In this document: positions 1 to 64,000 of the stretch, in pieces | How the letters are laid out: the number at the start of each line of letters is the position of its first letter | Position numbering within the stretch: position 1 is the stretch's first letter | DNA from: Thermosipho atlanticus DSM 15807 | GTDB lineage: Bacteria > Thermotogota > Thermotogae > Thermotogales > Fervidobacteriaceae | Assembly (NCBI RefSeq): GCF_900129985.1 | Contig: NZ_FQXN01000003.1 | Location: forward strand, 124,001 to 188,000 | Reading direction: 5' to 3' | Length of the DNA stretch: 64,000 nt | The notes under the pieces: model-generated | What the model was told of the DNA's origin: nothing | Seen by the model: only the letters and a program-made list of their open reading frames with translations | Database searches by the model: none | Position numbers and translations under genes: made by a program

Positions 1-1542
1 TATACCCCAATAGATGTATCAGATTTAGATTATGAAAAGGATTTAGGATTTCCTGGGCAGTTTCCGTTTACTCGTGGTGTACAACCTACGATGTATAGAG
101 GCAGATTTTGGACAATGAGACAATACGCGGGATTTGGAACTGCTGAAGAATCAAACAAAAGGTACAAATATTTATTATCCCAAGGTCAAACAGGACTGTC
201 GGTTGCTTTTGATTTACCGACACAAATAGGATATGATTCGGATGATCCAATGGCAGAAGGGGAAGTTGGAAAAGTTGGGGTTGCAATTGATTCGCTTAAA
301 GACATGGAAGTTTTGTTTGATGGAATTCCCTTAGATAAAGTTAGCACTTCAATGACCATTAATAGTACAGCAGCGATTTTACTTGCAATGTATATTGTTG
401 TTGCCGAAAAACAAGGAGTGCCTCTGGAAAAATTATCGGGAACTATCCAAAATGATATTTTAAAGGAATATATTGCAAGAGGAACATATATATTTCCACC
501 GCAACCATCAATGAAAATTATCACTGATATTTTCGAGTATTGTTCAAAAAATATGCCTAGATGGAATCCTATTAGCATTAGTGGTTATCATATTAGAGAA
601 GCTGGTTCAACTGCTGTTCAAGAAGTTGCTTTTACATTAGCTGATGCAATTGCATATGTTGAAACAGCAATTAAGGCTGGTCTTGATCCAAATATCTTTG
701 GTCAAAGACTTTCCTTCTTCTTCGCGGCGCATAACAATTTCTTGGAAGAAATAGCTAAATTTAGGGCTGCTAGAAGATTGTGGGCTAAGATTATGAAATA
801 TAGGTTTGGTGTTACAAATGAAAAGGCAATGAGATTGAGATTTCATACCCAGACAGGTGGTTCAACTTTAACAGCTCAACAACCTCTTAACAATATAATT
901 AGAGTGACTTTACAAGCGTTAGCTGCAGTACTTGGTGGAACACAATCCTTACATACAAACAGTTTTGATGAAGCATTAGGCCTTCCTACTGAAGAATCTG
1001 CAATGATTGCTTTGAGAACGCAACAAATAATTGCATATGAATCAGGTGTGGCAGATACAATTGATCCTTTGGCTGGCTCTTATGTTATTGAATCTATGAC
1101 AAATGAAATTGAAAAAGGAGCAGAAGAGTATATAAATAAAATCGATTCAATGGGTGGAATGGTTAGAGCAATTGAAATGGGATATGTTCAAAAGGAAATT
1201 CATGAAAGTGCGTACAAAATGCAGCTTGCAGTTGAAAATGGTGAAGAAATAATTGTTGGAGTAAATAAATTCAAAGTAAATGAAGAAGCACAACAGAGAA
1301 AAATTTTGAAAGTTGATCCTCAACTTGAGGAAAAACAGAAACAAGAGTTAAAAAGATTGAAGAAAAATAGAGATAATGAAAAAGTGAAAAAAGCTTTGAA
1401 AAATTTAGAAAATGCAGCCATTAATAATGACAATTTAATGCCATATATAATAGAGGCTGTAAAAGTATATGCGACAGTTGGAGAAATTAGTAATGTTTTA
1501 CGAAAAGTATACGGGGAATATAACGAAACGATTATAATTTAA
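1..1542 (+). CDS. Methylmalonyl-CoA mutase, large (catalytic) subunit, 5' end outside window
   Basis: This is the catalytic TIM-barrel domain of a B12-dependent acyl-CoA mutase, which interconverts (R)-methylmalonyl-CoA and succinyl-CoA. The frame is open from base 1 and its first residues (YTPIDV, then [20 protein letters not shown]) are the family's N-terminal signature, so the gene begins left of the window and the ATG at 91 is internal. Substrate-site motifs such as [31 protein letters not shown] and [18 protein letters not shown] are intact. The protein ends without a DxHxxG cobalamin-binding domain, so the B12-binding subunit must be a separate gene, as in archaeal and many thermophile enzymes. 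It lies 13 bp before pdxS and probably shares its transcript. Confidence 0.95.
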
Positions 1543-1555
1543 GGGAGGTGTAATT

Positions 1556-2434
1556 ATGACTGATAAAGGCACATGGATGGTAAAAGAAGGTTTTGCTGAA
1601 ATGTTTAAAGGTGGAGTTATAATGGACGTTACCACTGCTGAACAAGCTAAGATAGCAGAAGAGGCAGGAGCAGTTGCAGTTATGGCACTTGAAAGAGTTC
1701 CTGCTGATATAAGAAAAGCTGGTGGCGTTGCACGAATGGCGAGTATAAGTAAAATAAAAGAAATTATGGAAGCTGTTTCAATTCCTGTGATGGCAAAAGT
1801 TAGAATTGGTCATATAGCAGAAGCAAGAATCTTGGAGGCCCTTGGAATTGATTTTATTGATGAATCAGAAGTTCTTACACCTGCAGATGATAAATATCAT
1901 ATAAACAAATGGGATTTTAAAGTACCATTTGTTTGTGGAGCAAGAAATCTTGGAGAAGCATTGAGAAGAATTGCTGAAGGAGCAGCAATGATTAGAACAA
2001 AAGGTGAAGCAGGCACTGGAAATGTTGTAGAGGCCGTGAAACATATGAGAACCGTTATGGATGAAATTAGAAAAGTTCAAAATATGCCTGATGAGGAATT
2101 GGTAAGTTATGCTAAAGAAATTGGGGCTCCGGTAAATTTAGTAGCGGAAGTTAAAAAATTGGGTCGGCTTCCTGTTGTTAATTTTGCGGCAGGTGGAGTT
2201 GCAACTCCCGCTGATGCAGCACTAATGATGATACTCGGAGCAGATGGGGTTTTTGTTGGAAGTGGTATTTTTAAATCAAAAGATCCAGCAAAAATGGCAA
2301 AGGCAATAGTTATGGCAGTAACATATTGGAATGATCCTGAAATGTTGTTGAAGATATCCGAAGATATTGGACAACCAATGGAAGGATTAGAGATAGAAAA
2401 CTTAGATGTACACCTTCAAGAAAGGGGTTGGTAA
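1556..2434 (+). CDS. pdxS: Pyridoxal 5'-phosphate synthase, synthase subunit PdxS
   Basis: PdxS condenses ribose 5-phosphate, glyceraldehyde 3-phosphate and ammonia to pyridoxal 5'-phosphate in the DXP-independent pathway; it forms a dodecamer that docks PdxT. The 292-residue length is normal. Asp24 (VIMDVTT), Lys81 (VMAKVRIGH) and Lys149 ([11 protein letters not shown]) match the known catalytic residues and the swinging lysine. A GGGAGGTG ribosome site lies 5 bp before the ATG. The pdxT start lies 1 bp after the pdxS stop, so the two subunits are co-expressed. Confidence 0.98.
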
Positions 2435-2435
2435 G

Positions 2436-2999
2436 TTGAAAATAGGTGTTTCGGGAATACAAGGAGATTTTAGAGAGCATAAAGCAGTGCTTGAGAGAAT
2501 GGGGATAGAAGCTTTAGTAGTGAAAAAGCCCGAAGAATTAGATTTGGTTGATGGTCTTATTATTCCCGGTGGAGAATCTACAACAATGATTCGCATTATG
2601 AAAATGATAGGTTTTTATGAGGTATTGAAGAATAAAATAGAAAATAATTTTCCAGTTTTTGGTACTTGTGCAGGAATGATTGTTTTATCTAAAGAAGTTG
2701 TGAATTTTAAACAAGATTCTTTAAAAGCCATTGATATAAAGGTTGAGAGAAATGCGTATGGAAGACAAGTGGATAGTTTTGAAACTGATGTTTATATTAA
2801 AGATTTTGATAAACCATTTAGAGCAATATTTATTAGAGCACCTAAGGTCATAGAATATGGAAAAGATGTAGAAGTGTTATCTGAATATGATAGTTCGCCA
2901 ATCTTATTAAGACAAGGAAATATATTAGTTGCTTCATTTCATCCGGAATTAACTGTAGATACAAGAATTCATGAATATTTTGTAGAGATGATAAAGTAA
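2436..2999 (+). CDS. pdxT: Pyridoxal 5'-phosphate synthase, glutaminase subunit PdxT
   Basis: This class-I glutamine amidotransferase hydrolyses glutamine and feeds ammonia to PdxS. The nucleophile Cys78 (FGTCAGM) and the His169/Glu171 pair (SFHPELT) complete the triad, and the PGGEST oxyanion strand is present. The start is taken as TTG at 2436, 1 bp past the pdxS stop, with AAGGGG inside the pdxS end as ribosome site; this gives 187 residues beginning with the conserved [11 protein letters not shown]. An upstream ATG at 2406 would add ten unconserved residues inside pdxS. A strong terminator follows. Confidence 0.96.
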
Positions 3000-3022
3000 A
3001 ATTAAAAAAATAGTTAGTTAAG

Positions 3023-3067
3023 ATACCCCCGAAAGCAGTAAAATAAGACTTGAGGGGGTATTTTTTT
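3023..3067 (+). terminator. Rho-independent terminator after pdxST
   Basis: ATACCCCC at 3023-3030 pairs with GGGGGTAT at 3054-3061 across a 23-base loop and is followed by a run of seven T. It closes the mutase-pdxS-pdxT unit before the disA promoter. Confidence 0.8.
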
Positions 3068-3150
3068 AAATATTAAATGTGTCGTTCAAAAGTGCAAGAT
3101 GAAACTTTAAAAATTTTAGAAAGTATTTTATTTTACGAAATATGTTGTGA

Positions 3151-3156
3151 TATAAT
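3151..3156 (+). promoter_or_regulatory. Putative -10 element for disA-ferritin
   Basis: A perfect TATAAT lies 32 bp before the chosen disA start and just downstream of the pdxT terminator. No good -35 hexamer is visible at 16-18 bp, so the promoter call is tentative. Confidence 0.4.
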
Positions 3157-3187
3157 TATATTGAAAAAATATAATTGGGGGATGGAG

Positions 3188-4261
3188 ATGTTAATTCCAC
3201 AAGGGTTGTTAACAAAGATAAAATTATTAGCACCTGGAACGAAATTAAGAAAAGCGTTAGACGATATAGTTTTAGCTAATTTTGGAGCTTTAATAGTATT
3301 TATTTCAGAAGAAAAAATGGAAGATTATGCCGAAATAATGCAGGCAGGTTTTAGATTAGATATACCTTTTTCACCAGAGAGACTTTACGAACTTGCAAAA
3401 ATGGATGGTGCAATAATTGTCGATGAAAATGTAACAAAAATACTGGCTGCAAATGTTCATCTTGTACCTGATGCAAGTATCCCTACTAGTGAAACTGGCA
3501 CAAGACATAGAACGGCTGAGAGGGTGGCTAAACAAACGGGGCAGCTAGTAATAGCTGTATCAAAACGAAGAAATGTAATTTCGTTATATTACAATAATTA
3601 TAAGTATATTATTAACGATATTAACTTTTTAATTACGAGGGTTAATCAAGCATTAAATACATTGGAAAAGTATAGGCAAAATTTTGATAAAATGCTTTTG
3701 AATATAGATATACTGGAAATTGAAAATAGAGTTACCTTAATTGATGTGGTAGAAATAATAAATAAAGGGGTAGAGATACTAAAAATCAAAGATGAAATTG
3801 ATCCTTACGTTATCGAACTTGGTGTAGAAGGCAAATTAGCCTCTATGCAATTGACAGAAATTGTCGTTGATGTTGAAGATATATTGTATAATTTGGTGTT
3901 AGATTATTATAGTGTAGATTTAGAAATAGAAGAAAAAGCTGTACAAATTATTGAAACATTGAAAAGTTATAAAGAGAGAAGGCCAATATCTACGGCACGG
4001 TTATTGGGTTACGATGATGTAGCCAATATAAATCAATTAAATGATTATCATGTTCAGTCAAGAGGTTATAGGTTATTAAGAAATATTGCAAAAATACCTA
4101 TGACAATTACTCATAACGTTGTAAAAGCATTTGGAAATGTATTTTCACTGAGTAACGCAGATTTTTCTGCTTTGAAAGAGGTTGAAGGGATAGGCGAGAA
4201 GAGAGCGGCTGCAATTATTGATAGTATTAATTCTATGAGAAATAGAATTTCTCAAAAATAA
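3188..4261 (+). CDS. disA: Diadenylate cyclase / DNA integrity scanning protein DisA
   Basis: DisA makes the second messenger cyclic di-AMP from two ATP and is inhibited when it meets branched DNA. The N-terminal DAC domain carries the DGA motif (73-75) and RHR motif (106-108) of active cyclases; a helical linker follows, and a C-terminal helix-hairpin-helix DNA-binding domain contains EGIGEKRAAAI. The start is placed at the second ATG of GATGGAGATG, with GGGG about 6 bp upstream, giving 357 residues as in Thermotoga DisA; a longer frame to 3077 lacks a ribosome site and conservation. The ferritin gene begins 22 bp downstream, which suggests one transcript. Confidence 0.95.
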   Translation: MLIPQGLLTKIKLLAPGTKLRKALDDIVLANFGALIVFISEEKMEDYAEIMQAGFRLDIPFSPERLYELAKMDGAIIVDENVTKILAANVHLVPDASIPTSETGTRHRTAERVAKQTGQLVIAVSKRRNVISLYYNNYKYIINDINFLITRVNQALNTLEKYRQNFDKMLLNIDILEIENRVTLIDVVEIINKGVEILKIKDEIDPYVIELGVEGKLASMQLTEIVVDVEDILYNLVLDYYSVDLEIEEKAVQIIETLKSYKERRPISTARLLGYDDVANINQLNDYHVQSRGYRLLRNIAKIPMTITHNVVKAFGNVFSLSNADFSALKEVEGIGEKRAAAIIDSINSMRNRISQK

Positions 4262-4283
4262 CAAATAACATGGAGGTGAGACA

Positions 4284-4769
4284 ATGTTAAGCGAAAAGCT
4301 AGAAAAAGCTTTGAATGAACAAATAAAGAAGGAGATTAATTCTGCTTATCTTTATTTATCGATGGCTACTTATTTTGATTCGGAAGGTCTTAAGGGATTT
4401 GCCAATTGGATGAAGAAACAGGCAAATGAAGAATTGGGCCATGCAATGAAATTATATGATTATGTATATGAAAGAGGGGGAGAAGTAGAATTACAGGCAA
4501 TTGAGAAACCAAAATGTAAATGGGATTCGCCACTTGCAGCTTTTGAAGATGCAAAAAACCACGAAAAATTTATTACTGATTCAATTCATAAGCTTTTTGA
4601 ATTAGCTATGGAAGAAAAAGATTATGCTACAATGAGTATGTTAGAGTGGTTTATTGATGAACAAGTGGAAGAAGAAGCACAAACGGAAGAAATTGTTTCT
4701 AAGATTAAAGCTCTCTTATCTACGCCTAATGGTATGTATTTACTTGATAAAGAACTTGGGCAAAGATAA
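4284..4769 (+). CDS. ftn: Ferritin (iron-storage ferroxidase)
   Basis: A non-haem ferritin subunit of 161 residues that would assemble as a 24-mer, oxidise Fe(II) and store it as mineral. The ferroxidase ligands are in place: Glu17 (KKEINSAYLYL), Glu50 and His53 (NEELGHAM), Glu94, and a C-terminal WFIDEQVEEE helix. GGAGGTGAG precedes the ATG by 6 bp. It is 22 bp downstream of disA and ends at a convergent terminator shared with mfd. Its pairing with a DNA-damage-sensing cyclase may be incidental. Confidence 0.95.
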   Translation: MLSEKLEKALNEQIKKEINSAYLYLSMATYFDSEGLKGFANWMKKQANEELGHAMKLYDYVYERGGEVELQAIEKPKCKWDSPLAAFEDAKNHEKFITDSIHKLFELAMEEKDYATMSMLEWFIDEQVEEEAQTEEIVSKIKALLSTPNGMYLLDKELGQR

Positions 4770-4817
4770 GTGTTAAATATTTAAACATGTGATTTTTTAA
4801 ATAGAAATATAAAATAT

Positions 4818-4852
4818 AAACATGGCCTTCTGTTTTAGAAGGCCATGTTTTA
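4818..4852. terminator. Bidirectional terminator between ferritin and mfd
   Basis: AAACATGGCCTTC (4818-4830) pairs perfectly with GAAGGCCATGTTT (4838-4850) over a 7-base loop. T runs leave the hairpin in both directions, and the mfd stop codon (4850-4852) sits on its edge. Confidence 0.9.
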
Positions 4853-7603
4853 TTCTTGTTCAACTTTACTCAATTCTTTTATTAAGCTTTCTTCATCTGA
4901 ATAGATAATATAAGCTTTTTCTTTCTCGTTGTATATGTAAGGTAAATTAATGTTTAGGGTGTTTTCGGTATATAAAATCAAACCAGAGTCTTCAATAATT
5001 ATTTTTTTGATTCCACATTTCGAAGCAAGAATTCTTAATTTTGTGTATTTTAAAAGATTTTCCACACTTTGAGGAATGTCTCCGAACCTATCTTTTAATT
5101 CTTCTTTAATTTCTTTTATTTCATCGGTTGAAGTGAGTGATGCAATCCTTCTATATAATCTAATTCTTTCAGCTGGATCATAAATGTAATTTTCTGGTAT
5201 GACAACTGAACCTTGCATTCCAGATATTTCTGTTTCAATTTTAAAAACTTCTTTTCCTTGGAGTTCATCTAAAATCTCATCTAAAATTTCAAAATAATAA
5301 TGTAACCCAATATCGTTAATAAAGCCATGTTGTTCTAATCCTAAAATATTTCCTATTCCTCTGATTTCCATATCTCTTAAAGCAATCTGAAAACCACTTC
5401 CTGGCCCCACTATTTCTTTTATGGCTTTTAATCTCTCGTTAGCTATTTTGTTCAGCTTTCCGGAATATAAAAAGTATGCAAAAGCTCTCTTATCGCTTCT
5501 TCCAACTCTACCTCTTAATTGATAAAGCTGAGAAATTCCATACCTATGTGCATCATCTACAATCAATGTGTTTGCGTTTGGAATATCAATGCCATTTTCG
5601 ATAATTGTTGTTGCAACAAGAACATCGATATTTCCGTTATAAAACTCATGCACGGTTTTTTCCATAGTACGTTTAGACATTTGACCATGGGCAATTCCAA
5701 TGGAAACTTCGGGAACAATTTCGTTTAATTTAGCTGCAATTTCATCAATGTCATTAACTCTATTATGGACATATAATACTTGACCACCTCTATTGATTTC
5801 TCTTAATATTGCTTGTCTTATTATTTTAGGATCATATTTACTGACAATAACTTGTATTTGTTTTCTGCCGAATGGAGGAGTTTTGATGACAGACATATCT
5901 TTTAAACCACTTAAAGCCATATGTAGCGTTCTAGGAATAGGAGTAGCACTCATTGACAATATATTTACATTAACTCTCAGTTTTTTTAATGCTTCCTTTT
6001 GTTCAACACCAAATTTTTGTTCTTCATCTATAATAAGTAAACCTAAATCTGAAAATTTTAGTGATTTAAAAATACCATGTGTGCCAATAACTATATCGGT
6101 TATGCCTTTCCTTACATCAGTAATTACTTTTTGTTTTTGTTTTGGAGTTAAAGAGCTATCGTATAACTCAACTTTTAACCCAAATTTTTCAAACCGTTTT
6201 TTAAAATTTTCATAGTGTTGTCGGGCAAGAACTGTCGTAGGTGTCAAGACTGCAACTTGCTTTCCAGAAACTGCAACTTTAAAAGCTGCTCTCATTGCTA
6301 CTTCTGTTTTACCATATCCGGCGTCTCCAGCTACTAGTCTATCCATGTTTTTATCTGAAGATAAATCTTTCATAACATCGTTTATAGCTTTTAACTGATC
6401 TTCAGTTTCAATGTGTGGAAATGTATCAGAAAATTCTTTTTCTAGCTCTGGATCTCCTTCAATAACTAAACCTTTTGTATTTTTTCTGATTGCATTAATC
6501 CTAAGTAATTCTTTGACAGTTTTTTCAATTTCTTTTCTTGCTTTTTTGACTCTACGATGCCAAGAGTTCTTTTTTAATTTATCTATTTGAACTGCTTCTT
6601 TTACACCTATATATTTTTGAACCAAGTCAAGTCTGTCAATTGGCACGTACAACTTTGAGTCTTTGTATTCCAGTATTAAATATTCTCTTTCAAAATTATT
6701 GTTTTTGATTTTCCGAATACCTGAAAATTTTGCAATACCATATTGCTTGTGAACAACTATATCACCAATTTTAATTTCTTCTTCTGAAATCACTGGAATT
6801 GTTGGTACATTATGTTCTTTTTGAATTTTTTGAGTTTTTTTACTTTTCTCTCCTTCTTTTTTTAGTTTAAAAGTTCCTGAAATGTTTTTGATAATTTTTT
6901 GATAATCAAATCCTGAGAACATTACGTATTTGTGTCTCAATTTGCGATCAATTATTAAATCTCTTATTTCCCTTTCTTTTTTTATGTACTCGTCTATAAC
7001 TTTATCTTTATCGGTTATTAATAGTTTTACATTGTAGTCTAAAATAGTTCCCTGATATTTTTCTCCTATCATTGTTTCATGAGTTATATTTCCTATATAT
7101 TCTTTGGCAGGAAGTATTAGAGCAAGATCTAATTTTTTGATAGATTTTTGAGTGGATGGATCAAATTCTCTTATTTCTTCAATTTCGTTATCGAATAATT
7201 CTATTCTTGTAGGTACTTCATTGGCTCCAATAAAGTCGATAATTTCTCCTCTAATTGCAAATTGTCCTCCCTCTCTTACATTGAAAACTCTTTCATATCC
7301 AAGTTCAGTAAATAATTTTTCGGGAGATTTAAATTTATCTCCAACTTTAAATTCGAATATGTATTTTTTAAATTCATTGGGAGGCATAACATACCGAGTA
7401 AGGGCATGCAAAGTAGCAATACCTTTTAATTTATTATTAAGTGCAAGATATAAAGAATAAATTCTATGAGATTTTACGAACCAAGAATTTTGAATATTTT
7501 CAAATGGGAAAATATCGTATGAAGGAATGCGAAAATATTGAGTATGTTTACAATCTTTTTCACTTGGAACAATTATAATCGTATTCTTCATATTATCACT
7601 CAA
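4850..7603 (-). CDS. mfd: Transcription-repair coupling factor Mfd (short Thermotogales form)
   Basis: Mfd pushes stalled RNA polymerase off damaged DNA and recruits UvrA. At 917 residues it is well short of the usual about 1150; the N-terminal UvrB-like module is reduced (roughly residues 1-180). The polymerase-interacting domain begins near 275 (GDIVVHKQYGIAKFSGI). The RecG-like motor has Walker A GDAGYGKT (Lys432), a DEEQ box (526-529), SATPIPRTL and QLYQLRGRVGR. A C-terminal TRCF domain follows. The first ATG overlaps the tmcAL end by 8 bp; Met5 just beyond it is an alternative start. It is the last gene of a three-gene run and converges on ferritin. Confidence 0.97.
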   Translation of the reverse strand: MSDNMKNTIIIVPSEKDCKHTQYFRIPSYDIFPFENIQNSWFVKSHRIYSLYLALNNKLKGIATLHALTRYVMPPNEFKKYIFEFKVGDKFKSPEKLFTELGYERVFNVREGGQFAIRGEIIDFIGANEVPTRIELFDNEIEEIREFDPSTQKSIKKLDLALILPAKEYIGNITHETMIGEKYQGTILDYNVKLLITDKDKVIDEYIKKEREIRDLIIDRKLRHKYVMFSGFDYQKIIKNISGTFKLKKEGEKSKKTQKIQKEHNVPTIPVISEEEIKIGDIVVHKQYGIAKFSGIRKIKNNNFEREYLILEYKDSKLYVPIDRLDLVQKYIGVKEAVQIDKLKKNSWHRRVKKARKEIEKTVKELLRINAIRKNTKGLVIEGDPELEKEFSDTFPHIETEDQLKAINDVMKDLSSDKNMDRLVAGDAGYGKTEVAMRAAFKVAVSGKQVAVLTPTTVLARQHYENFKKRFEKFGLKVELYDSSLTPKQKQKVITDVRKGITDIVIGTHGIFKSLKFSDLGLLIIDEEQKFGVEQKEALKKLRVNVNILSMSATPIPRTLHMALSGLKDMSVIKTPPFGRKQIQVIVSKYDPKIIRQAILREINRGGQVLYVHNRVNDIDEIAAKLNEIVPEVSIGIAHGQMSKRTMEKTVHEFYNGNIDVLVATTIIENGIDIPNANTLIVDDAHRYGISQLYQLRGRVGRSDKRAFAYFLYSGKLNKIANERLKAIKEIVGPGSGFQIALRDMEIRGIGNILGLEQHGFINDIGLHYYFEILDEILDELQGKEVFKIETEISGMQGSVVIPENYIYDPAERIRLYRRIASLTSTDEIKEIKEELKDRFGDIPQSVENLLKYTKLRILASKCGIKKIIIEDSGLILYTENTLNINLPYIYNEKEKAYIIYSDEESLIKELSKVEQE

Positions 7604-8864
7604 TTATAATAGGGTTTCTAAAGTCCATTCCAGATTTTCTTTGAGATTTGTTAGGATAAAAGAAAGCGTAAATATTACTTGCTAAAATATCTATTTCAAA
7701 TTGCCAGAGATAGAGTTCTGGAATTACTTTCCATTCTTTTTCTGTGTCATTCATTATTTTGTTTAATATTTTCTTGTATAAAGATGCAGTGCTAATTATA
7801 GGTATTTCAACATGTTTTTTGATGTTAGAGAGGAATTTTTGTCCTTTTTTTGTAAATCCTAATATCCTTAGGTATTGTGGGCCATAGGTGTTTGAAAGTT
7901 CAACAAACTCTTTTTTCATGTTAAATAAGGTATAAAGAATTAACCTTCTTATCCTTGAGTAAGTAAATCTTTTTGTTTTGACTAGGTCTAAAAACTCTTG
8001 AATGCTTCCAGCATTACTAGCTGCTTTTAAAAATCTTATATCTAGACCTTCTTTGAAACCATATATTTTTTCTATTTTTTCACGTGTTAACGTTCTTAAA
8101 TATGGTATAACGAAAGATTCTAATGATTCTAGAAAAACAGGTCCTCTGCCATTTTCAAACTCATTTGTGAGAATTTTCAAATTAATAGTTGGTAATGTAG
8201 CAGAGAAATTCAAGTTGTTTTTTATTGCATTTCTTATAGCTGTTGCTGAAGATATTTTTCCTTTTAATTCTGTTTCATTGTAGTTACTACCAATTCTTTT
8301 TATAGTATGGTATTTAATTTTACTTTTAAGTTTAAGAAGTGAATGAATATATTCAATCCCTAAAATATCATTCGATTTTTCTAATTTTTCTATTTTGGAA
8401 TTTTCAAATTTTAGAAATTTTTGTAAAGCATATTTCCTAGCATTTGGATAGGAGAGACCTTTTTTTAATTCTCTTTTAATAATTGTATCGAATTTTTGGG
8501 GTTGTTTATATAGAATTTCTGCAATTTGGTTCAAGAAATTTACATCGTTACTTTCACTTCCAAAAACAAAATCAGTTACAAATTTTAGTTTATCTAAAGT
8601 AGCAATTGCACCAAAAGCAAAATTTCCTGCATCTTGGATAGCAAATACAGTTGGTAATTCAAAAACAATATCTATACCGTTTCTAAGTGCCATCTCAGTT
8701 CTTGCGTACTTGTTTACAATTGCAGGTTCGCCTCTTTGACAAAAATTACCACTCATTATTGCAACTGTAAAATCTGGATTAATCAATTTTTTTGCTTCAT
8801 TTAAATGATACAGATGTCCATTATGCATGGGGTTATATTCAACTATTAATCCTAAAACTTTCAT
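7596..8864 (-). CDS. tmcAL: tRNA(Met) cytidine acetate ligase TmcAL
   Basis: TmcAL (formerly YlbM/DUF795) activates acetate with ATP and acetylates the wobble cytidine of elongator tRNA-Met (ac4C34). The nucleotidyltransferase fold starts at the N-terminus with GLIVEYNPMHNGHLYHL, whose HxGH motif binds ATP, followed by SGNFCQRGEP and the alpha-helical C-terminal half. The start is the ATG at 8864, 11 bp after AAGGAG; a longer frame upstream adds unconserved residues. It overlaps mfd downstream and closely follows the small membrane gene. The function is assigned from the family. Confidence 0.92.
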   Translation of the reverse strand: MKVLGLIVEYNPMHNGHLYHLNEAKKLINPDFTVAIMSGNFCQRGEPAIVNKYARTEMALRNGIDIVFELPTVFAIQDAGNFAFGAIATLDKLKFVTDFVFGSESNDVNFLNQIAEILYKQPQKFDTIIKRELKKGLSYPNARKYALQKFLKFENSKIEKLEKSNDILGIEYIHSLLKLKSKIKYHTIKRIGSNYNETELKGKISSATAIRNAIKNNLNFSATLPTINLKILTNEFENGRGPVFLESLESFVIPYLRTLTREKIEKIYGFKEGLDIRFLKAASNAGSIQEFLDLVKTKRFTYSRIRRLILYTLFNMKKEFVELSNTYGPQYLRILGFTKKGQKFLSNIKKHVEIPIISTASLYKKILNKIMNDTEKEWKVIPELYLWQFEIDILASNIYAFFYPNKSQRKSGMDFRNPIIIE

Positions 8865-8871
8865 ATATTTT

Positions 8872-9327
8872 TTACTCCTTCTTTGTTTCAGCCCAGAAAA
8901 CTGAAAACGAGACAACCAAAGATAAAAAATTTATCAGAAAAAGAATACCAGAGATATACATTGCTTCAAGTTTGTTGCCGTTAGTTCCGAAAAATTCTAT
9001 ACCAATCCATGTTGGGCCAAGAATTGCAAGTTTGTAAAGTTGAAATCCAAAGGAACCTAATGCAAACATCGAAGAAAAGAAAATCCAGAATTTCGATTTT
9101 TCAGAGCTAGATTTTGTTATTGAGTAAATTCCCATAAAAAAACCTGAGAGTAAAAATGATAAAGCAATGTAAAATAAAGCATATGTTAAATTAATTTTTA
9201 TAGAAAAAATACTTTCTATCAACGGGGAAATGTAAGAGAAAGAAAAGTAAAAAGTTATTATAAGAAGACCAAGAAAGGCTATAATAGTGCCAAAAACGTA
9301 TGTTAAAAACAAATAAAAGTTTTTCAT
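8872..9327 (-). CDS. Small four-helix membrane protein of unknown function
   Basis: I do not recognise a family. The 151-residue product is almost wholly hydrophobic, with about four membrane segments (roughly 5-30, 46-68, 80-102 and 124-146) and a short charged tail ending AETKKE. AGGTGAT precedes the ATG. It is the first gene of the minus-strand unit that continues into tmcAL and mfd, and its stop lies just before the tmcAL ribosome site. No catalytic motif is visible, and nothing links it to translation or repair beyond position. Confidence 0.75.
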   Translation of the reverse strand: MKNFYLFLTYVFGTIIAFLGLLIITFYFSFSYISPLIESIFSIKINLTYALFYIALSFLLSGFFMGIYSITKSSSEKSKFWIFFSSMFALGSFGFQLYKLAILGPTWIGIEFFGTNGNKLEAMYISGILFLINFLSLVVSFSVFWAETKKE

Positions 9328-9369
9328 TTTATCACCTCATATATTATTTTCAATATTATTTTAACATAC

Positions 9370-9392
9370 AAAAAGGGCCATCCGGCCCCCTG
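9370..9392 (-). terminator. Terminator of the tRNA-Val gene
   Basis: Read on the minus strand, GGGCC and GGCCC form a GC-rich hairpin followed by a T-rich tract, 14 bp after the tRNA 3' CCA. Confidence 0.75.
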
Positions 9393-9405
9393 TTTAAAAA
9401 CTATT

Positions 9406-9480
9406 TGGTGGGTGCGGCAGGGATTGAACCTGCGACCTCTTCCGTGTGAAGGAAGCGCTCTCCCACTGAGCTACGCACCC
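9406..9480 (-). tRNA. tRNA-Val (anticodon CAC), CCA encoded
   Basis: The minus strand folds as a cloverleaf: acceptor GGGTGCG pairs with CGCACCC, the D arm is GCTCAGTGGGAGAGC, anticodon stem CTTCC/GGAAG closes a TTCACAC loop with anticodon CAC (valine, GUG codons), and the T loop is GTTCAATC. Discriminator A and the 3' CCA are encoded. It is a single-gene unit with its own promoter and terminator. Confidence 0.95.
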
Positions 9481-9491
9481 ATACAATCAAG

Positions 9492-9520
9492 ATATTAGCA
9501 CAAAAATGCGTTAAAATCAA
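9492..9520 (-). promoter_or_regulatory. Promoter of tRNA-Val
   Basis: On the minus strand TTGATT (9520-9515) and TAATAT (9497-9492) are separated by 17 bp and end 11 bp before the mature tRNA 5' end, which is ideal geometry for a sigma-70 type promoter. Confidence 0.7.
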
Positions 9521-9521
9521 G

Positions 9522-9550
9522 TTGTTTTTTATACAATTTTTGGATATAAT
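9522..9550 (+). promoter_or_regulatory. Promoter of the protease-like gene, divergent from tRNA-Val
   Basis: TTGTTT (9522-9527) and TATAAT (9545-9550) with a 17-bp spacer lie 22 bp before the ATG. The -35 elements of this promoter and of the tRNA promoter are only 1 bp apart, so the two polymerases would compete. Confidence 0.7.
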
Positions 9551-9572
9551 GTAAATGATATGGGGGTGTTTT

Positions 9573-10787
9573 ATGAAAAGATATTTAAATTTCACATTCA
9601 TTTTTATAATTATAGTTTTTATTATTTTTTTAATTTCACCGTATGTTTTTAAGTATCATAGATACTTTAAAAGAACACTCCAAAAAGAAATTGAATATGT
9701 AATAACTAAAGTCGAAAATTATCATATTGGAAGATTTTTTAACAGTTCTTTCAAAATTGAAATTCCGGAAATTTCAAAAATGATGAACAGATATGAATTT
9801 TATCGATTTTTAAGCGAAAAGTTAAATTATTTTCCAGATGTTTATTTAGAAATTCCTTATCAATATAAAACTACTAAGTTACTTCCATTTGATATAAGAT
9901 TTTTCAATAATTCTTTTGTTGTGATAAATACTTCCTGTAATATTCCTAATGATGCAATAATTAGAAAAATTAACGGTCAAAATATTGAAGATATATACTT
10001 AGATTTTGCTGCCAGTTTGCCAGGGGAAAATATGTATATAAAAAAACATAATTTTGCTGTTTTTATTTTCCCTATAATTCCAGATTTTTATAAAAAGAAC
10101 AAGTTTGAAGTTGAATATGAGTTTAAAGGTATGGTTTACAAAGAAACTGTAGAATCAATTACCTATCAAGAATATTTAGGAAAGTTAAAATTAAAAGCCT
10201 TTGAGTATCGTAAAATTAATAAAGATATTGGTATCTTAAAAGTTAATCATTTTAATGTTGCGGGTAAAGATTTTTTCACAATGCTTGAATTGCTTGAAAA
10301 CATTTCAAAAGATGAAGTCAAAACTTTATTAATTGATATGAGAGGTAGTATAGGTTTAGTAAGGGACTTTAGTGGTGTATATATGCTACTATCGTTTATA
10401 ACTGACAAACCTCACTATATATCAGACAAAATTTACTATGCATTTGGTGATAATTTGATAAAATATGAAAAATATGGTTATGTTTATCCAAATGAGATCA
10501 ATTTTTCCAATAAGAGACTATTTTTTATTTCAGATAAGTCAATTGCACATCCTTTACCAGCAATGGTTTTAGCGTTTGTAAAAAAATGGAAACTCGGTAT
10601 AATTGTTGGAAAAGAACCAGCACATCCAGTAAACTTTTATGGGGTTATGAAAGAATTTACAACGCAATGGACGGGTCTTAAAGTTTTAATTCCCACATGG
10701 TATTTTGAAAATTACATTAAGGATTATGTTGAACCGGATATAAAAATACCAGGAGATTATTTAAATTACATTATGACAAATTTTTAA
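9573..10787 (+). CDS. S41 (tail-specific protease)-like exported protein, catalytic serine not evident
   Basis: The 404-residue product has an N-terminal hydrophobic segment (about residues 5-22) that would anchor or export it. The middle (AIIRKINGQNIEDI) resembles the degenerate PDZ part of S41 peptidases. The C-terminal half has the S41-type strand-turn-strand order: IGILKVNHF, then TLLIDMRGSIG, then RLFFISDKSIAHPLPAMVLAFV and IIVGKEPAH. Active members normally have a TxSxAE-type serine in the third block; here that stretch reads SIAHPLPA, so the usual nucleophile seems absent. It may be a non-peptidase relative. The ATG at 9573 follows GGGGGTG. It stands alone, between the tRNA and a peptide-binding protein gene. 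Confidence 0.6.
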   Translation: MKRYLNFTFIFIIIVFIIFLISPYVFKYHRYFKRTLQKEIEYVITKVENYHIGRFFNSSFKIEIPEISKMMNRYEFYRFLSEKLNYFPDVYLEIPYQYKTTKLLPFDIRFFNNSFVVINTSCNIPNDAIIRKINGQNIEDIYLDFAASLPGENMYIKKHNFAVFIFPIIPDFYKKNKFEVEYEFKGMVYKETVESITYQEYLGKLKLKAFEYRKINKDIGILKVNHFNVAGKDFFTMLELLENISKDEVKTLLIDMRGSIGLVRDFSGVYMLLSFITDKPHYISDKIYYAFGDNLIKYEKYGYVYPNEINFSNKRLFFISDKSIAHPLPAMVLAFVKKWKLGIIVGKEPAHPVNFYGVMKEFTTQWTGLKVLIPTWYFENYIKDYVEPDIKIPGDYLNYIMTNF

Positions 10788-10835
10788 CTGATTTTGTAAC
10801 ATTTGAATAATCTCAGTAGAATTTTGTTAATATGC

Positions 10836-10865
10836 TTGCTAAAATTGTAAAACTTGTGGTATAAT
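10836..10865 (+). promoter_or_regulatory. Promoter of the oligopeptide-binding protein gene
   Basis: TTGCTA (10836-10841) and TATAAT (10860-10865), 18-bp spacer, 43 bp before the GTG start. Confidence 0.6.
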
Positions 10866-10908
10866 ATTAAACGTACTTCTATATTACTCCAGAAAAGGGG
10901 GGATTTTT

Positions 10909-12753
10909 GTGAAAAAACTGTTAGTGTTGATGGCAGTATTGCTAGCTGTAGTATTATATGCAGCCGATCCAAACGTTTTAGTTGACGTAACAATTGGTGA
11001 ACCAGATACTCTTGATCCACATTTGGCCTATGATACGGCAAGTGGTGAGGTTATTTACCAAGTATATGAGAATCTTATCCAATACAAAGGTTCAAGTGTT
11101 TCTGAATTTGAACCAAGATTGGCAACAGAAGTACCTTCTGTTGAAAACGGTTTGATTAAAGATGGCGGAAAAACATACATTTTCCCAATAAGGAAAGGGG
11201 TAAAGTTCCACAATGGTGATGAATTAACACCTGAAGATGTAGAATACAGTTTTGAAAGAGGACTCCTTTATAACCCAGCTGGTGGCCCTGTGTGGATGCT
11301 CTGGTATGCAATATTTGGTATTTGGGATGTAACACAATTGGTTGAGGAAGTTGCCGGAAAACCATATGATGAATTGTTTGATGAAAATGGTAATCCACTT
11401 CCAGGAGCAGAAGAAGTATTTAAAAAAGTATATGATATAGTTGATGCAGCTATTGAAGTTGATGGCGATAATGTGGTATTCCACCTTAAAAGACCATATT
11501 CACCATTCTTAAATGTTATTGCACAAGGTTCAAGTTGGGGTGCAATACTTGACAAAGAATGGTGTATTGAACAAGGATTGTGGGATGGGCAACCAACTAC
11601 ATGGTGGAAATGGCATGATCAACAAAAGGAAGAATCTCCACTTTACCAAAATGCAATGGGTACTGGTCCATACAAATTTGTTGAATGGGATAGGGCACAA
11701 CAAAAAGTTATACTTGAAGCAAATGAAAATTATTGGAGAGAACCAGCAAAGATCAAAAAGGTAATTATCTGGGGTGTCGATGAATTTTCAACAAGAAAAG
11801 CAATGCTAGAGAAAGGTGATGCAGATATTGCATACATTCCAACACAATATCTTGATCAAGTAAGAGGAAATCCTGACATTGAAATAATTGAAGGACTTCC
11901 ATCATTAGTTGTTACAGTTCTTGGTTTCAACTGGTCAATTAGAGAAGATAGCAAATATATAGGTAGTGGAAAACTTGATGGAAATGGTATTCCACCTGAC
12001 TTCTTTAGTGATGTACATGCAAGAAAGGCAATAGCACACGTTATTAATTATGATGCTCTTATCAATGATGTATTAAAAGGTTTTGGTAAGAGAATTCCAA
12101 CAGCATTGCCAGATTCATTGCTAGGTTTCGATCCTTCACTTCCACTTTATGATTTCAATTTGTTCAAAGCGAGACAAGAACTTATGCAAGCATGGAATGG
12201 TGAAGCATGGAAAAAAGGATTTAAATTTAGTGTTGCATATAACTTAGGTAACGAAGCAAGACAAAGAACTGCTGAAATGGTAAAAATGTATCTTGAAATG
12301 CTTAATCCAAAGATTAAGGTTGATGTAGTTGGGTTACAATGGCCAACATTCCTTGATGCGACAAAACGTGGTGAACTTCCAATATTTATTCTTGGATGGC
12401 TTGCAGACTTCCCAGACCCAGATAACTTTATATTCACTTACTACGATTCAAAAGGTGACTACAGTTCAAGACAAGGAGCTAAATTTAGAGAATTTGTAAG
12501 TACACCAATGGATGAACTTGGTGGTAAGAGCTTGGATGATCTTATTGAACAAGCTGCAGCTGAAACTGATCCACAAGTACGTGCTGAACTCTACAAGAAA
12601 GTTCAGGAATTTGTAGTCAAATACGCAATTAGTGTACCACTTTATCAACCAATAGGAGTACGTGTACAAAGAAAATGGTTAAAAGGTTGGTATCCAAATC
12701 CAATGAGACCAGGTGATGATTACTACGCATATTACTTTGAAGGAAAAGAATAA
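10909..12753 (+). CDS. ABC transporter substrate-binding protein, family 5 (oligopeptide/oligosaccharide type)
   Basis: An extracytoplasmic binding protein of 614 residues. A signal peptide (about 1-19, ending VVLYAA) has no lipobox cysteine. The family-5 signature appears as GEPDTLDPHLAYDTASGEV, then RKGVKFHNGDELTPEDVEYS and GTGPYKFVEW. The start is GTG at 10909 after AAAAGGGGGGAT. Family members carry peptides, but in Thermotogales several carry beta-glucans or other oligosaccharides, so the ligand is open. No permease or ATPase gene is adjacent, and it has its own promoter and terminator, so it is an orphan that must partner with components encoded elsewhere. Codon use is noticeably smoother (CCA, CTT) than in its neighbours, as expected for high expression. 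Confidence 0.92.
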   Translation: MKKLLVLMAVLLAVVLYAADPNVLVDVTIGEPDTLDPHLAYDTASGEVIYQVYENLIQYKGSSVSEFEPRLATEVPSVENGLIKDGGKTYIFPIRKGVKFHNGDELTPEDVEYSFERGLLYNPAGGPVWMLWYAIFGIWDVTQLVEEVAGKPYDELFDENGNPLPGAEEVFKKVYDIVDAAIEVDGDNVVFHLKRPYSPFLNVIAQGSSWGAILDKEWCIEQGLWDGQPTTWWKWHDQQKEESPLYQNAMGTGPYKFVEWDRAQQKVILEANENYWREPAKIKKVIIWGVDEFSTRKAMLEKGDADIAYIPTQYLDQVRGNPDIEIIEGLPSLVVTVLGFNWSIREDSKYIGSGKLDGNGIPPDFFSDVHARKAIAHVINYDALINDVLKGFGKRIPTALPDSLLGFDPSLPLYDFNLFKARQELMQAWNGEAWKKGFKFSVAYNLGNEARQRTAEMVKMYLEMLNPKIKVDVVGLQWPTFLDATKRGELPIFILGWLADFPDPDNFIFTYYDSKGDYSSRQGAKFREFVSTPMDELGGKSLDDLIEQAAAETDPQVRAELYKKVQEFVVKYAISVPLYQPIGVRVQRKWLKGWYPNPMRPGDDYYAYYFEGKE

Positions 12754-12773
12754 TAGTTAAGATTTTTTCTATG

Positions 12774-12799
12774 GCGGCCCTTTATGGGCCGCTTTATTT
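12774..12799 (+). terminator. Terminator after the peptide-binding protein gene
   Basis: GCGGCCC (12774-12780) and GGGCCGC (12786-12792) form a stable stem followed by TTTATTTAT. Confidence 0.85.
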
Positions 12800-12836
12800 A
12801 TGTTATACTTAAACTTAAGCGAAAGGAGGTCAATTT

Positions 12837-14498
12837 GTGCCTTACGATGGTTTTGTTATGAATTCTTTTATTAATAATTCACAATTTATTGTAGGTAACT
12901 TTTTAAAAAACATTTATTTTAAAAAAAATGTATTGTATTTTAGTTTTTCTAAAAATGATTTGAAAGTATCATTGAATCCAAACTATTCATATTTAACCTT
13001 TGAAAGAAGGGATATACCTCAAGATACTAAAAAACATTATTTTGTTGATTTTTTGAGAAGTAGGGTAAGAAATTCAAGAATAATAAAATTTGAGCAGATT
13101 GAATTTGAACGGACGGCAAAACTAGTATTGGAAAAAAATGATGAAATAGGTGAAAAGCATGTATATGAGGTTTACATTGATATAATGGGAAAACATTCAA
13201 ATGTAATAATAGTTGAAAATAATAAAATTTTAGATGCATATAAAAGAATAAAAACGAGGTTTAGGGATATTATTCCTGGCGAAACATTTATTTTATATAC
13301 TGGGAGTAAAGTTAATCCTCTTAAAAATTTGGTTGATTTGTACAATATCTCCGAAAATTTTAATGGAAGAGTTTCTGAATTTATATTTAAAAATATTCAA
13401 GGTTTTTCAAAAGTTACTGCTAAAGAAGTATTACATAGATGTGGTTTAGAAGATGACCAGTTTAGTGTAAAATATCTCAAAAAAATTATAGATACTATTG
13501 AAAATTTAATGTATGAGTTTCAAAAAGGTAAAATTTATTTATATTATGAAAATAACAAACCATATGAAATTTCTGCATTTTTATTAAATCATTTGGAATT
13601 GGATTATGAAACGTTTGATGAACCTGATAGTGCTATATCAAAATTTTTTGAATGGCATGAACAAAAAAGTTATGTTTTTCAACAAAAACATTTTTTGGAA
13701 AGTATTGTGGAGAAAAATATAGAAAAAAATGAAACTATATTATCAAAATTAAACTATGAAATAGAAAAAAATATGAGGTATGAAGAATTTAGAAAATGGG
13801 GTGAACTTTTAAAAGCATATTTTTATATAATAGATGATTCTCGAAAGGAAGTAGAATTAGAAGATTGGGAAACTGGTGAAAGAATAACGATACCTCTCGA
13901 CGAAAATCTTACACCAATTGAAAATTCAAATAAGTATTTTAAATTGTACAATAGGATGAAAAACAAACTAAAAGGTTTGAAAAAAAGGAAAAAGGAAATA
14001 GAAAATGAATTAAATTATCTTTACCAGTTATGGTATTCTTTGGATGATGCTCAGGACATCAAGGAGATAGAAGAAATTAAAAACGAAATGGTAGAAACAG
14101 GATTAATTAAAGAAAAAAAACAAAAAAGGAAAATAAAAAAATCAGAACCACGAAAAATTATATATAATGGTTATACAATTTTAATTGGGAGGAATAATAA
14201 ACAAAATGATGAATTGGTAAAAAAATCATCCGACGAAGATATATGGTTGCACGCCCATGGAATGCCTGGAGCTCATGTGGTAATAAAAACAGGGGGAAAT
14301 GTTGTTAATGAAGATACGTTATTATTTGCTGCTCAGTTGGCTGCAGGTTACAGCAAAGGAAAAAACTCTTCGAATGTTCCTGTTGATTATACTAAAATTA
14401 AATATGTAAGAAAGACAAAAAATTTAAAACCAGGTATGGTTTTATACAGTAATTACAAAACTTTATATGTGGATCCCAGGAGGTTAGAAAATGTTTAA
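12837..14498 (+). CDS. rqcH: Rqc2 homologue RqcH (NFACT protein, ribosome-associated quality control)
   Basis: RqcH binds stalled 50S subunits and recruits tRNA-Ala to add C-terminal alanine tails. The 553-residue protein shows NFACT-N (opening [27 protein letters not shown]), a helix-hairpin-helix region near 180-200, a long charged coiled coil (about 270-430), and NFACT-R near the end ([19 protein letters not shown]). The Asp-Arg pair needed for tRNA binding in Bacillus RqcH appears as Glu-Arg (EFERTA). The start is GTG with AAGGAGGT 6 bp upstream. The gene overlaps uvrB by 8 bp. Older annotations call this family fibronectin-binding protein A. Confidence 0.92.
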
Positions 14499-16479
14499 AG
14501 TATTTTCGGATTTTGAACCCTCTGGTGATCAACCCAAAGCTATAAAAGAATTAGTTGAGGGAATAAGGAAAAATTATAGAGTACAAACGTTATTGGGTGT
14601 AACAGGTAGTGGTAAAACTTTTACCATGGCAAAAGTTATTGAAGAAATACAAAAACCTACTTTAATTATTTCTCCAAATAAAACCCTTGCTGCACAATTA
14701 TATGCAGAATTTAAATCATTTTTCCCAGAAAATAAGGTAGAATTCTTTATTAGTTATTATGATTATTATCAACCCGAAGCATATATTCCAACCAAAGATT
14801 TATATATTGAAAAAAATGCAGATATCAACGATGTTATTGCACGAATGAGAATGAGCGCAATAAAAGCAATTATGACAAGAAAGGATGTAATAGTAGTTGC
14901 TAGTGTATCTGCAATATACAATTGTGGTGATCCTAGAGATTTTGATGAATTAAATTTTACGGTAACTGTCGGAGATGTAATAAAAATAAGTAAATTAACA
15001 AAACATTTAGCAAAAATAGGATATGAGAGAAAGGAAGATGTATCTTTAACTGGAAGTTTTAGAATTAGAGGAGATGTAATTGAGATTTATCCGACGTACC
15101 AAGATGAGGGTATCCGAATAGAGTTATTTGGTGATGAAGTTGAGGCAATATACCATATTGATCCGATTAATAGAGAAGTTATGGAAAAACTTGATAGAGT
15201 GATAATATACCCTTCGAAGGAGTTTGTCACTACAGAAGAGAAAATTAGAAGAGCTATTAATGGGATATTAAAAGAATTAGAAGAACAGATAAAATACTTC
15301 AAAAGGAAAGGTAAGATTCTAGAAGCTGAAAGGATCAAACAAAGAACGTTAAATGATATAGAGTTATTAACTGCATTGGGATATTGCACTGGAATAGAAA
15401 ATTATTCGAGATATTTTGATGGAAGAAAACCTGGAGAGCCTCCATATACACTTTTAGATTATTTTAGAGATGATTATTTATTATTTATTGATGAATCGCA
15501 TATTACTGTTCCACAGTTAAGAGCAATGTACAATGGAGACTATTCGAGAAAGAAAAATTTAGTGGAATATGGGTTCAGATTACCGTGTGCCTTTGATAAC
15601 AGACCATTGAAGTTTGAAGAATTTTGGAGAAAAATTCCACAAGTAATTTTCGTATCGGCAACTCCTGGAGAGTTTGAAATAAGAAATTCACAAAAAATTG
15701 TGGAACAAATAATTAGACCTACTGGGTTAGTTGATCCTGAAGTTGAAGTAAAACCGACAAAGAATCAGATCGATGTATTAGTAGATGAAATTATTAAAGT
15801 AAAACAACGTGGTGAAAGAGCAATAATTACAGTATTAACCAAAAAAATGGCAGAAAGACTTGCGGAACATCTGGTAGAAATAGGAATAAACGCACTTTAT
15901 ATACATTCAGAGTTAGATACAATTGAAAGAGTGGAGGTATTAAAGAAACTTAGACGTGGAGATGTAGATGTAGTTGTTGGTGTAAATCTTTTAAGAGAGG
16001 GTTTGGATTTACCTGAAGTTTCACTTGTCGCAATTTTGGATTCGGATACAGAGGGATTTTTGAGAAGTGAAACAACTTTAATACAAATAATTGGAAGAGT
16101 TGCTAGAAACGAAAATGGTAAGGTATTAATGTTTGCTGATAGGATTACTCCTGCTATGAAAAGAGCAATTGAAGAAACTAACAGAAGAAGAAGACTACAG
16201 TTAGAATATAATAAAAAATATAATATAAAGCCACAGACTATTATAAAACCTTTAAATGTTGAAATATTTAAGCCTTTCATGGAAGAAGAAGAAACTTACA
16301 AAGAAGAAATTCAAAATGTACTATCACTTAAAGAATCGTTATCTTTAGAAGAGTACATAGCAATACTTGAAGAGGAAATGTATAAAGCGGCTGCAGAATT
16401 GCGATATGAGGATGCTGCAAAATTAAGAGATGAACTTTTCGAAGCAAAGGAAAAATTAAAAAGTATTTCAAAAAAGTAA
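14491..16479 (+). CDS. uvrB: Excinuclease ABC subunit B
   Basis: UvrB is the damage-verifying helicase of nucleotide excision repair; it receives DNA from UvrA and positions UvrC. The length, 662 residues, is normal. Walker A GVTGSGKT lies near residue 40; the beta-hairpin that probes the lesion is at [16 protein letters not shown] and the later motifs ([23 protein letters not shown]) complete the motor. A C-terminal UVR motif ([16 protein letters not shown]) would contact UvrC. Its ribosome site AGGAGG lies within the end of rqcH, so translation is coupled to it. Confidence 0.98.
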
Positions 16480-16500
16480 CGCTGCTAAAGAAGCAGCGCT
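16470..16500 (-). terminator. Probable terminator after coaE
   Basis: On the minus strand CGCTGC and GCAGCG form a short stem followed by TTACTTTTTT. Only the minus strand has a T tract, so it probably serves coaE; it lies inside the 3' end region of convergent uvrB. Confidence 0.55.
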
Positions 16501-16507
16501 ACTACAA

Positions 16508-17047
16508 TTATATCTCAAAAGATTTTTTTAAGAAAGAATATATGAAATTAAGTTTTTTGTTAAGAAATTCTAATGAAAAACTGTTATCTATAACAATTCC
16601 TTCTGGAATAACATCAAATTGGGAATTTAAAATATTTTCAATTTCAATATTACTTAAACCCCTATTTTTTAATCTATTAAAGATTACTTTTTTTTCAGCA
16701 GTTACAGTAATGGTAAAATCACAATAAATTCCTAATCTTCTTTTAATAGCTGCTTCTATAACATAATTGAGATTTCTAGTTAATTTTTCCGAGAGAATCT
16801 TTTTCATTTCTGGGTGTAAAATACTTTCCAAAACTCTGAGTTTTTCGGTATTAGTGAAAACTATTTTTGAAATTTCTTTTCTATCAATAGTACCAAAAAT
16901 ATCACGAATTTCATGCTTTTTTTTATCAAAAGCTTCATGTCCAATTTCGTCCATATTAATGTATGAAAATCCTTTATTTTTGAAAAAATGTGCGACGGTG
17001 GTTTTACCAGTACCAATTTTTCCAGTAATACAAAGAATAAATCTCAA
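16508..17047 (-). CDS. coaE: Dephospho-CoA kinase
   Basis: CoaE phosphorylates the ribose 3'-hydroxyl of dephospho-CoA, the last step of coenzyme A synthesis. The P-loop GKIGTGKTT sits at residues 9-17, followed by the family's NMDEIGHE and LHPEMKK (usual HP motif) elements. At 179 residues it is slightly shorter than typical (about 200); the LID stretch (ENILNSQFD) is reduced. It is the last gene of the minus-strand run, and its ATG overlaps the end of the 75-codon upstream gene by 4 bp. Confidence 0.93.
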   Translation of the reverse strand: MRFILCITGKIGTGKTTVAHFFKNKGFSYINMDEIGHEAFDKKKHEIRDIFGTIDRKEISKIVFTNTEKLRVLESILHPEMKKILSEKLTRNLNYVIEAAIKRRLGIYCDFTITVTAEKKVIFNRLKNRGLSNIEIENILNSQFDVIPEGIVIDNSFSLEFLNKKLNFIYSFLKKSFEI

Positions 17048-17271
17048 TAAATTCTCACTCCTAATTCTTTAGCTTCAAGTTTTTTGAGCTCTTCGGTTGT
17101 AAGAAATCTGAAGCTAAATTCCTCTTCAATGGATGAAACTTGCTTAGAGAAATGTTTTAATTTTTCTTCCATATTTTGATCGTTATTGATTACAACCGTT
17201 ATTATTTCATTTGATTTAAAAATTTTTAAAGGATTAAAAATTTCTTTTAAAATTTCGATTAGTTTTTCCAT
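17044..17271 (-). CDS. Conserved-looking small protein between pgi and coaE, function unknown
   Basis: A 75-residue acidic protein I cannot assign. It has an amphipathic start (KLIEILKEIFNPLKIF), a central ITVVINND strand, and a charged C-terminal half with EEEFSFRFLTTEELKKLEAKEL. Its ATG shares one base with the pgi stop (TAATG) and its stop overlaps the coaE start by 4 bp, so it is translationally coupled on both sides. That tight packing supports a real gene rather than a chance frame. No cysteines, membrane segment or known motif. Confidence 0.75.
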   Translation of the reverse strand: MEKLIEILKEIFNPLKIFKSNEIITVVINNDQNMEEKLKHFSKQVSSIEEEFSFRFLTTEELKKLEAKELGVRIY

Positions 17272-18623
17272 TATATTTCCTTCCTTTCATTTGAAGGGGT
17301 TACATTGTATTCTTCAAACCCTTTCCTTCCCATTAAAGCATAAGTAATTTTTTTGCCTAATTCAACTCCTGGTTGATCATAAGGATTTACGTTGAATAAA
17401 TCACCTGCAATAGCTGTAGCGAGTTCGTAGTACATTATAAACTGCCCAACATTGAATTCATCAATTTTTGGAAATGTTATTCTTAATGAAGGTTTACCAT
17501 TGAGAGCTAATGCTGCTTCAGTTCCATACAATTCGTTATTGAGAAGTTTTGATAAGGTCTGTCCTTGTAAATAACTTAATTCTTTTTCAATATGAGAATG
17601 GGGTATTTTAATATTTCTTTCAAAAGTTTCAGTTTTTAAAAATGTTATAATTTTGTCATCTGGTCCTTCGTTATAAAGCTGAATTTGCGAATGTTGGTCA
17701 ACAGCACCTAAAGCTTTAACCGGTGTTTGACCGACATTAATTTTTTTATTGTCTTTTGAGTAGGCTTTTCCAAGACTTTCAGCCCACAACTGTCTATACC
17801 AATCGGCTAAGTAATATAGTTTATTTGAATATGCCATCATTACAGAAATATTTCTTCCTTTTAAGTAATAAAGATAGTGAACAAGAGCAATTAGTGCAGA
17901 AGGATTATTCCAAATATCTTCATTTATGGTTTTATTATATGCACTTTTTGCGCCTTCATATATTGCTTCAATATCTATTCCAGCGGCCATTGCAGAGAGT
18001 AGACCAACTGGCGTTAGAACACTAAACCTACCACCAACATTTTCTGGTATTTCAAGAGTGGTAATTTTTTCTGTTTCTGCAATTTTTCTTAAAACTCCTT
18101 TTTTGGGATCGGTAGTGAAAACTAGGTGGTTTTTTGGATTTAATCCATGTGTTTCGAGCAATCCTCTTACTATTAAATAATTTGCCATAGCTTCAGCAGT
18201 ACTTCCAGACTTAGAGATAACATTAAACAATGTCTCTTTAATATCTATTAAATCAAGAATTGAAGAGACGTAATCAGGATCAACATTGTCAATAACAAAT
18301 ATTCTTAAATTTCCATTTCTTTCTTTTTTATTGAGAAAATTCCAATTGATTGGTCTTAAAGAATTTTGTAAAGCAATGTTTCCAAGAGCTGAACCTCCAA
18401 TACCGACAACAACTAAATTTTCGTATGATTTTACAAAATTTTTAATATTTAGTACGGAATTTATCCACTTTCTATTAAAAACTACTTCAACAAATCCCGG
18501 TATATTATTTTTTAACTGGTTAATGGAATTGTAAATGACATCTTTTTGATTTTCTATATCATTTTCTGAGATACCATTGGGAATTTTTTCATTAAAAACA
18601 TTTGTAAAATCAAATTTCAGCAT
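17271..18623 (-). CDS. pgi: Glucose-6-phosphate isomerase
   Basis: Interconverts glucose 6-phosphate and fructose 6-phosphate in glycolysis. The SIS fold is evident: VVGIGGSALGNIALQNSL (phosphate binding), then VISKSGSTAEAMANYLIV, GGRFSVLTPVGLLSAMAAG, and the QPGVELGKKITYALMG C-terminal signature. The 450-residue length matches bacterial short PGI. ATG follows GGAGGTTC. It is the sixth gene of the run, 13 bp after apt, and coupled to the small gene downstream. Confidence 0.97.
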   Translation of the reverse strand: MLKFDFTNVFNEKIPNGISENDIENQKDVIYNSINQLKNNIPGFVEVVFNRKWINSVLNIKNFVKSYENLVVVGIGGSALGNIALQNSLRPINWNFLNKKERNGNLRIFVIDNVDPDYVSSILDLIDIKETLFNVISKSGSTAEAMANYLIVRGLLETHGLNPKNHLVFTTDPKKGVLRKIAETEKITTLEIPENVGGRFSVLTPVGLLSAMAAGIDIEAIYEGAKSAYNKTINEDIWNNPSALIALVHYLYYLKGRNISVMMAYSNKLYYLADWYRQLWAESLGKAYSKDNKKINVGQTPVKALGAVDQHSQIQLYNEGPDDKIITFLKTETFERNIKIPHSHIEKELSYLQGQTLSKLLNNELYGTEAALALNGKPSLRITFPKIDEFNVGQFIMYYELATAIAGDLFNVNPYDQPGVELGKKITYALMGRKGFEEYNVTPSNERKEI

Positions 18624-18636
18624 TTATGAACCTCCT

Positions 18637-19149
18637 TTAAAGTTCAATCAAAGATATAATATTTTCATTAGCTAAAATATTTCTCGGATTTAAATAAGTG
18701 AGTTCAATTAAAAATACCATAGCTACAACTTCTCCACCAGATTTTTCAACTAATGATTTTAAAGCTTTAGCAGTTCCACCAGTTGCGAGAACATCATCAA
18801 ATATAATTACTTTTTGACCTTTTTCAATTGCATCAACATGCATTTGAAGTTCAGCGGTACCATATTCTAATAAATATTTTTCTGAAATTACCGTAAAAGG
18901 AAGTTTTCCAGGTTTTCTAACAGGAATAAATCCCTTGTTTAATTTGTAAGATAAAGCGCCACCAAAAATGAATCCTCTAGCTTCAGGAGCAACAATTAAG
19001 TCAAAGTCTAAATTTTCAACTTTTCTGCTTAGCTCATCAATTGCAAGCTTAAAAGCTTCAGGATTTCTTAAAAGTGGAGTAATATCTCTAAAAATTATCC
19101 CTTTTTCTGGAAAGTCTGGAATATCTCGTATATATTTTCTTAAGTCCAC
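18637..19149 (-). CDS. apt: Adenine phosphoribosyltransferase
   Basis: Salvages adenine with PRPP to give AMP. The PRPP-binding signature is VIIFDDVLATGGTAKAL and the N-terminal DIPDFPEKGIIFRDITPLL is typical. The start is taken as GTG at 19149 (VDLRKYIRDIP), 8 bp after GGAGG, giving 170 residues; an in-frame TTG at 19164 lies upstream of that ribosome site and overlaps it. It follows the glycosidase-family gene closely and groups functionally with the pyrimidine phosphorylase two genes upstream. Confidence 0.96.
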   Translation of the reverse strand: MDLRKYIRDIPDFPEKGIIFRDITPLLRNPEAFKLAIDELSRKVENLDFDLIVAPEARGFIFGGALSYKLNKGFIPVRKPGKLPFTVISEKYLLEYGTAELQMHVDAIEKGQKVIIFDDVLATGGTAKALKSLVEKSGGEVVAMVFLIELTYLNPRNILANENIISLIEL

Positions 19150-19166
19150 TTCAAACACCTCCAAAA

Positions 19167-20777
19167 CTATTTAATTCCTATCCCAACAGGTATTCCTCTT
19201 TGAATTTCACCATCTTGATTGACGACTTTTTCATTTATAACCATAGCACTTGAGCCGCCACCGTCTAACATCATTGCGGAAAAGTAGCCTTTTTTTAGAA
19301 GAAAATCAGCAGCCATGTCGTAATTCATTCCCGGACCATTATTGTATCCTTCTATTATTATGAAATCAACCTTATTATCCTTAGTTATAGCTATTATTGT
19401 TCGATTTGTTTTTGAAAAAGCTATTCCATTTCCATAACTGACTTTTTCAGTTGAAGGATCGGGGAGTAAATTTCCGTTTTGTAGTAATAGAGGCCCAGCA
19501 CCTATTGCATGTTTTATTGGAAAAGGAAAATCTGTATTTAAAACAAATTTTACGTTTGTTCCAACATCTACGTCTGTTAAATATTTATCATACTTTTTGC
19601 TTATTGTGAGAATCATTGAAGCATCAGGAACATATTTATAATATTCAGTGTCGACGATTCTACCTTCTTGTATCAAAAAATAGTTTTTTTCCGAATCATA
19701 TGGTATTGGTAATTTATACTCTTCAGTATAAAGAAGAACTTCTCCTTTTGCGTTTGTATTTACTCCTTTTACTAGAAAGAGTAAATCATTAATGTAAACA
19801 TTAAGTTCAACCAAGATTCTTTTTATAAAGACTTCGTTATCGTATGTAATAATAAAAACAGGTCTTAATCCAAATTTATCGGATAATAATTTCCCGTCTT
19901 TTATAACTAGATCTATAGGAATGTTTGTAGAAGGATCAAAATAATTTGCGTTTATACCTGCAATACAGCGAGAATTTTTAATCATTTCTCTAAGATCCTC
20001 TCTTGTTCCGATACCTTTTGAAGAAATGATTGGACTGATTTCAGCTTTTTTAGGATCGACATGTAAATAATTAACTAGGAATTTTTGACCATTGTAAGTT
20101 TCTACTTTCCTTTCCCAAATAATTCCATCCCTGATTTTTTTAGTTTCAACTTCAGTATATTTTATTTTTAGTGTTGCAACTTTGTTTTGAATTGTTAATA
20201 TTGGAACAGGTTTTAACTTATTACTCAATATGTAAAAAATAAAACCATCATTGTTTATCTCGTAGTCGATTTTTCCGATAAGCATAGGCATTCCCTTTAA
20301 TGGTGATAAAGTTATGATAAGATCATTATCCATTATTTGGATGTTTATAAAATCTTTTGAAATTTCACTAGTGAAATAGAAATTAATTGTATCGTTTTGA
20401 TGTTCTACTCTAATTAATTCCGGAAGTTTGTCGTAATAAATTTTTCTCCCATCTTCTAAAGTAAATTCATTTAAATTAAAGTATTGTACTAAGAAACTGA
20501 CATTGATGAAAAGCTCATTATTTTCAACTTTATATGCATTATAAAATGTTTTTTCAAAATTTAAAGTTATGTTTCCATTTTTTCCAATTAATAAATCATT
20601 ACCTCTTGCCATAAATACTTTATCATTTTTGACAAAACTAAAAGAAAGGTCTTTCAAAATTTTTTCATTGACCCATTCGTCGTTGAAATAATAAGCTTTG
20701 AAATCGTAGACGATAGTGTTTGAAAATAAACAAATTGAAATTATCAAAAGTGAAAAAATTATAACTGATTTTTTCAA
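19167..20777 (-). CDS. Exported phosphodiester glycosidase (NAGPA)-domain protein
   Basis: About 536 residues with an N-terminal signal or anchor (KKSVIIFSLLIISICLFS). The N-terminal half is beta-rich and resembles the copper-amine-oxidase-like/AMIN type wall-associated regions, though I cannot assign it firmly. The C-terminal half is a NAGPA/DUF2233 domain: GINANYFDP, HAIGAGPLLLQNG, GIAFSKTNRTIIAITKD and the hallmark MLDGGGSSAMVINEKV. In the family this domain cleaves sugar phosphodiesters, with wall or exopolysaccharide substrates likely in bacteria. GAGGTG precedes a TTG start at 20777; a GTG at 20783 touches that ribosome site and is less likely. Its place among nucleotide genes is not explained. 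Confidence 0.82.
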   Translation of the reverse strand: MKKSVIIFSLLIISICLFSNTIVYDFKAYYFNDEWVNEKILKDLSFSFVKNDKVFMARGNDLLIGKNGNITLNFEKTFYNAYKVENNELFINVSFLVQYFNLNEFTLEDGRKIYYDKLPELIRVEHQNDTINFYFTSEISKDFINIQIMDNDLIITLSPLKGMPMLIGKIDYEINNDGFIFYILSNKLKPVPILTIQNKVATLKIKYTEVETKKIRDGIIWERKVETYNGQKFLVNYLHVDPKKAEISPIISSKGIGTREDLREMIKNSRCIAGINANYFDPSTNIPIDLVIKDGKLLSDKFGLRPVFIITYDNEVFIKRILVELNVYINDLLFLVKGVNTNAKGEVLLYTEEYKLPIPYDSEKNYFLIQEGRIVDTEYYKYVPDASMILTISKKYDKYLTDVDVGTNVKFVLNTDFPFPIKHAIGAGPLLLQNGNLLPDPSTEKVSYGNGIAFSKTNRTIIAITKDNKVDFIIIEGYNNGPGMNYDMAADFLLKKGYFSAMMLDGGGSSAMVINEKVVNQDGEIQRGIPVGIGIK

Positions 20778-20786
20778 CAGCACACC

Positions 20787-22091
20787 TCACTTAACAATGT
20801 CAATTATTATTTGAGTATTTTTTGGTATATCATCTGAAATTTGATAAGCTTCATTTAATAATTTTAACGCATATTCGATATTACTTTTTTCATTTACGTA
20901 CATTTCAACAATGGGCTCATCTTTGTTGACTCTATCGCCTAATTTTTTGAGAATTTTGAATCCAACAGAATGATCGATTTTGTCCTCCTTTTTTGTACGT
21001 CCTGCACCTAGATAATTGCATGCAATTCCAACTTTTTCAGTATCAATTTTTGAGATATAACCATCTTTATTGGATTTGAAGTGAATGATCTGATTAGATA
21101 TAGGCAAAATGTTCTCAGGATTATCAACCACTTCAGGGTTACCACCTTGTGCTACAACTAAATCTTTGAATTTTTCTAAGGCCTTTCCAGAATATAATGA
21201 ATCTTCTACCATGTTTTTACACTTGTCAATATCACCTAATCCTGCTAAATAACACATCCAAGATGCAAGAGTGATGCATAACTCAACAAATTTCTGTTCA
21301 CCATTGCCTTTAAGAGTATTAATTGCTTCTAATACTTCTAAAGAATTTCCTACAAAAATTCCCAAAGGTTCATCCATATTTGTTAAAACTGCAACTGCTT
21401 CTTTACTATGTGCTTTGGCAATTCCAACCATGGCTTGAGCTAGAGTTTTAGCATCTTCTAGTGTTTTCATAAATGCTCCACTTCCAACTTTTACATCTAA
21501 AACAAAAGCATCAGCACCACCCGCAAGTTTTTTACTCATTATACTTGCAGCAATTAAAGATATTTCATCAACTGTGGCTGTAGCATCACGCAGAGCATAA
21601 ATTTTTTTGTCAGCTGGCGCTAAATTAGCAGTTTGTCCGGCAATAGCTATTCCATATTTATTTACATTTTCGAAAAACTTTTTAAGCGATAGACTAGTTT
21701 TAAAACCTGGTATTGATTCTAATTTATCAATAGTCCCTCCAGTATGTCCAAGGGCTCTTCCGGACATTTTTGCAACAGGAATTCCCAGAGATGCCACTAG
21801 TGGAGCAACGACAAGTGTAGTTTTGTCGCCTACACCTCCAGTAGAATGCTTATCTACTTTTTTTCCTTTTATAGGAGATAAATCAATCACATCACCAGAA
21901 TGTGCCATGATTTCAGTTAAAATTGCTCTTTCTGAATCGTCCATATGTTTGAAATAAATAGCCATGAGAAGGGCAGCCATTTGATAATCAGGAATTTCGC
22001 CGTTTACATAACCCATTATCATATATTCAATTTCTTCTTTTGAAAGTTTTCCACCGTTTCTTTTTTTCAATATTATGTCATATGGTCTCAT
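20787..22091 (-). CDS. pdp: Pyrimidine-nucleoside phosphorylase
   Basis: Phosphorolyses uridine and thymidine to base plus (deoxy)ribose 1-phosphate. The family signature is clear: KVDKHSTGGVGDKTTLVVAP, MSGRALGHTGGTIDKLE, ALRDATATVDEI and SKKLAGGADAFVLDVKVGSGAFM. The 434-residue length is standard for the Firmicute-type Pdp, which accepts uridine and thymidine; a strict thymidine phosphorylase (DeoA) is the alternative. The start ATG overlaps the kinase gene by 14 bp, with AAGGAGG upstream inside that gene. Confidence 0.96.
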   Translation of the reverse strand: MRPYDIILKKRNGGKLSKEEIEYMIMGYVNGEIPDYQMAALLMAIYFKHMDDSERAILTEIMAHSGDVIDLSPIKGKKVDKHSTGGVGDKTTLVVAPLVASLGIPVAKMSGRALGHTGGTIDKLESIPGFKTSLSLKKFFENVNKYGIAIAGQTANLAPADKKIYALRDATATVDEISLIAASIMSKKLAGGADAFVLDVKVGSGAFMKTLEDAKTLAQAMVGIAKAHSKEAVAVLTNMDEPLGIFVGNSLEVLEAINTLKGNGEQKFVELCITLASWMCYLAGLGDIDKCKNMVEDSLYSGKALEKFKDLVVAQGGNPEVVDNPENILPISNQIIHFKSNKDGYISKIDTEKVGIACNYLGAGRTKKEDKIDHSVGFKILKKLGDRVNKDEPIVEMYVNEKSNIEYALKLLNEAYQISDDIPKNTQIIIDIVK

Positions 22092-23349
22092 TTAATTTTT
22101 CCTCCTTGTTTATAGGTAATGTTATTTTAAATGTTGTTCCTACCCCTTCTTTACTGAAAAATTCAATTGTTCCTTTATGATGCTCTACTATTGTTTTTAC
22201 AATAGAAAGCCCCAAACCGGTACCACCTAATTTTCTACTTCTGGCTTTATCAACTCTGTAAAACCTTTCAAATAACCTTTTCTGAGCTTCCTCAGGTATT
22301 CCAACTCCGGTATCTTTCACTTGTACAACAATATTATTTCCTTCTTTATAAGCATCTACTTTTACAATTTTTTCACCTTTTTCTTTTAAAGAAGTATACT
22401 TTATTGCATTATCCACAAGATTCAAAACCATTTGAATTAGTCTATCTTTATCTCCAATTAAAAGTAATTTGTCAGGATAAGTAAATTCAACTTCTACTCC
22501 GTAATCTTCTGCTAAAGGTTCAATTATATGTCTTACATGTTCTAATACTTCGGTGAAATTTATTTCTTCAAATATGAATTGCGAGTTCCCCGATTCAAGT
22601 TTTTCAAGATCTAAGAGATCATTAATTAGTCTAGTCATTCTTGCTGATTCAGATTCAATAATTTTCAAGAATTTTCTAACAATTTCTCTATTTGATAAAT
22701 CATCTTCCAATAGAGCTTCAGCATATCCATGAATAGATGTTAGAGGGGTCCTTAGTTCATGTGAAACATTTGAAATAAATTCTTTACGTACATTTTCAAG
22801 CATTCTTTCGTTGGTTATGTCATGGAGAATTACAATATACCTTTCGTTATTTTCTTCCAAAGTTACCGGAACTATTTTAACTTCATAGTATCTTTTTTCT
22901 CCTTCAATAAATATAGTAATTTCTCCAGATTGTATTTTTTTAGTTTTTGTAGCTTCTTCAAACATTTGATTTACAAAATACTCTTCAAAGACTTCGTAGA
23001 TTTTTCTACCTTCAACACCAGGACGAGTGATTTCTCGAGCAGCAATATTTGCAAAAGTGATAGTTCCATCATTTTTTGCAATAATTATAGGTTCGATTAT
23101 ATTGTTCAATATTGTAAGTTGATTACGCATGGAATGTTCAAGCTCATAGTTTTTCTCTAAGAGTTCGTTAATTTTTTTCCGAACCTTTTCAGAAATGTAT
23201 AGAGGAGGCGCATCAGGATCCTCCTCTATAATTTCAGCTATTCTAAAAATTGATTTTTTCAATGCCGAATTTTCATTAAAAAATTTTTTTAAAAAGTAAA
23301 TGAGTGCAACTATAACTAAAAGTAGAATAATAACAGGGACAAAATTCAT
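22078..23349 (-). CDS. Sensor histidine kinase (PhoR/WalK-like)
   Basis: A membrane-anchored kinase of about 423 residues. One N-terminal membrane segment (about 4-21) is followed directly by a cytoplasmic PAS domain (about 73-175), a HisKA dimerisation domain with phospho-accepting His197 (ISNVSHELRTPLTSIHGY), and an ATPase domain with N box (LVDNAIKYT), DTGVGIP and GGTGLGLSIVK. It lacks an extracytoplasmic sensor domain, so it probably senses an internal or membrane signal. ATG at 23349 is chosen; TTG one codon earlier is possible. The response regulator gene ends 3 bp upstream, so this is a cognate pair. Confidence 0.92.
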   Translation of the reverse strand: MNFVPVIILLLVIVALIYFLKKFFNENSALKKSIFRIAEIIEEDPDAPPLYISEKVRKKINELLEKNYELEHSMRNQLTILNNIIEPIIIAKNDGTITFANIAAREITRPGVEGRKIYEVFEEYFVNQMFEEATKTKKIQSGEITIFIEGEKRYYEVKIVPVTLEENNERYIVILHDITNERMLENVRKEFISNVSHELRTPLTSIHGYAEALLEDDLSNREIVRKFLKIIESESARMTRLINDLLDLEKLESGNSQFIFEEINFTEVLEHVRHIIEPLAEDYGVEVEFTYPDKLLLIGDKDRLIQMVLNLVDNAIKYTSLKEKGEKIVKVDAYKEGNNIVVQVKDTGVGIPEEAQKRLFERFYRVDKARSRKLGGTGLGLSIVKTIVEHHKGTIEFFSKEGVGTTFKITLPINKEEKLNETI

Positions 23350-23352
23350 CAA

Positions 23353-24072
23353 TTATTCTTCCTTTCCGGGATCTCTAAATTTGTAACCTTTTCCTCTAAC
23401 AGTTACAATGTATTTTGGATTTGAAGGATCTTCTTCGATTTTTGTTCTCAATCTTCTAATATGAACATCCACTGTTCTTGTATCTCCAAAATAATCATAA
23501 CCCCATAGTTTGTCAAGCAAGACGTTTCTGGAAAATACTTTACCTTCATTTTCAGCTAAGAATCTCAAAAGATCAAACTCAAGTGGAGTGAGATTGACTT
23601 TTTTCCCTTTAATTTTTACTTCATACTTATCAACGTCAATTTCTAAATCTTTTGCAGTAATTTTTTTGGGTTTTTCTTCTTTTACTTGTGCAGACATTTG
23701 TATGCGTCTAAATACTGCTTTTATTCTAGCAAGAAGTTCTCTAATACTGAAAGGTTTCGTAATATAATCATCTGCACCAAGCTCTAGACCCAAAACTTTA
23801 TCGAATTCTTCTCCTTTAGCACTTAAAAAAATCACGGGAGTAAATTTGTACTTTTCTTGACTTCTAATGTTCCTTACAAAATCAAAACCATCCATACCAG
23901 GTAACATAATATCAACTAAAAACATATCTACATCTTTGTCTTTAATTTCTTCTAAAGCTTTTTCTGCATCTTCAACCGGGATTACTTCGTAGCCTTCCTT
24001 TTCGAGAGTAAAACTAATGAGCTCAAGAATCTCAGGCTGATCATCAATAACCATAATTCTCCTTTTCGCCAT
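23353..24072 (-). CDS. Response regulator, OmpR/PhoB family
   Basis: A 239-residue transcription regulator. The receiver has the acidic pair (IDDQPEI), phospho-acceptor Asp54 (FLVDIMLPGMDGF), and Lys in YITKPFS. The C-terminal winged helix carries VNLTPLEFDLLRFLAENEG and DTRTVDVHIRRLRTKIEED. GAGGAGG precedes the ATG at 24072. It heads the minus-strand run that includes its kinase, nucleoside phosphorylase, apt, pgi and coaE. No phosphate transport genes are nearby, so a Pho role should not be assumed from the similarity. Confidence 0.94.
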   Translation of the reverse strand: MAKRRIMVIDDQPEILELISFTLEKEGYEVIPVEDAEKALEEIKDKDVDMFLVDIMLPGMDGFDFVRNIRSQEKYKFTPVIFLSAKGEEFDKVLGLELGADDYITKPFSIRELLARIKAVFRRIQMSAQVKEEKPKKITAKDLEIDVDKYEVKIKGKKVNLTPLEFDLLRFLAENEGKVFSRNVLLDKLWGYDYFGDTRTVDVHIRRLRTKIEEDPSNPKYIVTVRGKGYKFRDPGKEE

Positions 24073-24125
24073 AAAAAGGCCTCCTCTCAAAATAATTAAA
24101 TTGTTAAATGATATCTTCTTGAAAC

Positions 24126-24131
24126 ATTATA
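24126..24131 (-). promoter_or_regulatory. Putative -10 element ahead of the response-regulator operon
   Basis: TATAAT on the minus strand, about 54 bp before the regulator's ATG. A convincing -35 at the usual distance is not visible, which would fit an activator-dependent promoter. Confidence 0.4.
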
Positions 24132-24233
24132 TCATATTTTTTAACAAAATGGAAATAGTTGTACATAGAATTGGAACAATTTTTTTGTAAAATAAAATTA
24201 GAAATTTCACATATTCAAAAAAGGAGGGTTACT

Positions 24234-26375
24234 ATGCTTGTATATTACATACCACCAGTATTAGCAATTTTTTTCGCGTTTTTAAATTTTTATTTAGTAT
24301 TAAAAAAATCTGAAGGTACTGAAAAAATGCGGGGAATTTCACTAGCAATTCGCGAAGGAGCTGATGCTTTTATTTCACATGAGTACTCTGTAGTTTTTAA
24401 ACTTGCAATTCCGATTTCTATAATTTTAGGTTTTCTTACTGCATGGTATGTTGGAGTTTCTTTTTTAATTGGTGCTGTAATGAGTTCATTAGCTGGATTT
24501 GTGGGTATGAAGATAGCAACACGGGCTAATGTAAGAGTTGCAAATGCTGCACGTGAAACAAAGGATATTGATAAAACCTTGAAGATAGCTTTTCAAGGTG
24601 GTTCTGTTATGGGGCTTTCAGTTGGTGGCTTTGCATTGTTAGGACTTGTGATAATTTTTACTATCTTTAGTTATCAGCTTAAACCTGAAAATTTGGTGAT
24701 TGTAAAGAATTTTCTTGGAATTAATTTTATTCCTTTTGCAATGACTGTTTCAGGTTATTCATTGGGATGCTCGATTATTGCAATGTTTGACAGAGTAGGT
24801 GGAGGAGTATATACGAAAGCAGCAGATATGGCAGCAGACCTTGTTGGAAAAACTGAGTTAAACCTTCCTGAAGATGATCCAAGAAACCCCGCAACAATTG
24901 CAGACAATGTAGGAGATAATGTAGGAGATGTTGCAGGATTAGGAGCAGATCTTTTGGAAAGTTATGTAGGTTCAATCCTTTCTGCAATTGTTTTGGCTTC
25001 ATATATATTTGCGCTTACTGGAAATCAATTTTATGAAACAGCAAAAAAACTAATATTTTACCCACTTTCTTATACAATGATTGGACTTTTATCAAGTATA
25101 ATTGGAATTTATTATATAATCTTAAAAAAAGGTGCTGGAAAACCTCATAAAGATTTAAACGCCGCACTTATTACTTCTGCAACTTTAAGTATAATTGGGA
25201 ATTTTATATTTACATATTTTTATTTAAGTGGTACACCAAATTTGCAAAATTTTGGTTTTAAATTTGGAGCTTTCTCACCATTTTTCTCATCAGTTTTAGG
25301 AGTCTTTGTAGGAATTATAATAGGTCTTTTAGCTGAATATTATACTTCAGATGAATATAGTCCAACAAGACTTTTAAGTGAAAAATCCAGACAAGGAACA
25401 GCTATTGTAATCAGTAGTGGGATGGCTTTAGGTATGAAAAGTGTCTTTTTACCATCATTATTCTTATTCTTTGCAATAGTCTTAGCAGATTATTTTTCTG
25501 GATTATATGGAGTTGCCATGGCTTCTATAGGTATGTTGTCATTTGTTGCGACTTCAGTTTCAGTTGACTCATATGGCCCAATTGCTGATAATGCGGGTGG
25601 AATAAGTGAAATGTCTGAACTTGAGTCAGAAGTTAGGGAAATAACTGATAGATTGGATATGGTTGGTAATACTACGGCAGCAATTGGTAAAGGTTTTGCG
25701 ATTGGTTCAGCAGCATTAGCAGCATTATCACTTTTTGCGTCATATATATTCTCTCAAACTTCACCAGGTCAATTTGTCAAAAATGTTTTTGACATTTTAA
25801 ACTTGAATATTGTAAATGCACGAACACTTTCGGGTGCTATAATTGGTGCAGCTTTGCCATTCATGTTTAGTGGAGTCCTTATAGAATCAGTTGTAAAATC
25901 TGCGGCTTTAATGGTTGATGAAATCAGAAGACAAGTAACAGAAAGTCCTGGAATTTTGGATGGAACAGTTAAACCTGATTATGAAAGATGTGTTAAAATT
26001 AGTGCGGCTGGAGCAATAAAGGAAATGAGCAAACCTATATTTATTGCTGTTGCAACACCAATTATTTCGGGATTTTTGTTTGGAACTGAATTTGTTGGTG
26101 GCGTTTTAGTTGGAACAACATTAAGTGGTATAATGTTGGCATTATATACGGCAAATGCAGGTGGAGCTTGGGATAATGCGAAAAAACATTTAGAGCAGGG
26201 AAAATTGGAGGGACTTTCAAAAGGTACACCTGAGCATAGTGCACTTGTGATTGGTGATACTGTTGGTGATCCTTTAAAAGATACTGTAGGTCCTAGTTTA
26301 GATATTTTAATAAAAATAATGTCTGTGATATCATTAATTTTAGCCCCGTTATTTATGGTGTACCATTTATTCTAA
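24234..26375 (+). CDS. hppA: Membrane-bound, K+-dependent ion-pumping pyrophosphatase
   Basis: An integral membrane enzyme of 713 residues (about 16 helices) that hydrolyses pyrophosphate to pump Na+ and/or H+. Catalytic motifs are complete: [37 protein letters not shown], and the second Asp cluster near the end ([22 protein letters not shown]). The [10 protein letters not shown] segment has Ala and Gly where K+-independent enzymes have Lys, indicating the K+-dependent subfamily to which the Na+-pumping Thermotoga enzyme belongs. Ion choice cannot be fixed from sequence by eye. AAGGAGGG lies 6 bp before the ATG. The gene sits back-to-back with the response regulator and just ahead of ecfT. 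Confidence 0.96.
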
Positions 26376-26392
26376 AGTTTTAGGAGGTATAA

Positions 26393-27127
26393 ATGCGTTT
26401 ATTAATAGGTAAGTATATTCCTTGTGAATCATTTTTACATTCACTAGATCCAAGATCGAAAATTTTAGGTACATTTATCATTATCACTTCTATTTTGTTA
26501 ATAAACAATTTATGGGGATATATTATCCCCTTTTTTATCTTTATTATACTTGTTCATTTATCTAAAATAAATTTTTTAGTGTATTTGAGTTCAGTAAAAA
26601 GTATGTGGTTTTTAATTTTGTTTGCAAGTGTTATTCAATTTTTTGTAAGTGGTTTGGAAATGTCATTATTTATAGCTCTGCGATTGTTTTTTGTAGTTGT
26701 TTTCGCATCGTTTTTAACTTTCACTACACCTCCGCTGCTGATTGCCCGAGGGTTGTCATCAATCATGAAATGGTTTGGAATAAAAGAAAGCTATAGAGAA
26801 GATTTCAGCATGATAATGACTATATCAATGAGATTTATACCGATTTTATTTGATGAAATAGATAGGATAATAAAAGCTCAAATTGCCAGGGGAGCAAAAT
26901 TTGATCAACCTGGTTTGAGGTATAAGATTAAAGGTTTGGTTATTATAATTATTCCTTTGTTGATATCAGCTATTAGGAAAGCCGAAGAAATTTCTATTGC
27001 GTTGCAAGCTAGAAAATATGGGATTGGTCCGAGAACAAGCTATTATGTATTGGAATGGACTAAAAAAGATTCATTGTTTTTGTCATTAACGTTATTTTCA
27101 TTGTTTACTATTATTATTTGGGGGTGA
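26393..27127 (+). CDS. ecfT: ECF transporter transmembrane component EcfT
   Basis: EcfT is the membrane scaffold that links vitamin-specific S components to the EcfA ATPases. The 244-residue protein has about five or six membrane segments and two cytoplasmic coupling motifs: AQIARGAKFD and LQARKYGIG, the conserved Ala-Arg pairs that contact the ATPases. TAGGAGGT precedes the ATG. It starts 17 bp after the pyrophosphatase gene and ends 4 bp before the kinase gene, but no EcfA or S-component gene is nearby, so those subunits must be encoded elsewhere. Confidence 0.9.
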   Translation: MRLLIGKYIPCESFLHSLDPRSKILGTFIIITSILLINNLWGYIIPFFIFIILVHLSKINFLVYLSSVKSMWFLILFASVIQFFVSGLEMSLFIALRLFFVVVFASFLTFTTPPLLIARGLSSIMKWFGIKESYREDFSMIMTISMRFIPILFDEIDRIIKAQIARGAKFDQPGLRYKIKGLVIIIIPLLISAIRKAEEISIALQARKYGIGPRTSYYVLEWTKKDSLFLSLTLFSLFTIIIWG

Positions 27128-27131
27128 AAGA

Positions 27132-28070
27132 ATGATTTTCACTTTAACAATGAACCCATGTTTGGATAGATATATATATATCGATAAATTAGTCTATGAT
27201 GATACTATAAGGGCGAGAAAAATTGTTGATTATCCCGCAGGTAAAGGAATAGACGTTTCAAGAGTTATAAAGGAGTTAGGAGGGATTTCAATAGCTATTA
27301 CTTTTTTGGGGGGAGATAATGGTCGGAAAATAGAGAACATGTTAGATAAAGAAGGGGTAATATATAGTTCAATAAGAGTTGAATCTGAAACACGGATGAA
27401 TATTATATTGGAATCAAAAGGAGGACAATATAGAATAAGCATGCCAGGTGCAAAGATTAGTAAGAGAAAGTTAGAAGTGGTTTTTGAAGTTTTGGAAGCT
27501 CTTGTTAGAGAAGATGATATAGTTGTTATTTCTGGTAGTTTACCACAGGGAGTTAAACCTGAAATTTATTTTAAAATTATAAAATTGTTAAAAGATAGAG
27601 GGAGTTATGTGTATTATGATACTGATGGTGAAGCTTTAAAAATAGGCATTCATGCAAAACCAGATGCTATAAAGCCAAATATTCACGAATTTGAAAGATT
27701 AATTGAAAAAAAAATAAGCTCTGAAAATCTTTCTGAGTTGATAAGTGAAGGTAGAAGATTAATAGCGGAGTTTGAATTAAAAGAAATCCTTCTTACTTTG
27801 GGTGGAAAAGGTTCGTTGTTAATAACCAATGAAAAGGCATTGTATGCCCACCATGTAGAAGTTCCCATAAAGAGTGCAGTTGGGGCAGGTGATTCATTTT
27901 TAGCAGCTTATGTATTGAAAAAGAATGAAGGTAATACCGAAATTGAAGCTTTCAGATGGGCAAATGCTGCAGGAAGTGCAGCAGTTATGACGCCTGGAAC
28001 GGAATTGTGTCGTATAGAGGATGTTTTAAATTTGCTAGAAAAGATTAGAATAGAGAAAGTTAAATCATAA
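27132..28070 (+). CDS. PfkB-family hexose kinase, 1-phosphofructokinase type
   Basis: A ribokinase-fold sugar kinase of 312 residues. The N-terminal signature FTLTMNPCLDRYI and substrate-binding PAGKGIDVSRVIKELGG identify the 1-phosphofructokinase/tagatose-6-phosphate kinase subgroup. The ATP site and catalytic Asp lie in SAVGAGDSFLAAY; GSLPQGVKPEIY is also typical. GGGGGTGA precedes the ATG. There is no fructose PTS gene beside it, so fructose 1-phosphate, tagatose 6-phosphate or fructose 6-phosphate all remain possible substrates. Confidence 0.88.
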   Translation: MIFTLTMNPCLDRYIYIDKLVYDDTIRARKIVDYPAGKGIDVSRVIKELGGISIAITFLGGDNGRKIENMLDKEGVIYSSIRVESETRMNIILESKGGQYRISMPGAKISKRKLEVVFEVLEALVREDDIVVISGSLPQGVKPEIYFKIIKLLKDRGSYVYYDTDGEALKIGIHAKPDAIKPNIHEFERLIEKKISSENLSELISEGRRLIAEFELKEILLTLGGKGSLLITNEKALYAHHVEVPIKSAVGAGDSFLAAYVLKKNEGNTEIEAFRWANAAGSAAVMTPGTELCRIEDVLNLLEKIRIEKVKS

Positions 28071-28099
28071 AATTGAATACTTGGCATATTAATGTTTTG

Positions 28100-28128
28100 T
28101 TGAAAAACATTCAAAAAGAGTGTATAAT
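28100..28128 (+). promoter_or_regulatory. Promoter of fabG
   Basis: TTGAAA (28100-28105) and TATAAT (28123-28128) at 17-bp spacing, 49 bp before the fabG ATG. Confidence 0.75.
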
Positions 28129-28177
28129 AATTTTTGAAAAGTTAGTTTGATTTAATTTTTTTAAAGGGGGTAAAAAT

Positions 28178-28921
28178 ATGAGATTAAGTGGGAAAGTGTG
28201 TATAATAACGGGGGCTGCAAGTGGAATTGGAAAAGCAGCTTCTTTGTTATTTTCAAAAGAAGGTGCAACGGTTATAGCGTGTGATTTATCAAAAGAAAAT
28301 TTAGAATTATTGGTAAAAGAAAATCCTGGTCCTGGAATTATAGATTATTATATTTTAAATGTGACTGATAGAGAGGCTATATCTAAAATGGTCAATGATG
28401 TTGTTGAAAAATATGGGAAAATTGATGTATTAGTTAATAACGCTGGAATTACGAGAGATGCTTTACTTTTAAGAATGAAGGAAGAAGATTGGGATGCAGT
28501 GATAAATGTCAATTTAAAAGGTGTTTTTAATATGACGCAAGCAGTAGCACCAATAATGTTGAAACAAGGAAAAGGGAGTATAATAAATACTTCTTCAATA
28601 GTAGGAGTATTTGGAAATATAGGCCAAACAAATTATTCTGCAACCAAAGCTGGAGTTATTGGAATGACTAAGACTTGGGCAAAAGAATTATCAAGAAAAG
28701 GTGCTCAAATAAGAGTAAATGCAGTTGCACCTGGGTTTATAAAAACACCTATGACTGAAAAAGTTTCGGAGAGAATATTAACAGCTTTGAATGAGAAGAT
28801 ACCATTAAAAAGAATGGGCGAACCTGAAGAAGTGGCAAACTTATATTTGTTCCTTGCCTCTGATGAATCTTCATACATTACTGGACAAGTTATTGGGATA
28901 GATGGTGGATTGGTTATTTAA
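28178..28921 (+). CDS. fabG: 3-oxoacyl-[acyl-carrier-protein] reductase
   Basis: A short-chain dehydrogenase of 247 residues that reduces 3-oxoacyl-ACP with NADPH in fatty acid elongation. The cofactor motif is TGAASGIG (11-18), NNAG is at 87-90, and the catalytic residues are Ser139/140, Tyr153 and Lys157 (TNYSATKAG). The C-terminal YITGQVIGIDGG is typical of FabG. AAAGGGGGT precedes the ATG. It is monocistronic here, with its own promoter and terminator and no other fab genes, so other substrates are conceivable, but the sequence is a close FabG match. Confidence 0.92.
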   Translation: MRLSGKVCIITGAASGIGKAASLLFSKEGATVIACDLSKENLELLVKENPGPGIIDYYILNVTDREAISKMVNDVVEKYGKIDVLVNNAGITRDALLLRMKEEDWDAVINVNLKGVFNMTQAVAPIMLKQGKGSIINTSSIVGVFGNIGQTNYSATKAGVIGMTKTWAKELSRKGAQIRVNAVAPGFIKTPMTEKVSERILTALNEKIPLKRMGEPEEVANLYLFLASDESSYITGQVIGIDGGLVI

Positions 28922-28928
28922 AGTTTAA

Positions 28929-28960
28929 AAATGGGGGTTGTATAACCCCCATTTTTGTTT
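28929..28960. terminator. Bidirectional terminator between fabG and the ROK regulator
   Basis: AAATGGGGGTT (28929-28939) pairs with AACCCCCATTT (28944-28954) over a 4-base loop, with T-rich tails both ways. Confidence 0.9.
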
Positions 28961-30081
28961 TAAAATTTTAATTTTAAAATATGTTCTCTTAAAGCGTCAA
29001 TTGAAGCGCCATATTCAATGTTATTTCTAAGACCACTAAATGTTATAGAAATTGGATTAAGTGAAATTGAAGATATTTTCTTTTCTAAATTTTGTACAAA
29101 CCATTTTGAAACTCCTTCTCCAGAAAGAATAATTTTTTCTGGTGTTAATAACTTAATCATATTTGAAATGAAAATTGCTAGATAGTCGAATGTATCTTTG
29201 TATAATTCTTCTGCTTTTTTTCTATATGATTTATAAAGATTTCGCATTTCGTTTAAATCATTTTCGTAATTTTCTTGGTTAGATATAAATTCTTTAATGT
29301 TTAAATTTTTGTATTTGTATTTTTTTAAATTTGCATAGTCAGAAGCAACAGTTTCAAGACATCCTACTAGGCCACAGTAGCATCTTTCGCTTCCACCAGC
29401 GTGGAAATGACCAAGTTCAATAACCTTTCTTTCGCTTTTTTCATAGATTCCGTGCGATTCATAAAAACATGCACCGATTCCAGTTCCATAATTAATTACC
29501 AATATTTTTTTTCCACCATGTTTAACAAATTCTTCCGTTGCAATAGCTTCAACATCGTTGATTATTGTAATGGTAGCATTTGGAATTAAAGTTTTGATAA
29601 TGTTTTTTGGTTCAAAATCTTTTAAATTTAATATGTTTGAATAAACTTTGTTTTTTATAATTTTTCCTGAAAAAGCGATACCAACAGCAACAATATCTTC
29701 TTTTGAAGATATTTTATTTATAATTTTTTTGATAACTTTCGGTAAATTTTCGTTTCCTATATCACTTTTGGTGAGTTTTATTGAAATTTTCTCTAACTCT
29801 TCAAAATATCCATTGAAAACCGTTAATCCTAAGCTTTCTCTACCAACCCTTACACCGATACTTTTCCAATTATCTTTGTATAATTTTACAAAATGTTTTG
29901 GTCTACCAGCAATTCGTTGGTTTTCCTGAAAAATTGATATATATTTATTTTTTTTAAGATTATTCAGTATGTAAGTTAAACTTGAAGGAGTAATTTTCAA
30001 AGTATTTATAAGTTCATTTCTGTAGACTTTTTCTTTAAAAAGTAGGTTTAAAAGTATCTTTTTGTAATTAGTTAATTTCAA
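28960..30081 (-). CDS. ROK-family transcriptional regulator of the trehalose locus
   Basis: A 373-residue repressor-type protein. Residues 1-65 form a winged helix (ELINTLKITPSSLTYILNNLKKN, then GRPKHFVKL), and the rest is a ROK sugar-kinase-like sensor domain with NYGTGIGACFY and the zinc motif ELGHFHAGGSERCYCGLVGCLE. It overlaps the TreT gene by a few bases and is co-transcribed with it, so it probably regulates trehalose uptake and metabolism, including itself. The matched TTCGAA sites in the divergent region are candidate operators. That regulatory link is inference. Confidence 0.9.
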   Translation of the reverse strand: MKLTNYKKILLNLLFKEKVYRNELINTLKITPSSLTYILNNLKKNKYISIFQENQRIAGRPKHFVKLYKDNWKSIGVRVGRESLGLTVFNGYFEELEKISIKLTKSDIGNENLPKVIKKIINKISSKEDIVAVGIAFSGKIIKNKVYSNILNLKDFEPKNIIKTLIPNATITIINDVEAIATEEFVKHGGKKILVINYGTGIGACFYESHGIYEKSERKVIELGHFHAGGSERCYCGLVGCLETVASDYANLKKYKYKNLNIKEFISNQENYENDLNEMRNLYKSYRKKAEELYKDTFDYLAIFISNMIKLLTPEKIILSGEGVSKWFVQNLEKKISSISLNPISITFSGLRNNIEYGASIDALREHILKLKF

Positions 30082-31292
30082 TAAATTACCTCCTTAATTA
30101 CTTTTAAGTACCTTTTTAAATGGGCGGTAGTTAAGAACTTTTCTTTAACAAGCTTTTTAGCATTTCTTCCAAATTCCTCTTTGAGAGAACTATCATTAAT
30201 TATATCATATAATGCATCTGCTAGTTCTTTAACGTCGTTACGTAAAAAACCGTTGAAGCCGTCAAGAATTTGTACTTTTACTCCTCCAGTAGGTCTTGCA
30301 ACAACAGGATTTCCTTTCCAAAGCATTTCTGAGATTACTAAGCCAAATCCTTCTTTAGTTGCTGTATGTAATCCTACAGTAGATATTGTTTGAAATACAT
30401 TAACTTCTAAATGTCCAACCCCTTTTAAATCTGTTAGAAAATGTATATCCGGATCTGTTCCGGCATATCTTAAAATTTCTTCAAATAGTATCCAACCTTC
30501 TGGATCATCTTTTGCCATTGCTGATACGATTAGAAGTTGTAGATCAACTTTTTCTTTTAATATTCTGTAAACGTCTATAGCACTTTTTAAATCTTTCCAA
30601 GGATCGAACCGTGCTACAACGGTAATTATTGGCCTGGTGATATCGATATTATATTTTAAAATTATTTCTTTGATAGTTTCTTCAGGAAGTTGTTTATTTT
30701 TGTCACTTAAAGGATCTATACTTGGTGGAAATTCAACTGCAATATCTTTAAAAGGTTCTTGCACGTATTCGGTTAAGTGAAACAGAGCTTTTGAATATTT
30801 TTTTGCTGCTTTTTTTGTGATTTTTTCCCAAATTATTTTATTAGGGCTGGAAGTGTCTATATGACATCTCCAAATGAACTTCCCTTCTTTAAATAAAGGA
30901 ATAAAGTATGGTTGAGGATCATGAATAATTACAATGTCAGCATCTAAATTAAGTTTTTCTGCATTTTCTTTGTTGACTTTTTCAAAAAGTTCTAATTCAG
31001 AATCTGTGATATCCACATATGCACCTTGGAATGCGTTATGAAGTTTTTTAGTTACATTAAAAAATTCATTAGGAGCTTCAAGTACTTCCCAATATGCGTC
31101 TAAACCCAAATCTCTCATTAAAGGTACTAGAGTATATAATAGTTCGGCAACGCCACCGCCATATGAAGTTGCATTAACATGAACAACTCTCAAACCTTTT
31201 AGTTCCTTTGCTAAGTTAATAAGTTCATCAACTTCATCACTTACAATATTTTTATAGTTGGAGATTCTTTTAATAGGTAATTCTACTCTCAA
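30078..31292 (-). CDS. treT: Trehalose glycosyltransferring synthase TreT
   Basis: A GT4-type glycosyltransferase that reversibly makes trehalose from NDP-glucose and glucose. The family motifs are HVNATSYGGGVAELLYTLVP near the N-terminus, VIIHDPQPYFIPLF, FIWRCHIDTSSPN, VARFDPWKDLKSAID, and HTATKEGFGLVISEMLWKGNPVVA. The start is taken as TTG at 31292, 6 bp after GGAGGTG; an ATG at 31307 begins at that ribosome site and has none of its own. About 404 residues. Divergent from the trehalose/maltose-type ABC transporter, so imported trehalose can be cleaved to NDP-glucose and glucose. Substrate assignment is by family. Confidence 0.9.
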   Translation of the reverse strand: MRVELPIKRISNYKNIVSDEVDELINLAKELKGLRVVHVNATSYGGGVAELLYTLVPLMRDLGLDAYWEVLEAPNEFFNVTKKLHNAFQGAYVDITDSELELFEKVNKENAEKLNLDADIVIIHDPQPYFIPLFKEGKFIWRCHIDTSSPNKIIWEKITKKAAKKYSKALFHLTEYVQEPFKDIAVEFPPSIDPLSDKNKQLPEETIKEIILKYNIDITRPIITVVARFDPWKDLKSAIDVYRILKEKVDLQLLIVSAMAKDDPEGWILFEEILRYAGTDPDIHFLTDLKGVGHLEVNVFQTISTVGLHTATKEGFGLVISEMLWKGNPVVARPTGGVKVQILDGFNGFLRNDVKELADALYDIINDSSLKEEFGRNAKKLVKEKFLTTAHLKRYLKVIKEVIY

Positions 31293-31307
31293 AATGTTCA
31301 CCTCCAT

Positions 31308-31326
31308 AAATTCGAATTTCGAAAAA
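31308..31326 (-). promoter_or_regulatory. Putative operator at the treT promoter
   Basis: Read on the minus strand, two TTCGAA cores (TTCGAAATTCGAA) begin 3 bp after the treT -10 element and cover the expected transcription start. A matched site lies at the same distance from the transporter -10. The likely binder is the ROK regulator. Confidence 0.5.
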
Positions 31327-31332
31327 ATTATA
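31327..31332 (-). promoter_or_regulatory. -10 element of the treT-ROK operon
   Basis: TATAAT on the minus strand, 35 bp upstream of the TTG start. The -35 region is weak (TTTTGC at 17 bp). Confidence 0.55.
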
Positions 31333-31592
31333 ACACATTTTATTTTAAAGCAAAAACAAGTTATATTGTAGAATAATATGAATTGCGAAGATTTATTATA
31401 TTATTTAATAATAATAAGATGTTAACAAATTTAATTAGCAACAATTCCAATTTTTTGTTAAATAAAAAGATATTTTTTTTGTAATGAAATAATTTTGAAA
31501 AAATTGTAATTATTCCTGATTAGTACTTTGTAAATGTGATTATTGTTCAAATTTAAACTTAAACTTAGTTTTCAAATTATCGGTAAATATGT

Positions 31593-31598
31593 TAGTAT
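31593..31598 (+). promoter_or_regulatory. Putative -10 element of the trehalose/maltose transporter operon
   Basis: TAGTAT, with a weak TTTCAA 17 bp upstream (31570-31575). Its identity is supported by the operator-like sequence placed at exactly the same offset as at treT. Confidence 0.45.
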
Positions 31599-31616
31599 TA
31601 ATTCGAAAATTGAAAA
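31599..31616 (+). promoter_or_regulatory. Putative operator at the transporter promoter
   Basis: TAATTCGAAAATTGAA begins directly after the -10 hexamer. Aligned from the -10, 11 or 12 of 16 bases match the treT-side operator, including the TTCGAAA core. Confidence 0.5.
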
Positions 31617-31643
31617 AACTATTTTTAAGGAGGAGGTGTAAGT

Positions 31644-32888
31644 ATGAAAAAGTTGTTAGCTTTGGTATCTTTATTAGCGTTATTTGTCGTTTCTTTTTCA
31701 CTAACTACTATAACCATGACATCTGGGGGTGTCGGAAAAGAACTTGAGGTTTTATATGCGCAGTTAAAAGAGTTCATGAAACAGAATCCAGATATAGTTG
31801 TTACTGTTATACCAATGCCAGATTCATCCACTGAAAGACACGATTTATATGTAACTTATTTAGCTGCTGGTGAAAGTGATCCAGATGTGCTTATGCTTGA
31901 TGTTATATGGCCACCAGAATTTGCACCATTTTTAGAGGATTTGACAAAAGATTACGATTATTTTGAACTTGACAAATTTTTACCAGGAACTGTAAAATCT
32001 GTTACAGTTGATGGCAGAATTGTTGCAATACCATGGTTTACTGATGCAGGTCTTTTATACTACAGAAAAGATTTACTTGAGAAATATGGTTATGATCATC
32101 CACCACAAACATGGGATGAATTAGTAGAAATGGCTCAGAAAATTTCTAAAGCGGAAGGAATTGAAGGTTTTGTATGGCAAGGTGCAAGATATGAAGGTCT
32201 TGTATGTGATTTCATGGAATATGTATGGTCCTTTGGCACAGATGTTTTAGATGATAACGGAAATGTTATTATTAACAATCCAAAAGCAGTTGAAGCGTTG
32301 CAATTTATGGTTGATCTTATTTACAAATATAAAATTACACCAGAAGGTGTAACAACCTACATGGAAGAAGATGCAAGAAGAATATTCCAATCAGGTAATG
32401 CAGTATTCATGAGAAACTGGCCATATGCTTGGTCACTTGCAAATAGCGATGATTCTCCAATAAAAGGAAAAGTTGGTGTTGTGCCACTTCCAAAAGGACC
32501 AGGTGAAGATGGTAGACATGCAGCTACCTTAGGTGGATGGAATTTAGGTATAAACATTTTCTCATCAAAAGAAGAAAAAGAAGCTGCTAAGAAGCTTATA
32601 AAGTTCCTAACAAGTGCTAATCAACAGCTTTATAAAGCAGTAAATGCTGGACAAAATCCAACAAGAAAAGAAGTGTATAACGAACCTGAATTAAAAGAAG
32701 CCAATCCATTTATGGTAGAATTGTTCGATGTATTTATTAATGCTTTACCAAGACCAAGAACTGCAAATTACGCAGAAGTTTCTGACGCAATTCAAAGATA
32801 TGTTCATGCAGCATTGACAAGAGAGTTAACGCCTGAAGAAGCACTTTCAAAACTTGAAAAAGAATTAAAATTACTTCTTGGAAAATAA
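31644..32888 (+). CDS. Sugar ABC transporter substrate-binding protein (trehalose/maltose type)
   Basis: A family-1 solute-binding protein of 414 residues with a signal peptide (1 to about 19) and no lipobox cysteine. The MalE-like pattern is clear: GDPDVLMLDVIWPPEF-type segment near 85, AIPWFTDAGLLYYRKDLLEKYG, and AGQNPTRKEVY near the end. The ribosome site GGAGGAGGTG is strong. It opens the plus-strand operon divergent from treT and the ROK regulator, so trehalose is the likely ligand, with maltose or sucrose possible. A perfect hairpin follows the stop and probably raises its yield relative to the permeases. Confidence 0.92.
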   Translation: MKKLLALVSLLALFVVSFSLTTITMTSGGVGKELEVLYAQLKEFMKQNPDIVVTVIPMPDSSTERHDLYVTYLAAGESDPDVLMLDVIWPPEFAPFLEDLTKDYDYFELDKFLPGTVKSVTVDGRIVAIPWFTDAGLLYYRKDLLEKYGYDHPPQTWDELVEMAQKISKAEGIEGFVWQGARYEGLVCDFMEYVWSFGTDVLDDNGNVIINNPKAVEALQFMVDLIYKYKITPEGVTTYMEEDARRIFQSGNAVFMRNWPYAWSLANSDDSPIKGKVGVVPLPKGPGEDGRHAATLGGWNLGINIFSSKEEKEAAKKLIKFLTSANQQLYKAVNAGQNPTRKEVYNEPELKEANPFMVELFDVFINALPRPRTANYAEVSDAIQRYVHAALTRELTPEEALSKLEKELKLLLGK

Positions 32889-32889
32889 A

Positions 32890-32918
32890 AATTATGGGGG
32901 ACTTTGTCCCCCATAATT
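32890..32918 (+). other. Intercistronic hairpin after the binding-protein gene
   Basis: AATTATGGGGGAC (32890-32902) pairs over 13 bp with GTCCCCCATAATT (32906-32918), loop TTT. The following CTAATATTTTC is a poor T tract, so this is probably a partial terminator or 3' stabiliser rather than an operon end; the permease gene starts 25 bp later. Confidence 0.75.
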
Positions 32919-32942
32919 CTAATATTTTCATTGTGAGGTGAT

Positions 32943-33827
32943 ATGGTGCAAAAAAAAGAACCCAGAATTGCTTTTTTTATGATATTACCTGCCATTCTTG
33001 TAATTTCCGTAATTGCATTTTTCCCTTTGTTTAAAACCTTTTATGATAGTTTCTTCTCTTTCAGTTTGAATCCCAGATTTCCTAGGGAATTCATTGGTTT
33101 TGGTAATTATGTAAGACTTTTTCGTGATCCAAGATTTTGGGATGCGTTAAAAACAACGATTATTTTCACAGTTGTTTCTGTGACATTAGAAACTATTTTA
33201 GGACTGATGATTGCACTTGTTGTACATCAAGAATTTAAATTTCGTGGAGCAGTAAGAGCTGCAATGTTAATTCCATGGGCTATACCTACTGCAATTTCAT
33301 CTCAAATGTGGAGATGGATGTTTAACGACCAATTTGGTATAATGTCAAGATTTTTTGAAAAATTACATATTATTGAACCTGGTACGCCAATTCTTGGAAG
33401 ACCTGGTCTTGCATTATTTGCTATAATTCAAGTTGACGTGTGGAAGACAACACCGTTTATGGCTTTACTGATCCTTGCCGGTTTACAACTTATACCTGAA
33501 CAGTTGTACGAAGCAGCAAAAATTGATGGTGCTAATATGCTTCAAAGATTTTTTAGAATAACACTCCCACAGTTAACACCAACCATAGCAGTGGCATTGA
33601 TATTTAGAACTTTGGATGCTTTAAGAGTTTTTGATGTTGTATATGTAATGACACGTGGAAGCGTAGGAACTGAAACTTTATCCGTATATAACAGAGTACT
33701 TTTGATGGATAGAGCTTTCACCAGTGCTTCGTTTGGATATGGTTCAGCTTTGTCAGTGGTAATATTTATTTTGATATCAATATTTGCAATAGTTTATATA
33801 AAATCTTTAAAACTCCAATTTGAATGA
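32943..33827 (+). CDS. Sugar ABC transporter permease, MalF type
   Basis: An inner membrane permease of 294 residues with six segments. The EAA loop that docks the ATPase reads EQLYEAAKIDGANMLQRFFRITLPQL. GAGGTGAT precedes the ATG. It partners with the next gene to form the channel for the upstream binding protein. It follows the binding-protein gene after an intercistronic hairpin. Confidence 0.94.
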   Translation: MVQKKEPRIAFFMILPAILVISVIAFFPLFKTFYDSFFSFSLNPRFPREFIGFGNYVRLFRDPRFWDALKTTIIFTVVSVTLETILGLMIALVVHQEFKFRGAVRAAMLIPWAIPTAISSQMWRWMFNDQFGIMSRFFEKLHIIEPGTPILGRPGLALFAIIQVDVWKTTPFMALLILAGLQLIPEQLYEAAKIDGANMLQRFFRITLPQLTPTIAVALIFRTLDALRVFDVVYVMTRGSVGTETLSVYNRVLLMDRAFTSASFGYGSALSVVIFILISIFAIVYIKSLKLQFE

Positions 33828-33841
33828 GGAGTGTGAAAAGA

Positions 33842-34681
33842 ATGCAAACAAGAAAAATTATATATAAGGTAATTTTATATCTGTTAGTTGCTATTATTTT
33901 AATATGGTGTATTTTTCCTTTTTATTGGGCGGTTGTGTCATCTTTAAAGCCGGATCAAGATTTGTTTGAAATAAATCCATCACTTTTTCCAAAAAGAATT
34001 ACGTTTGAAAATTATATAAAAGTATTCACCGAAAGGCCATTTCATGTGAATATTTGGAATAGTATTGTTGTTGCTGGTACTACTACGATTGTTTCTTTAA
34101 TAATTGGTTCTCTAGCAGCTTATGCAATTGCAAGACTAAGATTTAAAGGTAAAGTTATTGTTATGTCATTGATTTTAGCAGTTAGTATGTTTCCTCAAGT
34201 TTCCATATTAGGTTCTTTATTTGTATTACTTAGAAGTATGAAGTTGATAAATACTTATCCAGGTTTGATTTTACCTTATGTATCTATCACTCTCCCATTA
34301 ACTACGTGGATTTTACAGAATTTCTTTAAAGAGTTACCAAAAGAGGTGGAAGAATCGGCAGCCATTGATGGTTGTTCAAGGCTTAGAACACTTTGGTCTA
34401 TTGTACTACCAATGGCAGCCCCAGGACTTGTTGCAACAGGATTATTGACATTTATTTCTGCTTGGAATGAGTTCTTATTTGCTCTTACTTTTATGCAAAG
34501 GCCTGAAAAGTATACCGTGCCAGTTGCAATAGCACTTTTTAAAGGTGCGTCACAATATGAAATTCCATGGGGGCAAATTATGGCTGCAGCTGTAATAGTT
34601 ACAGCACCATTGGTTATTCTTGTATTAATATTCCAGAAAAAAATTATTGCAGGTTTATCAGCTGGTTCGGTAAAGGGGTGA
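33842..34681 (+). CDS. Sugar ABC transporter permease, MalG type
   Basis: The second permease, about 279 residues, six membrane segments. EAA loop: KEVEESAAIDGCSRLRTLWSIVLP. The start is ATG at 33842, preceded by GAGGAG at about 10 bp; an ATG at 33824 overlapping the previous gene has no ribosome site. No ATPase gene follows, so an MsmX-type shared ATPase encoded elsewhere must power the system. Confidence 0.94.
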   Translation: MQTRKIIYKVILYLLVAIILIWCIFPFYWAVVSSLKPDQDLFEINPSLFPKRITFENYIKVFTERPFHVNIWNSIVVAGTTTIVSLIIGSLAAYAIARLRFKGKVIVMSLILAVSMFPQVSILGSLFVLLRSMKLINTYPGLILPYVSITLPLTTWILQNFFKELPKEVEESAAIDGCSRLRTLWSIVLPMAAPGLVATGLLTFISAWNEFLFALTFMQRPEKYTVPVAIALFKGASQYEIPWGQIMAAAVIVTAPLVILVLIFQKKIIAGLSAGSVKG

Positions 34682-34685
34682 GATA

Positions 34686-36065
34686 TTGAGAAATTTAACT
34701 ATTAGAAAGTTTAATGAATTATATGATGAAGGAAAAATAACTTCTGAGAAATTGGTTGAATTTTACTTAGAACGTATTGCAAATGTTTCTTTAAATGCTA
34801 TTTTAGAAATCAATCCAGATGCTTTGTTTATTGCAAGAGCAATGGATGAGGAAAGAAAAATAGGGAAAAAGCGAAGTAATTTGCATGGTGTTCCGGTAAT
34901 AATCAAGGGAAATATAGATACAAATGATAAAATGCAAACGACTGCTGGTGCAAAAGTACTTTCAGGAAATTATGCAAAAAAGGATGCATTTTTAGTCCGA
35001 AAATTAAGGGAAGCTGGAGCTGTAATTATAGGAAAGGCAAATCTAACAGAATTTGCAAATTTCGTTTCTTTTAAAATGCCAAATGGTTTTAGCAGGTTAG
35101 GAGGACAAACAAAAAATCCGTATGGGGAATTTGACACAGGAGGTTCAAGTTCAGGTTCTGCAGTAGCAGTGGCTGCTGACTTTGCACTTGTTTCTATAGG
35201 CACTGAAACATCAGGTTCGATATTATCGCCTGCGAGTAGTAATTCCTGTGTTGGTTTAAAACCAACAGTTGGAACAGTTAGTAGATCTGGGATTATACCA
35301 ATTTCATATACTCAAGATACAGCAGGTCCTATCACTCGAACAGTTGAAGATGCTTTTGAAGTATTTAAGGTTATACATGGTTTTGATTTAGAAGATCCTG
35401 CAACTTATATAGTGAAAAATAGGGAATTTCCAGCAAAACTAAAAGAAATTCCAGATTATTCTGGAATGATATTTGGATATAGTGAGCAATTCTTTAAATG
35501 GTTAGCTGAAGAACAGATTTTGCTATTTAAAGATACTTTGAAAAAGATTGAAAGTTTGAATGGAAAAATTGTTGAGGTAAAATTTGAAAATCTTGATAAA
35601 ATAAATAATATAAATGTTTTATTTTATGAATTTAAGCATGGAATAAATAATTATTTAAAAGACAAGGATTTGAAAGTAAAAACATTAACAGATATTATTA
35701 GATTTAATTTTGAAGATAAAGATGCAATACCATATGGACAGAGTATTTTACTAAGAGCTGATGCAACAGATATTAATGAAAAAGAGTATATTGAGTCATT
35801 ATTAAACGATAGAAGATATGCAAAAGAAGAACTAGATAAGTTGTTTGAAAAATATAACCTGACAGCACTTTTATTCCCAGCAAATTATGGAGCACATATA
35901 ACGGCAAAAGCAAAATATCCTTCTATAACAGTGCCAGCAGGTTATACAAATTCTGGACCTTTTGGTTTAACCTTTTCAGCAAGAGAGTTTGAAGAAGAGA
36001 AACTATTATCTTTAGCATGTGTATTTGAGAAAAAATTTCCGGTACGTAAGCTTCCGTTAAATTGA
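34686..36065 (+). CDS. Amidase-signature family hydrolase
   Basis: A 459-residue amidase-signature enzyme. The Ser-cisSer-Lys triad is complete: Lys74 (PVIIKGN), Ser154 in DTGGSSSGSA, and nucleophile Ser178 (TETSGSI). TTG at 34686 follows GGGGTGA and starts 4 bp after the permease stop, so the gene is in the sugar transporter operon. It is not a convincing GatA, because the GatA context and C-terminal features are missing; a general amide or peptide-amide hydrolase is more likely. Why it accompanies a trehalose transporter is unclear. A terminator follows. Confidence 0.85.
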   Translation: MRNLTIRKFNELYDEGKITSEKLVEFYLERIANVSLNAILEINPDALFIARAMDEERKIGKKRSNLHGVPVIIKGNIDTNDKMQTTAGAKVLSGNYAKKDAFLVRKLREAGAVIIGKANLTEFANFVSFKMPNGFSRLGGQTKNPYGEFDTGGSSSGSAVAVAADFALVSIGTETSGSILSPASSNSCVGLKPTVGTVSRSGIIPISYTQDTAGPITRTVEDAFEVFKVIHGFDLEDPATYIVKNREFPAKLKEIPDYSGMIFGYSEQFFKWLAEEQILLFKDTLKKIESLNGKIVEVKFENLDKINNINVLFYEFKHGINNYLKDKDLKVKTLTDIIRFNFEDKDAIPYGQSILLRADATDINEKEYIESLLNDRRYAKEELDKLFEKYNLTALLFPANYGAHITAKAKYPSITVPAGYTNSGPFGLTFSAREFEEEKLLSLACVFEKKFPVRKLPLN

Positions 36066-36139
36066 ATAAGAAATAAAGTCAACTTTAATTTATATTTACC
36101 TTTTAAAAGAAGTCGTATCCAAAGTGAGAATTATAATTT

Positions 36140-36169
36140 GAGTCCCTCACTTTCGTGAGGGACTCTTTT
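36140..36169. terminator. Terminator after the amidase gene
   Basis: GAGTCCCTCAC (36140-36150) pairs with GTGAGGGACTC (36155-36165), loop TTTC, then TTTTGTTT. It also ends near the convergent Fe-S gene. Confidence 0.88.
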
Positions 36170-36171
36170 GT

Positions 36172-36789
36172 TTACTTTTTAAAAGAAATTGCATTTACTG
36201 AACATACATTTTTACAATTTAGACATAACAAGCATTCTTTGTTTATGATCCTACGTTTATTATTATCAAGAATAATTATTGTATTTGTAGGACAATCCTT
36301 TTGGCATAAACCACACCCTGTACATTTTTCTTCATTTATTCTTAATTTTGTAAGTGGTTTCATGCTAAATAAGCTTAAAAGTGTTCCATATGGACATAAA
36401 TATTTATGCCAAAGTTCTTCTTCTTCTTCTTCTTCAAAAAATAGTGTAATTAGCACAGAAAAACCAACAATGTACAATAAAAGGTTTAAGCGTATTTTAA
36501 CAATTCTTGTAATTATAAATATACTTATAAATGAAAAGAGCAATATATACCTTAAAATTTTTAATTTTGTGGATGAAGTTACTTTAAATCTTTTTATTTT
36601 CAACTTTTTATACACGAAATCTATAGGTTTAAATAAAGTATCCATTGGACATATCCAGCTGCAGTAAAATCTTCCTAAAAATGGTGAAAGAAGTAAACCA
36701 CCCGCAAAAATAAAAAGCCACTTAAAAAGTGTTTGATTTTTTAATAAAATGAAAAAAATAACAAGAAAGGCTATTTGAGAAATAGTCAT
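36172..36789 (-). CDS. NapH-like membrane 4Fe-4S protein
   Basis: A 205-residue polytopic protein with about four membrane segments. Two CxxxCP motifs (FYCSWICP and KYLCPYG) and two ferredoxin-type motifs at the C-terminus (CTGCGLCQKDCP, CLLCLNCKNVC) predict two cytoplasmic 4Fe-4S clusters, as in NapH/CcoG/RnfB-like electron carriers. A run of seven Glu (GAA repeats) precedes KYLCPYG. The ATG at 36789 has no ribosome site; AAGGAGAGG lies 37 bp upstream and the path between is closed by TAA, so the 5' end may be frameshifted. No partner oxidoreductase is adjacent. Confidence 0.82.
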   Translation of the reverse strand: MTISQIAFLVIFFILLKNQTLFKWLFIFAGGLLLSPFLGRFYCSWICPMDTLFKPIDFVYKKLKIKRFKVTSSTKLKILRYILLFSFISIFIITRIVKIRLNLLLYIVGFSVLITLFFEEEEEEELWHKYLCPYGTLLSLFSMKPLTKLRINEEKCTGCGLCQKDCPTNTIIILDNNKRRIINKECLLCLNCKNVCSVNAISFKK

Positions 36790-36950
36790 CAGAATATTAG
36801 TAAAATTGCTTTTTTAAATCACATAACCTCTCCTTAGTTCTGGGTTGAAGTTTTCAAATAATATTATAATAATTTTTTTGGTGAATTTACGTAATATATG
36901 TTACGGAAGTTTGCAAAAATGAAATAATGAAATAAGACGATGATAGATTT

Positions 36951-38093
36951 TTATTCTTTAATTAAAGATACTAAAAATATTTCAATCAAGTTGAGTGAGA
37001 TGATAACCAAAAATCCGAATAATAATCCGTGTGATTTCCCAATGAACCCTACTAAATATGAGAAGAATCCAGAAATTATTGATGTACTACCAGAAGCAAT
37101 GCTTAAAGCTATTCCTTTATTCTTTTTGTATTTTTCCACAATTAATGCTTGAATAGTAGGATAGGTAGTTGCAAAAGCTGTTCCAGTTAATATGGTTCCA
37201 ATTGAAGAAAGAAAAATATTTTTTCCAACAAATATTGTAAAAATTGAGAAAATTAGTGACAAGGTTACAATAATAATTAGCCACTTTTTATAACCATATT
37301 TTTCTGGCATATGTGATAATATTGTTCTTCCTAAGAATAACCCAAGCCACAAAAAGGAAGGATACAATGCAGCAGTAGAAATATTGAGTCTTCTTATTTC
37401 AAATAGAAACGTCGAAATCCAAGAAGAGAAGTTCATTTCATAACTGACATAAAAAGAAAGTGAAAGAGTTAAAATTATTAAGGTGAAATTAATTATACCC
37501 TTTTTTGAAACTTTCACTTCATTTAAATAATTTTTATGGATTGAGCTAATAAAATTTTTTATTTGAAATAGAAAAATTAAGGGAATTATATTAAAAAATA
37601 TTCCAATTAAATAAGATAATTTCCAATAACTAGTATATTTTAATATTAAGGATGAAAAAATGGGGCTACTTAGAGCTCCGATGGCAAAGGCTGAATGTAG
37701 TAAATTTAGTGCTTTCCCCTTTTTTCTGTTACCTGATACACCGATGAGAAATGGTATTGAAATTTCCAGTCCACCACCTCCGAAGTTTATGAAAAAGATT
37801 CCAAAAACCATTAAAATATAGGAATTCATAACATACATTAAGATGTTACCAATTAAAAGAATCAATATTGCAATTAAGATTACTTTAAATGCATCGGTTT
37901 TTTCCAATAAGAAACCGTATAACAATGATGATAATAAGAATGCAATAGAACCAATTGAAAAAGCTAACCCTATCAATGAATGATCGATATTGTATGTTTT
38001 TTCGATAACAGGGATCAAGGTGCTTATGATTATTAACGAAAAACCAAAAATGAAAAAACTACTGAATCCAAATATTAATTCTGATTTTTTCAC
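36951..38093 (-). CDS. Major facilitator superfamily transporter
   Basis: A 12-segment MFS carrier of about 380 residues. The N-terminal half has LLYGFLLEKTDAFKVILIAI at the loop 2-3 position, where the usual GxLaDrxGrr motif is degraded; GRTILSHMPEKYGYKK in the second half is closer. GTG at 38093 follows GAGGTG by 5 bp; TTG at 38108 precedes that site and is less likely. The substrate cannot be told; a sugar/fucose-permease-like fold is possible. It is divergent from the metallo-beta-lactamase-fold gene. Confidence 0.85.
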   Translation of the reverse strand: MKKSELIFGFSSFFIFGFSLIIISTLIPVIEKTYNIDHSLIGLAFSIGSIAFLLSSLLYGFLLEKTDAFKVILIAILILLIGNILMYVMNSYILMVFGIFFINFGGGGLEISIPFLIGVSGNRKKGKALNLLHSAFAIGALSSPIFSSLILKYTSYWKLSYLIGIFFNIIPLIFLFQIKNFISSIHKNYLNEVKVSKKGIINFTLIILTLSLSFYVSYEMNFSSWISTFLFEIRRLNISTAALYPSFLWLGLFLGRTILSHMPEKYGYKKWLIIIVTLSLIFSIFTIFVGKNIFLSSIGTILTGTAFATTYPTIQALIVEKYKKNKGIALSIASGSTSIISGFFSYLVGFIGKSHGLLFGFLVIISLNLIEIFLVSLIKE

Positions 38094-38205
38094 TTTTTCA
38101 CCTCTCAAATGTTTTATCTTTTTTATATTTTAACATCATATTTCTTTTTAGTTATAGGTTATAATAAAGTTAGGAAAGTTTATAAGTGATAAAGAAGGTG
38201 TAAAA

Positions 38206-39015
38206 ATGAAAGTTTGGGTTTTAGTAAACGACAAGTCAGAAGCTAAATATGGTTCAGAACATGGTTTTAGTGTATTTGTCAAATACGGTGATAAAAAAAT
38301 CCTTTTTGATACAGGTCAAAGTAATTTATTTTTTGAAAATGCAAAAAAATTGGGGTTAAATCTTAGAAAATTAGATGCAGTTGTTATAAGCCATGGACAC
38401 TATGATCATGGAAATGGATTGGAATATTTATTAAAAGAAACTGGGCCCAAACAAGTTTTTGTAGGAAGAGGTTTTTTTAATCACAGATACAGTGAAAAAA
38501 GGTATGTAGGACTTAGACATAATAGAGAATATTATGAAAAACTTGGAGGAGAATTTAGAGTTGTTGAAAAAGATTTTGAATTATTTAAAGGCATAAAGAT
38601 CGTTACAGCTGCACCGATGATAACTTTTGAACAACCTGAAAAAAGATTTAGAATTGAAGATGAATTCAAAAAGTTAAAGCAAGATCTTTTTGAAGATGAA
38701 TTGTATCTTTCAATTGGAACATCAGATGGTATTGTAGTTATTACAGGTTGTTCTCACAGAGGAATAGTAAACATAGTATCGCATTTATCTAAAAACGGTA
38801 AAATAAAAGCAGTTATTGGAGGATTTCATCTTTTAAATAAAACGGATAATGAACTTTATAAAATATCAAAATCGTTAAATACTTTTCACGTTGAAAGTAT
38901 TTATCCATGTCATTGTACAGGAAGTAAGGCAATTAATATTTTAAAGAAAAACCTTAAAGCTAAAGTAGAGGAATGTCTTACGGGAAGTTTTTTAGAATTT
39001 GATGGAGGAAATTAA
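38206..39015 (+). CDS. Metallo-beta-lactamase-fold hydrolase (MJ0936/dihydropterin synthase-like)
   Basis: A 269-residue zinc or iron hydrolase. The metal-binding SHGHYDHGNGL motif is near residue 63, followed by GCSHRGIVNI and a late GGFHLL and YPCHCTGS. This arrangement belongs to the subgroup annotated as dihydropterin/ribofuranosyl-aminobenzene 5'-phosphate synthase-like in thermophiles, where true substrates are mostly unknown. AAGAAGGTG precedes the ATG, and a TATAAT lies 41 bp upstream. It ends 1 bp before the patatin start and forms a three-gene unit with the two patatin-like genes. Confidence 0.88.
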   Translation: MKVWVLVNDKSEAKYGSEHGFSVFVKYGDKKILFDTGQSNLFFENAKKLGLNLRKLDAVVISHGHYDHGNGLEYLLKETGPKQVFVGRGFFNHRYSEKRYVGLRHNREYYEKLGGEFRVVEKDFELFKGIKIVTAAPMITFEQPEKRFRIEDEFKKLKQDLFEDELYLSIGTSDGIVVITGCSHRGIVNIVSHLSKNGKIKAVIGGFHLLNKTDNELYKISKSLNTFHVESIYPCHCTGSKAINILKKNLKAKVEECLTGSFLEFDGGN

Positions 39016-39016
39016 T

Positions 39017-39838
39017 ATGAAAAAATTTCTTGTATTAAGTGGTGGTGGTGCAAGGGGTGCCGCTCATGTTGGAGTTATACGTGCTCTTGAAGAAAGAGGA
39101 TTTGTTCCAGATGCAATAGTTGGAGTAAGTATTGGAGCAGTTGTTGGTGCAGGATATGCTGTTTTAAAAGATTCAAAAAAACTTTGGGATTATTCTGAAA
39201 AAATTTATAAGAAAGCATTTAAATTTTTTCCAATTAGTTTTTCATTAAATAAAAAATTTAATCGCCCTTTTGCAAAGATAAGTTGTTATTATATGGCGAA
39301 TAAGGTTTCTATTTTGTCTTCAAAATTATATTTTAAAATTTTTGAAAAAGCTTTTGGAAAACTTTCTTTTGAAGATTTAAAGATAAAATTTTATGCTATA
39401 TCAAATGATTTGAAAAGTGGAAAAATAATTATTCATTCTTCTGGAAAGATTATTGAACCACTTAAAGCTTCAATGGCGATTCCAGGTATTTTTCCTCCAG
39501 TAGAATTTGAAGATAAAGTTTTAGTAGACGGTGGGACACTTAACAATTTACCAACAGATATTGCAAGAAAACTTGGAGCTGATTATGTAGTTGCGGTTGA
39601 TTTGTCTGAAAATAATGGGGAAATGAAAATGCCTGAGACTTCAAATGATATACTTAATGTAATTAATCATATGTGTGAAGATAAAATTCTTTCATTTTTA
39701 AGAAAGGAAGCTGATTTTATTATTAGACCACCTGTTAATAATATTGGAACATTTGAGTTTAAACGTAGTTTGGAAATAATGGAAAAAGCATATGAATATA
39801 CTAAAAAGATTGATCTTCCAAAGGAGATGTTGATGTGA
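39017..39838 (+). CDS. Patatin-like phospholipase
   Basis: A 273-residue acyl hydrolase with the complete Ser-Asp dyad: oxyanion loop SGGGARGAAH at residues 8-17, nucleophile elbow GVSIG near 41, and catalytic Asp in VDGGTLNNLP. It would cleave phospholipid or other acyl esters in the cytoplasm. GGAGG precedes the ATG at 39017. The bacterial RssA/YlbK type is the best match. It is followed, with a 4-bp overlap, by a second gene of the same fold that has lost the catalytic residues. Confidence 0.93.
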   Translation: MKKFLVLSGGGARGAAHVGVIRALEERGFVPDAIVGVSIGAVVGAGYAVLKDSKKLWDYSEKIYKKAFKFFPISFSLNKKFNRPFAKISCYYMANKVSILSSKLYFKIFEKAFGKLSFEDLKIKFYAISNDLKSGKIIIHSSGKIIEPLKASMAIPGIFPPVEFEDKVLVDGGTLNNLPTDIARKLGADYVVAVDLSENNGEMKMPETSNDILNVINHMCEDKILSFLRKEADFIIRPPVNNIGTFEFKRSLEIMEKAYEYTKKIDLPKEMLM

Positions 39839-40515
39839 GAATTCATGTTGGGGGATATGGTCTACAAGGTTTAGCAGCAATACCAGTTATTGAGAAATTT
39901 TTATCCAAAAAAGATAAAAATTTAGAGATAATTGCAAATGGTCTTGCTGGCTTTTATGCAATTTTATTTGAAAATTTTGGAAGTGAAAAAGCAAGAGAGA
40001 AAATAAATAGTTTTGTAAAAAAATTTGAAAGTACTTTTCGGGTTATAAATAGAGTACAAAAAGGAGAGGAGATTGATAAAAGGAAAGCTAGAAAAAAGAA
40101 AATAAAATACTGTGTTCTTTGGAGTACTTCTATAGCGATCCATGAACGGAAGGAAATTGAAGAGTTTTTGGGTGATTTAAATATAAATACTTGTGTTAAA
40201 GCAGAGGTAATAAATCTTGAAAAACAAACAGTAGAACTTTATGAGGGCTCTTCTTACAATGTTGCAAAAGCCTGCCTTGCTTTTCCAGGAGTTTTTCCAC
40301 CTTTTAAAGGAAAATATGTTAATACGACATATCTTTCACAGATACCTGTTTCATTTATAGAAGATGGCGATATAGTAGTATTGAACTTTCGAGATTTACC
40401 TCAAATTAAATTTGAAAGTGCCAGCGAAATTCTTCTTCAGGCAATGGAATGTAGGATGATTGAATTTGCGAAAAGAGTGTTAAAGTCTAAAAATGTGGAA
40501 AAGATAGAAATATAA
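39835..40515 (+). CDS. Degenerate patatin-fold paralogue lacking catalytic Ser and Asp
   Basis: The 226-residue product aligns with the preceding patatin but is altered at each active-site position. VGGYGLQGLAAIPVIEKF replaces the SGGGARGAAHVGVI loop, NGLAGF replaces the GVSIG elbow (Ser lost), and AFPGVFPPFKGKYVNTTYL replaces AIPGIFPPxxxxxxLVDGG (Asp lost). The structural PGxFPP motif is kept. The gene starts with GTG overlapping the patatin TGA, so both are made in step. The length and open frame argue against recent decay. It is plausibly a regulatory or scaffold partner of the active subunit; this is inference. Confidence 0.75.
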   Translation: MRIHVGGYGLQGLAAIPVIEKFLSKKDKNLEIIANGLAGFYAILFENFGSEKAREKINSFVKKFESTFRVINRVQKGEEIDKRKARKKKIKYCVLWSTSIAIHERKEIEEFLGDLNINTCVKAEVINLEKQTVELYEGSSYNVAKACLAFPGVFPPFKGKYVNTTYLSQIPVSFIEDGDIVVLNFRDLPQIKFESASEILLQAMECRMIEFAKRVLKSKNVEKIEI

Positions 40516-40699
40516 TAGATTAACAAATGTTAGCACTTTTTGTCATACTGAATCTGTATGACGAAGAATCTTAGAATTTTTTTAATATTATCTTATAGTT
40601 TGGGGAATTTATAATATTAATAAAGGAATGAAAATCAAAGTATATTTTATTTTTGAGAAATGTTTAATTTTAAGAATAGAATTTCCCTAGTGAAAATAA
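40516..40699. other. Gene-free AT-rich spacer with a small palindromic repeat
   Basis: GTCATAC (40542-40548) and GTATGAC (40556-40562) form a perfect 7-bp stem, followed by GAAGAATCTTAG. The TGTCATxCTGAA...GAAGAATCTT pattern resembles dispersed palindromic elements known from several bacterial genomes. The rest holds no credible gene. Confidence 0.5.
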
Positions 40700-41185
40700 T
40701 TAAGAAATAAATTAGATTTGAAATACAAAGAACATTTTGTTACCGATGAAATAAGAAACGATTAGTGGTTGGATGTATTGGAAGGTGCGAGGAAAATATT
40801 AACTAATATTATATCAAGTGGTGGAATACCATATATAGCGATAATTGGACCTGTAGCTATGGCAATGGCATTAGGATAGTATTGGGTATACACAGCAAAT
40901 TGGTATTTTATCATTGATAGGTAGATTATTATCTGTTTTGGATTTAACTGATAATGTTAGAAAGGTAAAAACAATTAGTGAAGATTATAAGTATTTAAGA
41001 TATTCTGTTGAAGGAGAAGAAGAAAATAGTTCATTTATTATTTATTTTGCGTCTCACATTCCAATACAAAGTGTTAAAGAATTCGCCAAAAAAATAATTT
41101 AGATTCAAAAATTGTGTTAATAGAGCATAAATTTAGTAAAGGAAATATAGAATCTGGTGATTGGACAAAGATGGTTAAGGACTAA
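40700..41185 (+). pseudogene. Decayed gene with one in-frame stop and two frameshifts
   Basis: Three consecutive frames read as one protein. Frame one (40700-40879) is cut by TAG at 40763 and contains a hydrophobic stretch SSGGIPYIAIIGPVAMAMAL. It runs into frame two (about 40878-41102), which gives a hydrophobic segment then a soluble region (LDLTDNVRKVKTISEDYKY). Frame three (41102-41185) continues DSKIVLIEHKF to TAA. I do not recognise the family; one or two membrane helices with a cytoplasmic tail are implied. The middle piece alone (62 codons from 40914) has no ribosome site. Sequencing error cannot be excluded but would need three separate events. Confidence 0.6.
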
Positions 41186-41409
41186 TTAAGAGTTTTCACT
41201 GTACTTATAAAAAATGAAATACGGTTTGGAGACTAAAATTAGATAATGTTACTTTTTTAACAATCAAGTTATAGATTAAACTCTAATAAAGGATATTATT
41301 TAGTTCTGCCAGAACATGAATGTTTGAATTACCTACTTGAAATGAATAGAATAAGGTTGAGAATAGGTAGGAAAAACACATTATATAAAATAGACTTTTT
41401 ATCATTAAA
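41186..41409. other. Residual coding-like fragment, no intact gene
   Basis: Short open pieces remain, notably 41291-41399 reading GYYLVLPEHECLNYLLEMNR and onward, interrupted upstream by several stops. They may be the tail of the same decayed locus. Nothing else is visible. Confidence 0.4.
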
Positions 41410-41440
41410 AAAAAGCTGCCAGAGAAGTTGGCAGCTTTTT
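41410..41440. terminator. Bidirectional terminator, end of the disulfide reductase gene
   Basis: AAAAAGCTGCCA (41410-41421) pairs with TGGCAGCTTTTT (41429-41440), 7-base loop, T runs both ways. Confidence 0.9.
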
Positions 41441-41457
41441 AATTGATTTTTTCTATT

Positions 41458-42798
41458 TTACATCTGAGCTAATGCTTGTTCTGCAGCCAAAGTTAGAGGA
41501 TAAATTGTTGGAGCAGCTGTTAATAATGGATGAGTACCTATTTGCATTGTGAATAAATCTTTTGCTGTTACTTCCTTTTGTATAGCCAAGCTTATAATAT
41601 TTATAATTTCACCGACACTTTTGCCACCTACGATTTGTGCGCCTAACAGCAAACCACATTCTTTAGAAAAAATTAATTTTAAGATTATTTTTGATGCATC
41701 CTCAAACTTTCCAGGGTGTCTATCAACAACTTCAGCTCTTCCAACAACGATGTCAAATCCTTCGTTTTTAGCAACTTTTTCTGTTATTCCTGCTGCTGCA
41801 AATGCCTTTCCACCAATCATAGTAGAATATGCATTTAATGAACCTTTATTTGTTCTCAATAGTTTTAATTTATATAAATTTGAAGCAGCGATTCTAGCAT
41901 CAAAAACGGCTGCTGAAGCTAACATTAATCTTGAGGGTTTTCCTGTGAAATAATCTTTGTGTTGGACGCAATCGCCTGCTGCATATACATCTTCTACGGA
42001 AGTTCTCATATAGTCGTCAGTTTCTATAAATCCTAACTCAGTGATTTTTATTCCCATCTTTTTAGCTAATTCTGTATTTGGTTTGTAACCAGTAGCTATT
42101 ATTACCACATCGGCTGGTAACTCTTCGCCATTTTCTAAAATAACTTTTTCAACTTTTCCATTTCCAAAAATTTCTTTTACTTTACTACAGAGAAGAACTT
42201 TAACGTTGTCACTTTCAATTTCTTTCTTTGCGATTTCCCCAAATTCTTTATCAAAAGAGGCTGGTAATAGATGATCTTCCAGTTCAATTAAAGTAACATT
42301 TTTTCCTGATTTTTTAATTTCATCTGCTACTTCCACACCAATAAATCCTCCACCTATTATTACAACATCTTTCGCATCTTTAATTTTTTCGTGAACTTTT
42401 TTCAAATATTTATAATTTTTTGGAATGGTCATTACATTTTCTAGGTCATGCCCTGGTATTGGTATAACACGTGGTGTTGAACCTGTAGCTATAACTAATT
42501 TGTCATACTCAAATTCTTCACCATTTTTTGTGAAAATTTTCTTTTTTTCAGTATTTCCATCGATCACTTCATCAATTAATAAATCAATGTTGTTGGCCTT
42601 AAACTTTTCTTCAATTCCCATAAAATCGTTTTCAACACTACCTAGTGTGTTAAATATGTAAGGAATACCACATGGGACCAATTCTTTGTCTAATTTTTTT
42701 ATAACCAAAATTTTTTTGTCTTTATATAGTTTTCTTGAAGTCATTGCGGCTATTAAACCAGCAGCACTTCCACCAATCACAATAATATCGTACTTCAT
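41458..42798 (-). CDS. FAD-dependent pyridine nucleotide-disulfide oxidoreductase (NADH oxidase / CoA-disulfide reductase type)
   Basis: A 446-residue flavoprotein. FAD-binding GGSAAGLIAA is at the N-terminus, the single redox cysteine is in ELVPCGIPYIF (about residue 43), the NAD motif is VVIIGGGFIGVEVADEI, and DVYAAGDCVQ is the second FAD contact. One active cysteine near residue 43, not a CxxxxC pair, places it with CoA-disulfide reductases, NADH oxidases/peroxidases and sulfur-dependent NAD(P)H oxidoreductases. In a sulfur-reducing thermophile, disposal of electrons to sulfur, polysulfide or oxygen are all plausible. GGAGGTGA precedes the ATG, and it has a strong promoter. Confidence 0.92.
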   Translation of the reverse strand: MKYDIIVIGGSAAGLIAAMTSRKLYKDKKILVIKKLDKELVPCGIPYIFNTLGSVENDFMGIEEKFKANNIDLLIDEVIDGNTEKKKIFTKNGEEFEYDKLVIATGSTPRVIPIPGHDLENVMTIPKNYKYLKKVHEKIKDAKDVVIIGGGFIGVEVADEIKKSGKNVTLIELEDHLLPASFDKEFGEIAKKEIESDNVKVLLCSKVKEIFGNGKVEKVILENGEELPADVVIIATGYKPNTELAKKMGIKITELGFIETDDYMRTSVEDVYAAGDCVQHKDYFTGKPSRLMLASAAVFDARIAASNLYKLKLLRTNKGSLNAYSTMIGGKAFAAAGITEKVAKNEGFDIVVGRAEVVDRHPGKFEDASKIILKLIFSKECGLLLGAQIVGGKSVGEIINIISLAIQKEVTAKDLFTMQIGTHPLLTAAPTIYPLTLAAEQALAQM

Positions 42799-42862
42799 GT
42801 TTTCACCTCCACATTGTAAGTTAAAAAATTCACTTTAAGTTTATCGAGTAATAACCAATCAA

Positions 42863-42891
42863 ATTATATCACAATAGTCTATATATGTAAA
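42863..42891 (-). promoter_or_regulatory. Promoter of the disulfide reductase gene
   Basis: Minus strand TTTACA (42891-42886) and TATAAT (42868-42863), 17-bp spacer, 65 bp before the ATG. Confidence 0.7.
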
Positions 42892-42971
42892 TAGCATATA
42901 ATATAAGTGCTTTTATTAAATATTAATGTCCGAATAATTTAATGAAAGCTTAAAATGAATAAGTTAAATTA

Positions 42972-43000
42972 TTCACTATTTTGTTGTTTGATATTATACT
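42972..43000 (+). promoter_or_regulatory. Putative promoter of the reverse gyrase operon
   Basis: TTCACT (42972-42977) and TATACT (42995-43000), 17-bp spacer, 70 bp before the ATG. Confidence 0.5.
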
Positions 43001-43070
43001 TTTTATCAAATTTAAGATTTAAATATGATAAACTAATGTCAAGTAGGGTAATATTTGAAGGGGGTATTAT

Positions 43071-46000
43071 ATGCCATTAGGTTTGAAATATTATCATACA
43101 TGTATAAATTGTGAGGGTGTTAATACAGACAATAGAAATTTAAAAGGGTTACCTTGCGAAAAATGTTTGCCAAAAGTGCCAAAAGATTTTGAAAAAACTT
43201 TGAAATTGAATGGTAAACTTCAAAAATTAAGTACTTATATTAAATTTCAAAAGAGTTTTGAAGATTTTAAAAAATTTTTTGGAGAAAAAGTGGGTAGTAC
43301 CTTGAATGGTTATCAAAGAATATGGGCAAGAAGAGTAATTAATTTAAAAAGCTTTACAATGGTTGCTCCTACAGGGGTTGGGAAAACAACTTTTGGAATT
43401 ACAATTTCTCTCTGGCTATCAAAACAAAAAAAGAAGTCTATACTTATACTTCCTACAATTTCTTTGGTCAAACAGGTTGTTGATAAATTGAAAAGGTTTG
43501 AAAGTAATGTAAGATTGTTATTTTATTTGTCAAATATGAAAAAAGATGACAAAAAAATGTTTGAAAAATGTTTCGAAGAAGATGATTATGATATTCTGGT
43601 AGTATCAACTCAATTTATTTCGAAAAGACGTGAAAGTTTGAAAGATAAATATTTTGATTTTGTATTTGTTGATGATGTAGATTCCGTGTTGAAATCATCA
43701 AAAAATATTGAAACTATAATTTCTCTTACCGGTGTTTCTGAAGAAATATTAAAAGAAACTATTGAAAAAATTAAAAAGGGTGAAAAACCCGTTTTTGGTA
43801 ATACTCCGCATGGAATTTTAGTTATTTCTTCAGCTACTGCAAAACCTAAAGGGTTAAAACCACTTTTATTTAGATATATTTTTAATTTTAATTTGGGAAG
43901 AGCAACTTATCTTTCAAGAAACATAACACATGTAAGGATTAAGGAAAAGAATTTAAAACAGTTGATTGATATATTAAAGATTTTAAAAGATGGAATTGTA
44001 ATCTATGTTTCAAACGAAGAAGAAGGAAAATACTTAGAAGGTAAACTTAAAGAAAAGGGTTTTAAAATTGGGACAAGTTGGGAGAAATTTGATGAAAATT
44101 TTGAGAGGTTCAGAAATAAAGATTTGAATATATTGATTGGTATTTCTTCATATTATGGTAAATTAGTTCGAGGAATTGATTTACCTGAAAGGATAAAATT
44201 CTCAATCTTTTGGGGGCTCCCAAAGTTTAAATTGAAAGATGAAGATTTAATAATACCTGATTTTTATACATATGTGCAAGCTACTGGAAGAACATCAAGG
44301 CTTTTAAAAGGTAATTTGGTAAAAGGTTTAAGTATAGTTTTTGAAGAAAATGATGATCTGTATGAAAAGTTATTATCAAGATTAGTTTGGTTCTCCGATG
44401 AGGAATTTTTTGATTTTAATGAAATTGATCTAGATAAATTAATAAAAGAAGTAGAAGAATCAAGAATGCTTGTTTTAGATACAATACCAGAAAGTAAATC
44501 AAGATTAATAGTGGTAGAATCCCCTACAAAAGCTGAAACAATTGCAAAGTTTTTTGGGATATCATCGGTAAGGCAAATGAACGGTTTATTTGCCTTTGAA
44601 ACTGTTACAAAGGATGGACTTGTAATTTTGACTGCAACTCGTGGGCATACTTTTGATCTTGTAACGAGAAATGGTTACCATGGTATTGAAATAAAGAATG
44701 AAAAATTTGTTCCAGTCTATAATACTTTAAAACGATGTAAAAATTGTGGATATCAATTTGTCGATGATACTGAGACATGTCCAAAATGTGATTCAAGAGA
44801 GATAGATAATAAAGTAGAAATAATAAAAAGTTTGAGGGAACTTGCAATGGAGGTTGATGAAATACTAATTGCTTCAGATCCGGATGTAGAAGGTGAAAAG
44901 ATTGCGTACGATGTAGTCCAGTTTCTTTATCCGGTAAATAGGAATATTAAAAGAATGGAAATGCATGAAATAACAAGGACAGGTTTTAGAAATGGCTTGG
45001 AAGAACCAAGAAAATTGAGAGAAGATTTGGTTAAATCCCAGGTAGTGAGAAGAGTTGGAGATAGATGGATCGGTTTTGAACTAAGTCAAAAATTACAAAA
45101 ACATTTTAAAAAGTTGCTTTCGGCAGGGAGAGTTCAAAGTACAGTATTAGGTTGGATCATAAAAAGAGAAGAAGATTACAAAAAGAATGTAAAAACGTTT
45201 ACACTTTTCTCATTTAATAATGGATTAAAAATTGAACTTGAAGGTAAACAAAAAGATGTAAAAATAAGTATTATTGAAACATTTGAAGATACTATTAATC
45301 CTTTACCACCTTTCAATACGTCAACAATTCTTTCAGAAATTTCAAAAAAATATAGATTATCTGTTAATTATATTATGGAAATTCTGCAAGAACTTTTTGA
45401 GAAAGGGTTTATTACTTACCATAGGACGGACTCTATTAGAGTTTCTTTAAATGGTCAAAAAATTGCAGAAAAATATCTCAAATCAAAGAAAATGGAAAAT
45501 ATTTTTAAAGCTCGAAGTTGGAGTGATGAGGGTGCTCATGAAGCTATAAGGCCTGTAAAACCTATTGATCCTGAAGAGTTAAAGGAAATGATGGAAGAGA
45601 GGTTGATAACGATTAGCAAAAAACATCTTTTGATTTATAAAGAGATTTTTAATAGATTTTTAGCAAGTCAATCTAGGGAAGTTAAAGTAAAAAAAGCAAA
45701 ATTGCTTATTGAAACTGAAACTGTAAAAAAAGAAGAAGAAATTGTAACTGAAATTTTAGAAAGTGGTTGGAACATTTTTCAACCAATTAAGGTCATATCA
45801 AAAATGGAAGAAGCAAAAGTTGTTGAAAAACGAACTTTCAAAAAGCATACAGTTTCGTTATTTACACAATCAACTTTAATAGAAGAGATGAAGTCAAGAA
45901 ATATAGGAAGGCCTTCAACATATGCGAAGATAATTTCTGTACTGTTTGAGAGAAAATACATAATTGAAGATAAATTTAATAGAATTTTACCAACAAACTT

Positions 46001-46169
46001 GGGAAAAATGGTATTCGAATATCTTAGTAAAAATTATCAAAAGTTTATAACAGAAGAGACAACAAGAAATTTGGAATTAATAATGGATGAGGTAGAAAGA
46101 GGAGAAAGAGAATACCAAATGGTTCTGAAAGAAATGTACGAAGAGATAAGGGGGGGTGGTTATGAATAA
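43071..46169 (+). CDS. rgy: Reverse gyrase
   Basis: This enzyme introduces positive supercoils using ATP and is the hallmark of hyperthermophiles. The 1032-residue chain has an N-terminal zinc finger (CINCEG, CEKC), a helicase-like part with Walker [10 protein letters not shown] (99-107) and a DDVDS box, then a topoisomerase IA part beginning [20 protein letters not shown] second zinc finger ([12 protein letters not shown]) lies in between the TOPRIM pieces with SDPDVEGE. The DNA-cleaving Tyr783 is in [10 protein letters not shown]. It is slightly shorter than many homologues (about 1100) but no motif is missing. GAAGGGGGT precedes the ATG. The KaiC-like gene begins inside its last codons. 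Confidence 0.97.
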
Positions 46170-46884
46170 GATAAAAACAGGGATTGAGGGATTAGATGAG
46201 ATTTTATATGGGGGAATTCCGGAAAAAAATGTTGTCTTGTTAAGTGGAGGGCCAGGAACTGGGAAATCGATATTTTCACAACAGTTTTTGTGGTATGGGT
46301 TGCAAAATGGTGAATCAGGAATTTACGTTGCCTTAGAAGAGCATCCCATACAAGTAAGACAAAATATGAAACAGTTTGGATGGGATATTAAGCCTTTTGA
46401 GGAGCAAGGATTATTTGCTATGGTTGATGCTTTTACAGCTGGAGTTGGAAAATCAAAAGAATTTGAAAAGTATATAGTCATGGATTTAACAGATTTAAGG
46501 GATTTTATAGATGTTTTGAGACAAGCAATTAAAGATATTGATGCCAAGCGAGTGGTTATAGATTCAGTAACCACATTGTATTTAAATAAACCAGCTTTTG
46601 CTAGGAATATTATATTACAACTTAAAAGAGTTCTGGCGGGGTTGGGTTGTACTTCCTTATTAGTTAGTCAAATAAGCGTTGATGAGCGAGGATTTGGGGG
46701 GCCTGGTGTTGAACATGGAGTTGATGGAATTATTAGATTAGATTTAGATGAAATTCAAGGTGAATTAAAAAGGACTTTAATAATTTGGAAAATGAGAGGG
46801 ACGAAGCATTCATTGAAAAGACACTCATTTGAAATTACAGAGAATGGAATATTAATAACTAATGGTAGGGAGGTGGTAGGATGA
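46162..46884 (+). CDS. Single-domain KaiC/RadA-like ATPase of archaeal type
   Basis: A 240-residue RecA-fold ATPase. [15 protein letters not shown] leads into Walker A GGPGTGKS (29-36), Walker B is in [10 protein letters not shown], and [11 protein letters not shown] matches the KaiC arginine-finger region. Single-domain KaiC-like proteins are abundant in archaea and often serve signalling or regulatory roles. The ATG at 46162 follows GGGGGGTG; a GTG at 46156 overlaps this site. The gene overlaps reverse gyrase at its start and the HTH gene at its end, so all three are co-translated. It is not a circadian KaiC, because the second domain and the phosphorylation sites are absent. Confidence 0.9.
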
Positions 46885-47309
46885 TACCACTAAATCCCAT
46901 TGGTAGACAAGAAATTCATAAATTGGAAAGTATTCTTTTATTTACTACACTTTTTCGAAAGGAAGTTTTAGCATTAATTAAGGATCCTTCGGAGAGGCTC
47001 ACATGGGTGGATAGCCTTGCTGTTGCTTCAGGAGCTATTGCAAGAGAAAAAGCTGGAATGAGAATTACGGAAATTGCTGAAGAGCTTGGGAGAACTGAGC
47101 AAACAATACGAAAGCATTTAAAGGGAGAAAGCAAAGCAGGACAGCTTGTAAAAGAAACGTATGATTTAATTAAAAGTGGAAAGATTAATGATATTCAAGT
47201 TGACTTTAGCATGCTTATAGAGGAAAACAACAAACTTAAAGAAGAAAATATTAGATTAAAGAATTTACTTAAAGAAATTTATAATAAAATTGATGAGATA
47301 TTGGACTGA
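46881..47309 (+). CDS. HTH transcriptional regulator with C-terminal leucine zipper, archaeal-type
   Basis: A 142-residue protein. After an N-terminal helical region ([18 protein letters not shown]), a helix-turn-helix reads [24 protein letters not shown] (about 60-83). The C-terminus is a heptad-like coiled coil ([19 protein letters not shown]), so a dimer is expected. It resembles predicted archaeal regulators that sit beside KaiC-like genes. Its start overlaps the ATPase stop by 4 bp. Target genes are unknown; the phased GCATA array just downstream is an attractive candidate. Confidence 0.82.
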
Positions 47310-47341
47310 AACTGCGGGGGTTGAAACCCCGCAGTTATTTT
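47310..47341 (+). terminator. Terminator of the reverse gyrase operon
   Basis: AACTGCGGGG (47310-47319) pairs with CCCCGCAGTT (47327-47336) and is followed by ATTTTTAT. The stem overlaps the stop codon. Confidence 0.88.
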
Positions 47342-47346
47342 TATAC

Positions 47347-47402
47347 GCATACTTATGCATACTTATGCATAAAAAAGCATAAATAAGTATAAGATGCATA
47401 AA
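47347..47402. repeat. Array of GCATA direct repeats with a 10-bp period
   Basis: GCAT occurs at 47347, 47357, 47367 and 47377, GTAT at 47387, and GCAT again at 47396, each followed by A and mostly AT-rich 10-mers (two exact copies of GCATACTTAT). Three ATGCAT palindromes are embedded. All copies therefore face the same side of the helix. The array ends 26 bp before the -35 element of the next operon. Confidence 0.75.
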
Positions 47403-47427
47403 ATTACTTAATTTCTAAAAAAATTGG

Positions 47428-47456
47428 TTGATATTTTTAAATTTTTTGGTTATACT
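47428..47456 (+). promoter_or_regulatory. Promoter of the cPGS-like/argF operon
   Basis: TTGATA (47428-47433) and TATACT (47451-47456), exactly 17 bp apart, 43 bp before the ATG. Confidence 0.75.
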
Positions 47457-47498
47457 TTTTATGGCAAACAATATATTAAAGAATTAGGAGGTGTGTTC

Positions 47499-48833
47499 AT
47501 GGCCAAAAAAAGAGTAATTATTATGGGAGCAGCAGGACGCGATTTTCATAATTTCAACACATATTTTAGAGATAATCCTGATTATGAGGTTGTAGCATTT
47601 ACTGCTACACAAATCCCAGATATTGAAGGAAGGGTTTACCCAGCAGAACTTGCTGGAAAATTATATCCAAATGGTATACCAATTGAACCTGAAGAAAAGC
47701 TTGTTGAGCTTATTAAAAAACATAACGTTGATGAAGTTATCTTAGCATACAGTGACCTTCCACATCAATATGTTATGGAAAAAGCAGAAACGGTTCTTGC
47801 TGCTGGAGCAGATTTTAAATTGATGGGTCCAAACAATACGATGATAGAATCAACAAAACCAGTTATTTCTATTTGTGCAATTAGAACAGGCTGTGGAAAG
47901 AGTCAAACTACAAGAAGGGTTTTGGATATATTAAGAGGATTAGGAAAAAAAGTTATTTCTATTAGACATCCAATGCCATATGGTGACCTTGTAGCTCAAA
48001 AAGTTCAGAGATTTGCAGATTATTCAGATCTTGATAAACATAAATGTACAATTGAAGAAAGAGAAGAATATGAACCACATATCGATAGAAATAGTGTAAT
48101 TTATGCTGGTGTTGATTACGAAGCAATTTTAAGAGCAGCTGAAGCTGAAGATCCCGATATTATTCTTTGGGATGGTGGAAATAACGACTTTCCGTTCTAC
48201 AAAACCGATCTCTTGATTACAGTTGTAGATCCTCACAGGGCAGGCCATGAAATTTCATATTATCCTGGTATGGCAAATCTTCTCATGGCTGACGTTATTG
48301 TTATCAACAAAGAAGAAACTGCAAATATCGAAGGTATTGAGCTTGTAAGAAAAAATATTGAAAAGTGGAATCCAAATGCTTTAGTGGTTGATGCAGCTTC
48401 ACCAATATTTGTTGAAGATCCAGAAGCGATTAAGGGAAAAAGAGTGTTAGTAGTTGAAGATGGTCCAACTCTAACCCATGGAGAAATGAGATACGGTGCC
48501 GGATATGTTGCAGCAAAGAAATTTGGAGCTGCAGAAATTATTGATCCAAGGCCATTTGCTGTAGGTTCTATTATTGAGACATATAAGAAATATTCTCACT
48601 TGGATAGTATCCTCCCAGCAATGGGATATGGCGAAAAACAAATGAAAGAATTGGAAGAAACAATTAACAGATCAGATGCTGATCTAGTAATTATTGGTAC
48701 ACCAATAGATTTAAGAAGAGTAGCTAAATTAAATAAACCAGCAGTAAGAATTACGTATGAACTTCAAGAAATAGGAAAACCAAATCTTGAAGATATAATA
48801 AAGGAATTTTTGAGTAAAAAAGGTTTGCTTTAA
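47499..48833 (+). CDS. Cyclic 2,3-diphosphoglycerate synthetase-like GTPase/ATPase
   Basis: A 444-residue P-loop protein. It opens with a Rossmann-like KRVIIMGAAGRDFHNF, and a degenerate P-loop AIRTGCGKSQTTRR lies near 130. VVDPHRAGHE and VVEDGPTLTHGEMRYGAG follow. This architecture matches the family of archaeal cyclic 2,3-diphosphoglycerate synthetase, a thermoprotectant-producing enzyme, and the related COG2403 predicted GTPases. GGAGGTG precedes the ATG at 47499. It is followed by argF. Whether it makes the cyclic phosphoglycerate or acts in carbamoyl phosphate/arginine metabolism cannot be decided from sequence. The pairing with argF favours the latter; the thermophile setting, the former. 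Confidence 0.8.
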   Translation: MAKKRVIIMGAAGRDFHNFNTYFRDNPDYEVVAFTATQIPDIEGRVYPAELAGKLYPNGIPIEPEEKLVELIKKHNVDEVILAYSDLPHQYVMEKAETVLAAGADFKLMGPNNTMIESTKPVISICAIRTGCGKSQTTRRVLDILRGLGKKVISIRHPMPYGDLVAQKVQRFADYSDLDKHKCTIEEREEYEPHIDRNSVIYAGVDYEAILRAAEAEDPDIILWDGGNNDFPFYKTDLLITVVDPHRAGHEISYYPGMANLLMADVIVINKEETANIEGIELVRKNIEKWNPNALVVDAASPIFVEDPEAIKGKRVLVVEDGPTLTHGEMRYGAGYVAAKKFGAAEIIDPRPFAVGSIIETYKKYSHLDSILPAMGYGEKQMKELEETINRSDADLVIIGTPIDLRRVAKLNKPAVRITYELQEIGKPNLEDIIKEFLSKKGLL

Positions 48834-48839
48834 AATAAA

Positions 48840-48863
48840 TTAGCGGGGATTGTTCCCCGCTAA
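48840..48863 (+). other. Intercistronic hairpin between the cPGS-like gene and argF
   Basis: TTAGCGGGGA pairs perfectly with TCCCCGCTAA over a TTGT loop; the tail CTTTTAAG is a weak T tract. It may be a partial terminator or an mRNA-end stabiliser ahead of argF, whose start is 22 bp later. Confidence 0.7.
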
Positions 48864-48885
48864 CTTTTAAGCAGGAGGGGTAAAA

Positions 48886-49824
48886 ATGGGAATGAATTTA
48901 AAGGGAAGGTCTCTACTTACATTATTAGATTACACTCCCGATGAAATTAATTATTTGCTTGGATTAGCAAAGACATGTAAAGCTGATAGTAGAGCTGGTA
49001 TTGTGCATCAAAGGTTTAAAGGAAAAACTCTTGCGATGATTTTTGAGAAAAGATCTACAAGAACAAGAGTTGCATTTGAAACTGCTTTTGGCGAAGAAGG
49101 AGGCCATCCACTCTTCTTATCTACCCAAGATATTCAACTTGGTGCAAAAGAATCAATAGAAGATACAGCTAGAGTTTTAGGTAGAATGGTTGATGCAATT
49201 ATGTTTAGAGGTTTTAAACAAGAAACTGTCGAAATATTGGCCAAGTATTCAGGTGTGCCTGTTTATAATGCATTAACTGATTTGTATCACCCAACGCAGG
49301 TTTTAGCTGACCTTATGACTATTGAAGAAAATTTCGGAAAATTACGAGGAATAAAAATGGTATTTATGGGTGATGGAAGAAATAATATGGCAAATTCATT
49401 GATGATTGGTTCAGCAAAGATGGGACTTCATTACGTAATTTGTTCCCCTGAGGAATTAAGGCCAAATGAAGAGCTGGTAAAAAAATGTTTAGAAATAGCA
49501 AAAGATACAGGTGCAAAAATCGAGTTTACAGATAATGTTGATGAAGCAGTAAAAGGTGCAGATGTTATATATACAGATGTTTGGGCTTCAATGGGTGAAG
49601 AAAGCAAAGCAGAAGAGAGAAGAAAATTGTTGATGCCTTATCAAGTCAATGAAAAGGTAATGGAAAAAACTGGAAAATCAGAAACGATTTTTATGCATTG
49701 TTTGCCAGCGGTAAAAGGTGAAGAGGTTACATTTGATGTAATTGAAGGAAATCAAAGTAAAGTTTGGGACGAAGCTGAAAATAGGAAACATACTATTAAA
49801 GCTTTAATGCTTGCAACAATATAA
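48886..49824 (+). CDS. argF: Ornithine carbamoyltransferase
   Basis: Transfers the carbamoyl group from carbamoyl phosphate to ornithine, giving citrulline, or runs in reverse in arginine fermentation. The 312-residue enzyme has the carbamoyl-phosphate site STRTR (57-61), the ornithine-side FMHCLPA and the DVWASMGEE loop. GCAGGAGGGG precedes the ATG. No other arg genes are adjacent; only the cPGS-like gene precedes it. The anabolic (ArgF) or catabolic (ArcB) role cannot be told. Confidence 0.95.
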   Translation: MGMNLKGRSLLTLLDYTPDEINYLLGLAKTCKADSRAGIVHQRFKGKTLAMIFEKRSTRTRVAFETAFGEEGGHPLFLSTQDIQLGAKESIEDTARVLGRMVDAIMFRGFKQETVEILAKYSGVPVYNALTDLYHPTQVLADLMTIEENFGKLRGIKMVFMGDGRNNMANSLMIGSAKMGLHYVICSPEELRPNEELVKKCLEIAKDTGAKIEFTDNVDEAVKGADVIYTDVWASMGEESKAEERRKLLMPYQVNEKVMEKTGKSETIFMHCLPAVKGEEVTFDVIEGNQSKVWDEAENRKHTIKALMLATI

Positions 49825-49852
49825 CTAGAATTCTTGAATTATAGAAAAGTAT

Positions 49853-49885
49853 AATAAAGGCCCTCTACAAAAGAGGGCCTTTATT
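49853..49885. terminator. Bidirectional terminator between argF and the HAD gene
   Basis: AATAAAGGCCCTCT pairs over 14 bp with AGAGGGCCTTTATT, loop ACAAA. Confidence 0.9.
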
Positions 49886-49898
49886 ATCTTCAAATAAA

Positions 49899-50519
49899 TT
49901 AAAATATCTTTTCCCATTTATCTTCTTCACTTATGTGGAAAAATTTTATTCCTACTTTTTCGCATGATTTATCATATTCTGTATCTCCAATCATTACACA
50001 TTCATTAGGAGAGATATTCAATTCTTCCATGATTTCTTTGAAAAATAATGGATTTGGTTTAGCAAAATGTGAATTTTCCATGTGAGCTATGTAGGTAAAG
50101 TTTTCAGGTTTAAGACCAACAAATCTTATCCTTTTTAATGTGGCAATTTCAGGGAATAAAGGGTTGGAAGCAAATATTAATTTTTTATTTGTTGTTTTAA
50201 TCTTTTCAACAAGTTTTTTATTGGGTTTCATTACTTTTCCTACTTTATCGAATTCGTTTTCGTAAAAATCAAAGAAAAGGTTATACCAAAACTCCCTGTC
50301 GTATTTGTCTTTTGAAACAATAACTTCTAGGAAACTATCGAATAAAAACTTTTCAGGATTTTGATTTTTTAGAATTTCTTCGATAGAACTCATTACCATT
50401 TTATAAATATATTCAATAGGTAATTGAGATTTTTTACTCAATTCTAGAAAGTATAATTTCATAAAATCTTGCTCAGGTGTTTCGACGATTGTTCCGTCGT
50501 AATCAAGAAATATATACAT
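49899..50519 (-). CDS. HAD-superfamily hydrolase
   Basis: A 206-residue phosphatase-like protein. Motif I is FLDYDGTIVET (nucleophile Asp6, acid/base Asp8), motif II is IFASNP, and motif III/IV is KPNPLFFKEIMEEL plus MIGDTEYDK. A helical cap lies between motifs I and II. The start is ATG at 50519 after GGGGAGGAA. The substrate is unknown; size and cap suggest a small phosphorylated metabolite. It overlaps or abuts the nitroreductase gene and is co-transcribed with it. Confidence 0.85.
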   Translation of the reverse strand: MYIFLDYDGTIVETPEQDFMKLYFLELSKKSQLPIEYIYKMVMSSIEEILKNQNPEKFLFDSFLEVIVSKDKYDREFWYNLFFDFYENEFDKVGKVMKPNKKLVEKIKTTNKKLIFASNPLFPEIATLKRIRFVGLKPENFTYIAHMENSHFAKPNPLFFKEIMEELNISPNECVMIGDTEYDKSCEKVGIKFFHISEEDKWEKIF

Positions 50520-50533
50520 GATAATTCCTCCCC

Positions 50534-51094
50534 TCAAAATTTATCATAATTTAAAATTTTTTCTAACTTTTTTCTACTTAACTTTTTTTTGTTTTCATTT
50601 GGATAACCAATGGGAAGTATAACTTCAAGATTGTAAAGAGTTGGAGCATTAACAATTTTTGAAATTTCTTTGGGGTTGGGTGGAGTATAAGTTACTGTCG
50701 AAAGATTTTTTTCTTCAAGTGCAAGTAACATGTATCCTATTGATAACCATGTCGATTCTTTTGAAAATGGGAATCGTTTATCTGAAAAAACCAAAATGAG
50801 ATATGGGGCATTAGATAAAAATTCTTTTTTCCAGTTAATATTATGATTTAATAAAAAATTTTTTAATTTCCCCTTTGAGTTTTCATAAAATGTTTTTTCA
50901 GCTTTTTCAGCAATTTCTCTAATTTTATCTTTTATCTTTTGATTGGTAATTAGTAGAAAATGCCATGGTTGGGAATTCATTCCTGACGGAGCTTCTTTTG
51001 CAGTTGATATTGCATATAAAATATCATTTAACGGTGGAATATTGTTATTGAATTTTCTTATAGTTCTTCGCCTTTTAGCAAATTCAAAAATCAT
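50534..51094 (-). CDS. Nitroreductase-family flavoprotein
   Basis: A 186-residue FMN-dependent oxidoreductase. The N-terminal RRRTIRKFNNN contacts the FMN phosphate, APSGMNSQPWHFLLIT is the family signature, and ILPIGYPNENKKK forms the C-terminal loop. Members reduce nitro compounds, quinones or flavins with NAD(P)H, and the physiological substrate is unclear. AGGGAGGTAA precedes the ATG. Confidence 0.9.
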   Translation of the reverse strand: MIFEFAKRRRTIRKFNNNIPPLNDILYAISTAKEAPSGMNSQPWHFLLITNQKIKDKIREIAEKAEKTFYENSKGKLKNFLLNHNINWKKEFLSNAPYLILVFSDKRFPFSKESTWLSIGYMLLALEEKNLSTVTYTPPNPKEISKIVNAPTLYNLEVILPIGYPNENKKKLSRKKLEKILNYDKF

Positions 51095-51193
51095 TGTTGT
51101 TACCTCCCTAATAAAAATTCATTAATGATTATATCATAGAAGATTAAATTTTATTAAATATATAGTATAATATTTTAGGAAAGGGGTGATAAT

Positions 51194-52021
51194 ATCTTAG
51201 AAAAATTGCTGTATAAACTTACTGATATTGTTGTAGTGAAAAATGAAAAAGGTGTCGAAATTGTTTATAGTAAATATGCAAAAATAGAATCAGAAAAAAT
51301 ATTTAAATTATTTTTTGTTGAAAATAAGAAAGCATTGCGTGAAAATGATGAAGGACAATTTGAATTTGATTATAACGGGAGAGTTTTTAAGGTTGTTTAT
51401 GTAAAATTAAAGAATGGAAATATGATGTTTTCATTTCAGGAAATATCTAAATTTAAAGAATTTGAATTTTACAGAAATGTTTTGGAATTTATAAAAGTGG
51501 TGCAAGAAGGATATTTGGAAAAGTTATTTTCCGGAAAATTTACTAGAAAAGATTGGAAATTTTTATTAAAAAATTTTGTAAAAAGTTTCCCAAATGTTGA
51601 TTCTGCCAGTTTAATATTAAAGGATAAAGATGGGTATTTTAGATACATAGCCGCTTATAATCATGATATGAGAGGATTGAAAGCTTTGAAATTAAGAAAG
51701 GAAGATTTTGTTCCAGAAAGATTTGAAAAAGTAACTGTAATAAAACTTGACGAAATTGTTGAAGAATTTCATTTTTCTACTAAAAGAAGGGAAAAAATTG
51801 CTGAAAAACTTACGAAATTTGGTAATTTAACAAGGATAAAATCACTAATATCAATTCCAATATTTGTTGATAATGAATGTATAGGATTTTTAGTAGCAGA
51901 TAGTTGGGAAAGAGAAGATGCATTTGATAGAAAAGTTTTTGAATTTATTGCAGGTATAGTTTCAAATATTTTGTCGGATGTTTTTCAAAAAACCGATATA
52001 TATGAAAAAAGTTTTGTTTAA
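51194..52021 (+). CDS. GAF-domain protein, probable non-AUG (AUC) start
   Basis: About 275 residues. The C-terminal half (about 115-265) looks like a GAF small-molecule sensor fold: FPNVDSASLILKDKDGYFRY, then LISIPIFVDNECIGFLVADS and a final helix. The N-terminal half may be a PAS-like sheet. There is no output domain, so it likely works by partner binding. The ribosome site GGGGTGAT (51183-51190) is followed at normal distance by in-frame ATC at 51194; the first standard start, TTG at 51206, is 15 or more bases away. No ATG is available near it. A TATAAT lies at 51166-51171. Confidence 0.7.
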   Translation: MLEKLLYKLTDIVVVKNEKGVEIVYSKYAKIESEKIFKLFFVENKKALRENDEGQFEFDYNGRVFKVVYVKLKNGNMMFSFQEISKFKEFEFYRNVLEFIKVVQEGYLEKLFSGKFTRKDWKFLLKNFVKSFPNVDSASLILKDKDGYFRYIAAYNHDMRGLKALKLRKEDFVPERFEKVTVIKLDEIVEEFHFSTKRREKIAEKLTKFGNLTRIKSLISIPIFVDNECIGFLVADSWEREDAFDRKVFEFIAGIVSNILSDVFQKTDIYEKSFV

Positions 52022-52075
52022 ATAATAATATATTAAAATATTAAGATGTTTGGGATGTTAACGGGAGGGAAATTT

Positions 52076-54541
52076 ATGAAGAAATTTTTTGTTGTATTAT
52101 TACTATTAACATTTTTTCTTTTAGTATTTTCCAATTGGCAAGACAAAGTTATTTATTTCATAATGATAGATCGCTTTAACGATGGTAATCCTACGAACAA
52201 TGATCAGGGATATAAGGAATATAATCCTAAAGATGGGGCAAAATTCAGTGGCGGAGATTTAGAGGGAATAATCCAAAAAATTGATTATATAAAAGGTTTA
52301 GGAGTTGATGGAATATGGATAACTCCGCCAGTTGCAAATCAATGGTGGGATCCATGGGTTAATTATGGGGGATACCATGGATATTGGGCAAGAAATTTTA
52401 AACAAGTTGATGAACATTTTGGAACTTTAGAAGATTATAAAATGTTAGCAAAAGTTTTACATGAGAATGGAATGGCGTTAATCCAAGATATTGTTGTCAA
52501 TCATGTTGGAAATTACTTTAGGTTTAGAAATGGTAAATTTGAATTAAATAGAAATAGTATTCCAACAAGTGCACCTACTCAGTACCCGTTCAATTTAAAT
52601 AATTTTGATGATCCAGAGCAAAAAAATATGAATATATATCATTGGACCGAAGATATTAAAGATTATAAAGATCCAAAACAAAGATTAAACAATCAACTTT
52701 CAGGTTTAGATGATTTAAATACTGAAAATCCAATTGTTCGAAAAGCGTTAAAAGATTCATATAAATATTGGATAAAAGAAGTTGGAGTGGACGGTTTTAG
52801 AGTTGATACTGCAATGTATGTGCCTAAAGATTTTTGGAGGGATTTCTTTTTAAGTGAGAATGGAATATATTCTGTGAAAGACAATTTCATATCATTTGGA
52901 GAAGTATGGCTTACTTCCAAGCCTCTTAACAATGATGCTGAAAAAGAAATAAGTTCATATTTCGATAATGGTTTTAATGCTATGCTTGACTTTCCATTGA
53001 ATGAAGAAATAAAACGTGTAATCAAAGGTGGGCAACCTACAAAATATCTAGCATACAGGTTAGAAAAGAGAAACGAACTTTTAAACAAGGGTCTTTTAGT
53101 TACATTTATTGATAACCATGATATGGAAAGATTTTTAAATGGAACACAACCGGTCGTTTTAGAACAAGCCTTGTTATTTTTGATGACAATTCCAGGTATG
53201 CCCGTTATTTATTACGGTACCGAGCAGTATTTTACTGAGACAAGAGCTTCAATGTTTAAAAATGGATGGGGTTCGAAAAATATAGATCATTTTAATCAAG
53301 AAAGTGATATTTATAAGTTCTTAAAGAAAGCTATTGCTTTTAGAAAACAAAATCCTGCAACAAGATATGGAAAGGTTAAACCTATTTATTCAGAGAAAAC
53401 TTCGGGTATTTTGATATATTTGTTGGAAAGTGAAGAACAAAAATTATTGGTTGTTATGAATACTGCAAATGAAAAAAAGATTGCAAATGTGAAGACCGAT
53501 TTAGAAGAAGGTACAATTTTAAAACCTATTTACAACTTTAGAGGTCAGTCGTATAACATTACCATAAAAAATGGAGGACAGCTATCAATAATAGTACCTG
53601 AAAGGAGTCTAGTTGTATATGAAATTTCGAATGAAAAAGCGGAAGTTAAAGATGTTAATTTTGATTTTACTGTAAATCTTGAGAACAATATGGTTATAAA
53701 AGATGAGTTTGTAGTAGAAGGTAAAACAAATGCAAAAATCGTTTATATTTATATTGATGGAAAATATAATTCCAAAAAGAAAATAGAAGTTGAGGATGGA
53801 AAGTTTTCCTTTTTAATTGATCCATACAAATTTGATCCTGGAGAACATAAAATTCTTTTTAAATTGAGAGGAAAAAGTATAAAAGAAATTAAGTATCTTG
53901 AAGAAATGAATTTTTACATTGATATTCAAAAGAAAGAATTAACTTTTGCACTTGATCCAGTTAATGATGATAAAGGCCCATTTGGAAGATATCTATATCC
54001 AACGGATCCTTCTTTTAAAAGGCAAATGGATATTGTTGGCGCTAAAGTTGAAAAGATTGGTTCTACTTTAATATTGTACATAAAGCCAAGGAATCTAACG
54101 ACAAGTTGGAATCCACCTAATGGTTTTGATCATGTGACATACCAAATTTTTATCGATGTTCCCACGAAAAAAGGTGCAAGGGTCCTCCCATTCCAAAATT
54201 ATGAAATAGAAGACTGGGATTATGAAATATTTGTTACAGGATGGTCTTCAGCCATGTATTCAGCAGAAGGCGCAAGTGCAAAAAAATTTGGAAATCAAAT
54301 TTTATCTCCAGATGTCTCTGTGGACAATGGATGGGTAAAAATAATAATTAAGGGATATGCTTTTGATAATCCTGAAAGTTTTAATAATTGGAAAATTTAC
54401 ATAACTTCATGGGACTATGATGGGGTTGAAGCAAGATTTAGACCAATTTATAAAGAACCAAAAGCTTATGTTATAGGCGGTGGTAAAGAGACTGATCCTT
54501 ATATAATGGATGATATAACCTTAATTCTAAAAGATGAATAA
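52076..54541 (+). CDS. Secreted alpha-amylase-family (GH13) glucan hydrolase with C-terminal modules
   Basis: An 821-residue exported enzyme. A signal peptide (1 to about 19, ending LVFS) leads into the GH13 barrel, starting DKVIYFIMIDRFNDGNP. Catalytic residues are Asp244 (GFRVDT), Glu276 (FGEVWL) and Asp349 (IDNHD). A beta-sandwich follows (about 450-520), then a linker domain and a C-terminal region (about 620-815) resembling the glucodextranase C-terminal/DOMON-like carbohydrate-binding module (DPVNDDKGPFGRYLYPTD). It probably cuts starch, pullulan or maltodextrins outside the cell. The ATG at 52076 follows GGGAGGG. The end overlaps the region before the reductase start by few bases. Confidence 0.92.
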   Translation: MKKFFVVLLLLTFFLLVFSNWQDKVIYFIMIDRFNDGNPTNNDQGYKEYNPKDGAKFSGGDLEGIIQKIDYIKGLGVDGIWITPPVANQWWDPWVNYGGYHGYWARNFKQVDEHFGTLEDYKMLAKVLHENGMALIQDIVVNHVGNYFRFRNGKFELNRNSIPTSAPTQYPFNLNNFDDPEQKNMNIYHWTEDIKDYKDPKQRLNNQLSGLDDLNTENPIVRKALKDSYKYWIKEVGVDGFRVDTAMYVPKDFWRDFFLSENGIYSVKDNFISFGEVWLTSKPLNNDAEKEISSYFDNGFNAMLDFPLNEEIKRVIKGGQPTKYLAYRLEKRNELLNKGLLVTFIDNHDMERFLNGTQPVVLEQALLFLMTIPGMPVIYYGTEQYFTETRASMFKNGWGSKNIDHFNQESDIYKFLKKAIAFRKQNPATRYGKVKPIYSEKTSGILIYLLESEEQKLLVVMNTANEKKIANVKTDLEEGTILKPIYNFRGQSYNITIKNGGQLSIIVPERSLVVYEISNEKAEVKDVNFDFTVNLENNMVIKDEFVVEGKTNAKIVYIYIDGKYNSKKKIEVEDGKFSFLIDPYKFDPGEHKILFKLRGKSIKEIKYLEEMNFYIDIQKKELTFALDPVNDDKGPFGRYLYPTDPSFKRQMDIVGAKVEKIGSTLILYIKPRNLTTSWNPPNGFDHVTYQIFIDVPTKKGARVLPFQNYEIEDWDYEIFVTGWSSAMYSAEGASAKKFGNQILSPDVSVDNGWVKIIIKGYAFDNPESFNNWKIYITSWDYDGVEARFRPIYKEPKAYVIGGGKETDPYIMDDITLILKDE

Positions 54542-54560
54542 ACTATACGGGAGTGATAGA

Positions 54561-55619
54561 ATGGAATTTTTTGACAAAGAATCAACAAATTCAAAAATGG
54601 ATACTCATAATAAAGTGATCATAAATATTAATAATGGGAAAAAGAAATTAATAGTTAGCCCTGGAAACTCCCTACTATTTACTTTGGCTTCACAAGGAAT
54701 CTTTGTTCCATCAGTGTGTGGAGGTAGAGGAATTTGTGGAGCTTGCAAAGTCAAAGTGAACACTGATGTTGGAGATTATCTTCCTAAGGAACTTTCACAT
54801 ATGTCAAAAGATGAAATTGAAGACAACGTAAGGCTTGCATGTCAGGTAACTGTAGAGAGAGATATAGAAATAATTCTTCCTGAAAAATTATTTAGTGTAA
54901 ATAAATATTTTGGTAGGGTAGTTTCAATAAGAGATGTTACCCATGATATCAAAGAATTGAAGATACAGTTTTCTGAAGAATTTAATTTTAAGGCTGGTCA
55001 GTATGTTCAGATAGTAATTCCACCATATGGTCAAATTAAACAATCTACCCAAAGAGCATATTCTATAGCTTCTTTGCCAAGCAAAAAACATGAAATAGAA
55101 CTGTTGATACGTTTAGTTCCTGATGGAATTGCTACAACTTATATACACAACTACTTAAAAGAGGGAGATAAATTGGAAATCATAGGTCCATTAGGTGATT
55201 TTTATTTAAGAGATACTAATGTAGATGTAATTTGTGTTGCCGGTGGATCGGGGATGGCACCTATAAAGTCTATTATATTGGATATGTTGGAAAAAGGGCT
55301 GACACATAGACATGTGTGGTACTTTTTTGGAGCTCGTACTGAAAAAGATCTGTTTTACGTTGACTTATTTAGAGATATTGAGAAAAAATGGGAAAAATTT
55401 CATTTTATTCCGGTTATTTCTGAACCAGAAAATCCTGAACTTTGGAATGGCGAAATTGGTTTAGTTACTGATGTTATGGTAAAATATTTGGAAAGGGTAA
55501 TTGATAAAGGAACTTCCAAAGAAGCGTACTTATGCGGTAGTCCGGGGATGATAAATGCATGTGAAAAATTGCTTAAAGAGCATGGGATTGATAAAGTATA
55601 TTATGATAAATTTGCTTAA
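54561..55619 (+). CDS. NqrF-like 2Fe-2S ferredoxin-NAD(P)H oxidoreductase (soluble)
   Basis: A 352-residue electron-transfer flavoprotein. The N-terminal plant-type ferredoxin domain has Cys53, Cys59, Cys62 and Cys94 (VCGGRGICGAC, then LACQV). The FAD domain has QRAYSIASLPS and the NAD domain VAGGSGMAPIKS and LCGSPGMI. Unlike NqrF it lacks an N-terminal membrane helix, so it is closer to soluble phenol-hydroxylase-type reductases. GGGAGTGATAGA precedes the ATG at 54561. It heads a tight cluster with an unknown protein, a peroxiredoxin and a base-excision glycosylase, suggesting oxidative-stress duty. Confidence 0.9.
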   Translation: MEFFDKESTNSKMDTHNKVIININNGKKKLIVSPGNSLLFTLASQGIFVPSVCGGRGICGACKVKVNTDVGDYLPKELSHMSKDEIEDNVRLACQVTVERDIEIILPEKLFSVNKYFGRVVSIRDVTHDIKELKIQFSEEFNFKAGQYVQIVIPPYGQIKQSTQRAYSIASLPSKKHEIELLIRLVPDGIATTYIHNYLKEGDKLEIIGPLGDFYLRDTNVDVICVAGGSGMAPIKSIILDMLEKGLTHRHVWYFFGARTEKDLFYVDLFRDIEKKWEKFHFIPVISEPENPELWNGEIGLVTDVMVKYLERVIDKGTSKEAYLCGSPGMINACEKLLKEHGIDKVYYDKFA

Positions 55620-55631
55620 GGGGTTGGTGAT

Positions 55632-56096
55632 ATGGAATTAACACCTGAGATAATTAAGATTCAAGAAAATATGAAACCAGGAGTTATAACAGCTGAAGGG
55701 TTTTTAGGGAATGATAGTAGGAATATTGTGGAAATAATAAGAGATGATGAACGTGAGATGACAAAGCTTGGATTGAATTTTGAGGTTGTTGCTAAAAAAA
55801 TGAGAGAATTGCTAAATAATGGTAAAAAAGGTTTTGAATTACCTGTGAGATTTGGAAAATTTGAAGTTATAGTATATGAAGCTAGGGGTTTTTTACCATG
55901 CCCATTTCAGGATGGGATTTTTAGAAAAGTAATAGCAGTTGTGACTAATTCTGAAATAAATAAATCTATGACGTTTAGTGAACTGTCTGTTCATCTTTTG
56001 GAAGTGCATCATTTTCTACAAGGAAAAGGGTCGAAATTTAGACTAGAGCCGATGGAGATTAAGGAAATTCTTTTTGGAGGTGAGGCTTTTGATTGA
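55632..56096 (+). CDS. Conserved-looking protein of unknown function in the redox/repair cluster
   Basis: A 154-residue soluble protein with no recognised motif. One Cys (LPCPFQD) and a His pair (LLEVHHFLQGKGSKF) near the C-terminus could bind a metal, but this is speculative. It begins with GGGGTTGGTGAT and ATG 12 bp after the reductase, and its end overlaps the peroxiredoxin start by 8 bp, so it belongs to the same operon. The predicted fold is mixed alpha/beta. Confidence 0.75.
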   Translation: MELTPEIIKIQENMKPGVITAEGFLGNDSRNIVEIIRDDEREMTKLGLNFEVVAKKMRELLNNGKKGFELPVRFGKFEVIVYEARGFLPCPFQDGIFRKVIAVVTNSEINKSMTFSELSVHLLEVHHFLQGKGSKFRLEPMEIKEILFGGEAFD

Positions 56097-56736
56097 TAAG
56101 AAAGCCCCAAATTTTTGTTTGCCGGATAAAGATGGAAATATGACTTGTTTGAACGATTTTAAGGGTCAGTGGATTGTTTTATATTTTTATCCAAAGGATA
56201 ACACGCCAGGATGTACGAGGGAAGCATTGGATTTTAGTCAATATAGAGAAGATTTTGATAAAGAAAATGCGGTAATCATTGGAATTAGCAAGGATTCATC
56301 AATGAAGCATAAGAAATTTATTGAAAAATATAAGTTAAATATCATCTTACTAAGTGATGAAGAGCATAAAGTTCATGAGTTGTACGGAGCATGGGGGAAG
56401 AAGAAAAATTATGGTAAAGAATATTATGGGACAATAAGGACAACATTTTTAATTGATCCTGAAGGGAAGATTAGACATGTTTGGAGAAAAGTAAAAGTTA
56501 ATGGTCATGTGAAACAAGTCTTAGAGAAATTAAAAGAATTAAAGGGAGGGATAATTATGGAGGATAAAGTAAAACTTGTTTTGGATGTGTTGAAAAATGA
56601 AGGTAAAGAAATGAGGCCAGGTGAAATTGCTAAAAAAGCTGGACTTGATTCAAAGGAAGTTTCGAAGATAATTAAAAAGTTAAAAGAAGAAGGAAAAGTT
56701 GAAAGTCCAAAACGCTGTTATTATAAAGCAAAATAA
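56089..56736 (+). CDS. Peroxiredoxin (Bcp/PrxQ type) joined in frame to a small HTH domain
   Basis: Residues 1-150 are a Bcp-type thiol peroxidase: KAPNFCLPDKDG, catalytic Cys42 in NTPGCTREALDF, and TTFLIDPEGKIRHVW. The usual resolving Cys five residues on is Leu (REALDF), so a 1-Cys mechanism or other resolving thiol is needed. The frame continues without a stop through GGII into residue 157 onward, a 59-residue winged-helix-like domain (LDVLKNEGKEMRPGEIAKKAG). The junction contains a strong ribosome site and ATG (56557), so the HTH may also be made alone. The start is TTG at 56089, 5 bp after GGAGGTGAGG's core; an earlier TTG at 56074 overlaps that site. Confidence 0.85.
   Translation: MIDKKAPNFCLPDKDGNMTCLNDFKGQWIVLYFYPKDNTPGCTREALDFSQYREDFDKENAVIIGISKDSSMKHKKFIEKYKLNIILLSDEEHKVHELYGAWGKKKNYGKEYYGTIRTTFLIDPEGKIRHVWRKVKVNGHVKQVLEKLKELKGGIIMEDKVKLVLDVLKNEGKEMRPGEIAKKAGLDSKEVSKIIKKLKEEGKVESPKRCYYKAK
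56542..56559 (+). promoter_or_regulatory. Internal ribosome binding site and start codon inside the peroxiredoxin frame
   Basis: AAAGGGAGGG followed 6 bp later by ATG (56557), in frame with the peroxiredoxin. It would yield a separate 59-residue HTH protein from 56557-56736. Confidence 0.6.
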
Positions 56737-56775
56737 CAGCTGTTTTTGTTAGTTGTTTTTCTAGGGGTGGTAGCA

Positions 56776-57408
56776 ATTAAAAATGTTGGAGAATTAATTG
56801 AAGAAATAAAGAGAATTTACAGTAATGCTAAAGAAGAAGTTGAAAAAAGATGGGCGGAATTTGAGAATTTGGGTAAAAATGGTACAGAAGAAGAGTTATT
56901 TATTGAACTATCTTTCTGTATTTTGACAGCTAATTGGACAGCTAAAGATGGGATAAAAGCTCAGAAAGAAATAAAAGATGGTTTTTTAACTTTAAATTTA
57001 GAGGAACTTGAAAATGCTTTGCGAAAAGTTGGGCACAGGTTTCCCAAAGCAAGGTCAAAGTACATATATGAAAATAGATGGATTTTAGGAAAATTAAAAG
57101 AGATTGTTTCTAATGATACTAATGATGCACGTGTATTTTTAGTAAATAATATTAAAGGAATTGGTTGGAAAGAATCTTCTCATTTTTTAAGGAATGTCGG
57201 AAAATGTGACGTAGCAATTCTTGATAAGCATGTTTTGCGTTTACTGAAGAAATATGATTTAATTAAGGAAATACCAAAAAGTTGGAATAAAAATAGGTAT
57301 TTAAGTATTGAAAAAATTTTTAAACAAGTGGCACAAGAATTTGGAGAGTGTCCAGGTAAGTTTGATTTGTATCTTTGGTATTATTTGAAAGGAGTTGTAG
57401 AAAAATAA
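56776..57408 (+). CDS. 8-oxoguanine DNA glycosylase/AP lyase, Ogg2 type
   Basis: A helix-hairpin-helix glycosylase of about 210 residues that removes 8-oxoguanine and nicks the strand. The HhH element IKGIGWKESSHFLRNVG carries the catalytic Lys, and the catalytic Asp is in AILDKHVLRLLKK. ELSFCILTANWTAKDGIKAQ and the ending GKFDLYLWYYLKG match Thermotoga/archaeal Ogg2. The ribosome site AGGGGTGG is followed at normal spacing by in-frame ATT (56776), just before VGELIEEIKRI where homologues begin. TTG at 56746 has no ribosome site. So an AUU start is likely. It follows the peroxiredoxin gene by about 40 bp. Confidence 0.88.
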   Translation: MKNVGELIEEIKRIYSNAKEEVEKRWAEFENLGKNGTEEELFIELSFCILTANWTAKDGIKAQKEIKDGFLTLNLEELENALRKVGHRFPKARSKYIYENRWILGKLKEIVSNDTNDARVFLVNNIKGIGWKESSHFLRNVGKCDVAILDKHVLRLLKKYDLIKEIPKSWNKNRYLSIEKIFKQVAQEFGECPGKFDLYLWYYLKGVVEK

Positions 57409-57425
57409 ACAGGAGGGTGATTTAG

Positions 57426-58205
57426 TTGAGTACAATTACTCAGAAGTTGTTTAATGAAGCACTGAAATATGTTAATGGAACTACTTTAGAAGATTTCGTA
57501 ATTGGCGTGGGGCTTACAGCAGTAAAGCTAAGTGACGGGAGAGCAGGTGTTAGTTATACAAATAAAGGTGATACATTAGGAAGATGTGAAGAATTTTATA
57601 AATGCACTGGTGATACTGGTAATCCTCAAAGTAAAGTAAAAATTGGAATGAAAACTGAAGAATTGTTAAAAATAGGTTTATTTTCAGCTGATCCATTGTT
57701 AAGGTCAGTTGCATATGCAGCTTTGAATGCAACTTTTTCAGTTCCTGAAATTAAAAAAATGTATAAAAAAGGAGATATTAGTAAATTTTTAGGAGTAAGT
57801 TTTGAAGATATAGTGGGAATGATAGGTGAAATAACTCCTTTGATTAATTTATGGAAACCATTAGTTTGGGATATTTTAATTTTTGATAGAAATAGAAAAA
57901 ATGAAGAAGTTTTCCCTGATTGGGCTGTTGTAGATTTCTTACCCAAATGTACTGTGGTGGTTATTACAGGTTCAGCAGTAACTAATGGTTCGATAGATTG
58001 GGTATTAAAGTATGTAAATACTGAAAGAATAGCAATTATAGGACCTTCCACACCATTAACTCCCAATGTGTTTAATGTAAAAATTCTCGCAGGTGTAGAA
58101 GTTGTAGACCCCGATAAATTATTCGATTTGGTTTCTAAAGGTGCTGGGACTAAAAAAATAATTGCAGAAAAAGCTGTTGAGAAAGTTGTATTAATAAAAG
58201 AATAA
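57426..58205 (+). CDS. DUF364/DUF4213 protein (putative heavy-metal-chelation domain)
   Basis: A 259-residue cytoplasmic protein. The N-terminal part (GVGLTAVKLSDGRAGVSYT) matches DUF4213 and the C-terminal Rossmann-like part (VVITGSAVTNGSIDWVL, AIIGPSTPLTPNVF) matches DUF364. The family is linked to metal or cofactor handling in molybdenum- and corrinoid-related loci, but its reaction is unknown. TTG at 57426 follows AGGAGGGTGA. It is the last gene of the redox/repair cluster. Confidence 0.85.
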   Translation: MSTITQKLFNEALKYVNGTTLEDFVIGVGLTAVKLSDGRAGVSYTNKGDTLGRCEEFYKCTGDTGNPQSKVKIGMKTEELLKIGLFSADPLLRSVAYAALNATFSVPEIKKMYKKGDISKFLGVSFEDIVGMIGEITPLINLWKPLVWDILIFDRNRKNEEVFPDWAVVDFLPKCTVVVITGSAVTNGSIDWVLKYVNTERIAIIGPSTPLTPNVFNVKILAGVEVVDPDKLFDLVSKGAGTKKIIAEKAVEKVVLIKE

Positions 58206-58226
58206 AGCCTCATACGAGGCTTTATT
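58201..58226. terminator. Bidirectional terminator between the DUF364 gene and lepB
   Basis: AATAAAGCCTC pairs with GAGGCTTTATT over an ATAC loop; it overlaps both stop codons. Confidence 0.88.
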
Positions 58227-59091
58227 CTTTTATGGGTAATGGTTGAACAGGACCAAAATTATTTAAAGGCCAAATTCTTAGAATTGGTCTTCCAATCACC
58301 GCATCTTTAGGAACAAATCCAAAGTATCGACTATCCAGGCTCTCTGAAGAGTTGTCCCCCATAAAGAAATAAAAACCTTTGGGAATTTTTACATAAACTT
58401 GTCCATTTTCAACCCATATGTAGTCATCAAACTTTATATTGTTAGGTTTAATATATTTGTCTACGTATTCATAATATGGGATACCATATGGAACTGGATC
58501 CATACCACCAACTATGCTAAATATAATATTTGCAAGTTCTGAACCTTCTTTTAATGCTATTGCATACAAATAGTTTCTGTATTTTTGTTCATTATCTCTT
58601 AATCTACTAGCTTCATCGAGATATTTCCATAAGTTTGGATATTTGAATACACCATCAGGTTCATAATTTACATTTTTAAGATTTTCAGGGATATTTCCAT
58701 TAACAAAGAGTTTCCATTTTCCATTAACTTTTTTTAATGTAAGAACGTCACCTTCTTTACCAACAAGCCTTTTTACGTATTTTACGTGTCCCTTGAATTC
58801 GCTTGGAGAAAATATGTCCATCATTTTATCGAATGTTCTTAACATTTTTTCAGCTCTTTCATCGCGGAAAGGTGTCCAGAAAACTACGATTTCTCCAATT
58901 TCTGGTTCTCTAGCTTGATAAGTAATTTTTTCAATGAAAAGACGGTCCCCAATGTTTATAGTTGGGATCATTGAACCTGTGGGGACCATCATAGTTTCGA
59001 AAACAAAAAGCCTGATAATAGTTGCTGCAACAATTGCATATAAAAGGGTAATTGTAATTTCTTTAAAAATTTGTGAGGGAGTTTTTTTCAT
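58222..59091 (-). CDS. lepB: Signal peptidase I
   Basis: Cleaves signal peptides from exported proteins. One N-terminal membrane anchor (about 11-32) is followed by nucleophile Ser40 (MMVPTGSMIPT) and general-base Lys107 (KYVKRLVG). GDNSSESLDSRYFGFVP is the conserved box E region. At 289 residues it is longer than Gram-positive SipS (about 185), with an insertion around 145-215, as in other Thermotogales. It ends the SRP/ribosome operon, 5 bp after rplS. Confidence 0.96.
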   Translation of the reverse strand: MKKTPSQIFKEITITLLYAIVAATIIRLFVFETMMVPTGSMIPTINIGDRLFIEKITYQAREPEIGEIVVFWTPFRDERAEKMLRTFDKMMDIFSPSEFKGHVKYVKRLVGKEGDVLTLKKVNGKWKLFVNGNIPENLKNVNYEPDGVFKYPNLWKYLDEASRLRDNEQKYRNYLYAIALKEGSELANIIFSIVGGMDPVPYGIPYYEYVDKYIKPNNIKFDDYIWVENGQVYVKIPKGFYFFMGDNSSESLDSRYFGFVPKDAVIGRPILRIWPLNNFGPVQPLPIKE

Positions 59092-59096
59092 AAAAA

Positions 59097-59444
59097 TTAC
59101 CTTCTCTCTTTAATTTTCACCTTTCCGCGAATGTTTCTAAGGTAATAAAGTTTGGCTCTTCTTACTTTTCCTCTTCTTACAATTTCAATTTTTTGAATTA
59201 CAGGAGCATATAATGGGAAAATTCTTTCTACGCCAATACCATTTGCGCCAATTTTTCTCACGGTAAATGTTTTATTGACACCTGAACCTCTTTTGGAGAT
59301 TACAATGCCTTCAAATGCTTGAGTTCTTTCTTTGTTTCCTTCTTTAAATTTCACATATACTCTTACAGTATCGCCAGGTCTAAAATCTGGAACTTCTTTA
59401 ATTTGATCCTTTTCAATAATTCTTATAAGATTATCCATACTCAT
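59097..59444 (-). CDS. rplS: 50S ribosomal protein L19
   Basis: A 115-residue L19, at the 30S-50S interface. [18 protein letters not shown] and [20 protein letters not shown] are diagnostic. AAGGAGGGA precedes the ATG. It lies in the usual place downstream of trmD, separated here by the SPOUT methylase gene. Confidence 0.98.
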
Positions 59445-59458
59445 GAAAAATCCCTCCT

Positions 59459-60751
<1,293 letters not shown>

Positions 60752-60755
<4 letters not shown>

Positions 60756-61288
60756 TCTAACCACTCCGGAACTTTTACAATAATTTTTTTGTTTGTTTTA
60801 TCAAGGTTTCTGATATATTCTTTAATCACTGGAATTAACATTTCATTTTCTTTGTCTTTATTTAGTACTAGAACGTCATTACTTCCAGTTTGAATTATTT
60901 CATCAACTTTTCCCAAGACGTTGCCATTTTCATCTAAAACAATGGAATTGATAATTTCATAAAAATAATATTCATCATTTTTAACTTCAGGTAATTCAGA
61001 TTTATCAATGTAAATTTTACTACCGGAAAGCTTTTTTGCTTCTTCCACTGTTTCGATCCCTTGAATTTTAATTAGATATACACCATTTCCTAGTCTCATA
61101 TCTGTAATTTTGGCCATATGAAAGACTTTGTTTCTTTCATTATAGAGCAAAATTTCAGTTAATGATTCAATAATTTCAGGAACATTGGTAAGAGGATGCA
61201 GTTTCAACTCTCCGTTAAGCCCATGTGTTTTTCCTATAATTCCCACAGCAATTTTCTCTTTTAAGAGCTCTTGGAGAGTTTTGATCAT
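60752..61288 (-). CDS. rimM: 16S rRNA processing/30S maturation protein RimM
   Basis: A 178-residue assembly factor for the 30S head that binds S19. The N-terminal domain (AVGIIGKTHGLNGELKLHPL) and the PRC-barrel C-terminal domain (EYYFYEIINSIVLDENG, VLVLNKDKENEMLIPVIKEY) are both present. The ATG overlaps the khpA stop by 4 bp; GGTGGTAAG is the ribosome site. Confidence 0.95.
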
Positions 61289-61509
61289 CTTACCACCTTC
61301 AGAATAAAATCATTTTCATCAGTAATTGATGATAAGAGAATTTTTATCGATTTAATTGTCCTTCCATCTTTTCCAATAACTTGCCCAACATCTTCTGGAT
61401 TTACAGAGATTTCAAAAACTTTTTTTCCTTCTTCTTCAAACTCGAGAACAATAACCTCTTCGGGATTCTTCACGATTCCCTTGAGTATGTACTCAAGGAG
61501 ATCTTTCAT
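61285..61509 (-). CDS. khpA: KH-domain RNA-binding protein KhpA
   Basis: A 74-residue single KH domain. The type-II GxxG loop is [16 protein letters not shown], preceded by [10 protein letters not shown]. In other bacteria KhpA binds RNA with KhpB and affects division and sRNA handling. It overlaps rpsP by 4 bp at its start and rimM at its end, the standard order in this operon. Confidence 0.95.
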
Positions 61510-61790
61510 TGATTAGCCTCCTTTTTTTGGCTTTTGATTTCAGCTACTTTCTTAAATACCCCAGCTTTACTTAAAAGATTTCTTACCGTTTCACTTGGTT
61601 GTGCACCTTTTAAAATCCATTCAACTGCTTTATCCACATCAACGTTGAGAATAAAAGGATTTTTTAGAGGATTGTAATATCCTAAACTTTCGATGTAAGC
61701 ACCATCTCTTCTTTTTCTTTGATCAACTACCACAATTCTGTAAAAAGGTTGTTTTTTCTTTCCCATACGAGTTAGTCTTATCCTTACCAC
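61506..61790 (-). CDS. rpsP: 30S ribosomal protein S16
   Basis: A 94-residue S16. [33 protein letters not shown] contains the signature in its first third (RLxRxGxKxxPfYrivv). GTG start at 61790 after GGAGGTG. It follows ffh by 32 bp. Confidence 0.98.
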
Positions 61791-61822
61791 ACTAACACCT
61801 CCGTCTTTTATTTTTGATAAAA

Positions 61823-63130
61823 TCAGAATTTTAAACCTCTTAAACTAGCTGGAAACTTTCCCTTTTTGAGCATTTTCATAATTTTTTTCATTTCTTCATA
61901 GTTTTTCAAAAGTTTATTTATATCTTGAACGGTAGTTCCACTACCTTTAGCAATTCTTTTTTTCCTACTTGCATTAAGTATTTTAGGATTTCTTCTTTCT
62001 TCAGGGGTCATCGAATTGATTATTGCTTCAACTACTTTAATTTCTTTTTCGCTTGAAACAGTATCAATTTTAGGTGCCCCTGGGAGCATTTCAACAATTT
62101 TGGATATAGGTCCCAATTTTTTAATTTCTTTAAGTTGTTCTTGGAAATCTTCTAAGGTGAATTCTGCAGTGAACATCTTTTTTCCTAATTTTTTCATCTT
62201 TTCTTTGTCAAGTTCTTGTTCTGCTTTTTCAATTAAGCTTAGTACATCACCTAGCCCAAGAATTCTATTTGCAATTCTGTCCGGGAAAAATTCTTCAAAT
62301 TCATCAATTTTTTCTCCAACACCTATAAATTTTACTGGTTTGTTTGTGACATACCGGATTGATAAAATTACACCACCTCTGGCATCTCCATCCATCTTCG
62401 TGATTACGAAACCAGTTACGTTAAGCCTTTCGTCAAAAATCTTTGCGGAATTGACAGCATCTTGACCTGCCATAGCATCAACAACCATTAAAACTTCATC
62501 TGGGTTGACTAAAGATTTTATTTGTTCTAGTTCCTTCATCATTTCTTCATCAATATGAAGTCTTCCAGCAGTATCCAAAATAGCTACATTATATCCACTA
62601 TCTTTTATTTCTTTTAATGCCGTTTCAACAATTTTGATGGGATTTTTTCTATCACCAGTAATAACAGGTATGTTAATTTGTTTTCCAAGTGTTACAAGCT
62701 GATCAATAGCAGCTGGTCTGTAAGTATCAGCAGCAATTAATATTGGATTTTTTCCTTTCTTTTTCAGTAAATTTGCTAGCTTTGCAGCAGTGGTTGTTTT
62801 ACCACTGCCTTGTAAACCAACTAACATTATGAATGATGGTGAATGAACCAAGTTAATGGGTGTTTTCTCGCCCATCAGTTTTATTAGTTCATCTTTCAAA
62901 ATTTTTATAAACATTTGATCGGGTGTTAAAGAACTAAGAACATCTTCACCAAGGGCTTTATTTTTTACATCGTCAATGAAACTTTTAACAACTTTATAAT
63001 TAACGTCGGCTTCCAATAAAGAAAGCTTTACGATTTTGATTGCATCTTGAACATTTTTTTCGGAAATTTTTCCCTTGCCAGATAAACTTTTAAATGCTTT
63101 AGTAAGTTTTTCACGAAGACCTTCAAACAA
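61823..63130 (-). CDS. ffh: Signal recognition particle GTPase Ffh
   Basis: The SRP54 homologue that binds signal sequences and 4.5S RNA and delivers ribosomes to FtsY. The N domain is followed by G1 [16 protein letters not shown]3 [12 protein letters not shown]4 [10 protein letters not shown] and a C-terminal M domain with [18 protein letters not shown]. The 435-residue length is normal; the M domain ends early and has few methionines, as in thermophiles. TTG at 63130 with GGTGGTGAT upstream. It heads the ffh-rpsP-khpA-rimM-trmD-rplS-lepB operon. Confidence 0.98.
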
Positions 63131-63159
63131 CTTAGATCACCACCTTCATTACTACTAAA

Positions 63160-63187
63160 AGTATAATATACTTTTACTGTTTTTCAA
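63160..63187 (-). promoter_or_regulatory. Promoter of the ffh operon
   Basis: Minus strand TTGAAA (63187-63182) and TATACT (63165-63160), 16-bp spacer, about 30 bp before the TTG start. Confidence 0.65.
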
Positions 63188-63292
63188 TTAAATTAGTCTC
63201 ACAATTGAAAACATGTAGGAAATTATCGGTTACAATTAAGTTACAATAAATATATTCGTTAACTTAACTGAGGGTATTAATGTAATATTTTG

Positions 63293-63997
63293 TTAATATT
63301 TTGACATAGTGGAAGAATTTCTTTGAAAATTATTGTTTGAGAACTGGGGGGAATATTTAAGCTGGATAGGAAATATGTTAATATAATGATTTAAGGATTT
63401 TATAAAATTCTGTGAAAATGTTTTGTCGGTATCAAAATTAGGAGCAAAACATTTTGATTGAGGAAATACCAAAATCACTAAAATTCCTTTAAAACCTAGT
63501 TTTTGTGCTTCGATTAATTCAAGTAAATGTTTATTTCCACGTTTTGTTGGAGCATCTGGAAACAACGCGATATTTTCTTTTCTCAAAGTACATCCTTTAA
63601 CTTCGATTAAAGTGGTTGTTTTACAAGTTTTTACTAAAAAATCAAATCTACTGTTTTTAAATTTAACTTCGGATTTTATTAACTCAATTTTATCAGAAAA
63701 CAGTAAATTATATTTTATAATTTTTTCAGCAATTTTGCTATGGTACATTGAGTTGACTAAAATCCATTCGTTATCATTTTTTGCGGCAATTAAATCAAAA
63801 TGTGTTTTTCGCTTAGGATTATTTACCCGGTTAATTAACACTTCATTTCCGGGGAAAATTAATTCGGTTAATCGCCCAGGATCATGAATATGAATTGTAG
63901 TTGTTTCATTGTTTAATTTTACTAACCCAACATATTTGTTTAATCTTTTTAGAAAAATTGCTTTGTCTGTGAAAGGAATTTTTAAAAGTTTTTTCAT
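63293..63997 (-). CDS. sfsA: Sugar fermentation stimulation protein homologue SfsA
   Basis: A 234-residue member of the SfsA family, a nuclease-like fold reported as a DNA-binding or maltose-metabolism regulator in Escherichia coli, with unclear biochemical function. Diagnostic segments: HIHDPGRLTELIFPGNEVL, KNSRFDFLV, LIEVKGCTLRKENIALFPDAPT and RGNKHLLEL. ATG at 63997 lies at the window edge, so its ribosome site is not visible. It ends 163 bp before the ffh start, beyond the ffh promoter; no terminator is obvious. Confidence 0.92.
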   Translation of the reverse strand: MKKLLKIPFTDKAIFLKRLNKYVGLVKLNNETTTIHIHDPGRLTELIFPGNEVLINRVNNPKRKTHFDLIAAKNDNEWILVNSMYHSKIAEKIIKYNLLFSDKIELIKSEVKFKNSRFDFLVKTCKTTTLIEVKGCTLRKENIALFPDAPTKRGNKHLLELIEAQKLGFKGILVILVFPQSKCFAPNFDTDKTFSQNFIKSLNHYINIFPIQLKYSPQFSNNNFQRNSSTMSKY

Positions 63998-64000
63998 GTT

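Follow-up and report, generated by a model that had tools for sequence, protein, structure and literature searches.

Both promoters of the divergent trehalose (tre) locus in the window, the 64,000-nt stretch of Thermosipho atlanticus DNA analysed here, carry a short dyad just downstream of the -10 element. Judged by sequence and placement, these two dyads are very probably the operators of the adjacent ROK-family repressor (TreR), which would shut off treT-treR and treEFG together. The original prediction, an autoregulated trehalose switch worked by a single ROK protein, is well supported by inference from the conserved dyads, the linked ROK gene and the near-exclusive motif. The dyads provide a clean, conserved operator candidate for TreR in the family of Thermosipho, together with its start-site geometry.

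The tre locus and its paired dyads

The arrangement is divergent, with treT and an overlapping ROK gene running leftwards and treE, treF and treG rightwards (31644-34681). The features are:

28960-30081, minus strand: treR, predicted ROK-family repressor gene, second in the treT operon
30078-31307, minus strand: treT, trehalose synthase/glycosyltransferase (TreT_GT1, PF21269, E 4.6e-49)
31311-31323, minus strand: treT-side candidate operator, TTCGAAATTCGAA, a perfect 13-bp dyad
31327-31335, minus strand: extended -10 of the treT promoter, TGTTATAAT
31327-31598, no strand: spacer from one -10 to the other, 272 bp
31590-31598, plus strand: extended -10 of the treE promoter, TGTTAGTAT
31602-31614, plus strand: treE-side candidate operator, TTCGAAAATTGAA, 13 bp with 4 of 6 dyad pairs
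31644-32888, plus strand: treE, sugar-binding protein of an ABC transporter (SBP_bac_1, E 1.6e-42)
32943-33827, plus strand: treF, ABC permease (profile match and layout in relatives)
33824-34681, plus strand: treG, ABC permease (profile match and layout in relatives)

The start of the ROK gene overlaps the end of treT at 30078-30081. The ROK protein matches Pfam PF00480 (E 3.4e-26) and an NCBIfam NagC-like model (5.8e-26, below the cut-off of that model); treT likewise matches NF041139 at 2.3e-128, below the cut-off of that model. Five genomes of genus g13 hold a treE-like gene that shares 79-80% identity with the window's treE. The ORF list begins treT at an ATG at 31307, but this falls within a GGAGG ribosome-binding site, and the treT starts of relatives align with a TTG at 31292-31290, which for these reasons is probably the true start; the treT leader in the window would therefore be very short. 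Further along the window, downstream of an amidase gene, 36172-36789 (minus strand) encodes a membrane protein with 4Fe-4S ferredoxin domains.

At both divergent promoters the gap from the extended -10 (TGN plus hexamer) to the dyad is exactly 3 nt. Neither promoter was listed by a consensus promoter scan, because the scan requires a -35. The predicted agreement of the treT-side and treE-side 16-mers at 12 of 16 positions is borne out by direct count. The chance of at least 12 of 16 at a fixed offset is 0.0012 (binomial, from base composition), and 188 of 93,330 non-overlapping 16-mer pairs within the same spacer reach 12 of 16 (0.0020). Such a match at a given offset in an AT-rich spacer is, taken alone, only moderately unlikely (~0.001-0.002), so that one genome by itself is insufficient as proof of matched dyads. 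When the window dyads were scored with a cross-clade matrix against 500 dinucleotide shuffles, the treE score was reached by 4 of the 500 and the treT score by none (0/500).

Conservation in the family

The treT gene was detected in 43 of 45 genomes of the order, and 39 further loci were compared. The window genome (G000) shares its genus with three Thermosipho MAGs (G027, G028, and G029), and the divergent ROK-treT/treEFG layout is found in all 20 genomes of its family, the window included. Sites not conserved where both genes occur had been set beforehand as the refuter of the prediction; dyads were found on both sides in 20 of 20 family genomes, a few of the sites being weak, and it is because of this conservation that the match between the treT and treE dyads is accepted as real. 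On each side, 8 of the 13 dyad columns are invariant (20 family genomes, with four treE sites placed by eye).

A blind consensus search of the 20 genomes returned the treT dyad as its best match in all 20 and the treE dyad in 16. The four remaining treE sites are those placed by eye; three of them (G023, G026, and G030) are weak, and the fourth (G016) is a perfect match hidden behind an insertion of ~1.1 kb. Shuffle tests used a matrix trained on the other clade, with 500 dinucleotide shuffles per segment (the first 320 nt of the G016 spacer were scored): the observed score was reached by at most 5 of 500 shuffles in 16 of 20 treE and 19 of 20 treT segments. Those failing the test are the treE side of G023, G026, G028, and G030 and the treT side of G028. 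The dyads regarded as weak are the treE sites of G023, G026, and G030 and both sites of G028; the weak treE sites and both G028 sites were retained in every count.

Two loci have irregularities of their own. The G016 insertion (L056) lies between treE and its promoter-operator region and resembles an insertion sequence. At a contig end in G013 (L139) there is a second treE copy with treFG-like genes, a duplication or an assembly effect.

An identical offset at both promoters, also part of the original prediction, has a more restricted range. It is present in the window; on the treE side, an extended -10 with a 3-nt gap occurs in 20 of 20 family genomes (in G028, G023, and G026, where another treE hexamer scores slightly higher, the -10 was assigned from TGN and position). 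On the treT side the 3-nt gap occurs in 11 of 20, comprising the Thermosipho clade (nine) and genus g3 (two), but it does not hold in the nine genomes of genus g2, where 14-16 nt separate the treT dyad from a -10 hexamer upstream of it that matches at 5-6 of 6 positions. The g2 gap on this side is about one turn longer, and a few g2 genomes also have a good hexamer at a gap of 1 or 3. The identical-offset rule is lineage-bound.

Proposed mechanism and relation to known systems

In the absence of inducer, one TreR dimer would sit on each operator. With the start taken, on the T. maritima pattern, to lie ~7 nt past the -10 box, each operator would span about -3 to +10, and at both promoters bound TreR would prevent the open complex from forming or the polymerase from escaping. 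The treT-treR transcript, which includes the gene for TreR itself, and treEFG would then be shut off jointly; incoming trehalose or its product would free TreR and allow both transcripts to be made. TreR binding, the effector, the start sites and the direction of effect are what we infer here. For T. maritima, PMC3636130 gives transcription starts about 7 bp from the -10 and finds the extended -10 to be the best of the modes in 63% of units.

The autoregulated trehalose switch is itself already known, TreR control of treT and treEFG having been published for Thermotogales (PMC3750489). In that account TreR is a ROK regulator that co-regulates treT and treEFG in T. maritima, treTR is induced by trehalose there, and Petrotoga mobilis is named as the one studied member of the Thermotogales in which the TreR regulon is not conserved (Rodionov 2013, citing Kazanov 2013). 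The window resembles this regulon in having the ROK gene in an operon with treT (the overlap at 30078-30081) and in an operator motif shared by treT and treEFG. No description of a -10/operator offset or of the promoter spacing was found in the open-licence papers, as far as their accessible text goes.

Outside the family the likeness is looser. Six genomes of genus g13 (probably Thermotoga) share a conserved, related element, TTCA(A/G/T)GTTACGAA, 3′ of the treT extended -10, at a gap of 14, unlike the window; treE, again unlike the window, lies outside their 8-kb treT locus. The best ROK match of each g13 genome adjoins treT but has only 27-30% identity to the window's ROK protein. In the two other families the motif is missing: the 250 bp preceding treT (20 genomes) and treE (8 genomes) gave best matches of 8-11 of 13. 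An adjacent ROK gene is lacking in 4 of the 39 compared loci. Because the ROK proteins beside treT in other families are only about 26-36% identical to that of the window, transfer of the effector from T. maritima is uncertain. The best solved relative is the Lmo0178 ROK protein (PDB 5f7p, 5f7q, and 5f7r), which comes from another organism and matches with E 3.6e-20 over residues 10-325, the N-terminal part included.

The nagE-nagBACD locus of E. coli has a divergent layout, and looping by NagC at nagE-nagB was reportedly described by Plumbridge and Kolb in 1993, going by the title of their paper. NagC there, like the putative TreR in the window, is a ROK repressor that governs a sugar locus bearing two operators (PMC10634360). 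It differs in its effector, GlcNAc-6-P, and in serving a PTS transporter, and looping is reported for NagC but only suggested for the tre locus.

Promoter spacing and a possible repression loop

An extension of the TreR-operator explanation, not an alternative to it, is that repression requires a DNA loop held by TreR-TreR contact between the operators, as with NagC on nagE-nagB, so that spacing and helical phase matter. This seems possible but less likely than not. Measured between outer hexamer edges, the two -10 elements of g2 and its sister genus g3 stand exactly 166 bp apart in 10 of 11 genomes, and 154 bp apart in the eleventh (G014); the -10 hexamers had been chosen ahead of this measurement. 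The corresponding distance for the Thermosipho clade is 252-281 bp. The neighbouring lengths in g2 and g3 vary widely: 44 to 94 nt for the treT leader (operator end to start codon), 32 to 73 nt for the treE leader (G016, with no usable length, excluded), and, from match to match, 33 to 157 for the treT-ROK spacer and 85 to 150 for the treE-treF spacer. The fixed distance suggests a constrained spacing, perhaps a repression loop. Operator spacings in the 20 genomes are also phase-coherent at 10.5 bp (R 0.78; grouped into six length clusters, R 0.82 with a Monte Carlo p of about 0.02), while start-codon distances are not (R 0.33; 19 genomes, G016 left out).

Against a loop, the phase and spacing analysis is post hoc, with few independent length changes, and G028 is out of phase. 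What stays exactly constant is the distance between promoters, whereas the operator spacing wobbles by 1-2 bp. The sequence between the promoters is not free of other similarity, either: identity over the inner 142 nt is 0.30-0.51 in 43 of 45 g2/g3 pairs and rises to 0.64 and 0.91 in the remaining two, the closest, compared with 0.30 for shifted sequences, and the column information of the 166-bp spacer, 0.56 vs 0.28 for the null (G017, a near copy of G019, and G014, with its 154-bp spacer, left out), shows that in-register similarity is retained, so other conserved elements could fix the spacer length.

A fuller version, in which the tre promoters form one length-locked unit of 166 bp (10 of 11) or change by about whole turns, with TreR dimers pairing across the loop and the treT operator moved by about one turn in one lineage with phase kept, is doubtful. 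Should the spacing constraint be true, these loci would amount to a set of naturally varied loop lengths for the ROK system of a thermophile.

Within the g2/g3 166-bp frame, conserved patches stand out at ~84-93 and ~129-143 in an otherwise diverged spacer, the second near the treE -35 region. In G023, G026, and G030 a mid-spacer element, GAAAYRTTTCCAAT, was considered as a second operator and put aside as no more than a lead, the pattern being frequent genome-wide; the GAAAYRTTTCCAAT-like element in these spacers (L053, L054, and L055) may belong to a LacI-type regulator.

Specificity of the motif and its probable binding protein

The original prediction had named the ROK protein as the obvious candidate binder, and this is upheld because its gene overlaps treT and it is the only ROK protein with an N-terminal DNA-binding part (HTH) found in the window's genome. 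A PF00480 search there returned two clear ROK-family proteins, the tre-locus ROK and a kinase-like protein of 313 aa that lacks the N-terminal part; further matches were marginal, in butyrate-kinase-like genes. The hallmarks of ROK repressors are a CxCGxxGCxE zinc motif and an N-terminal HTH with a GRP wing, and in the alignment the tre-locus protein carries both (CYCGLVGCLE and AGRPKH).

Across the 20 whole genomes the motif TTYGAAWTTCGAA has 36 distinct occurrences, of which the 20 short tre spacers contain 21. Eight of the 15 perfect matches outside these spacers were read, of which seven are internal to a long ORF and the eighth spans the end of an ORF; no recurrent target, such as a wider regulon would have, appeared among these eight. 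The looser TTCGAAWWTYGAA occurs at 5 places in the window's genome, namely the two operators and three sites inside coding sequence. The motif is nearly private to the tre locus, the pattern of a local regulator.

These observations bear on the possibility that the dyads are bound by a different regulator encoded elsewhere, with the ROK protein acting at other sites or only as a sugar sensor. In its favour, the link between the ROK protein and the dyads is drawn from sequence and gene placement, and in Thermotoga treEFG is also under a second regulator, GluR (PMC3750489). A different regulator is nonetheless quite improbable here, given a motif almost confined to the tre locus, an adjacent ROK gene linked to it in 20 of 20 genomes, and no other HTH-bearing ROK found in the window's genome. 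A role for the dyads as part of the promoter or leader (an initial transcribed sequence or an mRNA element), and not as protein sites, is very improbable: in the Thermosipho clade they do extend over the expected start point, but the treT dyad is kept in nine genomes despite lying 14-16 nt beyond the -10, its symmetry is at the DNA level, and it is nearly absent elsewhere in the genomes.

TreR is the preferred binder, and its variation among the family genomes was compared with that of the sites. With the HTH placed where we take it to be in the tre-locus protein, 18 of the 20 family genomes have P just ahead of S-T (S-S in the window); at this residue G028 has H and G023 has S. Covariation of recognition helix and operator was considered and rejected: the sites of G028 and G023 are imperfect, but G026 and G030, with P, also have weak treE sites. 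In G026 the TreR-like match (G026:C1:1807355-1808458) holds one TGA, and its aligned reading frame begins later than those of relatives. A second ROK protein, 53-54% identical to that of the window, is present only in G025 and G024 (L118 4771-5886 and L119 5763-6878), and was tried as a natural test; no close dyad match was found at its locus, except one within a coding region. In both genomes it lies near phosphate-transport-like genes.

Follow-up and report, generated by a model that had tools for sequence, protein, structure and literature searches.

A tandem GCATAC array as the putative operator of an arginine/ornithine-catabolism regulon in Thermotogota

Organization of the Control Region

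The window analyzed here is a 64,000-nt stretch of the Thermosipho atlanticus DSM 15807 genome, in which the terminator, repeat array, promoter, and genes of the locus all lie on the forward strand. The 5′ border of the control region is formed by an intrinsic terminator (47310–47336), found by folding, in which a T-rich run comes after a 10-bp stem (−20 kcal/mol, z −5.3). It belongs to an operon encoding reverse gyrase, a KaiC-like ATPase, and a near-KaiC HTH protein of 142 residues (46881–47309), the last assigned by a profile match to TIGR03879. The putative tandem operator array (47347–47401), of the distal, GCATAC-oriented type described below, is followed by a predicted promoter, TTGATA-17-TATACT (47428–47456), whose sequence and phase recur in relatives, and which is located 36 bp from the end of the fifth array unit and 46 bp from the last exact in-register unit. 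Transcription would start at about 47463, upstream of a ribosome-binding site recognized by its sequence, AGGAGG (47488–47493), and of the ATG at 47499.

The first gene of the putatively controlled unit encodes a cPGS-like P-loop protein of 444 residues (47499–48833), for which no matching Pfam or NCBIfam model was found. Proteins 65–94% identical to it are present in archaea, Chloroflexi, Calditrichota, and Firmicutes MAGs, and in at least two cases from other phyla the gene adjoins argF. The second gene is argF, encoding ornithine carbamoyltransferase (48886–49824; TIGR00658, 9e-138). The gap between the two genes contains a strong hairpin (48840–48863), part of a −19 kcal/mol fold, which could act as an internal terminator or attenuator.

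The array was detected by pattern search and by TRF, and consists of the units GCATACTTAT (47347), GCATACTTAT (47357), GCATAAAAAA (47367), GCATAAATAA (47377), GTATAAGAT (47387), and GCATAAAATT (47396). The leading pentamer is GCATA at 47347, 47357, 47367, 47377, and 47396, and GTATA at 47387. A preliminary description of this DNA had reported six boxes at an exact 10-bp period, free of coding content, between a terminator and a well-spaced promoter. The six boxes are present where they had been placed, no open frame occurs in the array itself, and the flanking elements are the hairpin and the TTGATA-17-TATACT promoter given above. The exact period, however, applies to five of the six boxes, since the first five units follow one another at exactly 10 bp and the sixth begins 9 bp after the fifth. 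TRF returned a 10-bp period at 47347–47371 and 47367–47403. When the whole window was searched for GCATAN5GCATAN5GCATA with up to two mismatches, five matches were obtained, all at the array, compared to 0.10 expected; none of the shuffled controls reached five.

Conservation of the Array at the cPGS-Like Gene

Direct repeats of GCATACnnnn with a 10-bp period precede the orthologous cPGS-like gene in Thermosipho, Fervidobacterium, Pseudothermotoga, Kosmotogaceae, and relatives of Mesoaciditoga, where the array has the opposite orientation (the genus names of the compared genomes being inferred from closest named matches and kinship labels). Upstream of this gene, three GCATAN5 units scored 13–15 out of 15 in most relatives and 12 in a few, whereas other periods (7–14 bp) scored about 8–12. 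The array, sought at the same locus in relatives, was thus kept together with its 10-bp period, rather than being lost or aperiodic, and it appears to be common to most families of Thermotogota. No array was found upstream of cPGS-like homologs outside the phylum, where scores did not exceed 11/15. Some Thermotogota possess the cPGS-like gene without the array, including a few in which the gene closely follows other genes. A tRNA-Arg (CCG) gene lies directly 5′ of the cPGS-like gene in some array-free Thermotogaceae (L048:5900-5974, L039:2687-2761).

The genes upstream of the array vary from genus to genus, indicating that proximity to the reverse gyrase/KaiC-like operon is a local circumstance; the topology-linked switch, considered conceivable earlier from the contents of that operon, finds no support. 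The related proposal, that the near-KaiC HTH protein binds the array and ties the switch to reverse gyrase, draws on the position of its gene just 5′ of the array in Thermosipho. However, the TIGR03879 family has no member in array-bearing Fervidobacterium (g3), G006, G010, G014, Pseudothermotoga g6, G046, G050, G056, and G058, and is present in array-free Thermotoga, a distribution that led us to reject this protein as the binder, with hardly any probability left to it. In Thermotoga, about 1 kb separates the gene for this HTH protein from ArgR (L113 region, G029:C1:544984-546395).

The conserved sequences also bear on the idea that the array might represent mere intrinsic curvature, an UP element, or a transcribed hairpin. 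The Thermosipho array is AT-rich, and its single strand folds well (z −4.7). However, units in GC-richer relatives keep GCATAC without A-tracts, and the arrays of six relatives gave weak folds, or folds no better than those of shuffled sequences, with no fold in common; curvature and an RNA hairpin are disfavored on these grounds. The position of the array 5′ of the promoter is a further point against this group of explanations, which as a whole is improbable.

Related Arrays at Arginine and Ornithine Genes

A search of 61 Thermotogota genomes, allowing one mismatch to the pattern, gave approximately 80 matches in 33 genomes, compared to approximately eight for a reversed control. In addition to the cPGS-like gene, conserved sites precede arcA (arginine deiminase, TIGR01078) with an antiporter-like gene; argF-arcC, encoding ornithine carbamoyltransferase and carbamate kinase (TIGR00746); rocD (ornithine aminotransferase, TIGR01885); ord-ortAB, encoding 2,4-diaminopentanoate dehydrogenase and OrtA/OrtB (NF040740, NF040739, NF040741); and dppA-ptb-arcC, encoding D-aminopeptidase, phosphotransbutyrylase, and carbamate kinase. 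The T. atlanticus genome itself has a second array site upstream of the ord operon (G000:C2:112735-112779) and a weaker one upstream of a PEPCK-like gene. The array-bearing genes share one theme, the breakdown of arginine and ornithine; the PEPCK-like targets are weak matches, which counts against the regulon interpretation. A further weak match in T. atlanticus (G000:C3:214194) was discarded, since it is inside a coding sequence and corresponds to a part of the query beyond the array, as were matches in G023:C28, G052:C2, G007:C3, and G012:C6, which are within coding sequences or have no plausible target, and appear to be chance matches. The open-access papers searched contained no description of the motif or the regulon, and an arginine/ornithine-catabolism regulon of this kind has apparently not been described before.

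The array is located between divergent arcA and argF-arcC in two genomes (G012 and G007), and in these a Crp/Fnr-family gene adjoins arcA (L333:2028-4247, L334). In Pseudothermotoga, the ornithine aminotransferase promoter is separated from the GCATAC array by a second array of 10-bp direct repeats, of AGATTGCCAA type (L209:2986-3035; also L210 and L223), which shares the 10-bp register of the GCATAC array.

Alignment of 143 exact units gave the consensus R-A-GCATAC-T-N-R-A. Positions that were not used in the search were also conserved, with C at position 6 in 76% of units, a purine at position 9 in 89%, and G never found at position 10. The unit AGCATACT is a near-palindrome, and could therefore be read either by a protein binding head to tail or by one that binds each box symmetrically.

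Helical Phase Relative to Predicted Promoters

The placement of the arrays was compared with that of promoters in 60 non-redundant array-bearing regions upstream of seven genes, using a promoter scan that was fixed before the phase was inspected; the −35 boxes are predicted ones rather than mapped starts. The last exact unit was found 5 to 94 bp from the predicted −35 box, and this distance, taken modulo 10, was 5, 6, or 7 in 58 of the 60 regions; the remaining two gave 4 or 8. Two layouts were observed. In the first, GCATAC reads toward the gene and lies 46–86 bp from the predicted −35 box, and in the second, the units have the GTATGC orientation and lie 5–16 bp from it, with one longer case, the arcA gene of G007, at 94 bp. 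The phase concentration, averaged by gene and orientation (10 groups), was R = 0.80, whereas scrambled promoter motifs averaged 0.22 and peaked at 0.59, with none of 142 reaching the real value. Some of the variation in distance within a gene may reflect decay of promoter-proximal units, each lost unit shifting the distance by 10 even if no indel has occurred. More weight therefore attaches to the consistency of phase from gene to gene and from one orientation to the other, and it is the agreement among the 10 groups, rather than the full set of 60 regions, that counts as independent.

With these distances, the nearest exact unit would be approximately 80–120 bp 5′ of the transcription start in the distal type, and approximately 44–54 bp in the proximal type. 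Distal and proximal distances of this size are those at which class I and class II activators, respectively, bind. The distance pattern is consistent with an activator that binds a single DNA face, and the upstream position suggests activation, although distal repressor loops exist.

Candidate DNA-Binding Proteins

None of the controlled operons includes a regulator gene, no regulator gene carries the array itself, and no autoregulated one, small ORFs included, was seen adjoining any array. Candidate binders were judged by site architecture and by their distribution among genomes. An OmpR/PhoB-type winged-helix response regulator, bound head to tail to tandem 10-bp half-sites in the manner of OmpR and ArcA, is a possible, if tentative, candidate. 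OmpR binds tandem 10-bp half-sites (PMC7380067), and ArcA sites consist of two to five direct repeats, approximately one turn apart (PMC3798270). The 10-bp direct repeats found in all arrays have this tandem, one-turn arrangement, and two or more OmpR-family genes were found in each of the array-bearing genomes tested; in Fervidobacterium and a sister genus, one such gene adjoins the cPGS-like gene. However, the DNA-binding domain of that group has no close copy in array-bearing Pseudothermotoga, and closer copies occur in array-free lineages; moreover, the array precedes no regulator gene. Also against this candidate, the only OmpR-family group that occurs in all the array-bearing genomes tested has the recognition helix RTVDVHIRRLR, which we take to be shared with E. 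coli PhoB, and the E. coli PhoB box is TGTCA repeated at 11 bp. The window also encodes a histidine kinase/OmpR-family pair (22078–24090), the DNA-binding helix of the regulator being nearly invariant among the Thermotogota compared, with or without the array.

A ring- or filament-former of the MraZ/AbrB type, or a ribbon-helix-helix protein, might instead occupy one box per turn and wrap the DNA, which we regard as conceivable, with no great confidence. The MraZ box of Mollicutes, (AAAGTGKN3)3, places a box of 6–7 bp every 10 bp and is bound by an octamer (PMC5282649). The array has the same architecture, with at least three direct repeats at a 10-bp period upstream of a promoter. Proteins of the MetJ type bind tandem near-palindromic boxes, which the near-palindromic unit resembles. 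On the other hand, no MraZ, AbrB, or ribbon-helix-helix gene was seen beside any array, even among small ORFs, and a query with an approximate E. coli MraZ sequence gave no match in the array-region loci searched.

The presence of argF among the targets brings ArgR to mind, and the sequence TGCATACTTATGCA (47356–47369) is an exact inverted repeat with the 5-4-5 spacing of an ARG box. An ArgR-type operator is nevertheless very unlikely. The ArgR profile (PF01316) is absent from the T. atlanticus genome and exceeded the cut-off in no array-bearing genome searched; matches over the cut-off were confined to g7 and g9, both array-free, with one sub-cut-off match in G006, and the Thermotoga lineage that has ArgR has no arrays. 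Furthermore, what is retained in other species is the direct repeat GCATACTCGAGCATACGTGAGCATAC without the palindrome, so that conserved palindromic 18-bp boxes are missing.

Two other families were excluded by distribution. BldC-like HTH_17 proteins (PF12728) are absent from T. atlanticus (G000) and from G005, G006, G008, G011, G012, G013, G016, G030, and G056. The Crp/Fnr protein encoded beside arcA in G007 and G012 has an ortholog in T. atlanticus, but most array-bearing Pseudothermotoga, as well as G046, lack it. The array might, finally, be served by an undescribed kind of regulator, which would polymerize along DNA at an exact 10-bp step, approach promoters in two mirror-image ways (distal GCATAC and proximal GTATGC), and replace ArgR in most Thermotogota; this is a rather doubtful suggestion.

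Proposed Mechanism and Implications

On the cis-acting evidence, the array is probably the operator of a Thermotogota regulon for arginine and ornithine catabolism, and its regulator most likely an activator. The regulator would occupy three to six GCATACnnnn units, one per helical turn, in a cooperative manner along a single face. With the regulator and RNA polymerase on the same face, transcription would most likely be activated, at the cPGS-like-argF unit in this locus and at arcA, argF-arcC, rocD, ord-ortAB, and dppA-ptb-arcC elsewhere. Cooperative binding on one helical face, already suggested in the preliminary description, gains strong support from the phylum-wide period, the recurrence of the array at promoters of one pathway, and its phase relative to the predicted promoters. 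The analysis establishes the array, its conservation, the membership of the regulon, and the phase relative to predicted promoters; from these we infer that a protein binds the array, that it does so cooperatively, that it activates and does not repress, and that it responds to arginine or ornithine.

These findings would define, from sequence, an ArgR-independent regulon for arginine/ornithine fermentation in a deep-branching phylum of thermophiles, and provide a clear target for finding the missing transcription factor. The distance between array and promoter varies in whole helical turns, offering a natural promoter series with which activation from one face of the helix, and the number of sites required, can be directly tested.

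Comparison with Known Systems

Judged by architecture, the nearest published operators are the MraZ box and the direct-repeat arrays of ArcA and OmpR. The MraZ box of Mollicutes likewise repeats a short box at exactly 10 bp, in at least three copies 5′ of a promoter, but differs in box sequence and governs a cell-division cluster rather than amino-acid catabolism. ArcA and OmpR sites share the variable number of direct repeats (two to five, approximately one turn apart) and a graded strength, whereas ArcA spacing is 11 bp and no OmpR-family group was found to have a convincing distribution for this array. BldC of Streptomyces binds cooperatively, head to tail, to direct repeats in varying number (PMC5859096), which the array resembles, but HTH_17 is missing from T. 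atlanticus and from most array-bearing genomes searched. The ArgR regulon also comprises arginine genes, and its 5-4-5 spacing is approached in this species only; here, in contrast, ArgR is absent and it is a direct repeat that has been conserved.
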